From a virus: a stretch of 55,822 nt of DNA. The position numbers were made by a program, and so were the translations under genes. Below the pieces are notes generated by a model that did not search any database, was not told the origin of the DNA, and saw nothing but the letters and a program-made list of their open reading frames with translations. The stretch is from positions 1 to 55,822 of the IMG/VR virus record IMGVR_UViG_3300020469_000059; one strand, 5' to 3'. Numbering within the stretch: the first letter of the stretch is position 1; each line of letters opens with the position of its first letter. Below are positions 1-55,822 of this stretch, piece after piece.

Positions 1-3
1 ACA

Positions 4-342
4 ATGAAAAAAAGCACGACGCATATACCACTAATGAACGGCGATGGAGAAGTAAGATGGGTCTCAGCCCACGGTTATCACTGGGAATGGGAGGGATTCA
101 CATTCGTGATCCACCGTCCGGTTGATCCGAATGATCTCGGAAACCAACCGTTCAAGTCGAAAGGGTGGGTCATGACTGAGACTAATACTGGAGCAAAGGT
201 GAGTGCGTTACCATGCACTACACGTGACGATCTAATTAGCTACATGACTGACAAGCTCAACCTCAATGGGGTTGATAAATTCTCCCGCCTTGTCGCAGCT
301 AACCTCAACAAGCGACGTGATGCGTTGCAAAATAAGGGTTAG
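4..342 (+). CDS. Hypothetical small phage protein (112 aa)
   Basis: The frame opens with ATG three bases into the window and ends at TAG. The protein is mixed and soluble, with an aromatic stretch near residues 20-35 (HGYHWEWEGFTFVIHR) and a lysine/arginine-rich C-terminus. No signal peptide, membrane segment or catalytic motif is visible and I do not recognise the family. It is the first of a run of small plus-strand genes that look early. Its upstream control region lies outside the window or across the contig junction, so an N-terminal extension cannot be excluded. Confidence 0.6.
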   Translation: MKKSTTHIPLMNGDGEVRWVSAHGYHWEWEGFTFVIHRPVDPNDLGNQPFKSKGWVMTETNTGAKVSALPCTTRDDLISYMTDKLNLNGVDKFSRLVAANLNKRRDALQNKG

Positions 343-355
343 TTTTACATCTATT

Positions 356-413
356 CCCCGCTCCGGCGGGGCGTAGCTCACAGCTACCAGTATGCTGGTG
401 GTTGCGAGCTATG
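356..413 (+). promoter_or_regulatory. Double hairpin leader, copy A, overlapping a start codon
   Basis: Hairpin 1 is CCCCGC (356-361) with GCGGGG (366-371) around a TCCG loop. Hairpin 2 has an outer stem TAGCTC (374-379) with GAGCTA (406-411) and an inner stem CTACCAG (384-390) with CTGGTGG (395-401). The last base of the outer stem is the A of the ATG at 411. Two further copies lie at 657-713 and 1466-1525. Their loops and inner stems differ but pairing is kept, which points to selection on RNA structure. No U-tract follows hairpin 1, so it is not a classical terminator. A role in translational control or mRNA stability is inferred. Confidence 0.7.
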
Positions 414-641
414 ATAAAGCATGAACATAGAGGGTTTACCCTCGAACTAGATAGGGACGGTGACAACACCGTCTACGCCGACATCTCGAAAGGAGACTTT
501 GTAGGATCGCTCGCAATGGTAGAGGATCTTGGAACCCTCGACCACTACGATGACTGGTCGAAGACCCCAATGAAAGTCCCCCAATCAACGGTGGAATTCT
601 TCCAAAAATGCGAGGAAGAATTCCTCGCCATGACAGACTAA
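411..641 (+). CDS. Hypothetical small acidic protein (76 aa)
   Basis: I chose the ATG at 411 rather than an in-frame TTG nine bases upstream, because the ATG sits at the 3' foot of the conserved leader hairpin, exactly as in the other two copies. The product is acidic (MIKHEHRGFTLELDRDGD at the N-terminus) with no membrane segment or recognisable domain. A GCGAGGAA/TTCCTCGC hairpin with a GAA loop lies inside the last codons (about 610-628). I do not recognise the family. The dedicated leader structure implies a regulated early gene. Confidence 0.6.
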   Translation: MIKHEHRGFTLELDRDGDNTVYADISKGDFVGSLAMVEDLGTLDHYDDWSKTPMKVPQSTVEFFQKCEEEFLAMTD

Positions 642-656
642 CCCTAACAGCTACCA

Positions 657-713
657 CCCCGTTCCGGCGGGGCGTAGCTCTCAGCTACCGGACTCCGGTG
701 GTTGAGAGCTATG
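657..713 (+). promoter_or_regulatory. Double hairpin leader, copy B, overlapping a start codon
   Basis: Hairpin 1 is CCCCG (657-661) with CGGGG (668-672). Hairpin 2 has a perfect 9-bp outer stem TAGCTCTCA (675-683) with TGAGAGCTA (703-711) and an inner stem CTACCGG (685-691) with CCGGTGG (695-701). The 3' strand again ends on the A of an ATG (711). That ATG opens only an 11-codon reading frame before the next real gene at 765, so the element may control a leader peptide or be displaced from its target. Confidence 0.7.
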
Positions 714-746
714 AGCAAAACAACTGAACCAAGAGACCTACCTTGA
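711..746 (+). CDS. Possible 11-codon leader peptide
   Basis: ATG at the foot of hairpin copy B opens a frame reading MSKTTEPRDLP and then TGA. In copy C the corresponding ATG also begins MSK and continues into a 61-residue gene, so this could be a decayed gene start or a genuine leader peptide for the C39-like gene 18 bp downstream. Only the position and the conserved start context support it. Confidence 0.25.
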   Translation: MSKTTEPRDLP

Positions 747-764
747 ACCTCTAACCTAACCGAT

Positions 765-1451
765 ATGAAATTGAACTCAATACACGGCAATAACCGTTAC
801 TGTGGCCCCGCAGCAATCTCCGCGATCACCGGAGCCTCGACAGATGATGCAGCGTATGCCATCCGTCAGAAATCAGGACAGCGTTTCGTCAAAGGCGCAG
901 CCATTCCCCATGTCATCGCTGCCCTCCGCGAATCAGGAGTCTTCGCCGATCAGGTATACTCCGCTCCGGTAGGTAAAGGTCTGACCTTCGCTCAATGGCG
1001 TAGGCACAGCAAAGATGATCGGAAGGCTGGTGTGGTCTATCTCATCGTCGCTGGCAACCATTATCAAGTGGTGTCGGGACGCAAGGCTACCTGTGGTAGG
1101 CTTCGTGAGATTGTCAGCATCGCAGACAAACGTCTCAAGCAACGAGCCAGAGTGTATGCAGTGTGGAAGCTGAGTGCCTCCAAGATCACCCCTCCGTCCC
1201 AGCCCAAACGAGCGAAAGATCTGAATGCCAGCGCAAGGTCGAAGGCCCGAAGACTCGCCACCAAGCACGGATGCAAGATCGACATCGATCAGGGATACGA
1301 CGGCGAGAGAAACCACTACTGGGTCTTCGGCCCCGATCATGTGGAAGCGGACGAAGACTACATCTTCTCCGGCGATCACATAGCATACGATTGGGTCGAG
1401 GTCGTTGATCGAATCGAGAGGATCGCTGCCTTTGCAGAAACGCTCGACTAA
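765..1451 (+). CDS. C39/papain-like cysteine peptidase homologue (228 aa)
   Basis: The N-terminus has a cysteine nucleophile context typical of C39-like peptidase folds (NRYCGPAAISAITG, Cys13) and a matching histidine about 85 residues later (GNHYQVVSGR). The rest, from about residue 140, is basic and then acidic with no further motif I recognise. Phages often carry short proteins with this CGPAAI...GHY/NHY signature. Their substrate is unknown to me, and cleavage of a host or phage protein is only inferred. It sits among small plus-strand genes and starts after an A/C-rich leader without a Shine-Dalgarno sequence. Confidence 0.6.
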   Translation: MKLNSIHGNNRYCGPAAISAITGASTDDAAYAIRQKSGQRFVKGAAIPHVIAALRESGVFADQVYSAPVGKGLTFAQWRRHSKDDRKAGVVYLIVAGNHYQVVSGRKATCGRLREIVSIADKRLKQRARVYAVWKLSASKITPPSQPKRAKDLNASARSKARRLATKHGCKIDIDQGYDGERNHYWVFGPDHVEADEDYIFSGDHIAYDWVEVVDRIERIAAFAETLD

Positions 1452-1465
1452 CCCCTAACCGTTAT

Positions 1466-1525
1466 CCCCGCTTGACGGCGGGGCATAGCTCTCAGCCTCC
1501 GGCCAGTCGGAAGTTGAGAGCTATG
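1466..1525 (+). promoter_or_regulatory. Double hairpin leader, copy C, overlapping a start codon
   Basis: Hairpin 1 is CCCCGC (1466-1471) with GCGGGG (1478-1483). Hairpin 2 has a perfect outer stem TAGCTCTCA (1486-1494) with TGAGAGCTA (1515-1523), and a weaker inner stem around TCCG/CGGA. The A of the ATG at 1523 closes the stem. It shares the TGAGAGCTATGAGCAAA start context with copy B although the inner loop is largely different. Confidence 0.7.
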
Positions 1526-1708
1526 AGCAAACAAGACATAATTAACCATCCAGATGCCTTCCATTTCTTGACGGTAGCCCATGCAGGTGCTGCCTCAATC
1601 GTGGAAGAACTCAACTCGTTCAATCCCGAAGGAAACCTGATCGCGATTGATGACGATCACCCGAAGTATTCAAAGATCTACATCCTAGATTCTGAATTCG
1701 TATCCTGA
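1523..1708 (+). CDS. Hypothetical protein (61 aa) behind hairpin leader C
   Basis: The start is the ATG at 1523, fixed by the conserved hairpin context. An in-frame upstream ATG-like start would run backwards through the hairpins and is unlikely. The protein begins MSKQDIINHPDAFHFLTVAH and ends in an acidic, aromatic stretch (DDHPKYSKIYILDSEFVS). No domain is recognised. It is a small soluble protein in the early block. Confidence 0.55.
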   Translation: MSKQDIINHPDAFHFLTVAHAGAASIVEELNSFNPEGNLIAIDDDHPKYSKIYILDSEFVS

Positions 1709-1721
1709 ACCCTGAACCGTG

Positions 1722-1759
1722 TGCCATGCATCATGCATGGCATACCATTCAGGGGTCAC
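1722..1759 (+). promoter_or_regulatory. Perfect 10-bp hairpin followed by ATTCAGGGGTCA
   Basis: TGCCATGCAT (1722-1731) pairs perfectly with ATGCATGGCA (1733-1742), with a single C at the centre. It is followed at 1747 by ATTCAGGGGTCA. A similar hairpin followed by ATTCAGGAGTCA occurs at 3188-3230, and a looser version (AATCAGGAATGA) at 2867-2901. Here the next gene starts about 50 bp downstream at 1808. Confidence 0.55.
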
Positions 1760-1807
1760 AACGACCCACTGAAACAAGAACCAATAAACCAATAGAAAGA
1801 AAAAACT

Positions 1808-2848
1808 ATGCATCAAATTACAGAAATCGATTCCGTCCTCCGTCCTGCTGGCTCCAAGTATCGCACTTGGCACGGCATTGATACGGAGATCCACCGTCCG
1901 ATCAGCCTTCCGGTTGCGGATGAATACGGAGTGTTGCCAGTTGTCTCGAAAGAGGCACTGTTCACCGCCGGAAGCGATGCTCCGGTCGAGAACTTCAAGG
2001 CTCTCACCGCCATCGATAAGAATGGTGAGAAGCAGACACTCGACGTTGTCAGTGATCGATACAGCATCATTCAAAACGAGCAAGTGTTTCGGACCATGTC
2101 GGAATCGTTCAAAGGAACCGGCCTTGATTACACCCTCTCCTGTATCGGAACTTTAGGAGGACTCAAAAAGTTCTTCATCAGTGTCGCCGTAGGCGATGAC
2201 GCTGGCGGTTTCACCGTCAATGGCGATAAGTTTCACGGCAACGTGAACTTCATCACCAGCCATGACGGTGGCTCGTTCCATGCCCATGACAGTCTCACCC
2301 GCATCGTGTGTGCCAACACCCTCCGCTCCTCGATGGCCGGAAATAAGAACGTAAAGTTCAAGATCCGCCACAAGGGAGATACGAAAGCGAAGTGCGCGGA
2401 TCTCTCCCGCTACTTGAACGGTGTGTTCACTGCCCGTGACGAGTTCGTAGAGAACATGGGCAAGCTCGCCGACCAGCGAGTAGCTGGCGATGACATCCGC
2501 CAGATCGTCGGTGGCTTCTTTGTGAAAGAAGCATTCAAGCGTGGCGAGAAACTTGAAGAGGGTTTCAAGACACGTAGCCTGAACATGATCGACGGCATCA
2601 CTGACCTCGCCATCTCCGGTCGCGGAAACAGTGGACGGTCTCTCTATGATGCCCTCAACGGAGCGACTGAGTTTTGGACATCCGGCGATGGTGTTGGCCG
2701 GACAGCGAGTGCCGGAAAGAAAGCCTACTCTTCCGAATTCGGAAACGCTGCTGCCAGCAAGGAGAAGTTCTCCGAGTATCTGATCAGAGGAGAGTTTGAA
2801 TCCTCGCTTCAGGAAGATACAAAGCGCATCCTCGCCCTCACTTCCTAA
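1808..2848 (+). CDS. DUF932 family protein (346 aa)
   Basis: Length and the internal pattern match the phage/plasmid DUF932 family: a central KFFISVAVGDDAGGFTVNGDKF stretch, then HDGGSFHAHDSLTRIVCANT and a helical C-terminal half. The biochemical role of this family is not established. Homologues are common in early regions of phages and on plasmids, and a role in DNA metabolism or conflict with the host is only inferred. The gene has an A-rich leader ending CCAATAGAAAGAAAAAACT before the ATG and no Shine-Dalgarno sequence. It is the largest gene of the early block. Confidence 0.8.
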   Translation: MHQITEIDSVLRPAGSKYRTWHGIDTEIHRPISLPVADEYGVLPVVSKEALFTAGSDAPVENFKALTAIDKNGEKQTLDVVSDRYSIIQNEQVFRTMSESFKGTGLDYTLSCIGTLGGLKKFFISVAVGDDAGGFTVNGDKFHGNVNFITSHDGGSFHAHDSLTRIVCANTLRSSMAGNKNVKFKIRHKGDTKAKCADLSRYLNGVFTARDEFVENMGKLADQRVAGDDIRQIVGGFFVKEAFKRGEKLEEGFKTRSLNMIDGITDLAISGRGNSGRSLYDALNGATEFWTSGDGVGRTASAGKKAYSSEFGNAAASKEKFSEYLIRGEFESSLQEDTKRILALTS

Positions 2849-2866
2849 GTGAGTCTTGATACACTG

Positions 2867-2886
2867 CCCCTTCCGATTGGAGGGGG
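2867..2886 (+). promoter_or_regulatory. CCCCTTCC/GGAGGGGG hairpin between DUF932 and next gene
   Basis: CCCCTTCC (2867-2874) pairs with GGAGGGGG (2879-2886) around a GATT loop, with one G-U pair. No T-tract follows, so it is not a standard terminator. AATCAGG and the next ATG lie within 15 bp, resembling the other hairpin-plus-ATTCAGG leaders of this block. Confidence 0.5.
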
Positions 2887-2898
2887 TAGTAATCAGGA

Positions 2899-3156
2899 AT
2901 GAGCCTGAACTTAAACGATAAAACTAAAATGTATAAGTATACAGAAACAGAGCTTCAATCGCTCCCACCGTCATTCGGCGGCAATAATGAATACGGTTGC
3001 GAGACCGTCACCTGCTTCTCGCCTTCACCTAAGAAGGCGGTAGCGTTGGAGGGAACCATCACCCGCTCCCGTGAGGGAGTCGAGGGCGTCCCCGTCCTCT
3101 TGAATGCGACCCTCGTCGCCCCCAACGGTCGAGTCGTTTTCGACCGTTGGGATTAA
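2899..3156 (+). CDS. Hypothetical protein (85 aa)
   Basis: I chose ATG 2899 because it keeps the hairpin and CAGGA spacing seen at the 3229 gene; ATG 2929, behind AAACTAAA, is a credible alternative start. The protein is rich in Pro, Thr and Val (TVTCFSPSPKKAVALEGTI) and ends VVFDRWD. No membrane segment or known domain is seen. A 12-bp perfect hairpin is formed by its last codons (3121-3151). Confidence 0.5.
   Translation: MSLNLNDKTKMYKYTETELQSLPPSFGGNNEYGCETVTCFSPSPKKAVALEGTITRSREGVEGVPVLLNATLVAPNGRVVFDRWD
3121..3151 (+). other. 12-bp perfect hairpin inside the 3' end of a gene
   Basis: CCCAACGGTCGA (3121-3132) pairs with TCGACCGTTGGG (3140-3151) around a 7-base loop. It ends five bases before the gene's stop and is followed by an unstructured C-rich tract, not a T-tract. 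It could pause RNA polymerase, protect the 3' end of an mRNA or mark a processing site. Confidence 0.5.
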
Positions 3157-3187
3157 CCCCTCAACCTGAACCCTGAACCCTGAACCA
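3153..3187 (+). repeat. Telomere-like C-rich repeat (ACCCTGA units)
   Basis: Directly after the stop codon the sequence reads TTAACCCCTCAACCTGAA and then two further CCCTGAA units. Shorter versions follow other stops in this block: CTAACCCTAAC at 639, CTAACCCCTAACC at 1448, GAACCCTGAACC at 1707, and TTTAACCCTAAAAC at 3580. Similar CCCCGAA units occur at 55604-55625. Such C-rich, G-poor RNA resembles Rho-loading sequence, but this is inference. Confidence 0.5.
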
Positions 3188-3231
3188 GTGCTCCCTGTAG
3201 ACGATACAGGGAGCACAATTCAGGAGTCATG
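3188..3231 (+). promoter_or_regulatory. 12-bp perfect hairpin leader before ATTCAGGAGTCATG
   Basis: GTGCTCCCTGTA (3188-3199) pairs perfectly with TACAGGGAGCAC (3205-3216) around GACGA. ATTCAGGAGTC follows directly and leads into the ATG at 3229. AGGAG here is one of the few convincing Shine-Dalgarno-like sequences in the window, though its spacing to the ATG (2-3 bases) is short. Confidence 0.6.
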
Positions 3232-3579
3232 AAGACTCTTGTGAACAAAAGCAAACTAATGAAAATAACAAATAAACAACTCTTGGATTTCGCGAAGACC
3301 CAAGACCCTCAAGACACGTTCGACCTTAACTCAAGCGACAACTGACTAGCCGCTCAGGCAGCTACTCAGTTGAGTGGCCAACGGCATGGGATGAATGGAT
3401 GGTACGACTTCGCTGTCTTCGGCGAGGGTCTGGAATACACGAATGTATCTCCAGAGTATGCTCGCTGGTGTAAGTCGAGACATGAAGAAGACAGGGATCA
3501 GAGTGATCACACTCCTTTCGAGGACGCAGTCGAAGCTCTGAAATCTTTTGTTGAAAGAGAAGAAAACGAGCGTCGATAA
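3229..3579 (+). CDS. Small phage protein frame interrupted by an in-frame TGA
   Basis: The frame opens at ATG 3229 (or at ATG 3259, MKITNKQLLDFAKTQDPQDT) and runs to TAA at 3579 with one TGA at 3343-3345. Read through, it gives 116 residues. The sequence before the stop (TFDLNSSDN) and after it (LAAQAATQL) resembles a common small phage protein pattern, FDY..N-Cys-A-L-A-Q, in which the interrupted position is a cysteine. The part after the stop also looks coding (GWYDFAVFGEGLEY, then an acidic helical tail). This could be a recent nonsense mutation, a sequencing error (TGC or TGT to TGA) or real recoding. A stem-loop covers the TGA (see 3339-3372). It is flanked by early genes on the same strand. 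Confidence 0.55.
3339..3372 (+). promoter_or_regulatory. Stem-loop enclosing the in-frame TGA
   Basis: CAACTGACTAGC (3339-3350) pairs with GCTACTCAGTTG (3361-3372) with 11 pairs and a single C-C mismatch, around a 10-base loop. The TGA (3343-3345) is inside the 5' strand and the codon after it is CTA, the context of several known leaky UGA codons. A bacterial selenocysteine element usually has its apical loop farther downstream of the UGA than here, so a canonical element is not claimed. Confidence 0.5.
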
Positions 3580-3614
3580 TTTTAACCCTAAAACTAAAGA
3601 AGAAACTAATACCA

Positions 3615-3746
3615 ATGAAAAAGAAACTAATAGACTGGCTCATAGGAGCCGTAATATTTATCGCCTTTCTGGCGGTGATCGGAAACATCGAGGTGTTCCT
3701 TGAGGAGAAATTCCCAACCCCATATGATCTGAAGAGCGATGAATAA
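3615..3746 (+). CDS. Tiny single-span membrane protein (43 aa)
   Basis: ATG at 3615 after an A-rich leader (AAACTAATACCA). The protein begins MKKKLIDWLIGAVIFIAFLAV, a basic N-terminus followed by one hydrophobic span (about residues 8-22), then an acidic tail (EVFLEEKFPTPYDLKSDE). Its last codons overlap the start of the next tiny gene by 8 bases. The topology suggests an inner membrane protein. A role in host takeover, superinfection exclusion or lysis timing cannot be told from sequence. Confidence 0.55.
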   Translation: MKKKLIDWLIGAVIFIAFLAVIGNIEVFLEEKFPTPYDLKSDE

Positions 3747-3882
3747 CCTAGAAATCATCGGCCTGATTCTGGCCACGCCTCTGATCGTCATCGTCATCGC
3801 CGCGAGCATGGTCAAGTCAGAGGCTCGCCGTATCGAAAAGATGAAAGCCCGTGCCGATAAGAAGAAAGGGAGGAGGTCATGA
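3739..3882 (+). CDS. Tiny single-span membrane protein with basic tail (47 aa)
   Basis: ATG at 3739 lies inside the end of the preceding gene, and its stop overlaps the next start (ATGA at 3879-3882), so translation is probably coupled. It begins MNNLEIIGLILATPLIVIVI, giving one membrane span (about residues 5-23), followed by a strongly basic tail (RIEKMKARADKKKGRRS). A neutral N-terminus with a basic cytoplasmic tail suggests N-out topology. No family is recognised. Confidence 0.55.
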   Translation: MNNLEIIGLILATPLIVIVIAASMVKSEARRIEKMKARADKKKGRRS

Positions 3883-4319
3883 TCTACTTCACCGACACCG
3901 ACCCCGACGAGGCAGCGAGCAATCTCTGCGACCGTCACTTGCGGAAGACCGTGAGATTCACCCAAAAAGTGTTCGCGGAAGCCGCTGAGAATCGCACACA
4001 GCATCGCGACCCGTATATCCGGTGGGGCTGTGCCAGTCTCGCGAACTTAAAATGGGTCGTTGAACATGGAAACGCAGCGGCCCATGAGCTTTACTATCGA
4101 TTCCACAAACCCGTCCGAATCGAAGACAGCCTGCCTTTGATCAGGGCCAGAGAGAAGATGGACTCTCTGGCCCTCCCGCCCGTAGACCCTGACGATATCA
4201 TATTCCCTTACTCAGTAGGCAAGGTGAGAGAGTTTTACCGTCTAGAGGTTTTTCCAAATTCGAGATGGACAAGGCGGTATCCGCCTGATTGGATGCACCC
4301 GTCACTTCTGGTGAAGTGA
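3879..4319 (+). CDS. Conserved phage protein of unknown function (146 aa)
   Basis: The protein has the pattern of a widespread phage family: an N-terminal D.DP.EAA..LCD.HL.K followed by TQKVFAE (residues 6-33), then W..ASLANLKWVVEHGNAAAHEYYRFHK-like sequence (about 49-75) and a C-terminal R.TRRYPPDWM motif. Family members are of unknown biochemical function as far as I know; some are labelled DNA glycosylase-like without proof. Its start overlaps the preceding gene by four bases, and a GGAGG sequence lies directly upstream. It is the last gene before the terminator at 4343. Confidence 0.7.
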   Translation: MIYFTDTDPDEAASNLCDRHLRKTVRFTQKVFAEAAENRTQHRDPYIRWGCASLANLKWVVEHGNAAAHELYYRFHKPVRIEDSLPLIRAREKMDSLALPPVDPDDIIFPYSVGKVREFYRLEVFPNSRWTRRYPPDWMHPSLLVK

Positions 4320-4342
4320 TTGTTTATTCATAGCATAGCACG

Positions 4343-4377
4343 AAGGAGGTAGGGAGAAATCCCTGCCTCCTTTTTTT
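4343..4377 (+). terminator. Rho-independent terminator ending the early block
   Basis: AGGAGGTAGGGA pairs with TCCCTGCCTCCT around a GAAA-like loop, followed by seven T residues. It lies between the converging plus block and the giant minus-strand gene (stop at 4450). The minus strand has the stem but no matching T-tract beyond it, so it is mainly a plus-strand terminator. Confidence 0.9.
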
Positions 4378-4449
4378 GTGCCTAGAAATAAGTGGGAAAA
4401 ACCGCCCAGAAATTTCCCACTTACTATCATAGATTAATCCACGCAAGCT

Positions 4450-7400
4450 CTACTCAGATTCTGTAATAGGCCGGACAGGAATGTAGCGGTTGAGCTTTGA
4501 GGCGTGGTCGTAGACCTGCTGCGCTCGCGCCCTGCCGTATTCATCAGTCCTTGGGTCGAGCAGGCTCTCGATAATGTATTTGAACGACGGCCTGTCCATG
4601 TAACCTTTACTCAGTAGAGCGACCCTATCTCGACCAAGCTTCTTATCCTTCATCCCCTTGAGGAGGTCGGTGTCGGTGAGTCCGAGAGAGGCGAACCCTT
4701 TATTGATCCGCATCAGTTCGTAGTTAAGGAGGCGTCGATCCTCGATGTTCTCATCGATGATGTCCGCTACCTCGCCGTCGCTCATAGGGACGTTACGCTT
4801 CACTGCGTTGAGTCCGCTCTTCACGTTGTTGAACCTATTGTTAAGATCCAGCAGGTAACGCGAATACTGTTTCTGGAGATCAACATCATGGATACGGAAC
4901 GGCATCGCGCCGTCCATAATCTCAAGACCCATGCCAGTCAGAGATCCGGTTGACCAGCCCTCGTAAAAATCCTTACCGAGTCGCGGAGCGTATGCCTCCT
5001 TGGCGATGTGGCCTAAGATCTTCGATCCTGCTTCCATCGGACCGTCGGCCCCCTTGTTCCAAATTGGTTTACCCGTTGACGGGTTAAGGTTTCGGCGGGC
5101 CTCAGACACTGCTCCCGCGAGAATCTGATCGTCTAAGTATTGATCCCTCACTAAGCCTAACGCGATGGCGGCTCCCGCTTCAGTGAACTCACCTCTGCGG
5201 ATGTTCTCATACCCTCGCAGGAACGGATCGACCAGTAGCGAGTATGGATTGACGTAGGTCAGGTCAACCGACTTCAGCTCACCGTTCCATCTGTAATAGA
5301 AGAACGTATGCCCTCTGAGGTAATCTGGAATGGATGCACGCATGGCCTCGTCCTCCTCATCCCCGATGCCCGATAGCGCGGCGAGTGCCATAGGAAGAGC
5401 GGAAGAAAGAACTCCTATCGTTCCCATCATTGAGTATTTTCTAAACCTACCTCTCCGAACAAGAACAGGGTTGCCGCTGGCGATCTCCTCACTGGCGAGC
5501 TTGAACGTGTTGATCATGATTCGCGGAACCTCCATCTTGAATCGGATGAACGGGGCGAACAGCAGGCCGAGACCGGACTTCGTGAACGCTGCAACGGCTG
5601 GCGGTGCTTGGCTGTATGCCTGTGAGGTCATGACTACCTTGCGTGCGGCCAGACGCTTGATCTGCGTGTCGCTCATAGCGGCGAGGTTGTTGACCCCCAC
5701 TTTGCCGTCCTTGACCGTGCTTGTGTCGGCGGCTTTTGCTTCCATCAGGATTGCCAACTCATGGTTGTAGTAGACGATCTTGTAGGCGGCGTCGAGAGCG
5801 GCGGATAGATCCTGCGCCTTCTTCTCAATCATCGCTAGACCCTTAGTGACTTTATTAAGTTTCGTCTTTTCACCTAAGTCTTCGATCTGTTTCCTGATGC
5901 CGTCGGGAGTTACCTTACCGTTCAGGAGGTCTCTCAGAACTCCGGCGCGGAGTTCGTCGCCCTTGATGTTCAGGCCGATAAGCTCATTAAGCTCTGGGTC
6001 AATCTCGCCGTCTTTGAAAGGTCTTAGGTCATAAGTTCCTTTCAACATTTCAGAGACCATCTTGTCGTAGCGGAAGAATCCCTGAGAGGTTCCGAACAAT
6101 ATGTTACCGATCCCGTTGCGTAAGTAGAATCCGATGGAGCCTAGAGTCTTAGCTGCCATCGCCTTACCGCTAAGGTTAGCGGCTAAACCAACAACTCCCT
6201 TAACAGCCTTCTCCGCTGTGTCGGCGTATCCCATCGAGAGAGAGTCCATGAGCGCAACGTCCAGAATCTCTTTGAATTCAGGATCTACCAGCATTCCTGA
6301 GAGGGGGTCGTTCTTACTCGGCGCACCCGATCTAGCGGCCTCAAAGTTAGCATACTTGGCGCGGCTCTCTGCGGTAGCTAACTTCTCTTTCACCGTGATC
6401 ATGACGCCAGTTCTCTTGCCGTATGCCACCATCTGGTTCAGGAATGCCTGCTGCGACGCGATTGTCGCGACGGTAGAGTAAGTCCGAAGAATCAAATCGA
6501 TACCGGACTCTGACCCAATTTCGCCGAGAAGATTTCGGATCGGCTCCGGCAGCTCTTTACGGCGTCTGAGGTTGTCCTCAATCATCTTGTAACTTTTAGG
6601 CGTGGCCGTCGTCGAGTCTCTGCCGCCCTTCTCATACTGCATCAAGAAGGTGTTAAGCGAACCCTGCGCGTATGATCCATGTGGGCTGCTTTGGTTCTCT
6701 CTTTCGAGGAGTATGCGAGCTTCAACCTTGGCACGCGACTCGTCCATGCCGCCCTCAAACAGCTCCTTGGCCTTAGTTTTTATGTATTGGTCCTCAAAGA
6801 ACTCCATAGCGGCGTCCCTCACATCTTGATAATCGGGATCTTCCCTCACCTTCTGGAGGTAAGACGAGTCGGTAAACATCCTATAACTGCGGGTAATGTA
6901 GATGCCTCCGGTCTTAGAGATCTTGGCTCCAATATTTTTATCGAGGCCAGAGTCAACGAGTTTCTTCTGCAACGGGATGATCAACTCCTGCCGTATGTCG
7001 ATAATGTGAGCGGCTAGCTCTGGAGAGTCCTTAGCGAGGTCTCTCAGAGCGGCGTCGCGGTCGGCTTCCCTAGACTTTCGGGCCTCTTCGTAAGCTCTAT
7101 CGGTGGCCTCAGTTCTCGCATTATGGGCGAGTCCTTTTAAGGAGTTAGCTTGTTCGTCAGTGATCTCGCCTGCTTTGCGCTTCCTCTCTGCGTCGGCGTG
7201 TGCGTCGTCGTAATCTTTCTCGATAGCGTCAAGCACTTCATCAGTAACCATGTTACCTGTGTAGTGTCCCTGCGCGAGAGCGATCATTTCCATCGGCGCG
7301 TTTTCGTAATCGCCGTAGGTCTCCTTAATGAGTTTATCCATCTTCTTTTTATAGGTGACGACGTTAGCCTCAGTAAGTCGCTTGTAAGCGTCTCGGTTCT

Positions 7401-10400
7401 GGATCAATCGGCGGAAGGCTTCTGGAAGCTCGCCAGCGAACACCTTATTCAGGAACTCCATGATGAAGTTCTGTGGCTTTCCGGTCTCGGTCTCGTATAC
7501 AGGGATCTCAAGGAGATCGACCACTGCGGAGAAGTCTATGTTCGATCCTGTCTGCTGGCCGGACGGCGCGGCTGCGGCTGCGGCTGCGGTGGGGGCTGAA
7601 TACAGAGGTAGTTTTACGGTCTCAGCTCCCTCGTCCGCTTTTCTAAATATAAGTTCGCGTTGAGAAACACCAACGGACGGTGGGAAGATGCTGTCTTCCT
7701 CCGATTTTTTAATTGGATCTGTGTTGCCGTCATAGGGGTCGGCTGCTTTTTTGGGGTTAGGTTTCTTAGCCGAGTAAACTACGTCTTTCCACAGGTTGGA
7801 CTCACTCAGAACGTGGACTACAGGTGTCTCACCCGAAGTGCTGCGTATAGAATATGGGTATGAGTCATGGAAGTCAGTCTCGACGGCTTCGACCTCTCCC
7901 TTCATCGAGAGAACAGCGTAAACCCGCCCAGATGCTTTCTTATCCATTTGCTGAAATTGCTGGAAGGTCTTGACCAGCGGCTCTGCAAAAAGATCTGCCA
8001 TGCCCTGCATGACTGATGCCTGTGCGAGTTTGCCTTGAGGTATGTTACCTTTATTGTATAGGTTCTTGTCACCAGCCAGAAGATCAGCTATGTTCAAAGC
8101 CTGATTTTTCTTTTTATCGAAAGCAGCTTTTTCCTTTGGGCTGAACTTCTTCTGAACTTCCACTGTCGGCAGTTTCATGCTGTCAGCTATTGCTGACGAT
8201 ATCTGAGCGATAAAGGAACCACGTTGTGGGAACACTGACTCTTCAGGGTGGAGATTCTTTTTCATCTCCTCTATGTTTTTAGCCAGTCCGTCTTTCAGCT
8301 TCAGTTTCCTTGAAAATTCTTTGATGGTGGTCGTCTCGACTCCTGTATCTTTGTCTTTCTTTTTAACAACTAATCTCTCTTTACTGGCGTTAACAATAGC
8401 ACGGTTTACGACCGCCTCAGTGATCCCATACTTCTTGGGGTTCTTGGCTAGAGTGGCGAACAGGTTGACCGCTCCCGTAGCCATTGTTGTGGAGCTAAAC
8501 ATCTTCTCGATGGGAGCGGACGTGAGAGCCATAAGAATAGTTCCGTTGTTGCGCTTGGATATCTTGTTAAGGTTTTCCGCCATGTTCACAGCGGCGTCCT
8601 TGGTAGATGCCCAGAAATACCCTTGGTCACCGAACATGACTGGGTAGTAAACACCTCCCTTGCCGTCTACGACCTTATCGCCCTCGACCTCCAGTGTGCC
8701 TGCCATTGCGCCGTCAGGTTGGTGGAGCATGACGGCCATTCCCTCAAACTGGTCGAGGGATTGCTGTATCTTAATGTATCCGTTCTTGATCTTCTCGTAA
8801 AACTTCCCGTCTTCTTTGACGTAGATGTGTTTGACTATGGGATCACTCGCACTGGCGATTTCTGGTGGGGTCTCTATTGGGGCTGAGGAGAGTCTTCTGG
8901 CTGCTCCTCTAATCGGGAGAGAGTCAGGTCCAGTATCAGATCTTGCTGCGCTTGCGAGGATAGGATCTCCTCCGTCTCTTGGAAGAGGGCTTCCAATTCT
9001 TCGTTCGATGTCGTTTCTTTCATAAAGTGTTTCTAAGTAACCGTTATAACTAACGGGCGTTTCTCCAGATTTTCTTATAGAGGCTCCCCATAAAGCGGCT
9101 TGAACTTCTCTGGGTTCCCACCCTAAAGTATTAGCTACTTCAGTCAAGACCTTTTCTGCTTTTTCAAACTGAGCTTTACTAGGCGATGTCTTATTGAAGA
9201 GCATACGAGCAACGTGTCTATCAACAACAACTTTACTCGTATCACCAGCAGAGGCTTTATCGTAGTTAGATATCTTCCTCCCACTCAGCTCTTCATCGTC
9301 CCTGATTTTATCAAGGTTACTAGCTACTCCTTTAAGGTATCCTTTTCCTTTACTGTCGAGGAAAGGCTCCCCCCGCTTCATCTGGCCATACGCTTTAAGG
9401 GCTAAAGCGACATTGGATTTCACACTTGCGGCCTGTGAGGTAGCACTGAGAATTCTCTGGAATAGTTCAGCGTCGGGGCCGAAGTAGTCTTTCAAAAGAG
9501 CTTCGTGTCGATCATAGAAGTCTTTCCAATCTTTTGAGGTTTCAACTGCTTCAATGATCTCTTTTCGGGTCATGCGTAATCTCAAAGAGTTTTTCTTTTT
9601 AACTCTTTTTATAACAGCGTCTTCTACCGGAGCAGACGCTAAACCAACGAAGTCCTGATTCACGGTTCCGAACATCCTGAAAGCCTCCATCGGGTTTTCA
9701 GGATTGAACGCCATCTTCGTGGGCTGGCGGACGAAACCTACCTCGATAGCTCGCATCTCAATAATCAACTTATTGAGGGCGATATCTGCTGCGGCTCCGA
9801 TCTTTTTACGGTTGGCGACCCATCGGTTGATGATCCCCCTAAAGTAACGATTCAGAATCCTAAGTAAGGAAGGCTTTGATTTCCAGAATTGGGTGTCGTC
9901 CTCAGTAGTGAAACCCCGTGTGACCTTCTGGAGGTGCATACGAAGTTTCTCTTCCGCCAACTGATACTTGGCGTCTGCGACTTCTTGAGGGTCAGATGAC
10001 TGAAGTCTCGCCAGCATGGTCGCGAGTCCACTTTCGTTTCCGACGAGGTATTCTTTAGCGATGTCCACGTAGTCTGAGTCAGAAAGACTGTTGATGTAAT
10101 TCTGAATCTCTTCGTCGGTCAAAGCGTTGAAGCTGGCGTTATGGGTCAGCTCCTCGTTGATTATAACACCAGCGATTGCGCGTCCGGCGATGTCACTAAC
10201 GTCGCCTGTCTGGCTCAACATAACAGGCAGGTTTATGAAGATCGCTGAAGAATCAGGGTCCACAAAGGCAGCACTGCCGCCGGACTCAGTAGTGAGTTTT
10301 ATGTCTATGCCCACCGGAACCAGACCCCTGATGTAATTGTATAGTTCTCTTACTTTAGGTCGGTCTGCCTCTGGAACACCTTCAAGGAATCTCTCAGCAT

Positions 10401-13400
10401 CTTCCACGTCTTTCTGACGCTTCGCTTCAAGACGTGCCTGCTCTGTCTCGCGCTGCATCTCGCGCAACGCCTCTGCCCTCTCGATCCGAGACTCGGTTTG
10501 GGCAACTGGTGAACTGTATAACGTCGCTGCATTAGCGACCTGACCGCCCAAAGCTTTGGCGTTGGTGGTCGTTGTCGAGCGGGTATTACCACCCACGTTG
10601 ATAACATCCTCAAGAGATTCTGCTACTTTGCTGGCGTCACCTCTACCTACATTAGGGAACAGCATGGCTAGGTTAGTCAGGAAGCGGGAGAAAAATGAGG
10701 ATCTGTTGGGGGCTGGTTTGAGATCCCTAACGTGCTTCTGCACTTCTTCCGATAACAAGAACTGAGCGGTGAACTCATTAAGATCGACAAGAGCGTTCTC
10801 AAGAGACGGGACGGGTCCGCTTCTTTCTTTCTGCGATTCGTAAGACTCTTTTGCGGAGTCGAAAACAGCGGATAACTGTTTGAGTGTAGTCTGGACTTGA
10901 GACGATTTCTCCGCGATTTGAGCCTCAGTAGCTGAAGTGGTATCAGAAATAAATGCGTGGACGTATTCCTCAAGTAGTGTGTTGACGAGACCTCGACCGT
11001 TTCCAGATGTCACGTTGATAAACACAGTGTGCGAGCCGTCGTTCCCCTTGATGTATTTGCCTGCGATGTCGGCGGTTGTTTCCCCCAACACAAACTTAAC
11101 CCCTTTGATCAAATCAGTGTCACGCAGAAGCAGGTCAGCTACGACTTTGTGAGACGGGTTATCTGAATTTTTAGCGACCTCTTTAAGGGCTTTGATGACG
11201 CTGTCAGGGTTCCCACTCTCAAGACCCAGTCTCTCGATATCAGCCTCGTTCTCAGCCTTGATGGTCGCCCTCTCGGCGGCAGAGATGTTAGATCTCGATA
11301 GGTGGGTGCGGACTGCTTTAGTTAAAGCAATCATTGTGTTCCTCGCCTCGTCAATAGAGATCTGTGTCCCCACGGCGTCAGTGAACAGAGCTTGGAAATA
11401 GCTCACAGCGTCAGAGTTCTCGTAGCTCGCACCGTCCGAGCGGGTTGCGAAGTTGACGAGAAGTAGCGCGTTCAGAAAATCTGTGCCGCTGGTCGAGAGT
11501 TCATTTTTCTCGATAGCATCCACAAGCTTATTAACAGATGGTCTGGTGTCGCCGTTTCCAGATGACATCCATGAAGTAAACAGCCCGAACACGTCTTCGG
11601 CACTCGCGTTCTCAACCATGCCCTTCATCTCAGGAGTGGGGTCGTTCAAGACCTCATCAAGGATAATCTTGTTGACCTCTCTGCGTAAGTCTGGGCTGGT
11701 ATTCACCGCCCCAATCGCGGTGTCTATCGCTCCAGATACTGCGTCGCTTATATCTTGTGGAGAAGCAAGTTCACCGTCAGGGTTACGCCCGAAGTTAGCG
11801 ATCCAACCGCTTACTTTAGCGTTCCTGAACTCAGCGGGGGCTACGTCGAACGGGAGGGTGGAGACCGCTCTCTGTTCTCTAAGGGAGTTGGCGTCGTCCT
11901 GTTGCAACTTAAACTCATCGGTAGCTTTTCTAAGTAGCGTGTCGAAGGTAGGCGTCGCGTTGTTAGCGAAGTCGGGGTTGTTCTGGAGTTTCTGCTCCAC
12001 AAATAATCCTATAACCGCCCCGCCCGTAAGGTTGATGTTAGACTCTACTTTAACAAACGGTAAAAGTTTTTGGGCTGCTTGCTCTACATTTTTAGATCCT
12101 GTCTGAGCCACCACTTCGTCTATAATTGTGGCAGGGTTAGAGAGTAACTTCTCGCGGAGACTGAACAACTGCGCGTTGAACAAGAATTCTTGCTTGGCCG
12201 ACTCTAACGAAGCGGCGTGGAACTCAAGACCACGCTCACCGCTGAGAATTTTAAACCGTGCTTGAACGTCGTCGTTCGTCTCGTCTCCGGTCTTCTCCAG
12301 CTCAAGGGCGAATCTATTGATTCTATTTTTAATGTCAGTAGTGCTAGCGAAAAACTTTCCCTCTATGGGTCCGCCGTTTTCTGGGTCGAAGTCTGCGACG
12401 CCGTTTGGTAGGGCGGCTGGCTTGAACGGGATACTGGCTAAGGCAGCAGCTCTCGCGTTGTTCGGCTCAATCGAACTAACGTCCCTCGCGTTACCGAGCT
12501 TAGACTCTAGCAGGCGACCGTCGGCGGTAGGCCCGACCACGTCAGTAACCCTCCCGTCCGTGATTCGGATAGCGGGGTTGAGGTTTGCCCTATTAAAACT
12601 GCGGGGAACCTTAACGATTCTACCAGACTTCAAGATCTCGATAATGGAGATCGGGTCGTTATCGAATATGCCGTTACCACTATCATCAACAAAAAATTTA
12701 ACGGGCTGTCTTTCGGTCTTACCGGATACGGGATCGAAGTAAGTCCTTTTCGGTCGTTTACTGGTGTCGAGCTTTGCGTTCTTTGGAGGAGCGAGCTTAG
12801 GGTAAGCGGTGTAGACCGCAGAAGCCACAAACTCTGACAGGGACTGCCGTGACGATTCAGACGGCATCGGCAAACCATAGTTTACGTTGGGGTCGAGGTT
12901 AAGCGGGAAGCCGTGGCTGATCGCGAAGTCGATGAGCTTGTTAGCTTTCTCTTCTGCGTCAGGGCCACTGAAGGGAGGGTCATCAAACCTAAGTGTGCCT
13001 GACGACGGCCTTGAAGAATACCGCTTTGACTTAGACGGGTCGAAGCCACGGCTGTTGCTGTTGGTCGAACTTATGTTGGTTCTGGACTCACCTTGAAGGG
13101 AAACACCAACGGACTCTGCGTTAGTTTGTTCTTGGGTGAAGTCGATACTAGGACCGCCAGCGTAGTCTTTAATTTTTCTAGGGGATTTACGACCGTAATC
13201 AAAAGGAGTCTCGGCAGCTGGGACTGAAGGGTCTTCGATGCCCTCAATTTTAAGAACCGTGGTATCCTCACTATTATTAAAGTTGATATTCTGCTGGTTT
13301 CGGATGTTCTCGAAAGCGATCTCAACGTCAAGTGGGCTGGCCTCGTTTAGGGACTGCAAGAACACCTCTGGATCTACCTGCTGGTCAGTAAGTGTAACAT

Positions 13401-16275
13401 CAGGAGTAGTGGGTGACTGTGAGGCAACTCTAAAGTTTTGTTCCTCTTCTGAGAGGGCCATGCTCTCCTGCCCAAGCTCTATTTTCCGTTGTTCGCGGAC
13501 GGCGACCTCGGCTTCTCGCTCCTCCTCATTTTCAGGTAGGGTCGATTCGTCATCGAGTTTAGATATCTCTTGGGCGATCTCCTTACTTCTTTTAGCGTTC
13601 TTTGTTCTTAGTAGCGTCTCCTCAGTAACAGTCTCAGATACCTCTGAGGGGAGTAATGGTGCTGGTTCAGGCGCAGGCGAAGCCGCACCACCCCTTATAC
13701 GGGTCATCATTAGCTCACGAACCTGCGCGGCGGCGAGCGGACTACCTGTTCCTTCAAGCTCAGAAGAAACTTGTTCAGCGAAATCATTCATCATCCGAAT
13801 ACGCTGCTCTAGCTGATCCATCGGGGTAACGCCTAAGCGACCTCCAACGGACTGAATAGCGGGAACACCGCCACCGAGAATACCGCCAACTTGTGCGGCG
13901 TGCCACACCTGCTTCATCCTCTCAAGGATCGGCGTGTCCTGATTAAGTGCCACGTCTTCAACGAATGAATTGACTAACTCATCAACACCTTCTTCAAAAC
14001 CTTCATCGACAACATTCTTTACGATCCTCTTTCCAAGAGTAGCGGCCCCATACTTCTTGATGGAGTCGTTCATTACTTTTGTCATGGTTATTTTGACGGT
14101 CTCATCAGTGATGCCTCCCGTGTTACCCATTGCTTGGAAAAGCTTTTTAGATTCTCTAAAGGTCATGCCTTTAAGCAAGGCGTCCTCAACACCTCCGCGA
14201 CCTATCGCACTGAAGCCAGAAGTGATCACACCTGTGATCGCGCCAGAGGTTATGGCAAAGCCTAAAGCCCTGTCGTGGGCTTCCTCTTCGGTGAGGTTAG
14301 GGTCTTTACGTAGCTGGTTGTAAAGTGAGCCATAGCTCATCGCTCCGCTGCGTGTGGCTGCTGGAACGAAGGTCGCGACCCCCAAATTAAACTTACTGGA
14401 GGCTGCTTTGTTAAATGCTTCGATAGCTTCGATGGTCTTGTCGCGGCCTCCTTTTTCCGCCGACTCCCTGATAAGATCTTTAGCGGCCTTCTCTGCCACT
14501 TCTTTATAACCTTCTTTCGAGCTAGCTCTAAGAACATTACTGGTAAGTGCTTTACCTAGTCCCTTAGCGGTGAGCTGCGCTCCGCCTTTCGTGATACTTC
14601 TCACGGCCAAGTAACCCGCTCCAGCAGCACCACTGGAAACTGAAGCTAACACAGTCGTAGCGGCTATGTCCACGATAAGGGGCGCAACACTTTCGGACAC
14701 GTCTTGGAACAGGCCGTATTGCTCACCAAAAATCTGCGCGACCTCGCGGCGGTCAGACTGTCTCTGAGCCGCATTAGAGAGACCGTCTTTGGCCCAGTCC
14801 GCGCCCATAGCAGCGGGAGCGATATACAGAAGGCTGGCGACAGAGTCCCAGACAGAGTAGGCGATTCCCTTAGCACTGTCCAAGTATTCATTGAAGTTCT
14901 CATCCTTAGCGATGAAATCATCGAAGATGTCTAGGTCATCTCTTCCGGCCTGTCTGCCGGACACAAGAGCTTTCGCCCAGTCGTCACCGACGGCGGACTC
15001 AGACAGGAGCTTGCTGTAGCTCGCGAAGTTTTGTTTGAGAACCTGAACACGGTTATCGGTGAAAAGTTTTTTCTGCTGGGCGGTAAGTTCAGGGTGCGCG
15101 GCAAGAGTATTAACCATGTCCTCTTCACGGGCAAAGACTGCGGGGTTCAGGACTGGGCCAAGCGCGGTCTTGTAAAGGTTCTTACCCGCTTCAGACGGGT
15201 CTTGATGTAACTTAAACGCTCCGGTCCTAGCTCCCTCATTAATAACATGGGCTTCGTAAGCTGCGCGGACATCGTCGGGGCTGTAATTAGCTCCAGAACC
15301 GTTCAGCTTCTCAGTGACATACTCAATCGTATCGTCAAAGGATTGGCGGCTAGCGATATAAATCCTCTTTTTCTTGGAGTTGCTCTCCTCCGATTCAACG
15401 CCAGCAAATGTCAATAGATCGCTAATTCCCCGCGTGACGGTTCCACTTACAGAATCAAAAGCATTCTGATCTTTTCTGGCGAGTTGGCGAGTGTGTCCGG
15501 TAACGTGTTCCGCAACTGAGGCGTCCTGTTGGGCCAACTCAGCGATGCCTTCGGAGATCTCTGCGATCTGCTTGAATTTGTAAAGTTTAACGTCAAGCCC
15601 AGCGACAGGGGAAAGAAGCTTTTGAGCTACCAGACCGTCTTTAAACGACACACCTCCGATCTTGGAGGCTTTGATCGCCTGATTTACGGTCATGTTCTCG
15701 GCGGCGTCGCCGACTAACAGTTCGCGCTCGCCATTTTCATTAGTGACATAAGCCAACGGAATCTGGTTACTCTCCACCAGATTTCTCTTAACCTCATCAA
15801 ATCGGCGGTTAACAACTTCTTCAGACTTTAGTTTAAGACCAGCTATTTTATCTTGGTAAGGCTGGACAGTACCACCAGCGGCTACGACTTTCTCGCCTGC
15901 CTTATACTCAGTGAGGGTCATCCAGTCTTCGTCATCACTGTTCAGTCCGGCGCGGACATACTCAAACTTTTCCTCAAACGACGGCTCCTTGGTAGCTGTA
16001 AGAGCTTGAATAGCTTCTTCGTCTACCACACCGAGGTCAGCTAACTTAGAATTCAGTGATCCACTAATCTCTCCTTCAACACTAGGGGTGTAAGCCCCCT
16101 GTTCAAGGTAGCCCTCACGGACGTAATCCGAATACTGGACGTAGCTCTGAGGGTCAGCTTCGGTTAATTGATTCTCCTCTGACCAAACAGAAAAGGGTTT
16201 AAGTTCGGGCGGTTTAGGAGCCTCTGTGATCAGAGACTTATCAAAGTCGGTAAGGGAAGAATTCAAATCAGTCAT
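4450..16275 (-). CDS. Giant 3941-aa polyvalent/ejection protein
   Basis: One uninterrupted frame of 11.8 kb. The first ~500 residues are acidic and helical. Gly/Ala-rich hydrophobic stretches at about 528-557, 669-689 and 792-804 could enter membranes. Two degenerate zincin-like helices follow, LLEEYVHAF (Glu1769, His1773) and NEELTHNAS (Glu2041, His2045). About 2260-2400 matches a module common in large phage proteins (FGPDAELF..ILSATSQ, then VDRHVARML and LGWEPREVQAALW). Another such module is at about 2780-2810 (FHDSYPYSIR). From about 3120 (GGIYITRSYR) the C-terminus resembles the LPD38-type domain of polyvalent proteins (YLRGHTFFYY about 3650, DLTYVNPYS), with a hydrophobic span near 3615-3636. 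Co-ejection with DNA to protect it or form a channel is inferred. I found no RNA polymerase motifs. It is last in its operon, after the 343-aa coiled-coil protein. Confidence 0.8.
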   Translation of the reverse strand: MTDLNSSLTDFDKSLITEAPKPPELKPFSVWSEENQLTEADPQSYVQYSDYVREGYLEQGAYTPSVEGEISGSLNSKLADLGVVDEEAIQALTATKEPSFEEKFEYVRAGLNSDDEDWMTLTEYKAGEKVVAAGGTVQPYQDKIAGLKLKSEEVVNRRFDEVKRNLVESNQIPLAYVTNENGERELLVGDAAENMTVNQAIKASKIGGVSFKDGLVAQKLLSPVAGLDVKLYKFKQIAEISEGIAELAQQDASVAEHVTGHTRQLARKDQNAFDSVSGTVTRGISDLLTFAGVESEESNSKKKRIYIASRQSFDDTIEYVTEKLNGSGANYSPDDVRAAYEAHVINEGARTGAFKLHQDPSEAGKNLYKTALGPVLNPAVFAREEDMVNTLAAHPELTAQQKKLFTDNRVQVLKQNFASYSKLLSESAVGDDWAKALVSGRQAGRDDLDIFDDFIAKDENFNEYLDSAKGIAYSVWDSVASLLYIAPAAMGADWAKDGLSNAAQRQSDRREVAQIFGEQYGLFQDVSESVAPLIVDIAATTVLASVSSGAAGAGYLAVRSITKGGAQLTAKGLGKALTSNVLRASSKEGYKEVAEKAAKDLIRESAEKGGRDKTIEAIEAFNKAASSKFNLGVATFVPAATRSGAMSYGSLYNQLRKDPNLTEEEAHDRALGFAITSGAITGVITSGFSAIGRGGVEDALLKGMTFRESKKLFQAMGNTGGITDETVKITMTKVMNDSIKKYGAATLGKRIVKNVVDEGFEEGVDELVNSFVEDVALNQDTPILERMKQVWHAAQVGGILGGGVPAIQSVGGRLGVTPMDQLEQRIRMMNDFAEQVSSELEGTGSPLAAAQVRELMMTRIRGGAASPAPEPAPLLPSEVSETVTEETLLRTKNAKRSKEIAQEISKLDDESTLPENEEEREAEVAVREQRKIELGQESMALSEEEQNFRVASQSPTTPDVTLTDQQVDPEVFLQSLNEASPLDVEIAFENIRNQQNINFNNSEDTTVLKIEGIEDPSVPAAETPFDYGRKSPRKIKDYAGGPSIDFTQEQTNAESVGVSLQGESRTNISSTNSNSRGFDPSKSKRYSSRPSSGTLRFDDPPFSGPDAEEKANKLIDFAISHGFPLNLDPNVNYGLPMPSESSRQSLSEFVASAVYTAYPKLAPPKNAKLDTSKRPKRTYFDPVSGKTERQPVKFFVDDSGNGIFDNDPISIIEILKSGRIVKVPRSFNRANLNPAIRITDGRVTDVVGPTADGRLLESKLGNARDVSSIEPNNARAAALASIPFKPAALPNGVADFDPENGGPIEGKFFASTTDIKNRINRFALELEKTGDETNDDVQARFKILSGERGLEFHAASLESAKQEFLFNAQLFSLREKLLSNPATIIDEVVAQTGSKNVEQAAQKLLPFVKVESNINLTGGAVIGLFVEQKLQNNPDFANNATPTFDTLLRKATDEFKLQQDDANSLREQRAVSTLPFDVAPAEFRNAKVSGWIANFGRNPDGELASPQDISDAVSGAIDTAIGAVNTSPDLRREVNKIILDEVLNDPTPEMKGMVENASAEDVFGLFTSWMSSGNGDTRPSVNKLVDAIEKNELSTSGTDFLNALLLVNFATRSDGASYENSDAVSYFQALFTDAVGTQISIDEARNTMIALTKAVRTHLSRSNISAAERATIKAENEADIERLGLESGNPDSVIKALKEVAKNSDNPSHKVVADLLLRDTDLIKGVKFVLGETTADIAGKYIKGNDGSHTVFINVTSGNGRGLVNTLLEEYVHAFISDTTSATEAQIAEKSSQVQTTLKQLSAVFDSAKESYESQKERSGPVPSLENALVDLNEFTAQFLLSEEVQKHVRDLKPAPNRSSFFSRFLTNLAMLFPNVGRGDASKVAESLEDVINVGGNTRSTTTTNAKALGGQVANAATLYSSPVAQTESRIERAEALREMQRETEQARLEAKRQKDVEDAERFLEGVPEADRPKVRELYNYIRGLVPVGIDIKLTTESGGSAAFVDPDSSAIFINLPVMLSQTGDVSDIAGRAIAGVIINEELTHNASFNALTDEEIQNYINSLSDSDYVDIAKEYLVGNESGLATMLARLQSSDPQEVADAKYQLAEEKLRMHLQKVTRGFTTEDDTQFWKSKPSLLRILNRYFRGIINRWVANRKKIGAAADIALNKLIIEMRAIEVGFVRQPTKMAFNPENPMEAFRMFGTVNQDFVGLASAPVEDAVIKRVKKKNSLRLRMTRKEIIEAVETSKDWKDFYDRHEALLKDYFGPDAELFQRILSATSQAASVKSNVALALKAYGQMKRGEPFLDSKGKGYLKGVASNLDKIRDDEELSGRKISNYDKASAGDTSKVVVDRHVARMLFNKTSPSKAQFEKAEKVLTEVANTLGWEPREVQAALWGASIRKSGETPVSYNGYLETLYERNDIERRIGSPLPRDGGDPILASAARSDTGPDSLPIRGAARRLSSAPIETPPEIASASDPIVKHIYVKEDGKFYEKIKNGYIKIQQSLDQFEGMAVMLHQPDGAMAGTLEVEGDKVVDGKGGVYYPVMFGDQGYFWASTKDAAVNMAENLNKISKRNNGTILMALTSAPIEKMFSSTTMATGAVNLFATLAKNPKKYGITEAVVNRAIVNASKERLVVKKKDKDTGVETTTIKEFSRKLKLKDGLAKNIEEMKKNLHPEESVFPQRGSFIAQISSAIADSMKLPTVEVQKKFSPKEKAAFDKKKNQALNIADLLAGDKNLYNKGNIPQGKLAQASVMQGMADLFAEPLVKTFQQFQQMDKKASGRVYAVLSMKGEVEAVETDFHDSYPYSIRSTSGETPVVHVLSESNLWKDVVYSAKKPNPKKAADPYDGNTDPIKKSEEDSIFPPSVGVSQRELIFRKADEGAETVKLPLYSAPTAAAAAAAPSGQQTGSNIDFSAVVDLLEIPVYETETGKPQNFIMEFLNKVFAGELPEAFRRLIQNRDAYKRLTEANVVTYKKKMDKLIKETYGDYENAPMEMIALAQGHYTGNMVTDEVLDAIEKDYDDAHADAERKRKAGEITDEQANSLKGLAHNARTEATDRAYEEARKSREADRDAALRDLAKDSPELAAHIIDIRQELIIPLQKKLVDSGLDKNIGAKISKTGGIYITRSYRMFTDSSYLQKVREDPDYQDVRDAAMEFFEDQYIKTKAKELFEGGMDESRAKVEARILLERENQSSPHGSYAQGSLNTFLMQYEKGGRDSTTATPKSYKMIEDNLRRRKELPEPIRNLLGEIGSESGIDLILRTYSTVATIASQQAFLNQMVAYGKRTGVMITVKEKLATAESRAKYANFEAARSGAPSKNDPLSGMLVDPEFKEILDVALMDSLSMGYADTAEKAVKGVVGLAANLSGKAMAAKTLGSIGFYLRNGIGNILFGTSQGFFRYDKMVSEMLKGTYDLRPFKDGEIDPELNELIGLNIKGDELRAGVLRDLLNGKVTPDGIRKQIEDLGEKTKLNKVTKGLAMIEKKAQDLSAALDAAYKIVYYNHELAILMEAKAADTSTVKDGKVGVNNLAAMSDTQIKRLAARKVVMTSQAYSQAPPAVAAFTKSGLGLLFAPFIRFKMEVPRIMINTFKLASEEIASGNPVLVRRGRFRKYSMMGTIGVLSSALPMALAALSGIGDEEDEAMRASIPDYLRGHTFFYYRWNGELKSVDLTYVNPYSLLVDPFLRGYENIRRGEFTEAGAAIALGLVRDQYLDDQILAGAVSEARRNLNPSTGKPIWNKGADGPMEAGSKILGHIAKEAYAPRLGKDFYEGWSTGSLTGMGLEIMDGAMPFRIHDVDLQKQYSRYLLDLNNRFNNVKSGLNAVKRNVPMSDGEVADIIDENIEDRRLLNYELMRINKGFASLGLTDTDLLKGMKDKKLGRDRVALLSKGYMDRPSFKYIIESLLDPRTDEYGRARAQQVYDHASKLNRYIPVRPITESE

Positions 16276-16311
16276 AGCTGAAGAGGTTTGTGTTGTGTTG
16301 TTTGGTAGAGT

Positions 16312-17343
16312 TTAAGTATTGATGAGTGAGTTTATTGTGCTTGCCTTTTTAGGCTGGCCGTATTGTCCAAGAAGCCTGCGTTGTTCTAAGACTTTAGAAT
16401 AGGTCGCTCGAAAAAGATCTTTAAGATCCGCATCCTTTAAGGCTTCTCTGTCCACCTTAAAACCAGACCTAGACATGACATCAATATAAGTCTCTTTAAG
16501 TCTTATTTCGTCAGTGTCCTCCAAGTTAAAGCCATCAGATACTTTATCGACAATCTGCTGAATGTCTCCGCCAGCCTTTGGTGCGGTCATATTTTCCCAT
16601 TGATTCTGCGTGGACTTGGTAGTCATGCCCTTTAAGAGGCTTTCAAACTCTTTGTAGCGAGCGTCTACTTTTCCTATAGCCGCAGCCTCAGTCTCAGCCA
16701 TCAATTTATCGTATGCCGCTTTCGTTTTTGTGTCCTTTGCGTCTTTAAACACATCGGATAGGCCGATGTAGGCTTGCTCTGCGTCGTCAACTTCAGGTCC
16801 GGCTAATTTTCTTGTTAGGTCAGTAGCCCCCTGTTGAGCGGCCATTGTCATAAGGCCGAACTTGCGGGACTCCTCTTTCGCTGCTTCGCGTTCTTCTTTT
16901 TCTTGGCGGATGCGATCCACGTTAAGTGCATCATTAGCAGAGGTGAAAAGAGTCCCGATAAGCGGGTTGTTTTGCATGGAAGGAGCATACTGCATCTGGA
17001 GACCGATCAAATCCTTGGTCGCAGTATACGAATCCTTTTCAGGATCGTTCGTAATGGCGTCGAGCTGACTCATGAGGTCAGGCAGCTTTTCCATGAAATC
17101 TAGCTGGGACTTAGCCTTCTGGCGAGACTGCGCCAGACTGAACTTCTGCGTTTCATAGGCTAGGTCTTGTCTCTGCATTGACATAGCGTGCTGCTCCAGC
17201 TTCATAGTGTGCATCTGCATAGGCATAAAGACTTTCTGATGGTAGTCCATCGCTTGATCGAAACCTCTGTCGCCAGCGAGCATTGGAAAATACTGCTGGC
17301 GTAGTGGGGCGATGTCTTGGTTGTAGTCTAGTATCGTAGCCAT
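16312..17343 (-). CDS. Coiled-coil internal virion/ejection protein candidate (343 aa)
   Basis: The protein is almost entirely helical and rich in Met, Gln and Lys. A Met/Gln-rich helix lies at about residues 35-75 (VFMPMQMHTMKLEQHAMSMQ), coiled-coil stretches follow to about 230, and the tail is basic. There is no signal peptide or enzyme motif. It lies 36 bp upstream of the giant gene on the same strand, the usual place of the smaller internal core or ejection proteins in short-tailed phages. That role is inferred from composition and position. The leader (CAAGTAACTACTAAA) has no Shine-Dalgarno sequence. Confidence 0.55.
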   Translation of the reverse strand: MATILDYNQDIAPLRQQYFPMLAGDRGFDQAMDYHQKVFMPMQMHTMKLEQHAMSMQRQDLAYETQKFSLAQSRQKAKSQLDFMEKLPDLMSQLDAITNDPEKDSYTATKDLIGLQMQYAPSMQNNPLIGTLFTSANDALNVDRIRQEKEEREAAKEESRKFGLMTMAAQQGATDLTRKLAGPEVDDAEQAYIGLSDVFKDAKDTKTKAAYDKLMAETEAAAIGKVDARYKEFESLLKGMTTKSTQNQWENMTAPKAGGDIQQIVDKVSDGFNLEDTDEIRLKETYIDVMSRSGFKVDREALKDADLKDLFRATYSKVLEQRRLLGQYGQPKKASTINSLINT

Positions 17344-17364
17344 TTTAGTAGTTACTTGTAAAAT

Positions 17365-18297
17365 TTACGCTGGCCTTACTCCGTAAAGACGCGAGGCGTC
17401 AGAGACTCTTTTAGGTATTGAAGATTGGGAGCTGTCATAGCCTTTAGGGTAAATGCCTTCGCTACGATCATCAATACCGTTTCCGTTTTCGTCCCTAAAT
17501 TCGTCCGTTTGCAAACCTCCGCTACCTCCGCTACCTCCGCTACCTCCGCTATCTACACCAGATTGTCCTAGCAGATCTAGTATTTTTTTTACTCTGTCTT
17601 GGTGGGCTAAAGCCTGCTTTCCGGTTTCGATTTTCTGGATCGTCCTCTGCTTCCTCAACTCAGGTGTGTCGATGTTTGGCTCCCCCAGACGCATCTTCTC
17701 TGCGGCTAACGCCATCTGGGCTGCTTGTGCGGTATACCCTTTACGACGGAGCCTACGGGCCGCATTACGTAGCCTGCCACTCGCAGGACCAACTCGCCGC
17801 GCTGGTTGGTTCAACAATGACCCACTACCAAATTTGTAGTTGGGGTCGTTGGTCCTAATATCCATCGCCCTAAGTGCCGAACCATGTTCAGACTCAAAGA
17901 GGGCATTCTGGGCAGCTTCTTGTGGCGACGAAGATTTTGGGGCAGTCGCAAAATTTGAGGGCCGGATTCGGTTTTTATCCATGAACGAATTAAACTGCTC
18001 CTCAGAAACACCAGCGGTGGTAGCCCGTTCGCGAGCCTGTCTAAGAAGATCACCTGTTAAGGCTCCCCGTCGAGACAAGTCTTCTAAGCCGGAGGCGACG
18101 CCCTGTCGGGTGGAGAGTTGTTGTTTTTCTTCGTCCTCGCGAGCTGTTTCGTCGTTCATGACAGAGACGGCCCTTAAAAAATCAGTAGCATCCGTACCTT
18201 CATATCTCGCGTTTTTATTCTCCTGAACAGCATCGTTCGCTTGTTTAATCGCGGCTGCTTTTTCTTTTTCTTTTTCTTTTTCTTTTCTAATGGACAT
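17365..18297 (-). CDS. Low-complexity virion-associated protein, paralogue 1 (310 aa)
   Basis: Begins MSIRKEKEKEKEKAAA, encoded by a 6-bp repeat (18258-18292). ANDAVQENKNARYEG near the N-terminus and SSPQEAAQNALFE...DPNYKFGSGS in the middle match modules of the adjacent 213-aa protein, so the two are paralogues. A GGSGGSGGSGG linker near residue 250 is encoded by 9-bp repeats (17519-17553). It precedes a short DENGNGIDDRSEG segment (about 269-281) that resembles a calcium-binding EF-hand or thrombospondin-type loop. The rest is basic and helical. A structural or ejected role is inferred from its place between terminase and ejection genes. Confidence 0.55.
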   Translation of the reverse strand: MSIRKEKEKEKEKAAAIKQANDAVQENKNARYEGTDATDFLRAVSVMNDETAREDEEKQQLSTRQGVASGLEDLSRRGALTGDLLRQARERATTAGVSEEQFNSFMDKNRIRPSNFATAPKSSSPQEAAQNALFESEHGSALRAMDIRTNDPNYKFGSGSLLNQPARRVGPASGRLRNAARRLRRKGYTAQAAQMALAAEKMRLGEPNIDTPELRKQRTIQKIETGKQALAHQDRVKKILDLLGQSGVDSGGSGGSGGSGGLQTDEFRDENGNGIDDRSEGIYPKGYDSSQSSIPKRVSDASRLYGVRPA

Positions 18298-18339
18298 GAT
18301 TACGAGAGTGTTTGTAAGCCCAGTGTTGGGCGGTTTAAT
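18298..18339 (-). pseudogene. Remnant of the 97-aa gene's 3' end (duplication scar)
   Basis: Between the two paralogues the minus strand reads CACTGGGCTTACAAACAC then TCTCGTAATC before the ATG. The same position before the 213-aa gene reads CACTGGGCCTGCAAACAC then CTCTGGTAATC, which encodes the last residues of the 97-aa protein (TARHWACKHLW). The scar would read TAQHWAYKHSR. The duplication that made the two paralogues therefore included the end of the neighbouring gene. Confidence 0.7.
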
Positions 18340-18981
18340 TTAGAATTTAGCTACGGGCTTCGCTGTCTTCTTGCGGAGGTCAGATTTTACATTCGACAAC
18401 AGGTCACCCCCAAGAGAAGAAGTCCCGAAAAGACTTTTAGAGTAACTACCAACTTCGTAGTTTGGGTCTTGCATGGCTTTTAATCTACCGAGACCCGTAG
18501 TCTGGTTCATTACGTTTTGCGTTGCTTCTGCGGCATTGGTAGGATCTACGCCCCCCATACCCGTCTCCGCAATTTTTGAAGCCCCACCCCCAAGAGAAGA
18601 AATCCCGAAAAGACTTTTAGAGTAACTACCAACTTCGTAGTTTGGGTCTTGCATGGCCTTTAATCTACCGAGACCCGTAGTCTGGTTCATTACGTTTTGC
18701 GTTGCTTCTGCGGCATTGGTAGAGGCATTAGTAGGGGGTGCGCCCCCCATACCCGTCTTTGCAATTTTTGACGCCCCACCATCAAGAGGAGAAGTCCCGA
18801 AAAGAATTTTAGAGTAACTACCAACTTCGTAGTTTGGGTCTTGCATGGCCTTTAATCTACCGAGACCCGTAGTCTGGTTCATTACATTCTGTGCAGCTTC
18901 TGCCGCATTAGTAGGGGCTTCGTTTTTCTTCGCCTGAACAGCATCGTTCGCTTTTTTAAGCTCTTTTTTTCTATCGGCCAT
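18340..18981 (-). CDS. Triplicated-repeat protein, paralogue 2 (213 aa)
   Basis: After a short N-terminus (ELKKANDAVQAKKNEAPT, matching the 310-aa paralogue), the protein is three copies of a 60-64 residue unit. Each contains NAAEA.QNVMNQTTGLGRLK and QDPNYEVGSYSK. It ends in a basic tail (RKKTAKPVAKF). The near-identity of the units at DNA level shows recent expansion. There is no signal peptide or enzyme motif. It starts two bases after the 97-aa gene's stop and is probably co-expressed with it. A virion or scaffold-like role is inferred only from position. Confidence 0.6.
   Translation of the reverse strand: MADRKKELKKANDAVQAKKNEAPTNAAEAAQNVMNQTTGLGRLKAMQDPNYEVGSYSKILFGTSPLDGGASKIAKTGMGGAPPTNASTNAAEATQNVMNQTTGLGRLKAMQDPNYEVGSYSKSLFGISSLGGGASKIAETGMGGVDPTNAAEATQNVMNQTTGLGRLKAMQDPNYEVGSYSKSLFGTSSLGGDLLSNVKSDLRKKTAKPVAKF
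18405..18912 (-). repeat. Three tandem ~180-192 bp repeats
   Basis: Near-identical units: CAAGAGAAGAAGTCCCGAAA at about 18411, CAAGAGAAGAAATCCCGAAA at about 18591, and TCAAGAGGAGAAGTCCCGAA at about 18782. The first spacing is 180 bp and the second about 192 bp, because one copy has four extra codons (NAST). Reading frame is kept in all copies. Confidence 0.9.
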
Positions 18982-18983
18982 GA

Positions 18984-19277
18984 TTACCAGAGGTGTTTGC
19001 AGGCCCAGTGGCGTGCGGTTGTCTTATCTTTCGCTGTTTTACAGTTGTGTCTGGCCCTGAAATTAGCCCGACGCTTCGGGTTCTTGTGTTTGGTGAAATC
19101 GCTGTAATCACGATGTCCATACGAGACTTTCTTGATTTTGTCACCTTCTTTACCTAATACCACGAATTTTTTTTTCGATCCTTTTGGGGCGCGTTTAGGC
19201 TTATTAAAGCCAGCGAACGTCTCGCCGTGGTATTGGATACGACCGGAAGGGAGCCGCTTGAATCGTTTATTCGCCAC
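18984..19277 (-). CDS. Small basic conserved phage protein (97 aa)
   Basis: Strongly basic. Its C-terminal signature RARHNCKTAKDKTTARHWAC then KHLW is a motif I recognise from many phage genomes (RARHxC..KDKTT..YWSCK.W), usually near head or packaging genes, with no settled function. Paired cysteines and histidines suggest metal or nucleic-acid binding. The N-terminus (RLPSGRIQYHGETFAGFNKP) is also basic. It lies between the terminase gene and the repeat paralogues, and its 3' end has been duplicated downstream (18298-18339). Confidence 0.7.
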   Translation of the reverse strand: MANKRFKRLPSGRIQYHGETFAGFNKPKRAPKGSKKKFVVLGKEGDKIKKVSYGHRDYSDFTKHKNPKRRANFRARHNCKTAKDKTTARHWACKHLW

Positions 19278-19328
19278 AGGCAGAAGATACAGGTTTTAGG
19301 ATGAAGTGTCAATCTTCGGGATTCGGGT

Positions 19329-19407
19329 AAAAAAAACTTTTCTCTGAGGCTCTTAGTACCTAATAATATATTATTGGGTACTAAAGGTCTGAGAGAAAAG
19401 TTTTTTT
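19329..19407. terminator. ~80-bp palindromic element, copy 1 (bidirectional terminator-like)
   Basis: A-tract, CTTTTCTCTGAG, TTAGTACCTAATAATA, then TATTATTGGGTACTAA, CTGAGAGAAAAG and a T-tract: one long hairpin with stems of about 35 bases. The T-tract contains the stop codon of the large terminase (19406). Two more copies are at 55045 and 55164. A-tracts and T-tracts on both flanks would terminate transcription in either direction. Confidence 0.85.
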
Positions 19408-21196
19408 AGCTGATCAGACTGGTATCTGGATTATTGAGCGCACCGCTAAGACTTTTAATCGTAACCTGTTTCCTGAACCCCGCATCCTTCTCGTCTTTCG
19501 GTGGATCGATAGCCACTAACCCCATACGCTGGCGAGCGCAATCAAGAGCCAGAAACGCAGCATCTGCCAAGTCTGGACTGCGACCGAACCGTGCCTTGAA
19601 CTCTGGTTTCGACTCGATCTTCACTCTCAGCGTGCCTGTTCCCTTAGTCATGTCGTAGTTTCTGGCGCACATTTCTTGTGCAAGATCCGACGATACACCG
19701 TAAATTTGCTTAGTTCTCAGCAGTTCCTTGCCGACGAACCAGAGTTCAGAGACTCGATTCGTGTAGAGTTCGGCTCCGGTTAGCTGGCTATTCATGCTGA
19801 CCCGCTTGTCTGATCCTTTCCCGCCGAAGGTAACCCGCATAAAATCACTAGACCACTCACCAGCCAACACGTCGCAGAATGGCGCACCCGCTCCGGTCGA
19901 GTCGAGTGCCACGTTATTAGCAGAGATATTGCGGCGTTTACAGTGGTCGATAATCTGATGAACGATTTGATAGGTTCGGGGAACCGCTTTATTAGTGGCG
20001 TCGTCGTTTAGGTGTATGGCTTCTCCTAACTTGCAGACGTATTGACCGTTTCGGGCGTATCCTACTTCAGCGGTATACAGAATCGTCCGGTCGCCGCCGT
20101 TAGTGAAAGCCGGATCTATTCCGGCAACAACGGTTGGTTTATCCGCCCAATCTACTTCCCCCATCGCGCCACCTTTGGTCAACTCTGCCTCAGAGTAGAT
20201 TCCCGTCGTTTCGTCAGAGTCGAAAAAGACTGCGCGAACCATCCGCATATATCCTCTGGACTCCGGCCCCAATAACGCCCTGTCTTCCGCCAGCTTCTCA
20301 GCGGTAGGTAGCCAAGGATATTTAACCTCTCCTAACGTAATGTTAGGACTCCGCTCTCCGTCCAGTCTAATATATTTACCGTTCCATTTAGTAGTCCACC
20401 TGTCAGCGGTCTGCGTATCTACGGACTCCCAGCCCTTCTTCGGCTCTGACCAGACACCAAACGCATCAAATCTGCTGTTCGGGTTGGACATACCAATCAT
20501 TTGAAATGACGGGTTTTTCGACAGGTTGGTCAGGCCAGCCTGCAAGATGCTCTCAGAGAGTTCTGAAAGCTCGTCTCCGATCATGATCACCCGCTTTTGC
20601 TTGATTCCGATGAATTTTCCGATGGCTTCTCGCGTCTTAGATTTTTCCGCTGCGATAAGCGAAAGACCAGCTCTCTCGATAAGCGTGCCGTTTTCATCGA
20701 TGTAGGCAGCGTTTCCTATCGAATCCCGTATCTTGATCGGCGCACCATCGATCACGGACAACAAGGACATTACTGAACCCCATATCCTTTTTCGTGCTTC
20801 CCGTAGCGTGGTTGAGGTCATCAGAACCAGCGTATCGCGTGGCTGAGATAGCCACTGGACGATGCCCCATGCGGCCATTGTGTGGGACTTTCCACTACTG
20901 GCTGACCCGCCGACCGCCAGATACTTGTGCTTAATAGCAGCCCGAATCATTTGTTCCGCCCAAGGATGTCGAACCATCATATGCTCTGGCAGTTCTTCCC
21001 TATTCCAGAGTTCGTCGCAGACTCGCCAGAAATAAAACTCCTTGGCCTTGTCGTTCGGGTGGTGCGCGAAACCGTATAACAACGCAGTGAGGAGACTGGT
21101 GGGCTGGATCATTAGACCGCCCACGTCCATTTTCTTGGATTGTGGGTCGATGCGCGGCTCCAGAACGCGCTTGCGCTTGTCTGCTTCTGAGGGCAT
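19406..21196 (-). CDS. terL: Terminase large subunit (596 aa)
   Basis: Packages DNA: an N-terminal ATPase and a C-terminal RNase H-fold nuclease. Numbering from the ATG at 21196, Walker A is GGSASSGKS (Lys103) and Walker B is VIMIGDEL. The nuclease domain shows GIDPAF (Asp361), NNVALDSTGAG and SPDLADAAFLALD. The ATG at 21196 is preferred over a TTG at 21259, which would extend the protein across the small terminase start. Length fits large terminases. Unusually, the small subunit is divergent on the other strand with only 10 bp between starts, and no Shine-Dalgarno sequence is seen. The gene ends inside palindromic element copy 1. Confidence 0.95.
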   Translation of the reverse strand: MPSEADKRKRVLEPRIDPQSKKMDVGGLMIQPTSLLTALLYGFAHHPNDKAKEFYFWRVCDELWNREELPEHMMVRHPWAEQMIRAAIKHKYLAVGGSASSGKSHTMAAWGIVQWLSQPRDTLVLMTSTTLREARKRIWGSVMSLLSVIDGAPIKIRDSIGNAAYIDENGTLIERAGLSLIAAEKSKTREAIGKFIGIKQKRVIMIGDELSELSESILQAGLTNLSKNPSFQMIGMSNPNSRFDAFGVWSEPKKGWESVDTQTADRWTTKWNGKYIRLDGERSPNITLGEVKYPWLPTAEKLAEDRALLGPESRGYMRMVRAVFFDSDETTGIYSEAELTKGGAMGEVDWADKPTVVAGIDPAFTNGGDRTILYTAEVGYARNGQYVCKLGEAIHLNDDATNKAVPRTYQIVHQIIDHCKRRNISANNVALDSTGAGAPFCDVLAGEWSSDFMRVTFGGKGSDKRVSMNSQLTGAELYTNRVSELWFVGKELLRTKQIYGVSSDLAQEMCARNYDMTKGTGTLRVKIESKPEFKARFGRSPDLADAAFLALDCARQRMGLVAIDPPKDEKDAGFRKQVTIKSLSGALNNPDTSLIS

Positions 21197-21206
21197 AATT
21201 GAGTTG

Positions 21207-21848
21207 ATGTCTGAAAAACCTATACGGGAGTGCGAAGCCGAAGCCTTGCGCCTTAACAAAGAAGGTTACAGTAATAGTTCGATTGGTCAACACATTGGAG
21301 TCCACCGCAACACAATTCGTAAATGGCTGAAGAAGCACGGAGTCGCTGCGAAGGTAAATGGAGACGTGTCAGACGGTAAGGTTCTCGACAACCTGATCCA
21401 CAATAAAAAAGTAAAGGACGAACACCTGAAACCGGACGACGACAAAGACCAGCTTAAAGAAGATATTGAAGAACACTTTAACGAGACGGTGAGTTCTGCG
21501 ATTGTAGAGGAGCGGTTCCGAGCCTCGAAAGAAGAGGACGTTACCCTCAACGAGATCGCAGAGGCCCAGAACTCACCAGCGGACAAATACCAGCACTACG
21601 TAGCCGCAGCCGGAATTAAGTTACTGCGTGACTCGATAAAGACCCTGCGCGGGCCGAGGACAATCCGCGAGATGTCTGAACTAGATCAACTCATTCGCCG
21701 TAACTTAGGTCTTAACGCGAAGACTGGTGGCGGTAGTAGCAAGATGCAGATCGATATTTCTATTCTCAACAACTCCAAAGCAGACAAAGGGGGAGGCGCG
21801 ATAAAACAGAAAAAAACGATTGACGCAGAGACCGGAAAAGAGATTTAA
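21207..21848 (+). CDS. terS: Terminase small subunit (213 aa)
   Basis: An N-terminal helix-turn-helix of the type used by small terminases to bind the packaging site is clear (EALRLNKEGYSNSSIGQHIG then VHRNTIRKWLKKHG, residues 11-44). A charged coiled-coil middle and a C-terminal segment (LDQLIRRNLGLNAKTGGGSS, about 160-180) typical of small terminases follow. I chose the ATG at 21207; an open frame continues upstream through the terL coding region but begins without a leader. A transcription-regulator role is an alternative, though the C-terminal half and its place next to terL favour terminase. Confidence 0.75.
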   Translation: MSEKPIRECEAEALRLNKEGYSNSSIGQHIGVHRNTIRKWLKKHGVAAKVNGDVSDGKVLDNLIHNKKVKDEHLKPDDDKDQLKEDIEEHFNETVSSAIVEERFRASKEEDVTLNEIAEAQNSPADKYQHYVAAAGIKLLRDSIKTLRGPRTIREMSELDQLIRRNLGLNAKTGGGSSKMQIDISILNNSKADKGGGAIKQKKTIDAETGKEI

Positions 21849-21858
21849 TACCGCTACA

Positions 21859-22089
21859 ATGTTCCAAGATCGTGAACCCGAAGTAGGGCCAAGATTCATT
21901 ACCCGAATAGATGAGGGTTCTGATTTTCGCTTTCCTGTCGATACCGCCGACGGTCTCTGGTATAGAGTAAGGCCGTCAACGGCTCGCGAAGTGTTCTACC
22001 TACAGTCGTTGCCGAAGGGCATCAGGGTTCTTGTGCCAGCGGAGGGCGACGGCCTTCTACTTAGAGGAGATTCAATACCAGTAAAATAA
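21859..22089 (+). CDS. Hypothetical protein (76 aa)
   Basis: ATG at 21859, 10 bp after the small terminase. The protein is small, beta-rich and charged (FRFPVDTADGLWYRVRPSTA, then FYLQSLPKGIRVLVPAEGDG). No recognisable domain, signal peptide or membrane span. It is probably co-transcribed with its neighbours, and its TAA overlaps the ATG of the next gene by one base. Confidence 0.5.
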   Translation: MFQDREPEVGPRFITRIDEGSDFRFPVDTADGLWYRVRPSTAREVFYLQSLPKGIRVLVPAEGDGLLLRGDSIPVK

Positions 22090-22262
22090 TGAAAAAAGAA
22101 TTAGATTGGCAGAATCTAGATATTATTCGTCTTTTCTTACTTCACCGTGAGGCAGACTTTGAGGAACACATAGAAGAATACGGGTTCGACTCTTCAGAAG
22201 CGGAAGATTACCGAGAAGAAATTATGAAGCTCCTGTGGGATAAAATGGAAGAAGTATTATGA
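22089..22262 (+). CDS. Small acidic helical protein (57 aa)
   Basis: ATG overlaps the preceding TAA (TAATG), and its TGA overlaps the next ATG (ATGA at 22259-22262), so it sits tightly in an operon. The product (MKKELDWQNLDIIRLFLLHR, then an acidic helix ending DKMEEVL) is very acidic. Such small acidic proteins can be DNA mimics or adaptors, but nothing here proves that. The tight overlaps on both sides are the main evidence that it is a real gene. Confidence 0.55.
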   Translation: MKKELDWQNLDIIRLFLLHREADFEEHIEEYGFDSSEAEDYREEIMKLLWDKMEEVL

Positions 22263-22672
22263 AACCCGAAACCCTATTCCGCCTCCACGAAGAGACGTGC
22301 AAGAAAACGCTCGACATCATGCGAGCAAAGAACAGCGACTACTGCGGTGGCACTGAGACCGTAGACGCGCTCGCTAATTTCAAGTCAGCTAAATCGTTAG
22401 GACTCCATCCGGTCACCGGATTGCTGTTGAGGATGCAGGATAAACTGATGAGGATTAAGTCGTTCGTGAACGATGGTCAGTTACAGGTAGCTGGCGAGTC
22501 AGTCGATGACGCCTGTGAAGATCTTGTGAATTACTCTATCTTAGCCAAAGCCCTCCTTACTGAGGAACGCGAGGAACACTGCGAGACGTGCGACGGGCCT
22601 GTGGAAGAGGACTGCGACAATATGTATTGTCCTGAGTATACTCCTAATAGGACAAAGCCGGATTTATTTTAA
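22259..22672 (+). CDS. DUF1599 (nucleotide-modification-associated) protein (137 aa)
   Basis: The first ~100 residues match the DUF1599 pattern: KNSDYCGG..DALANFKSAK, LGLHPVTGLLLRMQDKLMRI and a DDACEDLVNYSILAKAL helix. The family is a MazG-like all-alpha fold thought to act on nucleotides or to accompany nucleotide modification. The C-terminus adds a Cys-rich tail (HCETCDGPVEEDCDNMYC), possibly metal-binding and unusual for the family. The gene overlaps both neighbours by a few bases. Confidence 0.75.
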   Translation: MKPETLFRLHEETCKKTLDIMRAKNSDYCGGTETVDALANFKSAKSLGLHPVTGLLLRMQDKLMRIKSFVNDGQLQVAGESVDDACEDLVNYSILAKALLTEEREEHCETCDGPVEEDCDNMYCPEYTPNRTKPDLF

Positions 22673-23331
22673 TGAAAAATCTTTTCAAGATACTGACGCG
22701 AGAGGAAAGCGTTAAGACCGATAATTTAATGGGGGTTCTCTCCCCCTTCGGCGAGGTTGAAGTCATACCGGACGTAGAGGGTAATCTAGAGGGGTATACT
22801 GGTATGTGCGGAGATCTTAGACCCGAGGATTTTGAGACTAGAACTACAGCTTGGGATCTTTTATTTAAAGACCTCGCAGAGGAATATACGTGGGTTATTG
22901 AGGATGATGTCGCGTTCAATAAAAAGACAATCAAAAGTATCTTGGAGGCTCTTGAATCTGACAAATCTGATTTAATTTCAAATAAAATACACTCAAAAAA
23001 TAAACGGCCTCGTTGGGGGTGGTGGCACTTAAATTACCGATTTGAAGACTTTGAACTTTTGACTTCGCTGAATTGTTTTTGCAGGATATCACCGACCCTT
23101 ATTCAAAAAGTAAAGCAGCACCGAGATAAATACGGTAAGTTTATGTTCCATGAAATGCTCTTCCCTATCTTATCCGATACGAAACTAGATTTTATGGTAA
23201 CTCACTTTAGGGAATATTTTAATAACTTCCATTGGTCCGAGTCAAAAATCGATCTGGACTCGGTCTCAGAGTATGCCGTATATCACCCCGTTAAGTCGGA
23301 TCGTAGACACACAGATATCTGTAAATTGTGA
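22672..23331 (+). CDS. Glycosyltransferase-like protein (219 aa)
   Basis: A GT-A-like metal-binding motif WVIEDDVAF lies at about residue 75, preceded by an acidic region and followed by helices and an aromatic patch (RPRWGWWHLNYRF). A DxD-type motif here normally binds a nucleotide-sugar and a divalent metal. The gene is visibly more AT-rich than its neighbours, hinting at separate acquisition. It sits in the replication block, away from the other glycosyltransferases, so its target may be DNA, a nucleotide or cell surface. The family assignment rests on a short motif. Confidence 0.5.
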   Translation: MKNLFKILTREESVKTDNLMGVLSPFGEVEVIPDVEGNLEGYTGMCGDLRPEDFETRTTAWDLLFKDLAEEYTWVIEDDVAFNKKTIKSILEALESDKSDLISNKIHSKNKRPRWGWWHLNYRFEDFELLTSLNCFCRISPTLIQKVKQHRDKYGKFMFHEMLFPILSDTKLDFMVTHFREYFNNFHWSESKIDLDSVSEYAVYHPVKSDRRHTDICKL

Positions 23332-23816
23332 TAATCGGAGTAGACAACGGATTGGATGGCGGACTCTGCGCCATATCGAAACACGACGGCAGTCTCATCG
23401 ATAAAATCCGTATGCCTACTCTCCAGATGTCGAAGAAGAAAGAGATCGACATCCGTAAGGTCCATCAATGGATAATGGATCTGAACACCTCCTTTATATT
23501 TGCGGTCGAGGAACCTCTAGCTCACGCGAAGAGTAGCCAAGCGGTTCGGTCAATGGCGATCTCGTTCGGCAAGCTAGTCGGCATGGCTGAGTCCCACGAC
23601 TACGAAAACATAATGCGTGTGTCAGTCCACAAGTGGCAGAAAGTCATGCTGGGCAGAGTCCCGAAAGGCAAGACCAAAGAAGTTGCGTTGGGGCTAGCGA
23701 ATCAGTTAGAGCCGTCAGAGAACTGGCTGGCTAATAAACGATGCCGGACGCCGCACGACGGCATGATCGATGCCTACCTTATCGCCCGATATATTTGGGG
23801 TGGTAAAAAAAGTTGA
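23328..23816 (+). CDS. RuvC-like Holliday junction resolvase (162 aa)
   Basis: RNase H fold of the RuvC type: MIIGVDNGLDGGLC (Asp6) at the N-terminus, VEEPLAHAKS with the second acidic residue at about 63-64, and PHDGMIDAYLIARY near the C-terminus with the last aspartates. It would cut four-way junctions during recombination or before packaging. The start is GTG at 23328, overlapping the previous TGA (GTGA), and the length is normal for phage RuvC proteins. Confidence 0.85.
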   Translation: MIIGVDNGLDGGLCAISKHDGSLIDKIRMPTLQMSKKKEIDIRKVHQWIMDLNTSFIFAVEEPLAHAKSSQAVRSMAISFGKLVGMAESHDYENIMRVSVHKWQKVMLGRVPKGKTKEVALGLANQLEPSENWLANKRCRTPHDGMIDAYLIARYIWGGKKS

Positions 23817-23850
23817 TTTTTTTCTGGACGTATCACATCCCTTCAATTAT

Positions 23851-23868
23851 TTGTCTGTTCATAGACAA
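23851..23868 (+). promoter_or_regulatory. TTGTCT/AGACAA inverted repeat before the helicase gene
   Basis: TTGTCT (23851-23856) and AGACAA (23863-23868) flank a 6-base spacer and end 3 bases before the ATG at 23872. It could be a small leader hairpin or an operator half-site pair. It is short enough to be chance. Confidence 0.3.
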
Positions 23869-23871
23869 TAA

Positions 23872-25164
23872 ATGAAGACGCTATATCCGAAACAACAAGA
23901 CGCTCTCGACTTCTTCCTAGCGAAGCACAAGTTGAATTTGAACTCACTCGACACTAGCCATGTCGGGACTGGTAAGACCGTAGTGGCCGCTCATCTGGCC
24001 GATGCTTTGAATAGACCCGTTGCGGTCTTGTGTCCGAAGGCAGTGATCCCGTCATGGGAGCGTGAGCTTAAAGAGACTGGCATCGAGCCGCTATTCGTTC
24101 TCAACTACGAGAAGATCAGGACGGGCCGGACGGACTTCATGTCCAAGCGTGGCAAGAAGATCATGACGTGGAACTTACCTAAAAACACATTAGTGTTAGT
24201 GGACGAGGTTCACAGATGCAAAGGGCCGTATACGCAAAACGCGCAGTTGTTAGTTTCTCTCGTCGCACAAGGCTACTCGATTCATGCGATGAGTGCGACT
24301 GCCGCCGAAGACCCTACCGAGATGCGGCCAGTCGGTTACGCGCTGGGTCTGCACAACCTCAACAAAGCGGAGGACGGTGTCAAAAGTTGGTTCGGGTGGA
24401 TGATGCAATACGGATGCACTCAGAACCAGTGGAACGCGTGGGAGCTTCGGCGTAAGACTAAACTCAGTGACCTTAATAAGGTCATGTATGGTAAGAATGT
24501 TAAACGGCTCACAGTTGATGACTTTCCCGATTCCTTTAAAGCGAACCGCGTATTCGTGGAGCCGATTGCGTTTGGCTCTGCTGCCAAGATCGCTAAGGCG
24601 TATAAAGATTTAGACATCACTCCTGAGATCATCACCAATCTTCTAGAGAACGGAACTGTGGAGGACAGCGATTGGGTTCTGGTTAACCTACTACGCGCTC
24701 GCCAGCTAGCCGAGTCGCTCAAGGCCAAAGACATGGCAGACATGGCGAAAGATCACGTCGAGCAGGGACACAGTGTTGTGCTGTTCGTCAACTTTACGGA
24801 GACGGCCCAGACACTCCAGCAGTTGTTGGATTGTCCTGCTATCGTTGGTGGTCAGTCGGCTGAAGAACGGCAACAGATCATAGACAATTTCCAAGATGAC
24901 AATGAACACGTCATCGTGGTCAACATCGCTGCTGGCGGAACCGGAATCTCACTTCACGACATCAATGGCGAGAGGCAACGGATCTCATTGATCTCCCCTA
25001 CCTTTAACGTCAAGGATCACCTACAGGCGTTGGGCCGTATCCACCGCAACGGAGCGAAGAGCGACGCCGTCCAAAAGATTCTGGTTGCTAGTGATTCAAT
25101 CGAGGAACACGTTATGCGAGTTGTCGAAGAGAAATCGGATAACCTGAACACTTTGCATCAATGA
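23872..25164 (+). CDS. SF2/SNF2-type DNA helicase (430 aa)
   Basis: Helicase motifs in order: Q-like start YPKQQDALDFF, motif I HVGTGKTVVAA (Lys35), motif II LVLVDEVHRC (Asp111-Glu112-Val-His114), motif III AMSATA, the C-terminal RecA-like domain from about residue 300, and motif VI QALGRIHRNG. This is an ATP-driven superfamily II translocase, most similar to the small phage SNF2-like helicases, probably acting in replication or recombination. Its last bases overlap the start of the next gene (ATGA at 25161). Confidence 0.85.
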   Translation: MKTLYPKQQDALDFFLAKHKLNLNSLDTSHVGTGKTVVAAHLADALNRPVAVLCPKAVIPSWERELKETGIEPLFVLNYEKIRTGRTDFMSKRGKKIMTWNLPKNTLVLVDEVHRCKGPYTQNAQLLVSLVAQGYSIHAMSATAAEDPTEMRPVGYALGLHNLNKAEDGVKSWFGWMMQYGCTQNQWNAWELRRKTKLSDLNKVMYGKNVKRLTVDDFPDSFKANRVFVEPIAFGSAAKIAKAYKDLDITPEIITNLLENGTVEDSDWVLVNLLRARQLAESLKAKDMADMAKDHVEQGHSVVLFVNFTETAQTLQQLLDCPAIVGGQSAEERQQIIDNFQDDNEHVIVVNIAAGGTGISLHDINGERQRISLISPTFNVKDHLQALGRIHRNGAKSDAVQKILVASDSIEEHVMRVVEEKSDNLNTLHQ

Positions 25165-25508
25165 ATACAGATAACAAAATTAAAGGACTCACCAAATATA
25201 AACAGGCCGTTGTCGAAAAAGTCTGCTCACTAATATCAGATGAGTTCTCAATCGAAATAGATGACCTTTTTGAAATATCGAGAGCTTACCAATACTCAGT
25301 TCCGAGATCTGTTGCGGCTGCGCTACTGCACAAAAACTTCGGAATCCCGCAACAGACCATCGCGGATTATTTCGGCTACGTATCACACAGCAGCGTCCCT
25401 CATGCGGTCAGATCGATTGACCGTAAAATCAACACCGACCCTGATTTAAGGTCTATTATCCGAAACATCTTGAAAAGCGTTGCTAAAGAAATTAAACCAA
25501 CTAAATAG
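25161..25508 (+). CDS. DnaA domain IV-like DNA-binding protein (115 aa)
   Basis: Residues about 45-90 (SVPRSVAAALLHKNFGIPQQ then TIADYFGYVSHSSVPHAVRS) follow the DnaA domain IV pattern (R.VA..L......I...FG...H.SV.HA...I), the part that recognises DnaA boxes. No AAA+ ATPase domain is present, so it could not act as a complete initiator. It may mark a phage origin, compete with host DnaA or regulate transcription. It lies between helicase and exonuclease genes, consistent with replication. The match is from motif memory, not a search. Confidence 0.6.
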   Translation: MNTDNKIKGLTKYKQAVVEKVCSLISDEFSIEIDDLFEISRAYQYSVPRSVAAALLHKNFGIPQQTIADYFGYVSHSSVPHAVRSIDRKINTDPDLRSIIRNILKSVAKEIKPTK

Positions 25509-25512
25509 AATT

Positions 25513-25932
25513 ATGAAAAAATTATTCATATTAGCACTATGCGTCACTCCGATTGCCGCAGTATTGTTTAGCTCCGCCTCGCCGGATCTCCCCAAACCTG
25601 TCGCGGAAGAAGTCAACGAAGAACCTGAACAAATCAGCGCGTCCGTCCTCCTGTCTAAGTGGCAGTTGGAGAAGATGATGGGTAGTTTTAACAGCGAGGA
25701 CCATCCGTCGGATATGCGCGTTTTCACTTCTGTAGTCAAAAATTCTGCGGACGGCTGGCGTATCTCATCAACGCATTTGGTGCGTAACCCGAAGAATGTA
25801 ATCCTACCGACCACAGAGTATCACGTCATTGATTCGTCATACATCGATTTCTCTGGTAACCTCAGAGAGTGTGTGGAGTATGCGAGTTCCTATAAGGGCC
25901 ACCATGATTATATCGTTGTGCCACTGAAATAA
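25513..25932 (+). CDS. Secreted or membrane-anchored protein (139 aa)
   Basis: ATG at 25513 behind ACTAAATAGAATT. The N-terminus (MKKLFILALCVTPIAAVLFSS) is a signal peptide or membrane anchor, followed by an acidic linker (KPVAEEVNEEPEQ) and a beta-rich domain to the end (HDYIVVPLK). A cleavage site after Ala is possible; the cysteine at position 10 is not in a convincing lipobox. An exported protein among replication genes suggests modification of the host envelope, for example superinfection exclusion, but this is inference. Confidence 0.55.
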   Translation: MKKLFILALCVTPIAAVLFSSASPDLPKPVAEEVNEEPEQISASVLLSKWQLEKMMGSFNSEDHPSDMRVFTSVVKNSADGWRISSTHLVRNPKNVILPTTEYHVIDSSYIDFSGNLRECVEYASSYKGHHDYIVVPLK

Positions 25933-26016
25933 AATTTTGCCGAGAGAGTCCGGCAATTAAGACTTCGCTGACGGGGCAGTTAAGCTCTCACCCCGAACCA
26001 CTAACCAAAATAAAAT

Positions 26017-26178
26017 ATGAAAGGTATAGACAAAAAAATAAACGGAAGAAGAAAAAAAGAGTATACAGGGTTTGACCCATGTAGCTTTGCACCATACTTT
26101 GCTCCGGTCGGTATGTCACCTGCATCCAAGTATGCTAAGGGAAGACAAACTAATAAAACAAAACGTAGAAAAAAGTAA
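26017..26178 (+). CDS. Small basic protein (53 aa)
   Basis: ATG at 26017 after the AACCAAAATAAAAT leader. The protein is very basic at both ends (KGIDKKINGRRKKEYTGF, KGRQTNKTKRRKK) with an aromatic Pro/Phe middle (DPCSFAPYFAPVGMSP). It is probably a nucleic-acid-binding phage protein, but its family is unknown to me. It is followed four bases later by the next gene. An ~85-bp leader upstream contains a TTGCCG/CGGCAA hairpin (about 25938-25957). Confidence 0.5.
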   Translation: MKGIDKKINGRRKKEYTGFDPCSFAPYFAPVGMSPASKYAKGRQTNKTKRRKK

Positions 26179-26182
26179 CATT

Positions 26183-26524
26183 ATGAGAAAACTAGACAAG
26201 AGAAGTAACGATGAAAAAAGAAACGATGAAACCACCCAAAAGGTCTGTTCTCAAATAGACAGAATCTTTTCTTTAGACAAAGCCTGCAAAGGTCTTACTA
26301 GAGCAATCGAAGAATTCGACAAAGAACACGATAGTTCGATTTCTCTTTTTAATTCCTATTGGGTAGTTAGATACTGGCTAATCCAAGTCGGTAAAGAGCG
26401 TTACCAGAAAGTATTTAAAGATTACATTGAGAGGGGGGATGATATTTGTTTCCCGTCTGAAGGTCTTGAATCTATTATTAATGATTCAACAGAAGAAACT
26501 GATCTCTTCGGTAAATATGAGTAA
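26183..26524 (+). CDS. Hypothetical helical protein (113 aa)
   Basis: ATG at 26183. The N-terminus is basic and charged (MRKLDKRSNDEKRNDE), followed by helices with an aromatic patch (SISLFNSYWVVRYWLIQV). An acidic C-terminus ends EETDLFGKYE. No domain is recognised. The next gene starts inside its last codons (26517), so the two are probably translationally coupled. Confidence 0.5.
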   Translation: MRKLDKRSNDEKRNDETTQKVCSQIDRIFSLDKACKGLTRAIEEFDKEHDSSISLFNSYWVVRYWLIQVGKERYQKVFKDYIERGDDICFPSEGLESIINDSTEETDLFGKYE

Positions 26525-26741
26525 CCAACCAGACCATCAAGACACACTTACCGTAGCACGTCGAGATCGACTAAACGAATGTCTACACACTCTTTCTGCG
26601 TGGGTAGACAAGCAGACGCTCGTTGAACACAACCCCGACACAACGCTTGAAATTCTTCAAAGAAAGGTTCAAGAAGTAGTCCACTCCGTCGAGAAGGCGG
26701 GGTGGAACGCGATACCAGAACACAAGAAGGATAAAACATAA
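26517..26741 (+). CDS. Hypothetical helical protein (74 aa)
   Basis: ATG at 26517 overlaps the end of the preceding gene by 8 bases. The product (MSNQPDHQDTLTVARRDRLN, then LHTLSAWVDKQTLVE) is a small soluble helical protein with a basic C-terminus (PEHKKDKT). It ends two bases before the exonuclease start. No known family. Confidence 0.5.
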   Translation: MSNQPDHQDTLTVARRDRLNECLHTLSAWVDKQTLVEHNPDTTLEILQRKVQEVVHSVEKAGWNAIPEHKKDKT

Positions 26742-26743
26742 TT

Positions 26744-27838
26744 ATGAATACACCAGACCATCAAAGCAGAGGTCACGCGGAGTTCTCTCCGTCGAGCCTG
26801 AAGTATGTAGCCGCCTGTGCTGGCTATCAAGGGCGTGACGGCACGTCACCCGCTGCTGAGATGGGGACTCGTATTCATGAGGCTCTTGAAGTCTTCGATC
26901 CTTCCGCGCTCCACACTGAACAGGAGCATGAAATCTACGAGCAGATTGTTAAGATGGAGCAGGACTTCATGAGTAACTTCGCTGAGATCGAGGAAGAGCT
27001 TAACGAGATCCAAGTAGAGGTCGCGCTCGACGGCACTGAGACGTGGGGAACCTGTGACCGATTCTTGATCCTTAAAGGCAGTGACCGAGCGGTTATGGCT
27101 GACTACAAAACCGGAATCAGCATCATTGACCCGCCGGAAAAGAACTGGCAAGCGAAAGCATACACGACCGGAGCGTTCCAGAAGTATCCCGACATTAAGG
27201 AGATTGTATTCGCGTTCTACGTTCCGCAGCACAGTGCGACGCTGCACCACACGTTCACGCGAGAAGACCTCCCTACTCTGGTCGAAGACCTTAGCCGAGT
27301 CATTAAGGCTGGCGAAGAAGTAAGACCGAAGTGGGAGTCTGGCACGCCAGAGTTAGAGGAATGCACCCCGACTCAGTATTGCCGATTCTGTAGGCATGAA
27401 GATACCTGCCCTGCGTTAGGCGGACTCGTTATTAGTGTTGCCAAGAAACTCGATACCACTCTACCGGACATCGACCCGACCGACGTTGACAATCCGGCCA
27501 GACTCTCTGAGCTATTTAACATCGCGAAGATCGTAGAGAACTGGTCGATGTCGATTAAACGCAAAACACTCGACGCTCTTAAAGACGGCGAGCAGCTTGA
27601 CGGTCTTAAACTCCGCTCGATGGGCAGAACCAGAAAGATCTCCGATAATGCGACTTTTGTAAAAATCGCAAAAAAACATGGAATAGATCTGGACACGCTG
27701 CTGGATCAAGTTAATTTCCCCCTCGCCAAGGTTGCCAAAAAAGCGGGAGCCGACAGCAGACAATCTTTCCTCGACGAATGCACAGATGCAGGAATCGTAG
27801 AAACATCAGACGAGCGGCACTGTGTCGCGACTCAATAA
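26744..27838 (+). CDS. PD-(D/E)XK exonuclease, Cas4/RecB-like (DUF2800 type) (364 aa)
   Basis: The N-terminus has the SPSSLKYVAACAGYQGR start typical of DUF2800 and RecB-like nucleases. The nuclease core has Asp105 (TCDRF) and ADYKTG with Asp120 and Lys122, then Q-A-K-AY (NWQAKAYTTGAF). A Cys-rich YCRFCRHEDTC segment near residue 215 resembles the Cys cluster of the Cas4/AddB type. It probably resects double-stranded ends for recombination and works with the next gene, which encodes a putative single-strand-binding-like protein. Confidence 0.85.
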   Translation: MNTPDHQSRGHAEFSPSSLKYVAACAGYQGRDGTSPAAEMGTRIHEALEVFDPSALHTEQEHEIYEQIVKMEQDFMSNFAEIEEELNEIQVEVALDGTETWGTCDRFLILKGSDRAVMADYKTGISIIDPPEKNWQAKAYTTGAFQKYPDIKEIVFAFYVPQHSATLHHTFTREDLPTLVEDLSRVIKAGEEVRPKWESGTPELEECTPTQYCRFCRHEDTCPALGGLVISVAKKLDTTLPDIDPTDVDNPARLSELFNIAKIVENWSMSIKRKTLDALKDGEQLDGLKLRSMGRTRKISDNATFVKIAKKHGIDLDTLLDQVNFPLAKVAKKAGADSRQSFLDECTDAGIVETSDERHCVATQ

Positions 27839-27859
27839 ACCAAACCAATAATTGATATT

Positions 27860-28516
27860 ATGGCTAAAACCCAAAAGCAAGAAGTCGTTGCTGCTGAGAC
27901 CAACACTGGTCTCTCTACCAACGTAAGCGGAATCGAAATCGACGTAGAGGACATCGAGATTCCACGCATTAACGTCTGTCAAAAGATGTCTCAATCCGAC
28001 GCACCTGTCGGGTCGATTCTTTTCGACAAGACATACGAGATCGCCCCACCGGACACTCCGGTTAAGACGATCACCGTAGCTGCCCAGAAGGGCTGGCGGG
28101 AGAACATCCCTTTCGAGGAAGAGGATATCCCCCGCATCGCTTGGTCTAAAGAACAAGCCGACGCCATTGAATCGGAGTCGAATTGGGACATGACCGAGTT
28201 CGCAGAGATCACTCTCCTCATGCGTCAGCCTGAAGGTAGTGAAGAAGGCGATGCGTTCCAGTTGCCTATCGGCGACCACAACTACGCATTGGGCAAGATC
28301 AACGTAGGGAAGAACGCGTATCGTTCGACCTATAAGCGTCTTGCTACATTCGCGGCTCTCCAGTCTGGAGTTCCAATTCACAGCAAAGTTTGGAACTTCG
28401 TTTCTGAAGAACTCAGCAAGGGCAAGTATACTTGGTTCAACCCGTCTCTTAGCGTGACGAAGGAAGAAGCCGACGAAGATGTCACCGCCTTTGTTAAAAA
28501 CTTTCTCGGAGCGTAG
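27860..28516 (+). CDS. Putative single-strand-binding or recombination protein (218 aa)
   Basis: The sequence after a charged N-terminus (IEIPRINVCQKMSQSDAPVG, about residues 32-52) matches a phage pattern (IPR..L.Q.MS...G.I) common next to Cas4-like exonucleases and DNA polymerases. The C-terminal part (FNPSLSVTKEEADEDVTAFV) is acidic, as in many SSB proteins. Position between exonuclease and polymerase supports a DNA-binding role, but no catalytic motif is visible. The leader AACCAATAATTGATATT lacks a Shine-Dalgarno sequence. Confidence 0.5.
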   Translation: MAKTQKQEVVAAETNTGLSTNVSGIEIDVEDIEIPRINVCQKMSQSDAPVGSILFDKTYEIAPPDTPVKTITVAAQKGWRENIPFEEEDIPRIAWSKEQADAIESESNWDMTEFAEITLLMRQPEGSEEGDAFQLPIGDHNYALGKINVGKNAYRSTYKRLATFAALQSGVPIHSKVWNFVSEELSKGKYTWFNPSLSVTKEEADEDVTAFVKNFLGA

Positions 28517-28518
28517 TT

Positions 28519-28707
28519 ATGACTGACGAAGAGAAAGAACAAAAAACCCGCGATCTCCTGCTTGAAGAGATCACGATGCTCGACGGCATGATCGCTGAAG
28601 TCGAGGAGCAACTCTCGCAAGTCGGGAGCAACTTGAGAAAGTTGCGGGTAGTTCGGGAGGCACTCCAGCACGTTACTGGCGAGCAGACCGAATTGGAATT
28701 GGACTAG
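28519..28707 (+). CDS. Coiled-coil small protein (62 aa)
   Basis: Begins two bases after the preceding stop and consists almost wholly of a heptad-like coiled coil (LLEEITMLDGMIAEVEEQLS, then LRKLRVVREALQ). It may be an adaptor for the preceding DNA-binding protein or the polymerase. It is followed by a strong terminator at 28725. Confidence 0.55.
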   Translation: MTDEEKEQKTRDLLLEEITMLDGMIAEVEEQLSQVGSNLRKLRVVREALQHVTGEQTELELD

Positions 28708-28724
28708 GAATACTAGTAACACAT

Positions 28725-28773
28725 AAGCCCACCGCAGAGTTTTTAATTTTTTCCCTTTGCGGTGGGCTTTTTC
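28725..28773 (+). terminator. Rho-independent terminator before the DNA polymerase
   Basis: AAGCCCACCGCA (28725-28736) pairs perfectly with TGCGGTGGGCTT (28758-28769), followed by a T-tract. It lies between the coiled-coil gene and the DNA polymerase, so the polymerase either has its own promoter or depends on read-through. Confidence 0.9.
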
Positions 28774-28792
28774 TGCTCACAAATAAACCAAT

Positions 28793-30550
28793 ATGATTAT
28801 ATACGCACTAGATTTTGAAACCTACTACGACAAGCACTGCTCTATACGACAGCTTGGACCGTTAGGTTACTTCTCCCACTACGACTTCGACGCCTATATG
28901 GTGAGCGTCGTAGGAGATGACGGCTACGAGTTTGTCGGCCACCCTGAAGATTTCGACTGGAACCTGCTTAACGGCAATATCGTTCTGTCACATAACGCAT
29001 CATTTGATGAAACACTTTACCTATATGGAATCAACTGCGGTTGGTGGCCGGAGGTAAAACCAGCAGAATGGCACTGCACCGCTGACATGGCCGCTGCGGT
29101 CGGCTTGCCGAGATCCCTGAAGAACTCAACCGCTGAAGCTTTCGATCTGGAGATCTCCAAATCCACCCGTGATAATATGTCTGGCAAGACATGGGCGGGT
29201 ATGTCTAAAGAGTTCCAGAAGGAAGTAGAGGAGTATGCCATCAAGGACTCCGTCCTCTGCCTCCGTCTATGGAAGGCTTACGAGTCCAAATGGTCGCAGT
29301 TTGAGCGGGATATCAGCGTCACGAATAGACGCATCGTCCAGAGGGGAATCCCGATTGACGTGGACGCTCTACGAAAAGCTAAGGAGACAATAAACGAACT
29401 CATCTTTGAAACGGAGAAGGCGATACCTTGGGCAGACGAGAAGCCCTTACTTAGCCGTAAAGCATTCGATGAACACTGCATCAATCTCGGCATCGAGCCA
29501 CCTGCCTCGCTCGCTAAAACTGATGTTGATGCCCAGCGGTGGATACTGGCACACGGTCACAAATACAAATGGATCGAGGCTGTGACGAACTGGCGTCGTA
29601 TCAATACCATCAAGAAGAAGCTCGATAGCTTCGACTGCGCGACGATGCCAGACAACCGATACTATGGCGGCATCATGTATTTCGGCGGACACACCGGACG
29701 CTTCAGTGGTAGTGGGGGTAACCTTAATCTCCAGAACCTACCTAGAGAGGGCATGTTTGGAGTCAATATGCGTAACCTCATTACCGCACCTAAAGGTAAG
29801 AAGCTAGTCGTCGTAGACCTCTCTCAGATCGAAGTCCGCACTCTTTGCTGGCTATCGGGCGACCGAGAGACGATGGACGCAATCCAAGAGTCGGACGATA
29901 TCTACGAAGCGTTCGCTATTCAGTTTGGACTGTGGTCTGAAGATAAAGGAGTCCTGAAGAAGAGAGACCCCAAGCTCAGACACAAAGTCAAGGCTCTCGT
30001 ATTGGGCTGCGGATACGGCGCGGGGGCTAAAAGGTTTGCTGAGATGTATGATATGCCTCAACAAGAAGCTCAAGACGCTGTAGATCTTTACCGGACTAAG
30101 CTTGCGAAGGTTCCCCGATACTGGAGGAAACTCGGCAAACAAGTCGATAAAGCATATGACGTAGGCCACCTGTCTCTACCACTCCCGTCAGGGAGGTCTC
30201 TTAACTACGGCAATCTTCGCAAGACTTTAGCTCAAGGACGAATCCAGTTTGTCTCTAGTGTCAACCGGAACGGGCAAAAACGCATCATGAAACTATGGGG
30301 CGGAGTCCTCGCTGAGAATCTCTCACAGGCTCTGGCCAGAGATATTTTCAGTTTCATGATGTTAGAGATCGACAAGGCTGGCATAGACATTATCTTCCAC
30401 GTCCATGATGAAGTGGTCTGCGAGTGTGATGAAGACGAAGCCGAAGAAACCCTACAAAAAATTACCCAAATTATGTCCACTCCTCCTGAGTGGATTAGCG
30501 ATATTCCTCTGGATGCGGAGGGAGAAATTCTAACCCAATACCAAAAATAA
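28793..30550 (+). CDS. polA: DNA polymerase I family (family A) (585 aa)
   Basis: Replicative polymerase. The 3'-5' exonuclease domain is intact: DFET (Asp7, Glu9), SHNASFDE (Asn68, Asp72) and YAIKDS (Tyr148, Asp152). The polymerase domain has TGRFSGSGGNLNLQNLP, motif A VVVDLSQIEVR (Asp342), motif B RHKVKALVLGCGYG (Arg396, Lys400, Leu404, Tyr408) and motif C HVHDEVVCE (His538, Asp539, Glu540). No 5'-nuclease domain is present, as usual in phages. The residue equivalent to E. coli Phe762 is Leu404. It starts after CACAAATAAACCAAT and is directly followed by the primase-helicase. Confidence 0.97.
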   Translation: MIIYALDFETYYDKHCSIRQLGPLGYFSHYDFDAYMVSVVGDDGYEFVGHPEDFDWNLLNGNIVLSHNASFDETLYLYGINCGWWPEVKPAEWHCTADMAAAVGLPRSLKNSTAEAFDLEISKSTRDNMSGKTWAGMSKEFQKEVEEYAIKDSVLCLRLWKAYESKWSQFERDISVTNRRIVQRGIPIDVDALRKAKETINELIFETEKAIPWADEKPLLSRKAFDEHCINLGIEPPASLAKTDVDAQRWILAHGHKYKWIEAVTNWRRINTIKKKLDSFDCATMPDNRYYGGIMYFGGHTGRFSGSGGNLNLQNLPREGMFGVNMRNLITAPKGKKLVVVDLSQIEVRTLCWLSGDRETMDAIQESDDIYEAFAIQFGLWSEDKGVLKKRDPKLRHKVKALVLGCGYGAGAKRFAEMYDMPQQEAQDAVDLYRTKLAKVPRYWRKLGKQVDKAYDVGHLSLPLPSGRSLNYGNLRKTLAQGRIQFVSSVNRNGQKRIMKLWGGVLAENLSQALARDIFSFMMLEIDKAGIDIIFHVHDEVVCECDEDEAEETLQKITQIMSTPPEWISDIPLDAEGEILTQYQK

Positions 30551-32740
30551 ATGACCTACAGATATTTGCGTAACTTACGCGACAGTAAAGCCCAGAGAAC
30601 TAGTGAACTCGATAACCTTAAACTAAAGAAGCCATCATTTAAGAATAAAGCCGACTACCGAGAATGGTGCAGTAATAATAATACTGATCACGTATTCTAT
30701 TCTTGTGGTGAGGGACGCGCCCCCTCCAAACGGATTAGTAACGACAACCCCATCCACAAGATCCACGGCGTAGTAGCCGACTACGACTCACCCCTCGATT
30801 GGAAATCTTTTAGGAATAAGTTGGCCAACGCCTGTGCGGGTATACCGCTCCCTACGTGGGCTAGCCGAACTCAAAGCGGTTATCTGCGATTAGTTTGGGA
30901 ATTTGATTCGCCCATACCGATTGACCCCTCTATGTATGACTCGTTCATGGGCTACATAAACAAGTCGCTGAAGATGGACAAACTCTTCGCTGGTTTTGAT
31001 AAGACTTCATTGAAACCTAATCAATATTTTGAGTTAGGTGAAGACTGGATTAAAACAGGGGACGCGATCCCGACAGACGTGTTCCATGCCTGCCTGTCTA
31101 AGGCGGTGTCATCTAAGCCGCCGGAATCTTCAGATACATCTGTTCCTTTAGACGTGGTTGCACCGGAAGTCGAATCCCGATTCCCGAATCGTTGGTTCGG
31201 TGAATTTGAAGTAGGGGCCAGAGGGCCATTGTTCTGGATCGATGACGGCATCGACCGAGACGGCTGTCAGGTTGTGGAGGACGGCGTTGTGTGCTACAGC
31301 GACCGCGCTGGCAAAGGGTTCATGAGTTGGGGCGATATCTTTGGCGGTTCATTCGTCAAAGACTACGAGACCAAGAAGCTGTCTACCCTACTCGACGAAT
31401 ACTGGTTCAATGGTAAGACCTTCTTCAAGCTTCTATACGGAAACGCCGTGTCGATACCGAAAGAGCAACTCCTACTAGAACTTCGGCAAGCGGGGTTCTC
31501 TGTCAGGGTCAGGAGAGGTAGGGCGATCAGCGAGGTCGAGGAAGCTCTCCTGACAGTTAGTAACAACAATCGGATCGACGAGATCGCACCTGTGGTGTTC
31601 TCAAGTGACCGCATTGTGTCCTATAATGCTACCCGTATTCTCAACTGCTCTAACCTAGTTCCAGTGGAGCCAGACTCGGATGGAGATCCAGCCAAGTGGC
31701 CGTTCCTGCACCAATGGCTGAATCAGCTATTCGCAAACAGCTCAAAGAACCCCGCCTTAGATTATTTTTACTCATGGTTGCAGCGTTTCTATACTGCGGT
31801 TTTGGATAGGGTTCCCTTACAGGGACAAGCTCTGCTGCTGGTCGGGCCGACAGGTCGCGGCAAGTCGCTATTGTCGAACAAAATTATCAGTGGCCTTGTA
31901 GGGGGTTTCTCTGATGCGTCTGACTACCTATCAGGTCAGACGAAGTTCAACAAAGACTTAGGTCGTGTCGCCTCATGGGTTATTGACGATACGACCTCGG
32001 CAGCTAGCTTCCAAGACCAGAGACGTGCGACCGAACTTCTCAAGCGTGCGGTAGCCAATCCGAGAGTTGAATATATGGCCAAGTATGCGGACGCCATGTC
32101 GATTCCTTGGACAGGCCGAGTTACCCTGTCGCTGAACATGGACGCAAACTCACTGTCAGTGATCCCGTCTCTGGATACCAGTAACCGCGATAAGCTCATG
32201 GCTTTGTTGATTAGCAATAAGTCCACTAATAGTTTTCCGGCTAACTCCCAGCTAGAGGCTACCATCGAACAAGAGCTGCCCCACTTCGGTAAGTTCCTGC
32301 TCGACTGGAAAGTTCCTAAAGAAGTCGAGGACGTTGGTAGGTTTGGGGTTAAGTCATACATCGACCCCACCATCGCGGACGCCGCTTACGACAACAGCAG
32401 TCGTAGTTCCATCGCGGAGTTGGTCGAGTTCTTCGCCAAGCGTTGCCGTGAGATTTACCCTGACATGGGTAAATGGAGCGGGACTCTGACTGAGTTTCAG
32501 GTGATGGTGCATGAACTAAACAACGGTCGTGACGTTGGTTCTTCTCGTAATCTGGAGTTCTGCCGACGAGGTATGATCACTCTAGAAGAAGCTAGTCGGG
32601 TCAATAACAAGATCCGGCCCGTCATGTCCCAAGGACAAGGGGGAGGTAAATTATGGAGCATTGACCTAAGTGAGAAATACGATATAGGTTATACTTCGGA
32701 TGACAAACGAGGACATGAGGAGGCAGGAGCTTTGCGGTGA
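30551..32740 (+). CDS. Primase-helicase (PrimPol-like plus SF3/D5-like helicase) (729 aa)
   Basis: The N-terminal third has primase-polymerase-like elements (GVVADYDSPLDWKSF, then SRTQSGYLRLVWEFDSPI). The C-terminal half has a P-loop LLVGPTGRGKSLL (Lys438), a Walker B-like VASWVIDDTTS and a LSLNMDANS sensor segment, as in D5/VirE-type superfamily 3 helicases. One protein would thus prime and unwind at the fork with the adjacent polymerase, whose stop directly precedes this ATG. The next small gene starts 41 bp before its end. Confidence 0.8.
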   Translation: MTYRYLRNLRDSKAQRTSELDNLKLKKPSFKNKADYREWCSNNNTDHVFYSCGEGRAPSKRISNDNPIHKIHGVVADYDSPLDWKSFRNKLANACAGIPLPTWASRTQSGYLRLVWEFDSPIPIDPSMYDSFMGYINKSLKMDKLFAGFDKTSLKPNQYFELGEDWIKTGDAIPTDVFHACLSKAVSSKPPESSDTSVPLDVVAPEVESRFPNRWFGEFEVGARGPLFWIDDGIDRDGCQVVEDGVVCYSDRAGKGFMSWGDIFGGSFVKDYETKKLSTLLDEYWFNGKTFFKLLYGNAVSIPKEQLLLELRQAGFSVRVRRGRAISEVEEALLTVSNNNRIDEIAPVVFSSDRIVSYNATRILNCSNLVPVEPDSDGDPAKWPFLHQWLNQLFANSSKNPALDYFYSWLQRFYTAVLDRVPLQGQALLLVGPTGRGKSLLSNKIISGLVGGFSDASDYLSGQTKFNKDLGRVASWVIDDTTSAASFQDQRRATELLKRAVANPRVEYMAKYADAMSIPWTGRVTLSLNMDANSLSVIPSLDTSNRDKLMALLISNKSTNSFPANSQLEATIEQELPHFGKFLLDWKVPKEVEDVGRFGVKSYIDPTIADAAYDNSSRSSIAELVEFFAKRCREIYPDMGKWSGTLTEFQVMVHELNNGRDVGSSRNLEFCRRGMITLEEASRVNNKIRPVMSQGQGGGKLWSIDLSEKYDIGYTSDDKRGHEEAGALR

Positions 32741-32921
32741 ATTTTGGCTGGATCTGCGTGAAGCCATAGAAGAAGTCGGGGGAGACCCATCAACTATAGA
32801 CCTTTACGCAGACGCGCCACTTAGTGAGTTTATCGAACTCGTAGCACCAAACGGCATAAGACCCTTCTTTAAAAAGACGGGCCACATCCACCACAAAAAA
32901 CTACCGCCGGAGGAAGAGTGA
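32700..32921 (+). CDS. Small acidic protein (73 aa)
   Basis: ATG at 32700 lies inside the end of the primase-helicase in another frame. The product (MTNEDMRRQELCGEFWLDLR, then EFIELVAPNGIRPFFKKTGH) is acidic with a Pro/Glu-rich end. Its 3' end overlaps that of the convergent nuclease gene by 21 bp, with no terminator between them. No family recognised. Confidence 0.5.
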   Translation: MTNEDMRRQELCGEFWLDLREAIEEVGGDPSTIDLYADAPLSEFIELVAPNGIRPFFKKTGHIHHKKLPPEEE

Positions 32922-33419
32922 CTCGAAAGCGTCGGGCCTACGAGTCTTCCTGATCTCGATGTTGTATCCGTCAGCCTTGAAACGGAACCCGTCTTTGTCT
33001 AGCGATCCTCTCTTATCGAATCGTTTTTTATGGATGATCGTCTTCTTAGGAGTCCACCCGCAGAGCCATACCTTACGTAGACCTTTGTGGACCCGCATGA
33101 AGAAGTATATGTCGGCCTCAAACTTACTAAATTTGGTTCTGACTACTGAAGCGTTGTAGTCCAGTTTAGGCGGGGTGTTGCAACCCTTAGCCTTAACGTC
33201 AACCTTGAGACCCTTGTATTCGTAGTCGTGGGTGAAGGACTTGTCTCCTACGTAGTCGAACTGCTTGAAGGTATTCTCGAAAGCGACCTCACCTAAGAAG
33301 CCAGTCATGTTTCCTTTGCCGTTAGTGAATGATGTCCTCAATTCACCTAACGCATCGGATCTTCGGCACGCTTCCGCGACATCTTCTGGCGTAGGTTTGT
33401 AGAGTATGAATCGACTCAT
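32901..33419 (-). CDS. PD-(D/E)XK nuclease-like protein (172 aa)
   Basis: A restriction-endonuclease-like core is visible: GFLGEVAFENTF (Glu44 area), then DYEYKGLKVDVKAKG, giving the D...(D/E)xK pattern (DVKAK), followed by a strand and helix (ADIYFFMRVHKGLRKVWLCG). It may be a small DNA endonuclease or repair nuclease. It is the last gene of the minus-strand virion and lysis block and follows small basic proteins with overlapping starts (33416-33419). Confidence 0.65.
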   Translation of the reverse strand: MSRFILYKPTPEDVAEACRRSDALGELRTSFTNGKGNMTGFLGEVAFENTFKQFDYVGDKSFTHDYEYKGLKVDVKAKGCNTPPKLDYNASVVRTKFSKFEADIYFFMRVHKGLRKVWLCGWTPKKTIIHKKRFDKRGSLDKDGFRFKADGYNIEIRKTRRPDAFESLFLRR

Positions 33420-33697
33420 GATTTGCGCTTACGCGCTTTCTTCAGGAGCCTCTTTTTGCTCCTGTATCTCGCGGTCTTCTCCGCGATCTTTTTTGGCTGC
33501 TTGACGTATTGTTTGCCCTTACGCATGCCTTTACGTTTTTTGCGACTGGTTCGGGCATATTCCTCGTCAGTCAAAGCTTCACGCGCAGCCTTCGGTAAAT
33601 ACCGCTCGCCCGTTTTGAGCGACGGCTTACCTGACTTGGTTCCCCACTTCTCCCGTGTCCAGTTGTCGAGGGATCTCTGTGAAGCTTTCTTGGGCAT
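33416..33697 (-). CDS. DUF5872-like basic phage protein (93 aa)
   Basis: Strongly basic. It carries the signature I recognise from many phage genomes: SLDNWTREKWGTKSGKPSLK, TGERYLPKAAREAL, then a basic tail with GKQYVKQPKKIAEKTARYR. These small proteins sit near head or lysis genes and their function is unknown to me; nucleic-acid binding is likely from charge. It overlaps both neighbours by a few bases. Confidence 0.7.
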   Translation of the reverse strand: MPKKASQRSLDNWTREKWGTKSGKPSLKTGERYLPKAAREALTDEEYARTSRKKRKGMRKGKQYVKQPKKIAEKTARYRSKKRLLKKARKRKS

Positions 33698-33876
33698 TAG
33701 TAACCGGATTGGGGTTTGGCGCGTTTACGGATTATCTTATTAGCCTTCTTTTTAGTAGACGGCTTAGTGTGTCCGTAGCCTCTCTTCTTCATGGCAAGGT
33801 GCTGCTCGTAGGTGTCAGCCTTGTATCCTTTGCCATTCTTGTCGTACATCATGTGTGGTTTGAAGTCTTTCTTCAT
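33697..33876 (-). CDS. Small basic protein (59 aa)
   Basis: Minus-strand ATG at 33876. The product begins MKKDFKPHMMYDKNGKGYKA and continues with YEQHLAMKKRGYGHTKPSTK and a basic tail. The stop overlaps the next gene's ATG (TAATG), which supports a real gene. The MMYD..GKGYKA..YE.H..MKK.GY pattern occurs in other phages beside the basic proteins that flank it here. Confidence 0.6.
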   Translation of the reverse strand: MKKDFKPHMMYDKNGKGYKADTYEQHLAMKKRGYGHTKPSTKKKANKIIRKRAKPQSGY

Positions 33877-33901
33877 CTGTTTCTCTAAGGTTGGGGTTTA
33901 G

Positions 33902-34087
33902 TTAATTTCGATAGCCTCCTCCGGCTTTTTTGTATCTTGCTGCTAGTAGTTGTGCTTTTCGTGCAGACCATTGACCAGCTTTACCGCCTTTAGTCCCTGC
34001 TTTGATTGAGTTGAATAGACGCTTCCTCATCGTAGGCTTCGTGTAGTTGCCTGCCTCATTTACTCTTGATTTACTTTTCTTCTTCAT
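33902..34087 (-). CDS. Small conserved basic phage protein (61 aa)
   Basis: Contains the VNEAGNYTKPTMRKRLFNSI segment followed by KAGTKGGKAGQWSARKAQLL and GGGYRN, a pattern I recognise from many phages (DUF6321-like). Members are short basic proteins of unknown role, often close to head genes. The start overlaps the end of the lysozyme gene by four bases. Confidence 0.7.
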   Translation of the reverse strand: MKKKSKSRVNEAGNYTKPTMRKRLFNSIKAGTKGGKAGQWSARKAQLLAARYKKAGGGYRN

Positions 34088-34698
34088 TCGGCCACCCTCT
34101 GTTCTACTCGTTCTGCGAACGATGCTTTCTTCTTCGCTTCCTCTTTCAGAAGGTTAGCGAGAAGATCCATTCTGGCGGCTACGCCTGAACCGGATTCTTT
34201 AGCCGCTTTATATTCGTCATTGTCGAGAAATTCTTTAGCGGCTTCAGTAAATTTACCTTCTCGGATGTTCTCCATCGTTTTAGGTGAGCCGGACAAGCCT
34301 CCTCTATAAACAGATGAAATCGCGGCGTCTTGAAGGTCTGGAGAAAGGTCGAAGAACTTGTCGCCAAGCATGTCCGATTTAATCGCACGCGACGCTTTAT
34401 CGGTAATCGATTTCATCATCATGGCTCTAGCGGTTTCTTCCGTGACGGACTTACCAGAAAGATCGGCTTTGTCCGCGATGCCACTCTTCCCCATCGTAAT
34501 CTTGCCAGTGTAGTAGGGTGACTTCTTATAAGCGGCGTCACTACCATCACCAATGAGGCTACCGTAACCGACAGTCCAATACCCTTTGGAATCTTTATAA
34601 GGCTTGGCGACGAACCCTTCTTTGCTCTTAACTTCTTCTGCTAGCTTTGAAAAACTGTAGGGCTTTTTGTTGGGTCTGACTAATACGGGATCTGGCAT
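34084..34698 (-). CDS. Lysozyme, GH24 (T4 type) endolysin (204 aa)
   Basis: Cleaves the glycan strand of peptidoglycan. The catalytic set of T4 lysozyme is present with the same spacing: Glu27 (KEGF), Asp36 (YKDS) and Thr42 (WTVGYGS), spaced 9 and 6 residues apart. The body is helical (FFDLSPDLQDAAISSVYRGG), as in GH24 proteins. There is no signal sequence, so export would need a holin. A basic C-terminal extension (about 180-204) is longer than in T4 lysozyme. It lies in the lysis cassette with an amidase 500 bp away. Confidence 0.9.
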   Translation of the reverse strand: MPDPVLVRPNKKPYSFSKLAEEVKSKEGFVAKPYKDSKGYWTVGYGSLIGDGSDAAYKKSPYYTGKITMGKSGIADKADLSGKSVTEETARAMMMKSITDKASRAIKSDMLGDKFFDLSPDLQDAAISSVYRGGLSGSPKTMENIREGKFTEAAKEFLDNDEYKAAKESGSGVAARMDLLANLLKEEAKKKASFAERVEQRVAE

Positions 34699-34985
34699 TA
34701 CTTTAGGCGTTTAAGGATTCGTTCGTAGGCCGGAAAGAAGACTTCATCAATACAGCGGACACAGGCTTCTTCTTCAAAGTTTTCGCAGAACGAAATACCA
34801 GCGATGTGGAAAGCGGCGTGCAACATTTCATGTCGTAAAGTCGGGATGATTTCGTGTTCTGGTAGCTTATTATGTAACTGGATTATTCGTTTCTCATGAA
34901 GATACTGTCCGTAGCACCCCTCTAACTCAGTCTTATGGATCTTGATCCGCTGACCCGCGATCATGACTGATTTTAAGGATTTCAC
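34698..34985 (-). CDS. Small HExxH metallopeptidase-like protein (95 aa)
   Basis: A zincin motif is plain: TLRHEMLHAAFHIAG, with HEMLH, and an acidic helix downstream (FEEEACVRCIDEVF) could supply the third zinc ligand. The protein is at the short end for SprT or ImmA-like families. Its place between the HNH-like gene and lysozyme is common for small phage metallopeptidases, but its substrate is unknown. It begins four bases inside the preceding gene's end. Confidence 0.65.
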   Translation of the reverse strand: MKSLKSVMIAGQRIKIHKTELEGCYGQYLHEKRIIQLHNKLPEHEIIPTLRHEMLHAAFHIAGISFCENFEEEACVRCIDEVFFPAYERILKRLK

Positions 34986-35197
34986 TTTCTTGATCTGTTA
35001 CTTGATTTACTGAGTAGTCGTAAGTTTCCGCGTGAGTTGTTTCTAGGATTGCCGTCTTTGTGGTCAACGTCCTTGCCCTTGACCCGCTTCCCTAAGATCT
35101 TCTTCATCTTACGGCGTGCGCCATTACGGCTAGCCCGATTCTTTTTCTGTTTCGGCTTGCTATGGTAGTTGTCGTATTCTTTTTGGTAGTTCCTCAT
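34982..35197 (-). CDS. HNH-like small protein (71 aa)
   Basis: The C-terminal half reads KGKDVDHKDGNPRNNSRGNL then RLLSKSSNRSRK, the VDHKDGN..NN..NLR...SNRS core of phage HNH endonucleases. The N-terminal half is basic. The full beta-beta-alpha fold is nearly complete but short, so this could be a nuclease, a packaging-associated HNH protein or a mini DNA-binding protein. It overlaps the amidase gene by four bases. Confidence 0.6.
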   Translation of the reverse strand: MRNYQKEYDNYHSKPKQKKNRASRNGARRKMKKILGKRVKGKDVDHKDGNPRNNSRGNLRLLSKSSNRSRK

Positions 35198-35847
35198 GCG
35201 TTTTTAAAGTAGCTGACGATTGCCTGTGCGTATGCGTCGGCTAGTAGTGCGTGTTTCACATCAAATAGAACCCATTCCTTTGGGCAGCTACCGAAGAAAG
35301 GCTCGCAGATCACGGCTGGTGGTGGCACGCTCCTCAAGAACCCGCCCCCGCGACCGTCTGATTCAATCGGCTTGATCCCTCTATCCGACTGCACTTTAAA
35401 GGTCTCAGCGTGGGCTTCTCGGAAACACTCAGCCAGACGGCGACCGTTGTTGCTGGTGTGGTAATACAGGTATTCGTAGCCCTCTGCTTTCGAGCTTGAG
35501 TAGCTGTTGAAGTGCAGCTCAATCGCGATGTCGCACTTCTCCTCCGCGATGCTCTGCCCCAACCAGTCCATCGCGCCGCTGTAGCTCTCCGACGGATAGT
35601 CATCGAACACAACGGATTGGACTCCTTGGTGGCGCAGGTGGTTCTTCAGCAGGTCTGCTACTTTCTTGTTGTAAGACCACTCGTCTACGCCGCCGACGGA
35701 AGTGGCCCCTTTATCTCCGATCCTGCTGTGACCCACGCAGATGGCTACTTTCTTGAGCTTCCTAACCTTCTTGCGCTTGACGGCTTTAGCCGCTTTGTAA
35801 GCGGACACAAGTTCTAATATCTTGTCGAGTATTTGGCTTGGACTCAT
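35194..35847 (-). CDS. N-acetylmuramoyl-L-alanine amidase (Amidase_3) (217 aa)
   Basis: Cuts the bond between the glycan and the peptide of peptidoglycan. Zinc ligands and catalytic residue are present: His40 (ICVGHS), Glu56 (GVDEWSYN), His112 (ELHFNS) and Glu182 (CEPFF). An N-terminal basic helix (about 1-34, ending VKRKKVRKLKK) precedes the catalytic domain. Together with the GH24 lysozyme this phage has two wall enzymes acting on different bonds. The gene is preceded by a lipoprotein gene whose end overlaps it by four bases. Confidence 0.9.
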   Translation of the reverse strand: MSPSQILDKILELVSAYKAAKAVKRKKVRKLKKVAICVGHSRIGDKGATSVGGVDEWSYNKKVADLLKNHLRHQGVQSVVFDDYPSESYSGAMDWLGQSIAEEKCDIAIELHFNSYSSSKAEGYEYLYYHTSNNGRRLAECFREAHAETFKVQSDRGIKPIESDGRGGGFLRSVPPPAVICEPFFGSCPKEWVLFDVKHALLADAYAQAIVSYFKNA

Positions 35848-36080
35848 TTGCCGATTATGATTGCGCGACGATAAGAGTAGTCGCTGTGAAACTTCTGGCC
35901 TCGTCCTTTTAGCTGGCCTTCTACGAACTGATACGTGGCCCCGTCAATCAGAGTCACGGTCGGAGGATCGAGTAATGCGCTCTCGTTCAAACTTGAGTCG
36001 CTTCGCCAAGCGTTCGATCCGCAGCTTTGCAGCAGGGGAACCGTCAGCAGCAAGCTCATCGATGTCGTCTTCCAGTTCAT
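35844..36080 (-). CDS. Lipoprotein, possible outer-membrane spanin component (78 aa)
   Basis: ATG at 36080. The N-terminus MNWKTTSMSLLLTVPLLQSC is a lipoprotein signal with lipobox LLQSC (Cys20). The mature part is short and polar (LNESALLDPPTVTLIDGATY). It overlaps the end of the coiled-coil gene 35944-36153 in a different frame by 137 bp, the arrangement of Rz/Rz1 spanin pairs, so an o-spanin role is plausible. The lipoprotein call is direct; the spanin role is inferred from size and architecture. Confidence 0.65.
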   Translation of the reverse strand: MNWKTTSMSLLLTVPLLQSCGSNAWRSDSSLNESALLDPPTVTLIDGATYQFVEGQLKGRGQKFHSDYSYRRAIIIGK

Positions 36081-36153
36081 AAACGTAGCGCCTTCTCTTC
36101 CAGTCAATCATAGCTGTGTATGCCTTGATCAACTCAGTGAGTAATCTAATCAC
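35944..36153 (-). CDS. Small coiled-coil lysis-cassette protein, possible spanin partner (69 aa)
   Basis: GTG start at 36153, overlapping the previous stop (TAGTG). The N-terminus (MIRLLTELIKAYTAMIDWKR) is only moderately hydrophobic, followed by a long charged helix (RRYVYELEDDIDELAADGSP, then AAKLRIERLAKRLKFERERI). A partner i-spanin would need a membrane anchor, which is weak here. Short proteins with this LEDDIDELAA.G.PA..LRIE pattern are common next to holins. Call based on architecture and neighbours. Confidence 0.5.
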   Translation of the reverse strand: MIRLLTELIKAYTAMIDWKRRRYVYELEDDIDELAADGSPAAKLRIERLAKRLKFERERITRSSDRDSD

Positions 36154-36329
36154 TAAGATTTAGCGTTGAAGATATTAAGGGCGAGCCAATTAATAACCTT
36201 ATAGGCTTTACCGACAAACGTATCGTCTTTCGGGGTAGGGGTTAAGGCAGCGATAGCGGATGCGGCTGCGATGACGGCGGTAACAACCCCGAAGAGCTGC
36301 TCTTTGTTTTCGATGATGTAGTTAATCAT
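36153..36329 (-). CDS. Holin-like small membrane protein (58 aa)
   Basis: I chose the ATG at 36329 (MINYIIENKEQLFGVV). One membrane span follows (about residues 10-28, FGVVTAVIAAASAIAALTPT), then a TPTPKDDTFVGKAYKVINWL segment I recognise from small phage membrane proteins placed in lysis cassettes. It is probably a holin or antiholin. Its start overlaps the end of the next holin candidate by 8 bp. Confidence 0.6.
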   Translation of the reverse strand: MINYIIENKEQLFGVVTAVIAAASAIAALTPTPKDDTFVGKAYKVINWLALNIFNAKS

Positions 36330-36507
36330 TTTTCTTACGGTTACGGAATTTCTCAACTGCCATTATAGCAGAGAGGACGGCGATGATCAAGCCGAGAAAC
36401 GCCGAGACCATCTGGATGATTACGTTGATATTTTCAGGCAGCGTAGACATAAAAACGAATATGGATGCTAGGATACCGGAGATTGGGTGTGTGATGTGTT
36501 GGAACAT
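36322..36507 (-). CDS. Holin candidate with two membrane spans (61 aa)
   Basis: Two hydrophobic segments are visible: about residues 10-22 (SGILASIFVFMST) and 30-51 (IIQMVSAFLGLIIAVLSAIM). A short basic tail follows (EKFRNRKKND), as in class II holins. It is the first gene of the lysis cassette after the trypsin-like protein, and its product would form membrane lesions that let the amidase and lysozyme reach the wall. Confidence 0.65.
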   Translation of the reverse strand: MFQHITHPISGILASIFVFMSTLPENINVIIQMVSAFLGLIIAVLSAIMAVEKFRNRKKND

Positions 36508-36538
36508 TAGGGTTCAATAAGTTAGGTGTGTTGATCGG

Positions 36539-37702
36539 TTAGATCTGCGGAAATGTTGAGAAATCTGCTTCGGTAACTGTATAGTTTGTCGATACCCCTG
36601 CCTGTGTGTCGGCGGTAGCGATCATGGTGTTGATGCCTGAAATATAGTTTGCCACGGCTGTTCCGCCTCCTGCCCCGCCGTATGTCCAGACGGTCATAAG
36701 AACAAGCTCCCCATCGACGATTATGAACGCAGGGTTACCGCTGTCGCCGCTAATTTTATTCTCATGGAAAATAAGCCTGTTGGGGTCGGTAGGGTTCCGC
36801 ATCCCCCCAAAAGAATTCCAATCAATGATGAGAGCTTTCTCCTCTTGGTCTAACCCAAGGCAGGCTGTCTTAACCTGTTCGTTGGCTAAGTAGGTAGTGT
36901 AATTACTAGGCATTACATAGCAGGGTTTTATTGTAGGGGGTAGGTCACTATCTAAAGTGTAAATGGTTAAGTCTGGATAGTAGGGTCTGTAGTCAGGGTG
37001 TCGGGCTTTTCCAGCCACCGTGCGGTCATGAACCGTCCCGTCTTTCGCCACAAACCTAACCACCGCACCTACAGAATACTCATAGTGCGCCGCTCCAATG
37101 ACATGTCTTGGAGTCACCAGTGTCCCCGCTCGTTTATTACTACCGCTACTGTTCCAAGGGGAGGCGCAGGTAATGTCTAGGTCTCCGCACCATAAATCAG
37201 GATTTCTGACATAGGTTGAATTCGCGTGATCCTGAGAAGTGAATATCTTTCCGTTGACCCCCATGCTCATAGACTCATCCAGCAAGTCGTCGATTTGCTG
37301 AGAGCAATGGGTAGATAAAGAGATTTGCGGCTCAGACTCAGGTAGTGGTTCTTCGTCTTCTGGTTTCAGAGACCGCCATTCCAATTCCGTTACAACGGAC
37401 AAAGCTCCTTGATCAATGTAAGGCTGGAGCGCAGTGAAATCGTCAGGTGTTACTCTCCACGTTGCAAGTTGCAGCATGAGTTGTCCACTTCCGTCGGTGG
37501 TAGTCATGAGTTCTTCGGCTGGTGGGAGTCCGTGTAGGGTCGAGGCTTTTGCTCCACCTATCGGGTAGCCTCTGGACTGGTCAACGTAGCCATACAGGGC
37601 CGGATAGACGTCCGGTGTGGCGAGGAAAAAGAACCATCCGCTATCCAACTGGTCCTGTTCCAACTCAGTGAGTGGTTCGTCGATGTGTTCTTCTTCAGGC
37701 AT
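36539..37702 (-). CDS. Trypsin-like serine protease, virion-associated (387 aa)
   Basis: The C-terminal half has the chymotrypsin-fold triad His206 (IGAAHYEY), Asp244 (YPDLTIY) and Ser321 (KISGDSGNPAF). The first ~180 residues form a separate acidic domain (TPDVYPALYGYVDQSRGYPI). Phage proteases of this kind may mature virion proteins or degrade host surface protein during infection. It is directly downstream of a lectin-like tail protein and upstream of the lysis genes, so a virion enzyme is plausible. Confidence 0.8.
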   Translation of the reverse strand: MPEEEHIDEPLTELEQDQLDSGWFFFLATPDVYPALYGYVDQSRGYPIGGAKASTLHGLPPAEELMTTTDGSGQLMLQLATWRVTPDDFTALQPYIDQGALSVVTELEWRSLKPEDEEPLPESEPQISLSTHCSQQIDDLLDESMSMGVNGKIFTSQDHANSTYVRNPDLWCGDLDITCASPWNSSGSNKRAGTLVTPRHVIGAAHYEYSVGAVVRFVAKDGTVHDRTVAGKARHPDYRPYYPDLTIYTLDSDLPPTIKPCYVMPSNYTTYLANEQVKTACLGLDQEEKALIIDWNSFGGMRNPTDPNRLIFHENKISGDSGNPAFIIVDGELVLMTVWTYGGAGGGTAVANYISGINTMIATADTQAGVSTNYTVTEADFSTFPQI

Positions 37703-37704
37703 GG

Positions 37705-39009
37705 TTAATAAATTGAGCTTTTGGCGTTCAAATAATCGCGGACCTTTGTTGCATTGCTGTCGGTTAGGGTGTGGTCGAACAGGTAGAGGGCTTCGAGGTC
37801 CATTGCGGGGACTCCAGTTCCTACAGGGTCTTGTCCAATATGGAAATCCTCCGAGGAAAGAGTGCTTAAACCAAATGAGGTTGATTGTTCGTTGCTGTTG
37901 TTGACGCGAGAAAATTGCTGGCCAGCGACAGCCTTTACTTCGTGCAGAATTACACCATTATCGGGATGCCATTTACCTGTGTGAATGCCGCGCCAGTTGT
38001 TCGAGTAATAATACGCTAGGTCGTTGTGGGTTTGTTTTCGCAGCGACCACAAGAATGCCTTATTGCTATTGTAGGCAAACGAATCATCGCTTGATTTCAT
38101 GACGAAAACGCGAGCCGACGAAGGACCGCCATTCCCATTCACCCTGAACGACGCGAAGAAATAACCCCCTTGAGTATTGGTTTCGTTAAACACGCCAACC
38201 AATGACGTATTCGCACCATCGAATCGGAGGAAATTCCTGCGAACAATGGTGGCAGGGTCTTGACCTGATTTGTTGATACTAACCGTCTGCCCTGTCGAGC
38301 AGGTGAAGGAAGACGCGCCATGTGTGGCGTTGCTAAAGTCAATATTAAGCTCTTCGGTTCCGGCAACAGAAAGGGTGGCTGTCTTAATATAGCCGTTCAT
38401 GCTCAGGATTGCCGTTGAAAATTGCCCGTTAAAACTGAGGTGTGTTAACGCAAAAGAGTTAGCTACGTTTTTAGTGGCTTTAATAGCCCCGTCTTGTTTC
38501 AAGGTAATAGTGCCTCCGCTGCGCTCTACTGTTATTGTTGAGTCCCCCGTAGATAAGGCTGAGTCTAAGAGAATGAAGTTGGCGCCCATATAGAAGTATC
38601 CATTAAAAATGGCAAAACGATGGGTAGTCGCCGCTCCCGACACTAAGTGAAAATTGGTAGAATTTAGAAGATGGACCTGAGTAGTGTAGACAAAATCTTC
38701 GCTTGTGCCAATCGAGGGAAATGTAACGCTTGCGGAGTTTCCGCTGACTGATGGCAAATACAAATGGCCTCCACCGACTGGAACGTGTGCGCGGGGTTGA
38801 TTGCTTGCTGTGGTCTGGGTCGCATTCGCTCCACCACTCACTCGGTTATCCAGAGTGGCGACGAGGTCGAGGTTTCCAGCAGCAGCGTCTCCAGCCGCCA
38901 GCATTGACCTGCTCGCCTCAAACGCCAGAATCGGGTTTAGGGATAAGGGGTCGAAGGGTGAGAACGGGCTACCCGTAGTTAGACCTAATCCGAGACTGAG
39001 CCGAGACAT
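37705..39009 (-). CDS. Tail protein with laminin-G/lectin-like domains (434 aa)
   Basis: A beta-rich protein with jelly-roll-type patterns. A first sandwich spans about residues 90-225 (SEDFVYTTQVHLLNSTNFHL, TITLKQDGAIKATKN). A second is at about 250-430 (LRFDGANTSLVGVF, then AMDLEALYLFDHTLTDSNAT). The YLFDHTLTDSNATKVRDYL ending is typical of LamG-like domains in phage tail and fibre proteins. The N-terminus resembles a virion attachment segment (PFSPFDPLSLNPILAFEA). A receptor-binding role is inferred. Confidence 0.65.
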   Translation of the reverse strand: MSRLSLGLGLTTGSPFSPFDPLSLNPILAFEASRSMLAAGDAAAGNLDLVATLDNRVSGGANATQTTASNQPRAHVPVGGGHLYLPSVSGNSASVTFPSIGTSEDFVYTTQVHLLNSTNFHLVSGAATTHRFAIFNGYFYMGANFILLDSALSTGDSTITVERSGGTITLKQDGAIKATKNVANSFALTHLSFNGQFSTAILSMNGYIKTATLSVAGTEELNIDFSNATHGASSFTCSTGQTVSINKSGQDPATIVRRNFLRFDGANTSLVGVFNETNTQGGYFFASFRVNGNGGPSSARVFVMKSSDDSFAYNSNKAFLWSLRKQTHNDLAYYYSNNWRGIHTGKWHPDNGVILHEVKAVAGQQFSRVNNSNEQSTSFGLSTLSSEDFHIGQDPVGTGVPAMDLEALYLFDHTLTDSNATKVRDYLNAKSSIY

Positions 39010-39015
39010 ACCACG

Positions 39016-39261
39016 TTAAACTTGATTGTATGCGAGAACCTTGCCAGAGTCCAAGGTGAAGGCGGTGATCTGACCGTAGATAACCGTTCCAGCAGGAATG
39101 GCTATTCCGGTCAGAGTTCCAGTCAGTTCGGGCCAAGTAATTGCGCTGAAGTTAGCTTCTGCTAGAACTTGAATGGCGCAGAAATCGCCTGAAGCACTGC
39201 CACTTGTTACGCACACAGCTCCGCTCTGGCCGAAGGATTGTTTGTCGATCTTGTTAGTCAT
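39016..39261 (-). CDS. Small conserved virion protein (81 aa)
   Basis: The C-terminal pattern LTGTLTGIAIPAGTVIYGQI then TAFTLDSGKVLAYN is one I recognise from many small phage structural proteins, often near head or tail-fibre genes. The rest is Ser/Ala-rich. It is expected to be a beta-sheet protein in the virion, not an enzyme. It starts four bases after the 323-aa gene ends and is co-directional with the tail operon. Confidence 0.6.
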   Translation of the reverse strand: MTNKIDKQSFGQSGAVCVTSGSASGDFCAIQVLAEANFSAITWPELTGTLTGIAIPAGTVIYGQITAFTLDSGKVLAYNQV

Positions 39262-39264
39262 AAG

Positions 39265-40236
39265 TTAGATAATGTTTGGGGTGTTGAAATTGTTTCCGGC
39301 TGGTTTGAGGGTGACTTTAGGCTTCGCGGCTCCTCTGGTGGCGTCCAGTTCTTCATCGAGAAGCTGGCGGCAGATCGTCCAGTGATACTGGGCGCGTTCC
39401 AAATCGGCGTTGTCCTCCGCCAGCATACCCAAAAGTCCGTGCTTGATGACGTTCAGGTTGCCTAGATACATGATGTCGTCCTGCGTCAGGACTGGCTCCC
39501 ATGCTCGTTTGAGCAGTAGTTTGACGTTCTTGACAGACGAATCGCTGTTGTGGAACCGGAATCGGCGGTAGCGAGCCACGCCGTCACCTTTGATTTCAGC
39601 GAGGATTATTTTTTCGGTGGCGTCGGCATAGTTCTCAGCGATGATACGGATTTTCTCTGGAACCCCGTAATACGAGATGTTTTTAACTTTGAGAGAGCCG
39701 TCATCAAACTCAAAGCTACTAATAGCGGGAGACCCAAATGAAGCAGTAACAGAAGAGTGAGTATCTACGTTATTCTGGTATTCATAGTCTACGTTTATGT
39801 CTCCTATAATATCAATAGTGACCTCTCCTTCAATGGGTAACCCTGTATTAGTCGGTATGGGGACTGCTTTTAGACGGTAATTTTTAGAGCTTGAATAAGG
39901 TATTTCCTCTTTGGTGGGGTGAAACCCGTCGTCCACGATGCCAAAAATGGGGGCGGGGCCGTCGCTGGCGTAGCCAGAGATCCGGTAATCGTGCCACTGA
40001 GACTGCGCTTCTACCGGAGAGTTCTGCAACATTGCCCCTAAAAGGCTGTCAGAATGCTCTGGCAGCGTGAAATAGTCGTTCGTGGTCTCAATAGACCAGT
40101 CATACAGAAGATCCCGCCACATCCCCATCGCATATAGGCGGGGCATGACCATGTTCAATTTCGCCACGATATCCTCATCGGGGCGGACATAGTCGGAAAG
40201 GGCTTTGGTTACGGCCTTGACAGTCAACGCTGGCAT
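39265..40236 (-). CDS. Putative head-tail connector or tail protein (323 aa)
   Basis: A helical N-terminus (AVTKALSDYVRPDEDIVAKL, then MPRLYAMGMWRDLLYDWSIE) resembles the tubular tail or adaptor proteins of podoviruses, followed by a beta-rich middle (PIEGEVTIDIIGDINVDYEY). A helical C-terminus (LGNLNVIKHGLLGMLAEDNA) ends with a Pro-rich tail. This architecture occurs in phages without tape measures. No enzyme motif. The assignment rests on these segments and its position in the tail block. Confidence 0.5.
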   Translation of the reverse strand: MPALTVKAVTKALSDYVRPDEDIVAKLNMVMPRLYAMGMWRDLLYDWSIETTNDYFTLPEHSDSLLGAMLQNSPVEAQSQWHDYRISGYASDGPAPIFGIVDDGFHPTKEEIPYSSSKNYRLKAVPIPTNTGLPIEGEVTIDIIGDINVDYEYQNNVDTHSSVTASFGSPAISSFEFDDGSLKVKNISYYGVPEKIRIIAENYADATEKIILAEIKGDGVARYRRFRFHNSDSSVKNVKLLLKRAWEPVLTQDDIMYLGNLNVIKHGLLGMLAEDNADLERAQYHWTICRQLLDEELDATRGAAKPKVTLKPAGNNFNTPNII

Positions 40237-40271
40237 AGGCCGAATATAGTCGGGTTAGGCGGTCAAGTCAA

Positions 40272-41012
40272 TCACTGAGAAATAGGGGGTAATCCTAAGC
40301 CACGGCGTAGACAGGCTCCTAGACGGGTGTCACTAGCGAGAAGATCGTCCGGCCCGTCGAAGCGGTCAATGAGTCCTGCCAGCGCATGACGCGATGGTAT
40401 AACACCCCAAGAGTTGTAGCTGGCCACTTCTTCGTCAGTTCCGCCCTGCTCCCACAAACCAATCTCCCCGCAATTTATCGGGGCGACCAAGTGCTTAGGT
40501 AGCTCGATCCACTGCCCCCAACCATTGTTTTCGAGGGACTTCCTTACCGCATCAGTAGCCGCCTCCAGCCACCCGATTGCACCATCCTTTCGCACAAGAA
40601 CCTCCAGTGCGAAGTCCGCTGAGTCACGGATAACCTTAGAACCAGCTCTCCCAGCAAAGAAGTTATCCATCCAGTCCCCACTCCACTCTTTGTACCCGAC
40701 GAAATCGAATCCGCGAGCCATCTCGGTAAGCCAAGAAAGATCGGACCAACAAATATAATCCATGTCCACCCAAGCCCCTCCCACAGTAGCGATGAATTTC
40801 TTACGTATCCAATCCACTCGGTGTGTGCAGTAAGCTCTTTCGAGGACTTTCGGGAGTGGTCCTAATGAATCTTCCACATCCTGCCTCCCTATCAGGACGG
40901 CATCGGGGTTGTGATATTTGACAGTCTTCCAGCATAGGTCATAGAACCAATGCCGATTTTCGCCCTCCCAGTAACAGTAGAGCTTATAACTCTCGTCCCT
41001 TTCTGGTTTCAA
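40272..41012 (-). CDS. Glycosyltransferase, GT32-like (246 aa)
   Basis: The DXD motif of the GT32/capsule-type glycosyltransferases is present: HRVDWIRKKFIATVGGAWVD then MDYICWSDL (Asp-Met-Asp). The N-terminal fold (KLYCYWEGENRHWFYDLC) is the usual nucleotide-binding half. The start overlaps the previous glycosyltransferase by four bases, so the two are probably translationally coupled. A role in modifying virion proteins or host glycans is inferred from its position between tail genes. Confidence 0.75.
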   Translation of the reverse strand: MKPERDESYKLYCYWEGENRHWFYDLCWKTVKYHNPDAVLIGRQDVEDSLGPLPKVLERAYCTHRVDWIRKKFIATVGGAWVDMDYICWSDLSWLTEMARGFDFVGYKEWSGDWMDNFFAGRAGSKVIRDSADFALEVLVRKDGAIGWLEAATDAVRKSLENNGWGQWIELPKHLVAPINCGEIGLWEQGGTDEEVASYNSWGVIPSRHALAGLIDRFDGPDDLLASDTRLGACLRRGLGLPPISQ

Positions 41013-41728
41013 TTATGCCCTCCCCCTAAGATATTAGCATATTCTATCAGTCTATCTTTGTTATTGCGCCACCCTACAAAGTGTAAGATATGATTGTTGG
41101 CGGCGGTCTCCAAAATAGTGCTTTTTTTCAAAGACTCCCCCGTTGTCTCCGGCCATTGGCATTCGTCTATGTTACGCTGGTTATATTCCTCACCGACCCA
41201 AGTAATCTCGATTCCCGCTTCCGCTGTTCGCATATTCAAAAAATCTTGTTCCCAACACCACTCGTCGGGATAGGGCGGGTCGAGGTTAAGGGAGCGGATA
41301 GCCTCTAGACGGAATAGTAATATACCAGCGTTGAGGTAAGGGTCTTCTACGCCGCAAGCTTTCTCTGCGCTTTCGGGGAAGAATTTAGCGACCCATTCCC
41401 TATACCTATCGTCTTTCGTCGGCCATGCTTGATCTCGCGAGCATATTAGATCTCCTTCTATATCAAATAGATTAGGGCAGCTTGGCAAAACCAGAACATC
41501 GCAGTCTAACACCAGCACTTCCTTATAATAGTCCTGCTCTCGAAACCTCTTCATGAAGTCAACCCATGCCCATACGGGGAGGTTGTTATACGGCTTACCC
41601 GACTCTTCAGGGAACCACTTTACTTCGTGAAAGTCTGCCCCCACTTTACTCGCATACTCTCGCATTGATTCTACAGATGGCCCCACCCAAGGCATATCCC
41701 CAATAGCAAATGTAACAATAAGTCTCAT
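41009..41728 (-). CDS. Glycosyltransferase, GT-A fold (239 aa)
   Basis: A GT-A Rossmann-like N-terminus (MRLIVTFAIGDMPWVGPSVE) is followed by YYKEVLVLDCDVLVLPSCPN with a DCD metal-binding motif, as in GT8-type enzymes. A later acceptor-side region (EWCWEQDFLNMRTAEAGIEI) fits. No membrane span. It is the middle of three consecutive glycosyltransferase genes. The AT content of this gene is higher than in flanking structural genes, suggesting separate acquisition. Confidence 0.7.
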   Translation of the reverse strand: MRLIVTFAIGDMPWVGPSVESMREYASKVGADFHEVKWFPEESGKPYNNLPVWAWVDFMKRFREQDYYKEVLVLDCDVLVLPSCPNLFDIEGDLICSRDQAWPTKDDRYREWVAKFFPESAEKACGVEDPYLNAGILLFRLEAIRSLNLDPPYPDEWCWEQDFLNMRTAEAGIEITWVGEEYNQRNIDECQWPETTGESLKKSTILETAANNHILHFVGWRNNKDRLIEYANILGGGHN

Positions 41729-41780
41729 CGTCTAAATATTTTTATAAAACCGATTACCGTTTGTCCACTCTTTATCCAAA

Positions 41781-42452
41781 CTACCAAAATTTAGTCTCAT
41801 TTATCTTACCGTTAATATTCGACGAACCTGCTCGCTGGCCCACGATCCAGTCTTTCGGGCAGTAAACGGGCCAGTCCTTGCGGCGGTGCGCTAGCTCGAG
41901 CTGGTGGTCAATATGCTTGTTCGTGTCTCGGTAGTCCGTCGCGTAGGAGATGTGGCGGTATAGTTCCTGAAACGTGGACTGGTTTACAGCGTAGGCGTGG
42001 GTTCGGTTGACGGAGCCTCCAATTACTACATTAGGGGATCTTGTCTGTGCTTTGTCTCTCCGGTGCTGTCCACCTAAGTAAATCTGGCCCCAGTCATCCG
42101 GCACGTCCTCCATGAACTCATTAAGCTTCTCTAGCGAGTCTTCCTTGAAGATCACGTCGTCCTCCAATACCAATACGTTATTTAAGGTCAACGTATGCCG
42201 CCCGTCTCTAGTGTGTAGAACGTCTTCAAGGATTCTCTGGTGTGAACGTAGGCAACCCCACGCTCCGTTGCCGGAACCCCAGTCGGCGGGATGAGTTGTC
42301 CAGTCGCCGATAATAGCTGGATAATAGTGGACCCAGTCATTATTAGCCATTCCGGTTTCTTCCAAATGCCTCTTGGTCTCTTCAAGACGATCCGGTCTGT
42401 GGGCGCAGTTGATCACGTAAACGCGGTCAAACCAGTCGGTTAGGTTTTTCAT
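41781..42452 (-). CDS. Glycosyltransferase family 25-like protein (223 aa)
   Basis: GT25 signatures: N-terminal VYVINCAHRPDRLEETKRHL, GAWGCLRSHQRILEDVL (the conserved G-C-..-SH segment) and LVLEDDVIF with the EDD metal-binding motif. Known GT25 members add sugars to lipooligosaccharide or to protein (collagen galactosyltransferases). The gene begins 22 bp downstream of the serine-aspartate repeat protein gene, suggesting that protein as a substrate, but this is inference. Confidence 0.8.
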   Translation of the reverse strand: MKNLTDWFDRVYVINCAHRPDRLEETKRHLEETGMANNDWVHYYPAIIGDWTTHPADWGSGNGAWGCLRSHQRILEDVLHTRDGRHTLTLNNVLVLEDDVIFKEDSLEKLNEFMEDVPDDWGQIYLGGQHRRDKAQTRSPNVVIGGSVNRTHAYAVNQSTFQELYRHISYATDYRDTNKHIDHQLELAHRRKDWPVYCPKDWIVGQRAGSSNINGKINETKFW

Positions 42453-42473
42453 GATTATTGAAAAGTTAAGTTA

Positions 42474-43664
42474 TCAGTGGCTGCAAGGATTGCTAAGGTC
42501 CACGATGACGCGGTATTGATTGGCATATGTATCTGCCGGATCACCCTCATATAATCCGTCTGGGCCAGCTTCTTCAGAAGCATTATCGTTTTCAATCCAT
42601 CTAGAAAACGTAGAACCGGAAAGGGTGTTGTATTCCCAATACTCTCCGTAACCAATAGTATGACTAACGCCACTAGAGTCTGTGTGAGCGTAAAGACCTA
42701 TTACTTCATCCCAATCTAAATAGAAAGGCCCAGCCACAACTTCCCCAAATCCAGAACTCCCACTGAACTCTGCATCATAGTAAGTTACTGTCGCTGTATC
42801 AGAACAGGAGTCTGAACCTGAACCTGAACCTGAACCTGAATCTGAATCTGAGTCCGATTCCGATACCGAACCTGACACTGAGCCTGAACCTGAGTCTGAT
42901 ACTGAGCCTGAGTCTGAGTCACTGCTGCAAGAGTCGCATCTCACTAGCTCCAGCGTTGAAGACGAATTTAAAAGGGTGTATACCCCGAAATTAGGGCAGT
43001 CCCCATCATTATCATCATCTAGCCCCCCATCCTCACCGAAGGATCCTTGGTTATAGCGTGTCGCTGTGTTTCCCACTAACACAGTCCATACCCCATCAGT
43101 CCACTTCCGAAGAGTGAAGCCATCCCCGCCATTCCCGTCCGTGAAAAACCGTACGTTTGGCGAAAAAGGGTCATTGAAATCAGTCCATACCTCGGTTAGC
43201 TCAATACATCTTATACTCCCATCTACGAGGATCTTAACCATGTAGCACGGACATGATACTGAGCCTGAGTCTGAGCCTGAACCTGAGTCTGAATCTGAAC
43301 CTGAACTTGAGTCTGATTCTGATACCGATGAGCCACTCTTAGAGGAACCGCTGCCGCTGTCGCTGTCGCTGCAAGACGAATCGCTAGTGGTTATGTTGAC
43401 GGGGTGTCGCCTCAACGTGATGTTGAGTAGAGCAGTGTAAGTGCCTGTCGGATCACCTGAGTCTGTTGGTCCCAACCATTTTTGTGGGTTTTCACCTTCA
43501 CTTTGCTGGTTCCTCTGGAAGACCCACCTGCCGAGGAAGTTTGAGTATACAAGGGTGCTTGTCCCATCCGTGTAACCGCCTGCGGCGTCGAGAGTAAGAT
43601 CGTAGTCGAATTCGACATCAAAATCGTCGGTGAAAGAGACGTGCGCTTTACAAGGTAGCGGCAT
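42474..43664 (-). CDS. Serine-aspartate repeat virion protein (396 aa)
   Basis: Three compact domains (about residues 1-92, 138-243 and 290-396) are separated by two Ser-Asp/Gly-rich linkers at about 94-137 and 244-289. The linkers are encoded by 6-bp repeats (GAACCT/GAGTCT types around 42809-42920 and 43258-43330). The domains are beta-rich with scattered Cys (SCPCYMVKI, RCDSCSS). SD linkers are classic spacers in surface proteins and known targets of glycosylation in staphylococci. It lies between tail genes and three glycosyltransferases. Function as a fibre or spike arm is inferred. Confidence 0.65.
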   Translation of the reverse strand: MPLPCKAHVSFTDDFDVEFDYDLTLDAAGGYTDGTSTLVYSNFLGRWVFQRNQQSEGENPQKWLGPTDSGDPTGTYTALLNITLRRHPVNITTSDSSCSDSDSGSGSSKSGSSVSESDSSSGSDSDSGSGSDSGSVSCPCYMVKILVDGSIRCIELTEVWTDFNDPFSPNVRFFTDGNGGDGFTLRKWTDGVWTVLVGNTATRYNQGSFGEDGGLDDDNDGDCPNFGVYTLLNSSSTLELVRCDSCSSDSDSGSVSDSGSGSVSGSVSESDSDSDSGSGSGSGSDSCSDTATVTYYDAEFSGSSGFGEVVAGPFYLDWDEVIGLYAHTDSSGVSHTIGYGEYWEYNTLSGSTFSRWIENDNASEEAGPDGLYEGDPADTYANQYRVIVDLSNPCSH

Positions 43665-44719
43665 TACTCTCTAGGATAGGCTGAGTTAATAAACTTCTCG
43701 TTAGCGATGAATTGCTCTCTGCTACGCTCAGGCATATCAAGGTGCTTGAATCCTTTACGGACTCCAGTCAGCTTCAAAGTAACCTTATTCGGCCTCAAAA
43801 AAGATAAAGGCCACGCTGAGAGAACCACGTTGTTCTTCTCGACCACCGCGCCGACTGATCCGGCCCTGTCGCCAGCGACGCCAGTGATGACCATCGAGTC
43901 TGGCTCGCATACCGCCAAAAATCGATCATCGATTCGGGTTACGGTTTTGGGGCCGACCACCGGAACATCGCGCATCACGAACTCAAAGAGAACCTCGTTG
44001 GACTCCATCGTGAATAACGCACCGTATCCTTTGTCGTGCCAGCCCATCGGCACAATGGCCGTTGATTTATCGGAACCGGAGGGGTCGTCTCCTCCTCCTC
44101 CGCTGGTGGAACCGCTAGAGTCATCACCACTGCCTATACCTCCTATAGGCTCTGCAAAAGCGGTTATCCAATAAACGTCGGTGGATATGTTTTGGTCTAG
44201 TGACGAGATGTCATAACCGCCGTCTCCTTCCGCGACGTTCCCGATTTTAACCCAGAACTTACCGCCGTCTTCATTAGGCAAGCTTTGTTGCTCCGGCTCA
44301 TCTGGACCCTTTAATTCACATAAAGTAACAGAACCTGACGTGTCGGTTTCCCAGTAAAGGTAAACATCGCCGCGCCAGTCTAGGTCATAGAATTTATAAC
44401 GGTTCTCATTACTACTTAGGTTACTGGGGACAATTACTTGCGGGTTACTTAATCCTGTTTGAGATACCAAACCATCTGGCCCAATTACCATCTTGTTAAT
44501 CTGGTGAACCAGAACGCCGAAGTAGATGTGTATTTTACCTTTGGGAGCGGGGCGCAGGGCAAAGGGATACGGTTTGTAGTCTGGGGGTTCCCTAGAAGTC
44601 TCCACCATAGAAGACTCGCCACCTGTATCGAACGCAACGTCGTAGTTTCGGTTATCTTCTGGCGCACTGGTTAGTGGCACAGGTAATTCGATATCGTTCC
44701 TGACGAATGGTTTTTTCAT
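43664..44719 (-). CDS. Putative tail protein (351 aa)
   Basis: A beta-rich protein. The N-terminal half contains KGKIHIYFGVLVHQINKMVI and a sandwich with LYWETDTSGSVTLCELKGP. A Ser/Gly/Asp linker near residue 205 (SGDDSSGSTSGGGGDD) connects to a C-terminal domain (ALFTMESNEVLFEFVMRDVP). It ends one base into the SD-repeat gene's ATG, so translation is coupled. No catalytic motif. Likely part of the tail or adsorption apparatus. Confidence 0.5.
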   Translation of the reverse strand: MKKPFVRNDIELPVPLTSAPEDNRNYDVAFDTGGESSMVETSREPPDYKPYPFALRPAPKGKIHIYFGVLVHQINKMVIGPDGLVSQTGLSNPQVIVPSNLSSNENRYKFYDLDWRGDVYLYWETDTSGSVTLCELKGPDEPEQQSLPNEDGGKFWVKIGNVAEGDGGYDISSLDQNISTDVYWITAFAEPIGGIGSGDDSSGSTSGGGGDDPSGSDKSTAIVPMGWHDKGYGALFTMESNEVLFEFVMRDVPVVGPKTVTRIDDRFLAVCEPDSMVITGVAGDRAGSVGAVVEKNNVVLSAWPLSFLRPNKVTLKLTGVRKGFKHLDMPERSREQFIANEKFINSAYPRE

Positions 44720-45991
44720 CTAGGTGGAAGGAGGCGCGTGGACGATTGTGTCTTCTTTCAAGTAACCGCCCCTAAACTTTTTAGAAGTAGAAGATACGAT
44801 CAGGAAATCAGGCCAGTCGGTGTGGTTAGTCGCGTCGAAATCATACTTACCGGCGGTGCGGACATACGTCTCGTCTTCTGTTCCATTATCCACACGCACG
44901 GTTACGGGTCCGTGCAACGTCTCCCTGACTCTCAAATTAAAGTAAGGGGTAGACACAGCGATTGATTCGGGCTGCATGGTTTTAGTGAGGGTAGTTAGAG
45001 TAGGCGGGTTGAGAGACCAAGACCCAGAAACAGTAGCCTTACACGGTCCCCTATACGCGCCTTTCGAGTATTCGACCCTTGGTGAGAAGGTAATAGCTCC
45101 AGATCTTTTTTCCCAAGGGTCAAAATAAATATTATCTAGGACAGGCGGGAAAGAAAAGTTTACGGTTGTATTGTAGCCGTAAAGACCTCCGACTACATTT
45201 CCTGCTGAGTTTGTGGCAGTCGTGTTCACAACTTGTTGCTTTGTCACTGCATACCAGTTGTCCGAGAGTTGCTGCACCGTCCGTAGGATACCGCCAGTCG
45301 TTAGTTTCCAGTAAGGGCTGTTTGGGTCTTTTGCTAGAGCCGAGATAGGATATGATACAAAGTTTACTGTGACTTGCTCAGTCGCATACATCAAGGTCTG
45401 CTTCGTGTAGTTCGTCTGTGAAAAGAACTCGTCGAAGTCGAGTCGGTAAAGGGGGACTTTCTTCACGTAGACCCGCTGCTCAATGACATACAGGCCGTTA
45501 AGCACCTTGTCATTTATCGGAGTCTGCTTACGCTGTGCCAGAACATACGTATCGGTTTTATTCTGGTTAAGTTCATTGACCCTAGCGGTTGAGGGGAACT
45601 TATCGACCGGAACATTAGGCATGGTAGCCCCCATCGCGGGAAGTTCTGGGTTGAACTCGCTACGACGGATCACGTAGTCCCTCGCCACGGCATCGAACTT
45701 AGTTCCTCCGATGTCAGCTTCCGTGTGCGACCAGTTATCGTTGTCCTGATCTAGTTGATCCGCCGCGTAATAGTAACGGTAATACCGAGTCTGTTGTTTA
45801 GGGTCAGCGGCCTCGACATGGATCAGTCTGTGGTTTGGCCACTTCTTAGAGTCTGGGTGCTTGCTGCCGTATTCAGGAATCTCCGTCCCTACCTGCTCTG
45901 CGTCTACAGACTCAAAAAATAAGATGTCGTTGACGTTCGGTGTAGGGAACGTAACGACTGACTGTCTCTGCGGTGATGGGTTAAGGGCCAT
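44720..45991 (-). CDS. Putative tail or baseplate protein (423 aa)
   Basis: A large, beta-rich protein without membrane segments or enzyme motifs: aromatic strands (FPTPNVNDILFFESVD), a central domain (PLYRLDFDEFFSQTNYTKQT) and a C-terminal sandwich (HGPVTVRVDNGTEDETYVRT). It is directly adjacent to the next tail gene (44719/44720) in the same operon. Family not recognised; assignment from size, composition and context. Confidence 0.5.
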   Translation of the reverse strand: MALNPSPQRQSVVTFPTPNVNDILFFESVDAEQVGTEIPEYGSKHPDSKKWPNHRLIHVEAADPKQQTRYYRYYYAADQLDQDNDNWSHTEADIGGTKFDAVARDYVIRRSEFNPELPAMGATMPNVPVDKFPSTARVNELNQNKTDTYVLAQRKQTPINDKVLNGLYVIEQRVYVKKVPLYRLDFDEFFSQTNYTKQTLMYATEQVTVNFVSYPISALAKDPNSPYWKLTTGGILRTVQQLSDNWYAVTKQQVVNTTATNSAGNVVGGLYGYNTTVNFSFPPVLDNIYFDPWEKRSGAITFSPRVEYSKGAYRGPCKATVSGSWSLNPPTLTTLTKTMQPESIAVSTPYFNLRVRETLHGPVTVRVDNGTEDETYVRTAGKYDFDATNHTDWPDFLIVSSTSKKFRGGYLKEDTIVHAPPST

Positions 45992-46007
45992 ATCCGTTTA
46001 TATCCGT

Positions 46008-46778
46008 TTAGGAGGTTGCAACTTTGATGATGGCGAAATTCACTATGACGGTTGCTGTTACATTACTAATCCCGCCATTCCTTATAGAAATATCACAAGA
46101 TCCTACTATGGTCTTGGTAACTGAAGCTGATAACGAGTCATGCCCGTCTTGTAAAGACACAACCACAACATCGTTCAACCCTATTGCTGTATTGGTCAAA
46201 GTAAAATTGATCGCCGGATCGGTCGGAGCGGCGTCAACTGCGGGTCGTTGAGCAGGATACGTGTGGTTGACACAGGTGATCACTCCAGAGGGAGCATTCA
46301 AGGTGACTCCCGTAGTAATTGGTAAGGTAGGTGGTGAGGTAGGGTCTTGAGACACCGTGCCGCCAGATGAGTATCCTAGATCTGCGCTGGCTAGGATGTC
46401 GGGTGCGGTAACATCTCCATTTGTCACAGAGACATTACCAGTTCCAACGGAAACATTCCCTGCTGACGTGATAATATCACCACTTCCCGTAGAGATACTG
46501 CCAGATCCCGTAGATATACTGCCTGATGACACGGTAATATTTCCAGATGTTACGGAGATGTTACCATTGGAAGTAATATTACCTGTCGCTGAAACCGTGT
46601 TTGCCGTTAGACTGTTCATGGACAGGTCAACCGTGCCAGTAACACTCGTTGAGCTAGTGATCGTATTAGGTCCGGCTGGTCCGGCTGGTCCGGTTGCACC
46701 CGACAACACGGTAAGCTGGACATCAGGGTCCGATACGGTGATGCTAGGTCGTAGTGTTTCTGTAACTGTTGTGTCCAT
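46008..46778 (-). CDS. Tail fibre-like protein with repetitive beta segment (256 aa)
   Basis: After a short GPAGPAGP collagen-like stretch (about residues 28-35), the protein is a repeat of short strands (NGNISVTSGNITVSSGSIST, then GSGDIITSAGNVSVGTGNVS) like the beta-helical shafts of phage fibres. It ends in a compact C-terminal domain (about 150-256). A fibre or base-plate role fits both its sequence and its position just downstream of a BppU-like protein. Confidence 0.65.
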   Translation of the reverse strand: MDTTVTETLRPSITVSDPDVQLTVLSGATGPAGPAGPNTITSSTSVTGTVDLSMNSLTANTVSATGNITSNGNISVTSGNITVSSGSISTGSGSISTGSGDIITSAGNVSVGTGNVSVTNGDVTAPDILASADLGYSSGGTVSQDPTSPPTLPITTGVTLNAPSGVITCVNHTYPAQRPAVDAAPTDPAINFTLTNTAIGLNDVVVVSLQDGHDSLSASVTKTIVGSCDISIRNGGISNVTATVIVNFAIIKVATS

Positions 46779-46780
46779 TA

Positions 46781-47119
46781 TTAGGTAACGAAGTTAGAAA
46801 TATCGGTGACGTTCCCCTCGACTATTACGTCTCCGTAAATTAAGCGGGTCGTAATTTCGGGGGTTCCAGATTCGATACGAAAAATATCCCACTTGTAAGT
46901 GGTATTGGCGTCCAGCTTGAGCGACTCTGATCTAGGTAGGGTGACTGTCACCTCGCTCCCACTAAGCGTGCAAGTAAAAGACGCGACGAGTGGTTTCCCA
47001 CTAGCGCGTCTGATCTCGGACTTGAAGGTGTCGCCACTGATGGTGATGCCCGAAACAGTTATCTTAAACGAGAAATCCTCGCCCCTACTTACAATTAGAT
47101 TATGCTTTGCTGCTGCCAT
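46781..47119 (-). CDS. BppU-like baseplate or fibre protein (112 aa)
   Basis: A single beta domain (NLIVSRGEDFSFKITVSGIT, then YKWDIFRIESGTPEITTRLI) resembling the N-terminal domain of BppU-type phage baseplate proteins, which begin with a strand and an -RGEDF- like turn. Its 5' end overlaps the previous gene by 20 bp. No enzyme motif. Confidence 0.55.
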   Translation of the reverse strand: MAAAKHNLIVSRGEDFSFKITVSGITISGDTFKSEIRRASGKPLVASFTCTLSGSEVTVTLPRSESLKLDANTTYKWDIFRIESGTPEITTRLIYGDVIVEGNVTDISNFVT

Positions 47120-47423
47120 CGGTCATTGCCTTTTCCACGGCGATGACGAAGTCTACCTTATTCGGCTTGCCTTGTCCAGCGTCCGATTTCATCGGGCCAC
47201 CATTGACCACGTAAGCGTGGACAGACTCCAGATAGTCGTTGGCGAGGGTCATTTTTGACTGAACCCAAGCCTCGGTCATCCTCGGCGAGCCGCAGCCGCA
47301 CTGCTCCATGAGCTGTTCGGCGTTGGCCATAATGTTAGACAACTGCTGCTGGATCATCTCCAGATCCTTCTGAACATCGTGGTGATGCTCAGAAGGCTCC
47401 TCGGACTGGTATACGGTGTTCAT
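47100..47423 (-). CDS. Conserved small virion protein (107 aa)
   Basis: An acidic helical protein with the segment MTEAWVQSKMTLANDYLESV near residue 49, a pattern I recognise from small phage proteins usually placed between head and tail genes. A His-rich start (EEPSEHHHDVQK) and a Cys-Gly-Cys (EQCGCGSP) may bind metal. Function unknown; a tail or connector role is likely from neighbours. Confidence 0.6.
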   Translation of the reverse strand: MNTVYQSEEPSEHHHDVQKDLEMIQQQLSNIMANAEQLMEQCGCGSPRMTEAWVQSKMTLANDYLESVHAYVVNGGPMKSDAGQGKPNKVDFVIAVEKAMTDGSSKA

Positions 47424-48898
47424 TAGGAATTACGATAAAACTGTAGAGCGAACTTATTGACCGACGCCTTATCATCTCCAATACCGCCCACGTCTGCAAG
47501 CATAGACTTCATCTTCTCAAGCTTTCCTCTGTCCATGCGGGACTTCGGATCGAACTCGGTTGCGTGAAGATCCTTGAATATCTCAATAGCTTTGTCGGTG
47601 TAATCTTCTGGATCAGACCCAGTCCCAAACATATCTTGGTTGCCACCAGCGACAGCTTTCAATTCCTCTGGGGTTGGTGCTGCTGGCCCAGTCCCAAACA
47701 TATCTTGGTTGTCACCAGCGACAGCTTTCAATTCCTCTGGGGTTGGTGCTGCTGCTGGCTTTGCTGCTGGCTTTGCTGCTGGCTCTGCTGGCTCTGCTGC
47801 TTCTGTTGCTGTTGGCTCTGCTGCTGGCGGCGCGGAAAAATTGAAGGAGTCTCCGGTAGGCACGGCGTCTACCGTGGCTCGTCTTTCCTCTAATGCTTTG
47901 CGTTCTGCTGCATTTCTTTCATTTCGTTCTTTGCGGCGAGCTGCGGCTGCTGCATACTTTGCGTCGTATGCATCCCGTTCTTCTGGGGTCATCATCGCAC
48001 GGGCTTCTCGCCTACGGGCAGTTGCGGCTTCTCTCCCTTTATCGGCATCTACTTTTACGTTTTCACCAAGCTTAGAATCGATGATATCTCTAATTGCCGA
48101 AATGTTTCCGTAGGCTACGTCTACTGGACTTGTGACACTATCCATAGCGGCTTCTCCGCTGAAATACGTATCGTCATCATAGTCCGCAAATTGATCTTCG
48201 ACTCTTTGTCTCTCTTCCTCATCAGTCAAATCATACAAGTCTTTCGCCGCGAGAACTGCACCAAGCGCGCCAGATGCTTTGGCTACTTTGTTGGCTATCG
48301 GTTTAGCACCTTTCAAGAAGCCTGCAACCCGTCCAGTATTTGTAGCTGCTTCTTCGGCTACTTCTTCAGCGGCCTTTTTAGCGGCCTTTTTAGCGGCGTC
48401 GGATGCGTCTTGAACTGCCTGTGTGGCTTTTTGACCTGCCTGTTGCCCTTGCTCCATGCCTTGCTTGAAGCCCTTTGGTTTGGCGGATGCTTTAGGCTTA
48501 TCTGCTTTAGCGGATGCTTTAGGCTGCTCTGCTTTAGCGGATGCTTTAGGCTTCGTTTCCCCAGAAATTTTTGCTACCTCTTCTTTGAAAGTTTTATCAG
48601 TCCAAGCTTTTCTTTCACCATCGGTCATTTTATCCCATTCCCCCGAATCGAGGAGGTCCATCATCTTGTTATAAGTCCTCGTATGCGCTCTTGAATTAGG
48701 GGGTCCACCCGCTCTTACCTCAACTCTTGATAAAAAATCTTCAGGTTCGGCGGATAACAGTTTGTTTACCACTTCGCGATTTTTTTGAAGTAGTTCTTGC
48801 TGTCCGCTAGTCAACGGGCGTCCCTCTAAAGCTAATTCAAGGGCGGTTTTTAAAGGTGAGTTTGAAGCTAACTCGGCTGCGGTTTTTAGTGTCGCCAT
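47423..48898 (-). CDS. Alanine/lysine-rich low-complexity virion protein (491 aa)
   Basis: The protein has an N-terminal region with helices (about residues 1-120), a repetitive segment KASAKAEQPKASAKADKPKA (about 120-145), a long charged helix (about 250-330) and a Pro/Ala-rich tail of two 23-residue units (APTPEELKAVAG, QDMFGTG) at about 385-440. A final helical domain ends GIGDDKASVNKFALQFYRNS. A 69-bp DNA repeat at 47621-47750 encodes the tail units. Composition suggests an internal or linker-type virion protein. No catalytic motif. Confidence 0.5.
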   Translation of the reverse strand: MATLKTAAELASNSPLKTALELALEGRPLTSGQQELLQKNREVVNKLLSAEPEDFLSRVEVRAGGPPNSRAHTRTYNKMMDLLDSGEWDKMTDGERKAWTDKTFKEEVAKISGETKPKASAKAEQPKASAKADKPKASAKPKGFKQGMEQGQQAGQKATQAVQDASDAAKKAAKKAAEEVAEEAATNTGRVAGFLKGAKPIANKVAKASGALGAVLAAKDLYDLTDEEERQRVEDQFADYDDDTYFSGEAAMDSVTSPVDVAYGNISAIRDIIDSKLGENVKVDADKGREAATARRREARAMMTPEERDAYDAKYAAAAARRKERNERNAAERKALEERRATVDAVPTGDSFNFSAPPAAEPTATEAAEPAEPAAKPAAKPAAAPTPEELKAVAGDNQDMFGTGPAAPTPEELKAVAGGNQDMFGTGSDPEDYTDKAIEIFKDLHATEFDPKSRMDRGKLEKMKSMLADVGGIGDDKASVNKFALQFYRNS

Positions 48899-48913
48899 AA
48901 TAATTGTTTCCGT

Positions 48914-48958
48914 AAAAAAGAACCCCGCTGCCCGTTTTAGAGACAGGCAACGGGGTTC
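48914..48958 (-). terminator. Minus-strand terminator after the 65-aa gene
   Basis: On the minus strand a stem AACCCCGTTGCC with GGCAGCGGGGTT (one mismatch) is followed by T residues. It separates the 65-aa gene (stop at 48983) from the 491-aa gene, so transcription of capsid plus 65-aa gene would end here. Confidence 0.8.
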
Positions 48959-48982
48959 ATGTTAAGTGAATCGGGATTCGGG

Positions 48983-49180
48983 TTAGGCTGGATCAAGAGT
49001 TGCCTGAAGGGCAATAGCAAGTTCTGAAAGCTTAATCGTTTTAGCTTTTTGCTCAGAGACATCATAGACCTGAATCAAATCATCTCCGTGAGCGCGTCCA
49101 GCATCGTCGCCAGCCGTTCCGGCATTTAATCCAGTCAAGGAAGCTACCTGACCTGTTGGTGCGTCATCTAGTGTTGGCAT
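48983..49180 (-). CDS. Small capsid-associated protein (65 aa)
   Basis: A short, Ala/Gly/Asp-rich protein (DDAPTGQVASLTGLNAGTAG, then AHGDDLIQVYDVSEQKAKTI) ending in a helix. It is the only gene between capsid and terminator, so it is probably made in high amounts with the capsid. A decoration protein or capsid-assembly role is inferred. No family recognised. Confidence 0.5.
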   Translation of the reverse strand: MPTLDDAPTGQVASLTGLNAGTAGDDAGRAHGDDLIQVYDVSEQKAKTIKLSELAIALQATLDPA

Positions 49181-49242
49181 AATTCTATAAGTGTTACGCT
49201 AAGTAGGGGGCGCGTATTGCACCCCCTACCCAACTAGATTAA

Positions 49243-50550
49243 TTAAGCAGCAGGAGTGCTGGAGTCACGCTTGAAGAGGATCGCATATCCAAACTCAGTC
49301 TTGATGGGCTTGGTAGCACTGGCGAGAACACCACGGAAGAATCCGATGGAACCGTCAGGGTTTGTGATCTCGTTAGCGATGTTCTTCCAGTCAAACTTAC
49401 CACGGTAGTTGACAGGGTCGAAGCTGAGTCCGTTAGAACCACTCATCGGATTAGGGATGAGGGCTTCGCAAACTTCAGGGTGAAGAACGTAAGCTGCCTC
49501 AATAGAAGCGGCTTCGTAAGCGGGGTTCGGGGTAGCGATCCCGTTAGAGTCAACGGTGTAAGGCTCAACCAAGTTGAGTGTTCCGTCAGCGGTGTCGGAG
49601 CCACTACCGTCGATGTCGGCGTCCTGCTCAAAGCGAGGAGCGAGATCGTCAACGAGGTGGTAGAATCCACGGAAGGACTTCTCGATACCAAGTGGAGCAA
49701 TCAGGTCACTGACCTTAGCGTTGTTGTAGCGAACGTCATCGCGGAATCCGGCCTCAGTCTGGAGCTGGTAAGAAGCTTCAGAAGAAAGGACAATCGAGAA
49801 TACCGGACGACCGTTCTCACGACCGTAAGAGTTGCTACCAGCACCTGCGCGGACCTGTCGGAAATAGACTTTGTCCAGAATGGCGTTGGAGAGGTTTCCG
49901 GTAACAGCGGTAGCTGTGATTACCTGATCGACAGTTGAGGAGCCTTCTTTACCAGCAGTAAAGGTGGAAGCAGCACTCTTACAGAGAACGATGTTATCAA
50001 CAACCTTATCAAACTCATCACGGTAGCGGGTCTCCCAAGTGTTGCGGGTGACCTGAGTCATGATGTCCATGATGGCACGGAGCTGATCCTGACGGTGTGC
50101 AGCGAAGCGGAGGTCTTCAAGCGAAATGCGTGGAGACTCGATTACAGCACGCTCAAGACTGAACGCTTTGAGCTTCTTGTTGAAATTAACAAACGAGCGT
50201 TTGTCAGCAGCTCCAGTTCCACGTCCACCCTGTGCGTCTTGTGCGGTGTCAGCGACATCGACAATGTCGCCGGACGATGTTGAGGTTGCAGAAAAGGTGT
50301 TTCCAACAGCGCCCCAGTTAGCTCCAACAGTAGTTCCACCAGCAGAAGTGGTGGCGATTGCACGGTCATAAACGAGCGTGGTCTGTTGGTATCCCATTCC
50401 ATCAGGGAATGCGGACTGCTTAGTGAGATCCAACCAAGGAGAGGTGTGGAGCGTGCGTGAGTAGATATCCTTGCCGATGCGGTTAGCTTCTTCAGCGAGA
50501 ATCGTGTTAATAGCGGTGGTTCCAGCGGAACCTACATCAAATGTAGACAT
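49243..50550 (-). CDS. Major capsid protein (435 aa)
   Basis: I chose the ATG at 50550 (MSTFDVGSAGTTAINTILA); a frame running further upstream begins without a leader. Length and segment types fit a HK97-fold capsid protein: a helical N-arm, an elongated loop region (NFNKKLKAFSLERAVIESPR), a spine-type helix (LRAIMDIMTQVTRNTWETRY) and a beta-rich C-terminal part (PVFSIVLSSEASYQLQTEAG). It lies between scaffold and a small decoration candidate. Its 5' region holds a 28-bp direct repeat and no nearby gene, suggesting a dedicated strong promoter. Confidence 0.8.
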   Translation of the reverse strand: MSTFDVGSAGTTAINTILAEEANRIGKDIYSRTLHTSPWLDLTKQSAFPDGMGYQQTTLVYDRAIATTSAGGTTVGANWGAVGNTFSATSTSSGDIVDVADTAQDAQGGRGTGAADKRSFVNFNKKLKAFSLERAVIESPRISLEDLRFAAHRQDQLRAIMDIMTQVTRNTWETRYRDEFDKVVDNIVLCKSAASTFTAGKEGSSTVDQVITATAVTGNLSNAILDKVYFRQVRAGAGSNSYGRENGRPVFSIVLSSEASYQLQTEAGFRDDVRYNNAKVSDLIAPLGIEKSFRGFYHLVDDLAPRFEQDADIDGSGSDTADGTLNLVEPYTVDSNGIATPNPAYEAASIEAAYVLHPEVCEALIPNPMSGSNGLSFDPVNYRGKFDWKNIANEITNPDGSIGFFRGVLASATKPIKTEFGYAILFKRDSSTPAA

Positions 50551-50622
50551 TGTTCTAAATAAATAAAGGTTTGCGCTTCCGGCCAACGGGGTCGGAAACT
50601 AAAAGAGTTTAGGACGAACCTC

Positions 50623-50707
50623 TTAGAACTATGCAATGGCTAGAGCAACCGGAGTTTCTATGTGCTGTATCAGTCGTTTTTAGAACTATTCAAAGGCTAG
50701 AGCAACC
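50623..50707 (-). promoter_or_regulatory. 28-bp direct repeat upstream of the capsid gene
   Basis: Copies at 50623-50650 and 50680-50707 differ at two of 28 positions. On the minus strand they read GGTTGCTCTAGCC followed by ATAGTTCTAA at a fixed distance. They lie 73-157 bp upstream of the capsid ATG in the 335-bp gap that follows the portal-scaffold terminator. A double promoter, activator site or a packaging or DNA-binding site are all possible. The whole gap (50551-50886) holds no gene. Confidence 0.5.
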
Positions 50708-50830
50708 TAACTGATAAGCGAATCTTAACACTGTATGCCAATCTGTCAACGGGGTCACTCAGACGCGAGGGCGGACAAAATCAGCATCCAAATTATGGCG
50801 AGTAAAGCTGTTTCGTAATAATCCATAACT

Positions 50831-50860
50831 AAAAAGGGGCCAGCTTAATGCTGACCCCTT
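50831..50860 (-). terminator. Minus-strand terminator after the scaffold gene
   Basis: On the minus strand AAGGGGTCAGC pairs with GCTGGCCCCTT around ATTAA, followed by five T residues. The scaffold-like gene stops at 50887, and the capsid gene lies beyond. It separates the portal-scaffold transcript from capsid transcription. Confidence 0.85.
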
Positions 50861-50886
50861 ACTATATACGGACGTAGGTAAATTTA

Positions 50887-52056
50887 TTACACAGCACCTA
50901 AAGCGGCGTTGACCCGCTCCTCAAAGCTCGCTGTATCAGATACTCCGGCTCTGGTCAATGGTGCTCTCGTCTGGCCAGACATAGCTGGCTCCGCTTCCTC
51001 ATATTCAGCGAGGCGGTCGGTCAGTGACTCGACTTCCTTACGCATCTCCAGATACTGCCGGACGACAGTCGGGAAAACTTGGGCGGATACCGCATTGTAG
51101 GCGTGGTCAACAGGGTGCAGGACAGATGGATCGGTCTCAGACGCCTTCTGCTGGATGGCCGACATATCTAGGCCGTCGATTCCGTTGAGAAACGGCAGCT
51201 TCTGCTGGACACGCTCAACAACATTCCTTGTGATGTTCTGCCTAAGCTGGGCATTTTCCGCTGCGCTCGCGGCCTGCTGCTGCTCCTCCAATTGCTTTGC
51301 TTCTGCCAATGCAGCGTCGGCGTTAGAGTAAAGATGTTCTCTTCGCTGCAAAATAGGGTCGATGTCCTCCATGATCCGGTAGATCTTGGCCTTGTCCCGA
51401 TCACTAGCACTCGGCATAAGCTCCGATAGCTGCTCTTCTTGTTCCTGCGGGTCGTCCAGAGACAGCACGTCAATCAGGGCGTCAGAATCAACCTCATACT
51501 TGTCAGCGATCTGGTCAGCCTGCTCTACAAGTGCTTCCAGTGGCTGCGAGACCGCCTGCTGGTAAGCAGGAGTCTGCTCCAGATTCGTCAAAGCCTGCTG
51601 CTGCTCATACTCAGCGAGCCGCTCTTGTAGCTGCTCAACGTCTTTATTCTCAACGAGTCCCGTCAGTTCTTGGATCTTTGATTGGTATTCTGTGGACTGC
51701 TGCCTCAACATATCCAACTCAGAACGGTTCGTCTTCAACTCAGTCTTGAGTTCCTTGAAACGGTTAGCCGCTTTAGGCGTCCAGTCATCACCAATGTCGT
51801 CAGTCAGGCTCTCAATCGGATCTGTATCCTGAACCTCTGCAACTGGTTCCGGTTCCACTGATTCCGGTTCAGGATCAGGGGTAGGGGGTTCGGGATCGGT
51901 GGTTGCTTGATCCATGTTCGCGAAAGCGGCTTCCAGTGAAGCTTCAAAGGAAGCTGGTTCAGTGGCGTCCGGTAAGGCGTCGATGTTAGTTGGTGCTTCT
52001 ACGGCTTCGGGAGCCTCTACGGCTGCTTCTACAGGTGCTTCTACAGGTGCGTCCAT
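50887..52056 (-). CDS. Scaffold-like protein (389 aa)
   Basis: A highly acidic N-terminal region (VEAPVEAAVEAPEAVEAPTN, ending EPEPVAEVQDTDP) is followed by a long coiled coil (about residues 100-175) and helical segments with many Gln and Glu (DPQEQEEQLSELMPSASDRD). No enzyme motif. This profile, together with its position between portal and capsid, is typical of phage scaffolding proteins. Its first codons overlap the end of the 98-aa gene by 16 bp. Confidence 0.75.
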   Translation of the reverse strand: MDAPVEAPVEAAVEAPEAVEAPTNIDALPDATEPASFEASLEAAFANMDQATTDPEPPTPDPEPESVEPEPVAEVQDTDPIESLTDDIGDDWTPKAANRFKELKTELKTNRSELDMLRQQSTEYQSKIQELTGLVENKDVEQLQERLAEYEQQQALTNLEQTPAYQQAVSQPLEALVEQADQIADKYEVDSDALIDVLSLDDPQEQEEQLSELMPSASDRDKAKIYRIMEDIDPILQRREHLYSNADAALAEAKQLEEQQQAASAAENAQLRQNITRNVVERVQQKLPFLNGIDGLDMSAIQQKASETDPSVLHPVDHAYNAVSAQVFPTVVRQYLEMRKEVESLTDRLAEYEEAEPAMSGQTRAPLTRAGVSDTASFEERVNAALGAV

Positions 52057-52337
52057 TCGTCGGGTTGGTTGGTTTTAGTGTTGGAGGGCCGATGAGTCAG
52101 CTTCTCCAGATCATTAAAGGCGTCCCTGTATCCCGCATACCAAGCCAGTTTATGGCTGTTCGCTTGCGGATCTGCATCCAACGACGTAACCGTTGGGCCA
52201 GAAGCCTCTTTCAAAATAGCAATAGCCTGTCGCAAGGTAGGGTCGTCGATGATCTCCTTGAGCCTTGTAACTGACTTTAAATCGTTGAACCAGTGTTCCA
52301 GTTTGATTGGGACTACGGCTTTCTTTTTAGCTGGCAT
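52041..52337 (-). CDS. Small head-region protein (98 aa)
   Basis: A small, slightly basic helical protein (KLEHWFNDLKSVTRLKEIID, then SHKLAWYAGYRDAFNDLEKL). It is common in podovirus genomes between portal and scaffold genes to find such short proteins, but no function is established. Its ATG overlaps the portal stop by one base, and its end overlaps the scaffold start. Confidence 0.6.
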   Translation of the reverse strand: MPAKKKAVVPIKLEHWFNDLKSVTRLKEIIDDPTLRQAIAILKEASGPTVTSLDADPQANSHKLAWYAGYRDAFNDLEKLTHRPSNTKTNQPDEWTHL

Positions 52338-54559
52338 TATTCTTGTTCACGAAACTTCAAGGCGGCTTGCGCGTCGCGAATCGCTTGCTCTTGGTCGAAC
52401 TTTTGTTGCTTGATAGCCATCTCAAGTTCAGCCTTCTGCTGCGTAATCTGCATATCGACTTGCGCCTTCTGTAGCTTCATGTCTACCTCAGACATCTGAG
52501 GCTGTCCAGCCTCTTCTTGAATATTTTCTGCCTGTTCTCTCTGGATCTTTTCCAACGCCTTCATGGTGTTGTTGATCGCCTCTTCAGCATACTGGAGAAT
52601 CTGCTTGGCGTTTCCGACTACGGCTCCCAATGCCGGATCACCGGATGCGTATTGGGCGGTCTCGGAAATGTGCTGGTAGAGTGCCTGCAACGCCGGAAGA
52701 ACCTGCTGCGGATCTGCTTGGCCCTCGTTGATGGCCTGAATGAACTGCTGCAACAGCGGGACGTGCAACTGCAAGTGCTGGCCGTGTAACTCGCTAGAGA
52801 CAACAGGAACCTGCTGGCCCTGCTGCAACTGCTGGTTCTCAAGATACGCGATCTTGGTATCTACCGTCTGTCTCTCCGACTCTTGCGCCGGAACGTAGCG
52901 ATCCGCGAGGTCGTGGCCGACACGAGTGCTAACGATGTCACGAGTAAGGTTGCGGCGACCAACGTCGTCGAATTGACCACTGATTCCTTGAAGCTCGCGA
53001 AGCGAGACGAGTCTGTTTGCGTGCGATCCATTACCAATGGAACGAACTGCTTTGGTTTGTGCGACATCTAATTTTTGAATGAATTCTTTCTCTACGCCCC
53101 GCTTCTCACAGCGGTCGAAGAAATCTTTAATCGCCGCATCAGGCCGCTTGACCTGAACAATACGACGGACCATCTCGCGCATCAGGCGAGTCCAACTTGA
53201 GTAAAAGAGGTTAAGCGTTGAACCACTAATCCTTGTAGCGACATCCATGTCCGCTACCACCTGCATCTTGTTCTTGTATGGCGATGTCTGGTTCGGGCCA
53301 TACGGAGACATCGTATCAGTGTTGAGGTTCAACTGCTGAGTGAGATCCTGCAAGGCTGGCTGAACCGCTGTTCCTAAGTTCGGAATAGCCTTCTCGACGA
53401 TCTTCACGTTAGGTGACATCACGGCATACGCTCCGTAGAACGTGAAGCTGAGTTCGTCTAGCGAGCGTTGGTTCTCCGGCTGGATCATCACCGACGAAGC
53501 CAACATCGCGCCGTCGATCTGCTGACAACGGAGCCTGTTACTGGTCTGGATGTGGGAGAAGATCCGCTGGCCGAGTCCTCTGATCGAGTGGTAAGTGCCG
53601 TTACTGCCTACTCCATAAGTGAAGAAGATATACGCCTGTTCAGGCGAATCGTAGCGACTGACTTTCTTGTAGAGGAAATCTTTAGGACTAGACTCAGCAG
53701 ATATGTAATGACTCACGCTACCGTCGATCTCACGCACCCAGTAGTGCAACACGTCAACAGTGGGGTTCTGGATGCCTGTGTAGAGATCGTTGTTCTTAAT
53801 CTCTGCCTGCAACGCTTCATAGTCGGAGTATGTGTTGCCGGACGTGTAAGCACGGCCAGAGGTCTTGACGTTCTCCATCATGACCCGCTTGACCTCTTTT
53901 ACGTTCCAGCCGACCGCCTTAGCGGCCTTCTCGTTCTTAATAAAGTGGTATAGTTCGTGTAGCTGATACTGGCGGCGTCCGACCGCGATATCGATTGAGT
54001 TCTCCGATGCCTGCGACTGGCGCGGAATCAGAATGTCAGCGAAGCCGCCGACGCGGAACTTCCAGTCTTCGGGCGAGTCGAAGTAAGCGACTCCGACTCC
54101 ATGCTTAATAAACTGTGTGCAGAGGCGTAGGTAGCTGCTGTGGAACTCCGGCCAGCGTCGGAAGAGATCCGTCAGCTCTTGCGCTACGATGTCCTCCTTT
54201 GGCCCTGTTTCGCTCCTCTCGCCTGTAGTAGCCTTTACCTCCACAAGACGCTCCAAAGAGGTGTATAGGTCAACGTAGGCCGAAAGAGAGATGTCCAGCA
54301 GACGCTGCGCTTCCCCGAAGTTCAGGTTGGTCTTGAGTCCCTGACCACTGGCCGCTAACTGCGATTCGTTGTAGGGTGCAACGCCGTCGAACATACTGTC
54401 GATCCGCGAGCGGTTCACGGCGGACTTTTCGTCTGCGCGTAGCAAGGTTGCAAAAATACCGACGGCGGCTTTTACATCCTTGAGACGTGTTTCGACAGGC
54501 TTACCCTTTTCATCGAGGCTCCCTAAATCGAGGCCGTCTAAGTCAATTAAATTTGACAT
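52337..54559 (-). CDS. Portal protein (740 aa)
   Basis: Length (740 residues), position and segments fit a podovirus portal: an N-terminal helical domain (TRLKDVKAAVGIFATLLRAD), a beta-rich wing (VGVAYFDSPEDWKFRVGGFA), a long stem and crown region (about residues 290-560) and a very Gln-rich C-terminal coiled coil (QQLQQGQQVPVVSSELHGQH, MQITQQKAELEMAIKQQKFD). No Walker or catalytic motif. It would form the dodecameric ring through which DNA enters and leaves. The leader TATACTAGCCAAGT has no Shine-Dalgarno sequence. Confidence 0.85.
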   Translation of the reverse strand: MSNLIDLDGLDLGSLDEKGKPVETRLKDVKAAVGIFATLLRADEKSAVNRSRIDSMFDGVAPYNESQLAASGQGLKTNLNFGEAQRLLDISLSAYVDLYTSLERLVEVKATTGERSETGPKEDIVAQELTDLFRRWPEFHSSYLRLCTQFIKHGVGVAYFDSPEDWKFRVGGFADILIPRQSQASENSIDIAVGRRQYQLHELYHFIKNEKAAKAVGWNVKEVKRVMMENVKTSGRAYTSGNTYSDYEALQAEIKNNDLYTGIQNPTVDVLHYWVREIDGSVSHYISAESSPKDFLYKKVSRYDSPEQAYIFFTYGVGSNGTYHSIRGLGQRIFSHIQTSNRLRCQQIDGAMLASSVMIQPENQRSLDELSFTFYGAYAVMSPNVKIVEKAIPNLGTAVQPALQDLTQQLNLNTDTMSPYGPNQTSPYKNKMQVVADMDVATRISGSTLNLFYSSWTRLMREMVRRIVQVKRPDAAIKDFFDRCEKRGVEKEFIQKLDVAQTKAVRSIGNGSHANRLVSLRELQGISGQFDDVGRRNLTRDIVSTRVGHDLADRYVPAQESERQTVDTKIAYLENQQLQQGQQVPVVSSELHGQHLQLHVPLLQQFIQAINEGQADPQQVLPALQALYQHISETAQYASGDPALGAVVGNAKQILQYAEEAINNTMKALEKIQREQAENIQEEAGQPQMSEVDMKLQKAQVDMQITQQKAELEMAIKQQKFDQEQAIRDAQAALKFREQE

Positions 54560-54591
54560 ACTTGGCTAGTATATTGTTTTGACGGGTAATG

Positions 54592-55032
54592 TCAATCATT
54601 GGGGTAAGCCTCCTCCATAATCTTTTCCATCCGAACCCAGTGGGCGCGACCATCCTCCGTCTTGAGACGGACGTATTCTTTCTTTCCGAAGTCCTTAGTA
54701 TGCACTAAAAAAGGGACGCCCCTGTATCTTTTGCTCGTATTCTGGTATTTCCAGACAGCCCCGTATGGCGTTACCTTGTAATCAGGATAGCCGTCTACCA
54801 CTACAAACTCCTCGTCCGGCAGTCCGTGGCAGGCCACAGATGGTCTGTCGTGGTTTACTTTCCTGTAGACGCCCTCGTCGTCAGTAACAAAGGAGTGGTG
54901 TTTTAGGTTCTGCCAGTAACGCTTGATCTTCTTGTCGGTTTTCAGGTTGTAGACGTAATCGTCGTCGGTCAGGGCGTAATGGGACGCTCCCTCAATAGGT
55001 GTCCAGTCTTCGGGTATTTTGTGTTCAATCAT
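54592..55032 (-). CDS. NUMOD4-like repeat protein without HNH domain (146 aa)
   Basis: Two NUMOD4-type modules are visible: DWTPIEGASHYALTDDDYVY (residues 9-28) and EFVVVDGYPDYKVTPYGAVW (about 75-94), then a segment YVRLKTEDGRAHWVRMEKIM as in homing endonuclease-associated proteins. No HNH or GIY-YIG nuclease is present. Members of this type bind DNA next to nucleases; alone it may be a DNA-binding relic or regulator. It lies between the portal gene and palindromic element copy 2. Confidence 0.55.
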   Translation of the reverse strand: MIEHKIPEDWTPIEGASHYALTDDDYVYNLKTDKKIKRYWQNLKHHSFVTDDEGVYRKVNHDRPSVACHGLPDEEFVVVDGYPDYKVTPYGAVWKYQNTSKRYRGVPFLVHTKDFGKKEYVRLKTEDGRAHWVRMEKIMEEAYPND

Positions 55033-55044
55033 GTCGGAGTTGGT

Positions 55045-55124
55045 AAAAAAAACTTTTCTCTGAGGCTCTTAGTACCTAATAATATATTATTAGGTACTAT
55101 ACGTCCAGAAGAAAAGTTTTTTTT
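55045..55124. repeat. ~80-bp palindromic element, copy 2
   Basis: Near-perfect palindrome with a core of TTAGTACCTAATAATA and TATTATTAGGTACTAT flanked by CTTTTCTCTGAG and A/T tracts, as in copy 1. It lies 13 bp upstream of the 146-aa gene start. Copies 2 and 3 are 119 bp apart in the same orientation, and the sequence between them resembles the end of the 88-aa gene's coding sequence, so the unit was tandemly duplicated. Confidence 0.85.
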
Positions 55125-55163
55125 CTGGTTTTAGGTGCTGCTTTTCCAGCACTGCATATCGGT

Positions 55164-55241
55164 AAAAAAAACTTTTCTCTGAGGCTCTTAGTATCTAATA
55201 ATATATTATTAGGTACTAAAGGTCTGAGGAGAAAGTTTTTT
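55164..55241. repeat. ~80-bp palindromic element, copy 3
   Basis: As copy 2, with core TTAGTATCTAATAATA and TATTATTAGGTACTAA. It overlaps the stop codon of the following minus-strand gene (stop at 55240). Copy 1 also abuts a gene end, so these elements behave like terminators placed at the 3' ends of minus-strand genes. Confidence 0.85.
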
Positions 55242-55500
55242 ATTGGGTTTTAAGTGCCGCTTTTCTAGCATTGCGTTTAGCCATGATTTTAGCCTTGTTT
55301 TTACGGTAATACTCTTTGTTGTAGTTCTTTACCCGATTCTTGAATGACTCATACTCCTCCGGCTCAAGGACTTTTGCCACCTCTAATTTCCGAGAGTAGC
55401 TGTATTTTGTCTTACGGTAATACTCATTTTGGTAGTCGAGCCTCTTTTCCCGATTCTTCAAATAGTATTCCTTCTTCTTTTTTGGGTCGTAATTTGCCAT
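55240..55500 (-). CDS. Basic YYxKN-repeat protein (86 aa)
   Basis: ATG at 55500. The protein is built from short repeats such as KKKEYYLKNREKRLDYQNEY, then YRKTK, and ends AKIMAKRNARKAALKTQ, giving a strongly basic, tyrosine-rich sequence. Phage proteins of this YY.KN type are thought to bind nucleic acid, often next to homing-type genes. The 3' end of its gene is partly duplicated between palindromic copies 2 and 3. Confidence 0.55.
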   Translation of the reverse strand: MANYDPKKKKEYYLKNREKRLDYQNEYYRKTKYSYSRKLEVAKVLEPEEYESFKNRVKNYNKEYYRKNKAKIMAKRNARKAALKTQ

Positions 55501-55756
55501 GCCCAACTCTAGCCGAAAGCCAGACCCCCGTCAATTTTTTTCTAAACACACATATATACATGTGCACGCCACGCAAAAAAGTCGAGACCTACCGGTGGCG
55601 TATCCCGAACCCCGAACCCCGAACCACTATCACTATCATCACATCACGATACGACGATGCGTGATTCAGGGTGGGGGATCAGGATGCGGGAATCAGGGAA
55701 CAGGGAATCAGGTGTCGGTGGATCGACAGGATGGCGGGACGTTGCTCTGCATCGTG
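55501..55756. other. Non-coding right end with short repeats
   Basis: No convincing gene over 250 bp. Holds three CCCCGAA units near 55604-55625 (similar to the C-rich repeats after genes in the left block) and a purine-rich stretch with repeated GGGAATCAGG-like units (about 55660-55720). It could carry promoters for the minus block that starts at 55500 or for the left block if the ends join, but no specific motif is clear. Confidence 0.5.
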
Positions 55757-55822
55757 TCTGGTCTGGTCTGGTCTGGTCTGGTCTGGTCTGGTCTGGTCTG
55801 GTCTGGTCTGGTCTGGTCTGGT
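55757..55822. repeat. TCTGG pentamer repeat at the end of the window
   Basis: About 13 exact copies of TCTGG run to the last base. Such tracts commonly stop an assembly, so this may be the assembly's break point and not a biological end. Its true length is unknown. Confidence 0.9.

Follow-up and report, generated by a model that had tools for sequence, protein, structure and literature searches.

Three early gene starts of an uncultured phage are each preceded by a structured RNA unit in which two abutting hairpins run into the start codon itself, and the same unit was found before further genes in related phages, giving 21 copies in nine phages. The unit is, with near certainty, a selected element of sense-strand RNA, and it is likely to act on translation initiation of the next gene. 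As judged from comparative sequence evidence, there is about an even chance that it is a cis-acting leader in the mRNA of a rightward early operon, in which initiation would be locked until the second hairpin is opened. The stretch analyzed, here called the window, is a 55,822 bp phage contig from IMG/VR.

The double hairpin and its copies in the window

Each unit consists of a first hairpin of 6-7 bp with a short loop (H1) and a second hairpin of about 19 bp (H2), with 0 nt between them. The features considered in the window, with the hairpins assigned from folding and covariation, are the following:

343 to 355, + strand: gap of 13 nt separating H1 of copy 1 from the preceding stop codon
356 to 371, + strand: H1 of copy 1, a hairpin with 6 bp and a UCCG loop
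372 to 413, + strand: H2 of copy 1, hairpin of about 19 bp with ATG 411-413 as its last three pairs
411 to 641, + strand: small ORF after copy 1, 76 aa, with a distant relative in contig L005 that has no hairpin
649 to 654, + strand: AGCTAC preceding H1 of copy 2; its complement GTAGCT is part of the H2 5' arm; a possible competing helix, suggestive
657 to 672, + strand: H1 of copy 2
673 to 713, + strand: H2 of copy 2, ATG 711-713
711 to 746, + strand: ORF after copy 2, 11 codons (MSKTTEPRDLP)
1466 to 1483, + strand: H1 of copy 3
1484 to 1525, + strand: H2 of copy 3, ATG 1523-1525
1523 to 1708, + strand: small ORF after copy 3, 61 aa

A preliminary description had reported double hairpins at 356-413, 657-713, and 1466-1525, and all three are present there with structure beyond that of shuffled sequences. 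Their folding energies lie between -41.3 and -44.5 kcal/mol (z -6.0 to -7.5), no dinucleotide shuffle folded as well, and hairpins of this size that end in ATG occur three times on the + strand of the window as compared with five times in total across 40 shuffled windows, or about 0.13 times per window. The earlier statement that H2 ends on the A of the ATG has to be corrected, as the entire ATG lies inside the last three pairs of H2, which are C-G, G-U or A-U, and U-A. The gap between stop codon and H1 measures 15 nt at copy 2 and 14 nt at copy 3, and 12-15 nt is the usual distance among the copies in general. The small genes that had been proposed to follow the hairpins are plausible after copies 1 and 3, but not after copy 2, where the ORF has only 11 codons and may be left over from a lost gene or encode a leader peptide ahead of the 228 aa ORF at 765.

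A fourth copy probably lies just past the left end of the window, since position 1 falls 9 nt into a gene, and the relative of this gene in contig L004 has a hairpin at that place. Positions 1-15 thus adjoin the missing hairpin, and the other end of the contig (55740-55822) is a TCTGG tandem repeat whose counterpart in contig L003 sits upstream of the first hairpin, so that the gap of the contig probably holds the start of the operon.

Copies in related phages

Protein, pattern, and covariance searches, together with one copy found by eye in a contig of an Opitutae metagenome-assembled genome (MAG), yielded 18 further copies in eight related contigs. The window has three copies, L004 has five, the Opitutae MAG contig three, L003, L006, L010, and L100 two each, and L098 and L101 one each. 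In 21 of 21 copies the unit ends with the ATG of an ORF, which bears out the view that it is both repeated and linked to start codons. Copy b in each of L003, L004, and L006 and the first Opitutae copy precede members of one gene family; similarity among these proteins starts at or near the hairpin ATG and the first 30 codons contain no other ATG, so the hairpin ATG is very probably the true start in this family.

Strong matches to the covariance model were obtained in 7 of 50 records, many of which are fragments, and the element is therefore patchy even where the phage primases are closely related. Pattern matches in the viral contigs L009, L011-L014, L133, L134, L137, L138, and L150 lack the double hairpin and were dismissed as chance; in L009 and L011 no fold passed the filter, and additional pattern scans of viral contigs gave chance matches only. 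DNA and protein searches of cultured phages found neither a close relative nor the element, and a covariance search detected none in 383 further genomes from the class to which the Opitutae MAG belongs. The phages that carry the unit form an uncultured marine group whose hosts are probably Verrucomicrobiota, and co-binning of near relatives in MAGs indirectly suggests hosts among Verrucomicrobiales or Opitutae.

Selection on pairing in the sense-strand RNA

When 18 copies were aligned, 95% of the cells were paired, and changes on both sides of a pair were observed at 11 of 25 pairs (33 cells) and in both hairpins, a level reached in 0 of 500 shuffles, although such shuffle tests are inflated by the relatedness of the copies. 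Sliding one strand against the other reduced pairing to 36-49%. Individual cases, however, carry weight of their own. H1 differs yet pairs in L101 and in one copy of L100, and the arms of H2 differ yet pair in the fifth copy of L004 and in the third Opitutae copy. A gene for an AAA ATPase is preceded by the second copy of L010 and the second copy of L100; the proteins are 93% identical and the hairpins are five double changes apart, with the structure kept. On the + strand, 39 G-U pairs stand against 13 A-C mismatches, which points to RNA of the sense strand. Pairing that is kept in spite of sequence change identifies a real RNA family, and the earlier proposal that RNA structure is under selection is thus upheld by the covariance modelling against related phages that it had named as a check, pairing being conserved in the relatives.

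Two positions deserve mention. The base facing the U of the AUG is always A or G, and hence this U is always paired. At position 14, near the middle of H2, 8 of 18 copies have U-G, 8 have C-A, and 2 have C-G; U-G and C-A are pairs of similar shape, and the rarity of Watson-Crick pairing at this position hints at specific recognition.

The family had been put forward as undescribed, and this stands: Rfam 15 at the gathering score gave no match in the window or in seven loci of relatives, and a loose search of positions 300-1900, up to E 5, gave none either. It appears to be a new RNA family and, as a kind, a variant of structured start-codon leaders.

Accessibility of the start region

A Shine-Dalgarno-like site was found in 6 of 43 long ORFs, and some Verrucomicrobiota have been described as scarce in Shine-Dalgarno (SD) sites (PMC10783764). 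The start region of non-SD genes is generally weakly structured (PMC5397173), a rule that the hairpin-led genes go against: exposing positions -12 to +12 is calculated to cost 13-27 kcal/mol in these genes versus 1-11.5 kcal/mol (mean 5.5) in 36 other genes. Exposing the AUG alone costs about 2-6 kcal/mol. The unit is thus no more than a candidate for the proposed switch that hides the start codon until it is opened: the bases ahead of the AUG are locked, while the AUG itself lies at the fraying end of H2, and with fraying this cheap any block may be a weak one. An alternative helix, AGCUA/UAGCU, whose formation would release the AUG, was considered and set aside as suggestive only; it has a mean length of 4.7 pairs versus 3.2 in shuffles, has no double-changed pair, and is paired in 76% of the cells.

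A leader that moves with its first codons

The unit is followed by an A-rich coding stretch of about 15 nt, and the A content of codons 2-6 is 0.61 in hairpin-led genes versus 0.40 in other genes. The first genes of L003 and L004 have MTKQE in common and no other detectable likeness. The first gene of L004 has a 75% identical relative in L006 that has other first residues and a different structured leader, and when L003 is compared with L004, the first and second genes have traded hairpin types. Shared first codons together with swapped leaders and hairpin types indicate that leader and first codons act as a unit moving between genes, and the comparison of these contigs leads us to regard the leader with its A-rich first codons as a module that moves among unrelated genes.

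Other leaders and repeats

A second family of double-hairpin leaders is found downstream in the same operon, at 1719-1773, 2863-2908, and 3188-3245, with a hairpin of about 12 bp, 2 nt, a hairpin of UCAGG...CCUGA type, an A-rich leader, and then the AUG, which is left free; masking of the AUG is therefore not a general theme of these leaders. Relatives of this second family in L003, L004, L006, L144, and L145 have different stems that pair in each case, and a pooled alignment mixed subtypes and gave no useful consensus. Between 343 and about 3258, the majority of gene boundaries are marked by one or the other of the two families.

A third structured leader, CAGCAGCC..GCTGCTCCC..GGGAGTGGCT..GTCCTTT, is repeated in L006 (near 6180 and 5400, - strand) and found in L142 (about 1380-1460), and one of its copies heads a gene whose L004 orthologue carries the double hairpin. 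Another hairpin, TAGCCCCACCATAAGCTC...GAGCTTTAGGTGGTGTTG, is common to the - strand of L006 (about 11030 in reversed coordinates) and to L128/L129 (about 2840-2890), its arms having changed between phages with pairing kept. Repeated heptads such as CCCTGAA or CCCTAAC follow stop codons in the window (1706-1718 and 3156-3187) and in L003 (5655 and 5892). Elsewhere in the window, 55050-55260 holds a near-identical pair of stretches, AAAAAACTTTTCTCTGAGGCTCTTAGTA..TAATAATATATTATTAGGTACTA, each with an A+T-rich palindrome, and 4450-16275 on the - strand is an ORF of 3,941 aa in which metalloprotease-like motifs were recognized by eye.

A scan for terminators and sigma-70 promoters around the first hairpin of L003 gave nothing above chance. 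Intrinsic termination by the unit was rejected, as no T run follows H2 and A-rich code is present there instead.

Discussion

In a phage with few SD sites, open RNA around the AUG would recruit ribosomes, and a region locked up to and including the AUG would keep initiation low until H2 is bound, melted, or cut, upon which initiation could proceed. The leader is probably closed by default, and a closed gate that is opened by a factor is a reasonable reading to which we give close to even weight. The units of one operon, up to five in number, agree in outer stem and central wobble pair, so that one factor might control all of them together. A broader version, rather improbable on present evidence, would make the double hairpin flush with the AUG and the A-rich first codons a phage-wide initiation code, either recruiting or gating, with the outer stem and the fixed U-G/C-A wobble as the features by which one factor, of phage or host origin, recognizes the module as it moves from gene to gene.

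Among known systems, the coat-protein operator of phage MS2 is a translational operator formed by a hairpin with the start codon at its 3' base. The present unit is like such operators in that the start codon is paired within a conserved RNA helix in 21 of 21 copies, with covariation; in contrast, the MS2 operator belongs to an RNA phage, exists in one copy, contains the Shine-Dalgarno sequence inside the hairpin, and has a known ligand. In the early region of phage T7, RNase III sites are irregular hairpins that precede separate ribosome sites, and the units studied here likewise form hairpins between genes of a polycistronic transcript, cleavage being hypothetical in their case. The RNase III-activated starts of adhE and lambda cIII have a locked ribosome-binding site in single genes (PMC5371410); the start region is locked here too, but by an element that recurs at a whole set of genes. 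The ESAS/SAS elements of cluster K mycobacteriophages, in which an imperfect inverted repeat of 17 bp precedes a conserved sequence of 13 bp, GGGATAGGAGCCC, are also repeated before the starts of some non-structural genes in one phage group, and the role proposed for them, too, is a link to translation initiation (PMC3203893). Inverted repeats before the starts of several genes are likewise present here, in 21 copies on nine contigs; unlike ESAS/SAS, the two abutting hairpins include the AUG and have no sequence in common with those elements. Read base by base, 21 of 21 copies lack a 13 bp sequence of the GGGATAGGAGCCC type and have the 3' arm of H2 and the AUG instead.

The main rival to a gate on initiation, unlikely in our judgment, is that the units serve as processing sites of RNase III type and punctuate the early polycistronic mRNA, cleavage of H2 possibly freeing the AUG. 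The dimensions would suit this enzyme, as the roughly 19 bp of H2 can stack on 6 bp of H1 to give about two helix turns, and so would the intergenic placement shortly past stop codons; RNase III is known to open masked starts by cleavage (PMC5371410). The presence of leaders at most boundaries between 343 and about 3258 keeps this alternative alive, and the second and third leader families at other early gene boundaries fit it better than they fit a specific AUG gate. However, processing would not require every copy to enclose an AUG in its helix, the near-fixed wobble pair and the outer stem sequence resemble specific recognition, and the first gene of L003, of L004, and of the Opitutae contig has a copy ahead of it where no other gene lies immediately before. 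A Pfam search of 18 window proteins detected no RNase III domain.

An improbable alternative turns the effect on initiation around, with H2 presenting the AUG and the A-rich codons like a leaderless mRNA and so promoting initiation. It would account for an AUG that always sits at the exact base of H2 and frays easily, for the A-rich downstream stretch that travels with the module, and for the paucity of Shine-Dalgarno sites in the phage, but we know of no bacterial precedent for a positive initiation hairpin of such a type, and structure beside the start normally lowers non-SD initiation (PMC5397173). The shuffling of leader modules between unrelated genes and between orthologues, including the swapped hairpin types of the first two genes of L003 and L004, could also be expected of an element acting as DNA, either an attC-like recombination site at cassette boundaries or an N4-like hairpin promoter. 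This reading is very improbable, since the preference for G-U over A-C is not favoured by DNA pairing and every copy is oriented alike relative to its gene; an integron attC site was specifically rejected, as RYYYAAC/GTTRRRY boxes are absent at the H2 ends of the 21 copies when read by eye.

The double hairpin is thus a well-supported structured RNA family that Rfam lacks, with as many as five copies in a single operon, in phages whose probable host group, the Verrucomicrobiota, is one in which translation starts are poorly understood. Its 21 natural variants, among them natural compensatory mutants, provide a test set for the role of start-codon structure where Shine-Dalgarno pairing is not used.
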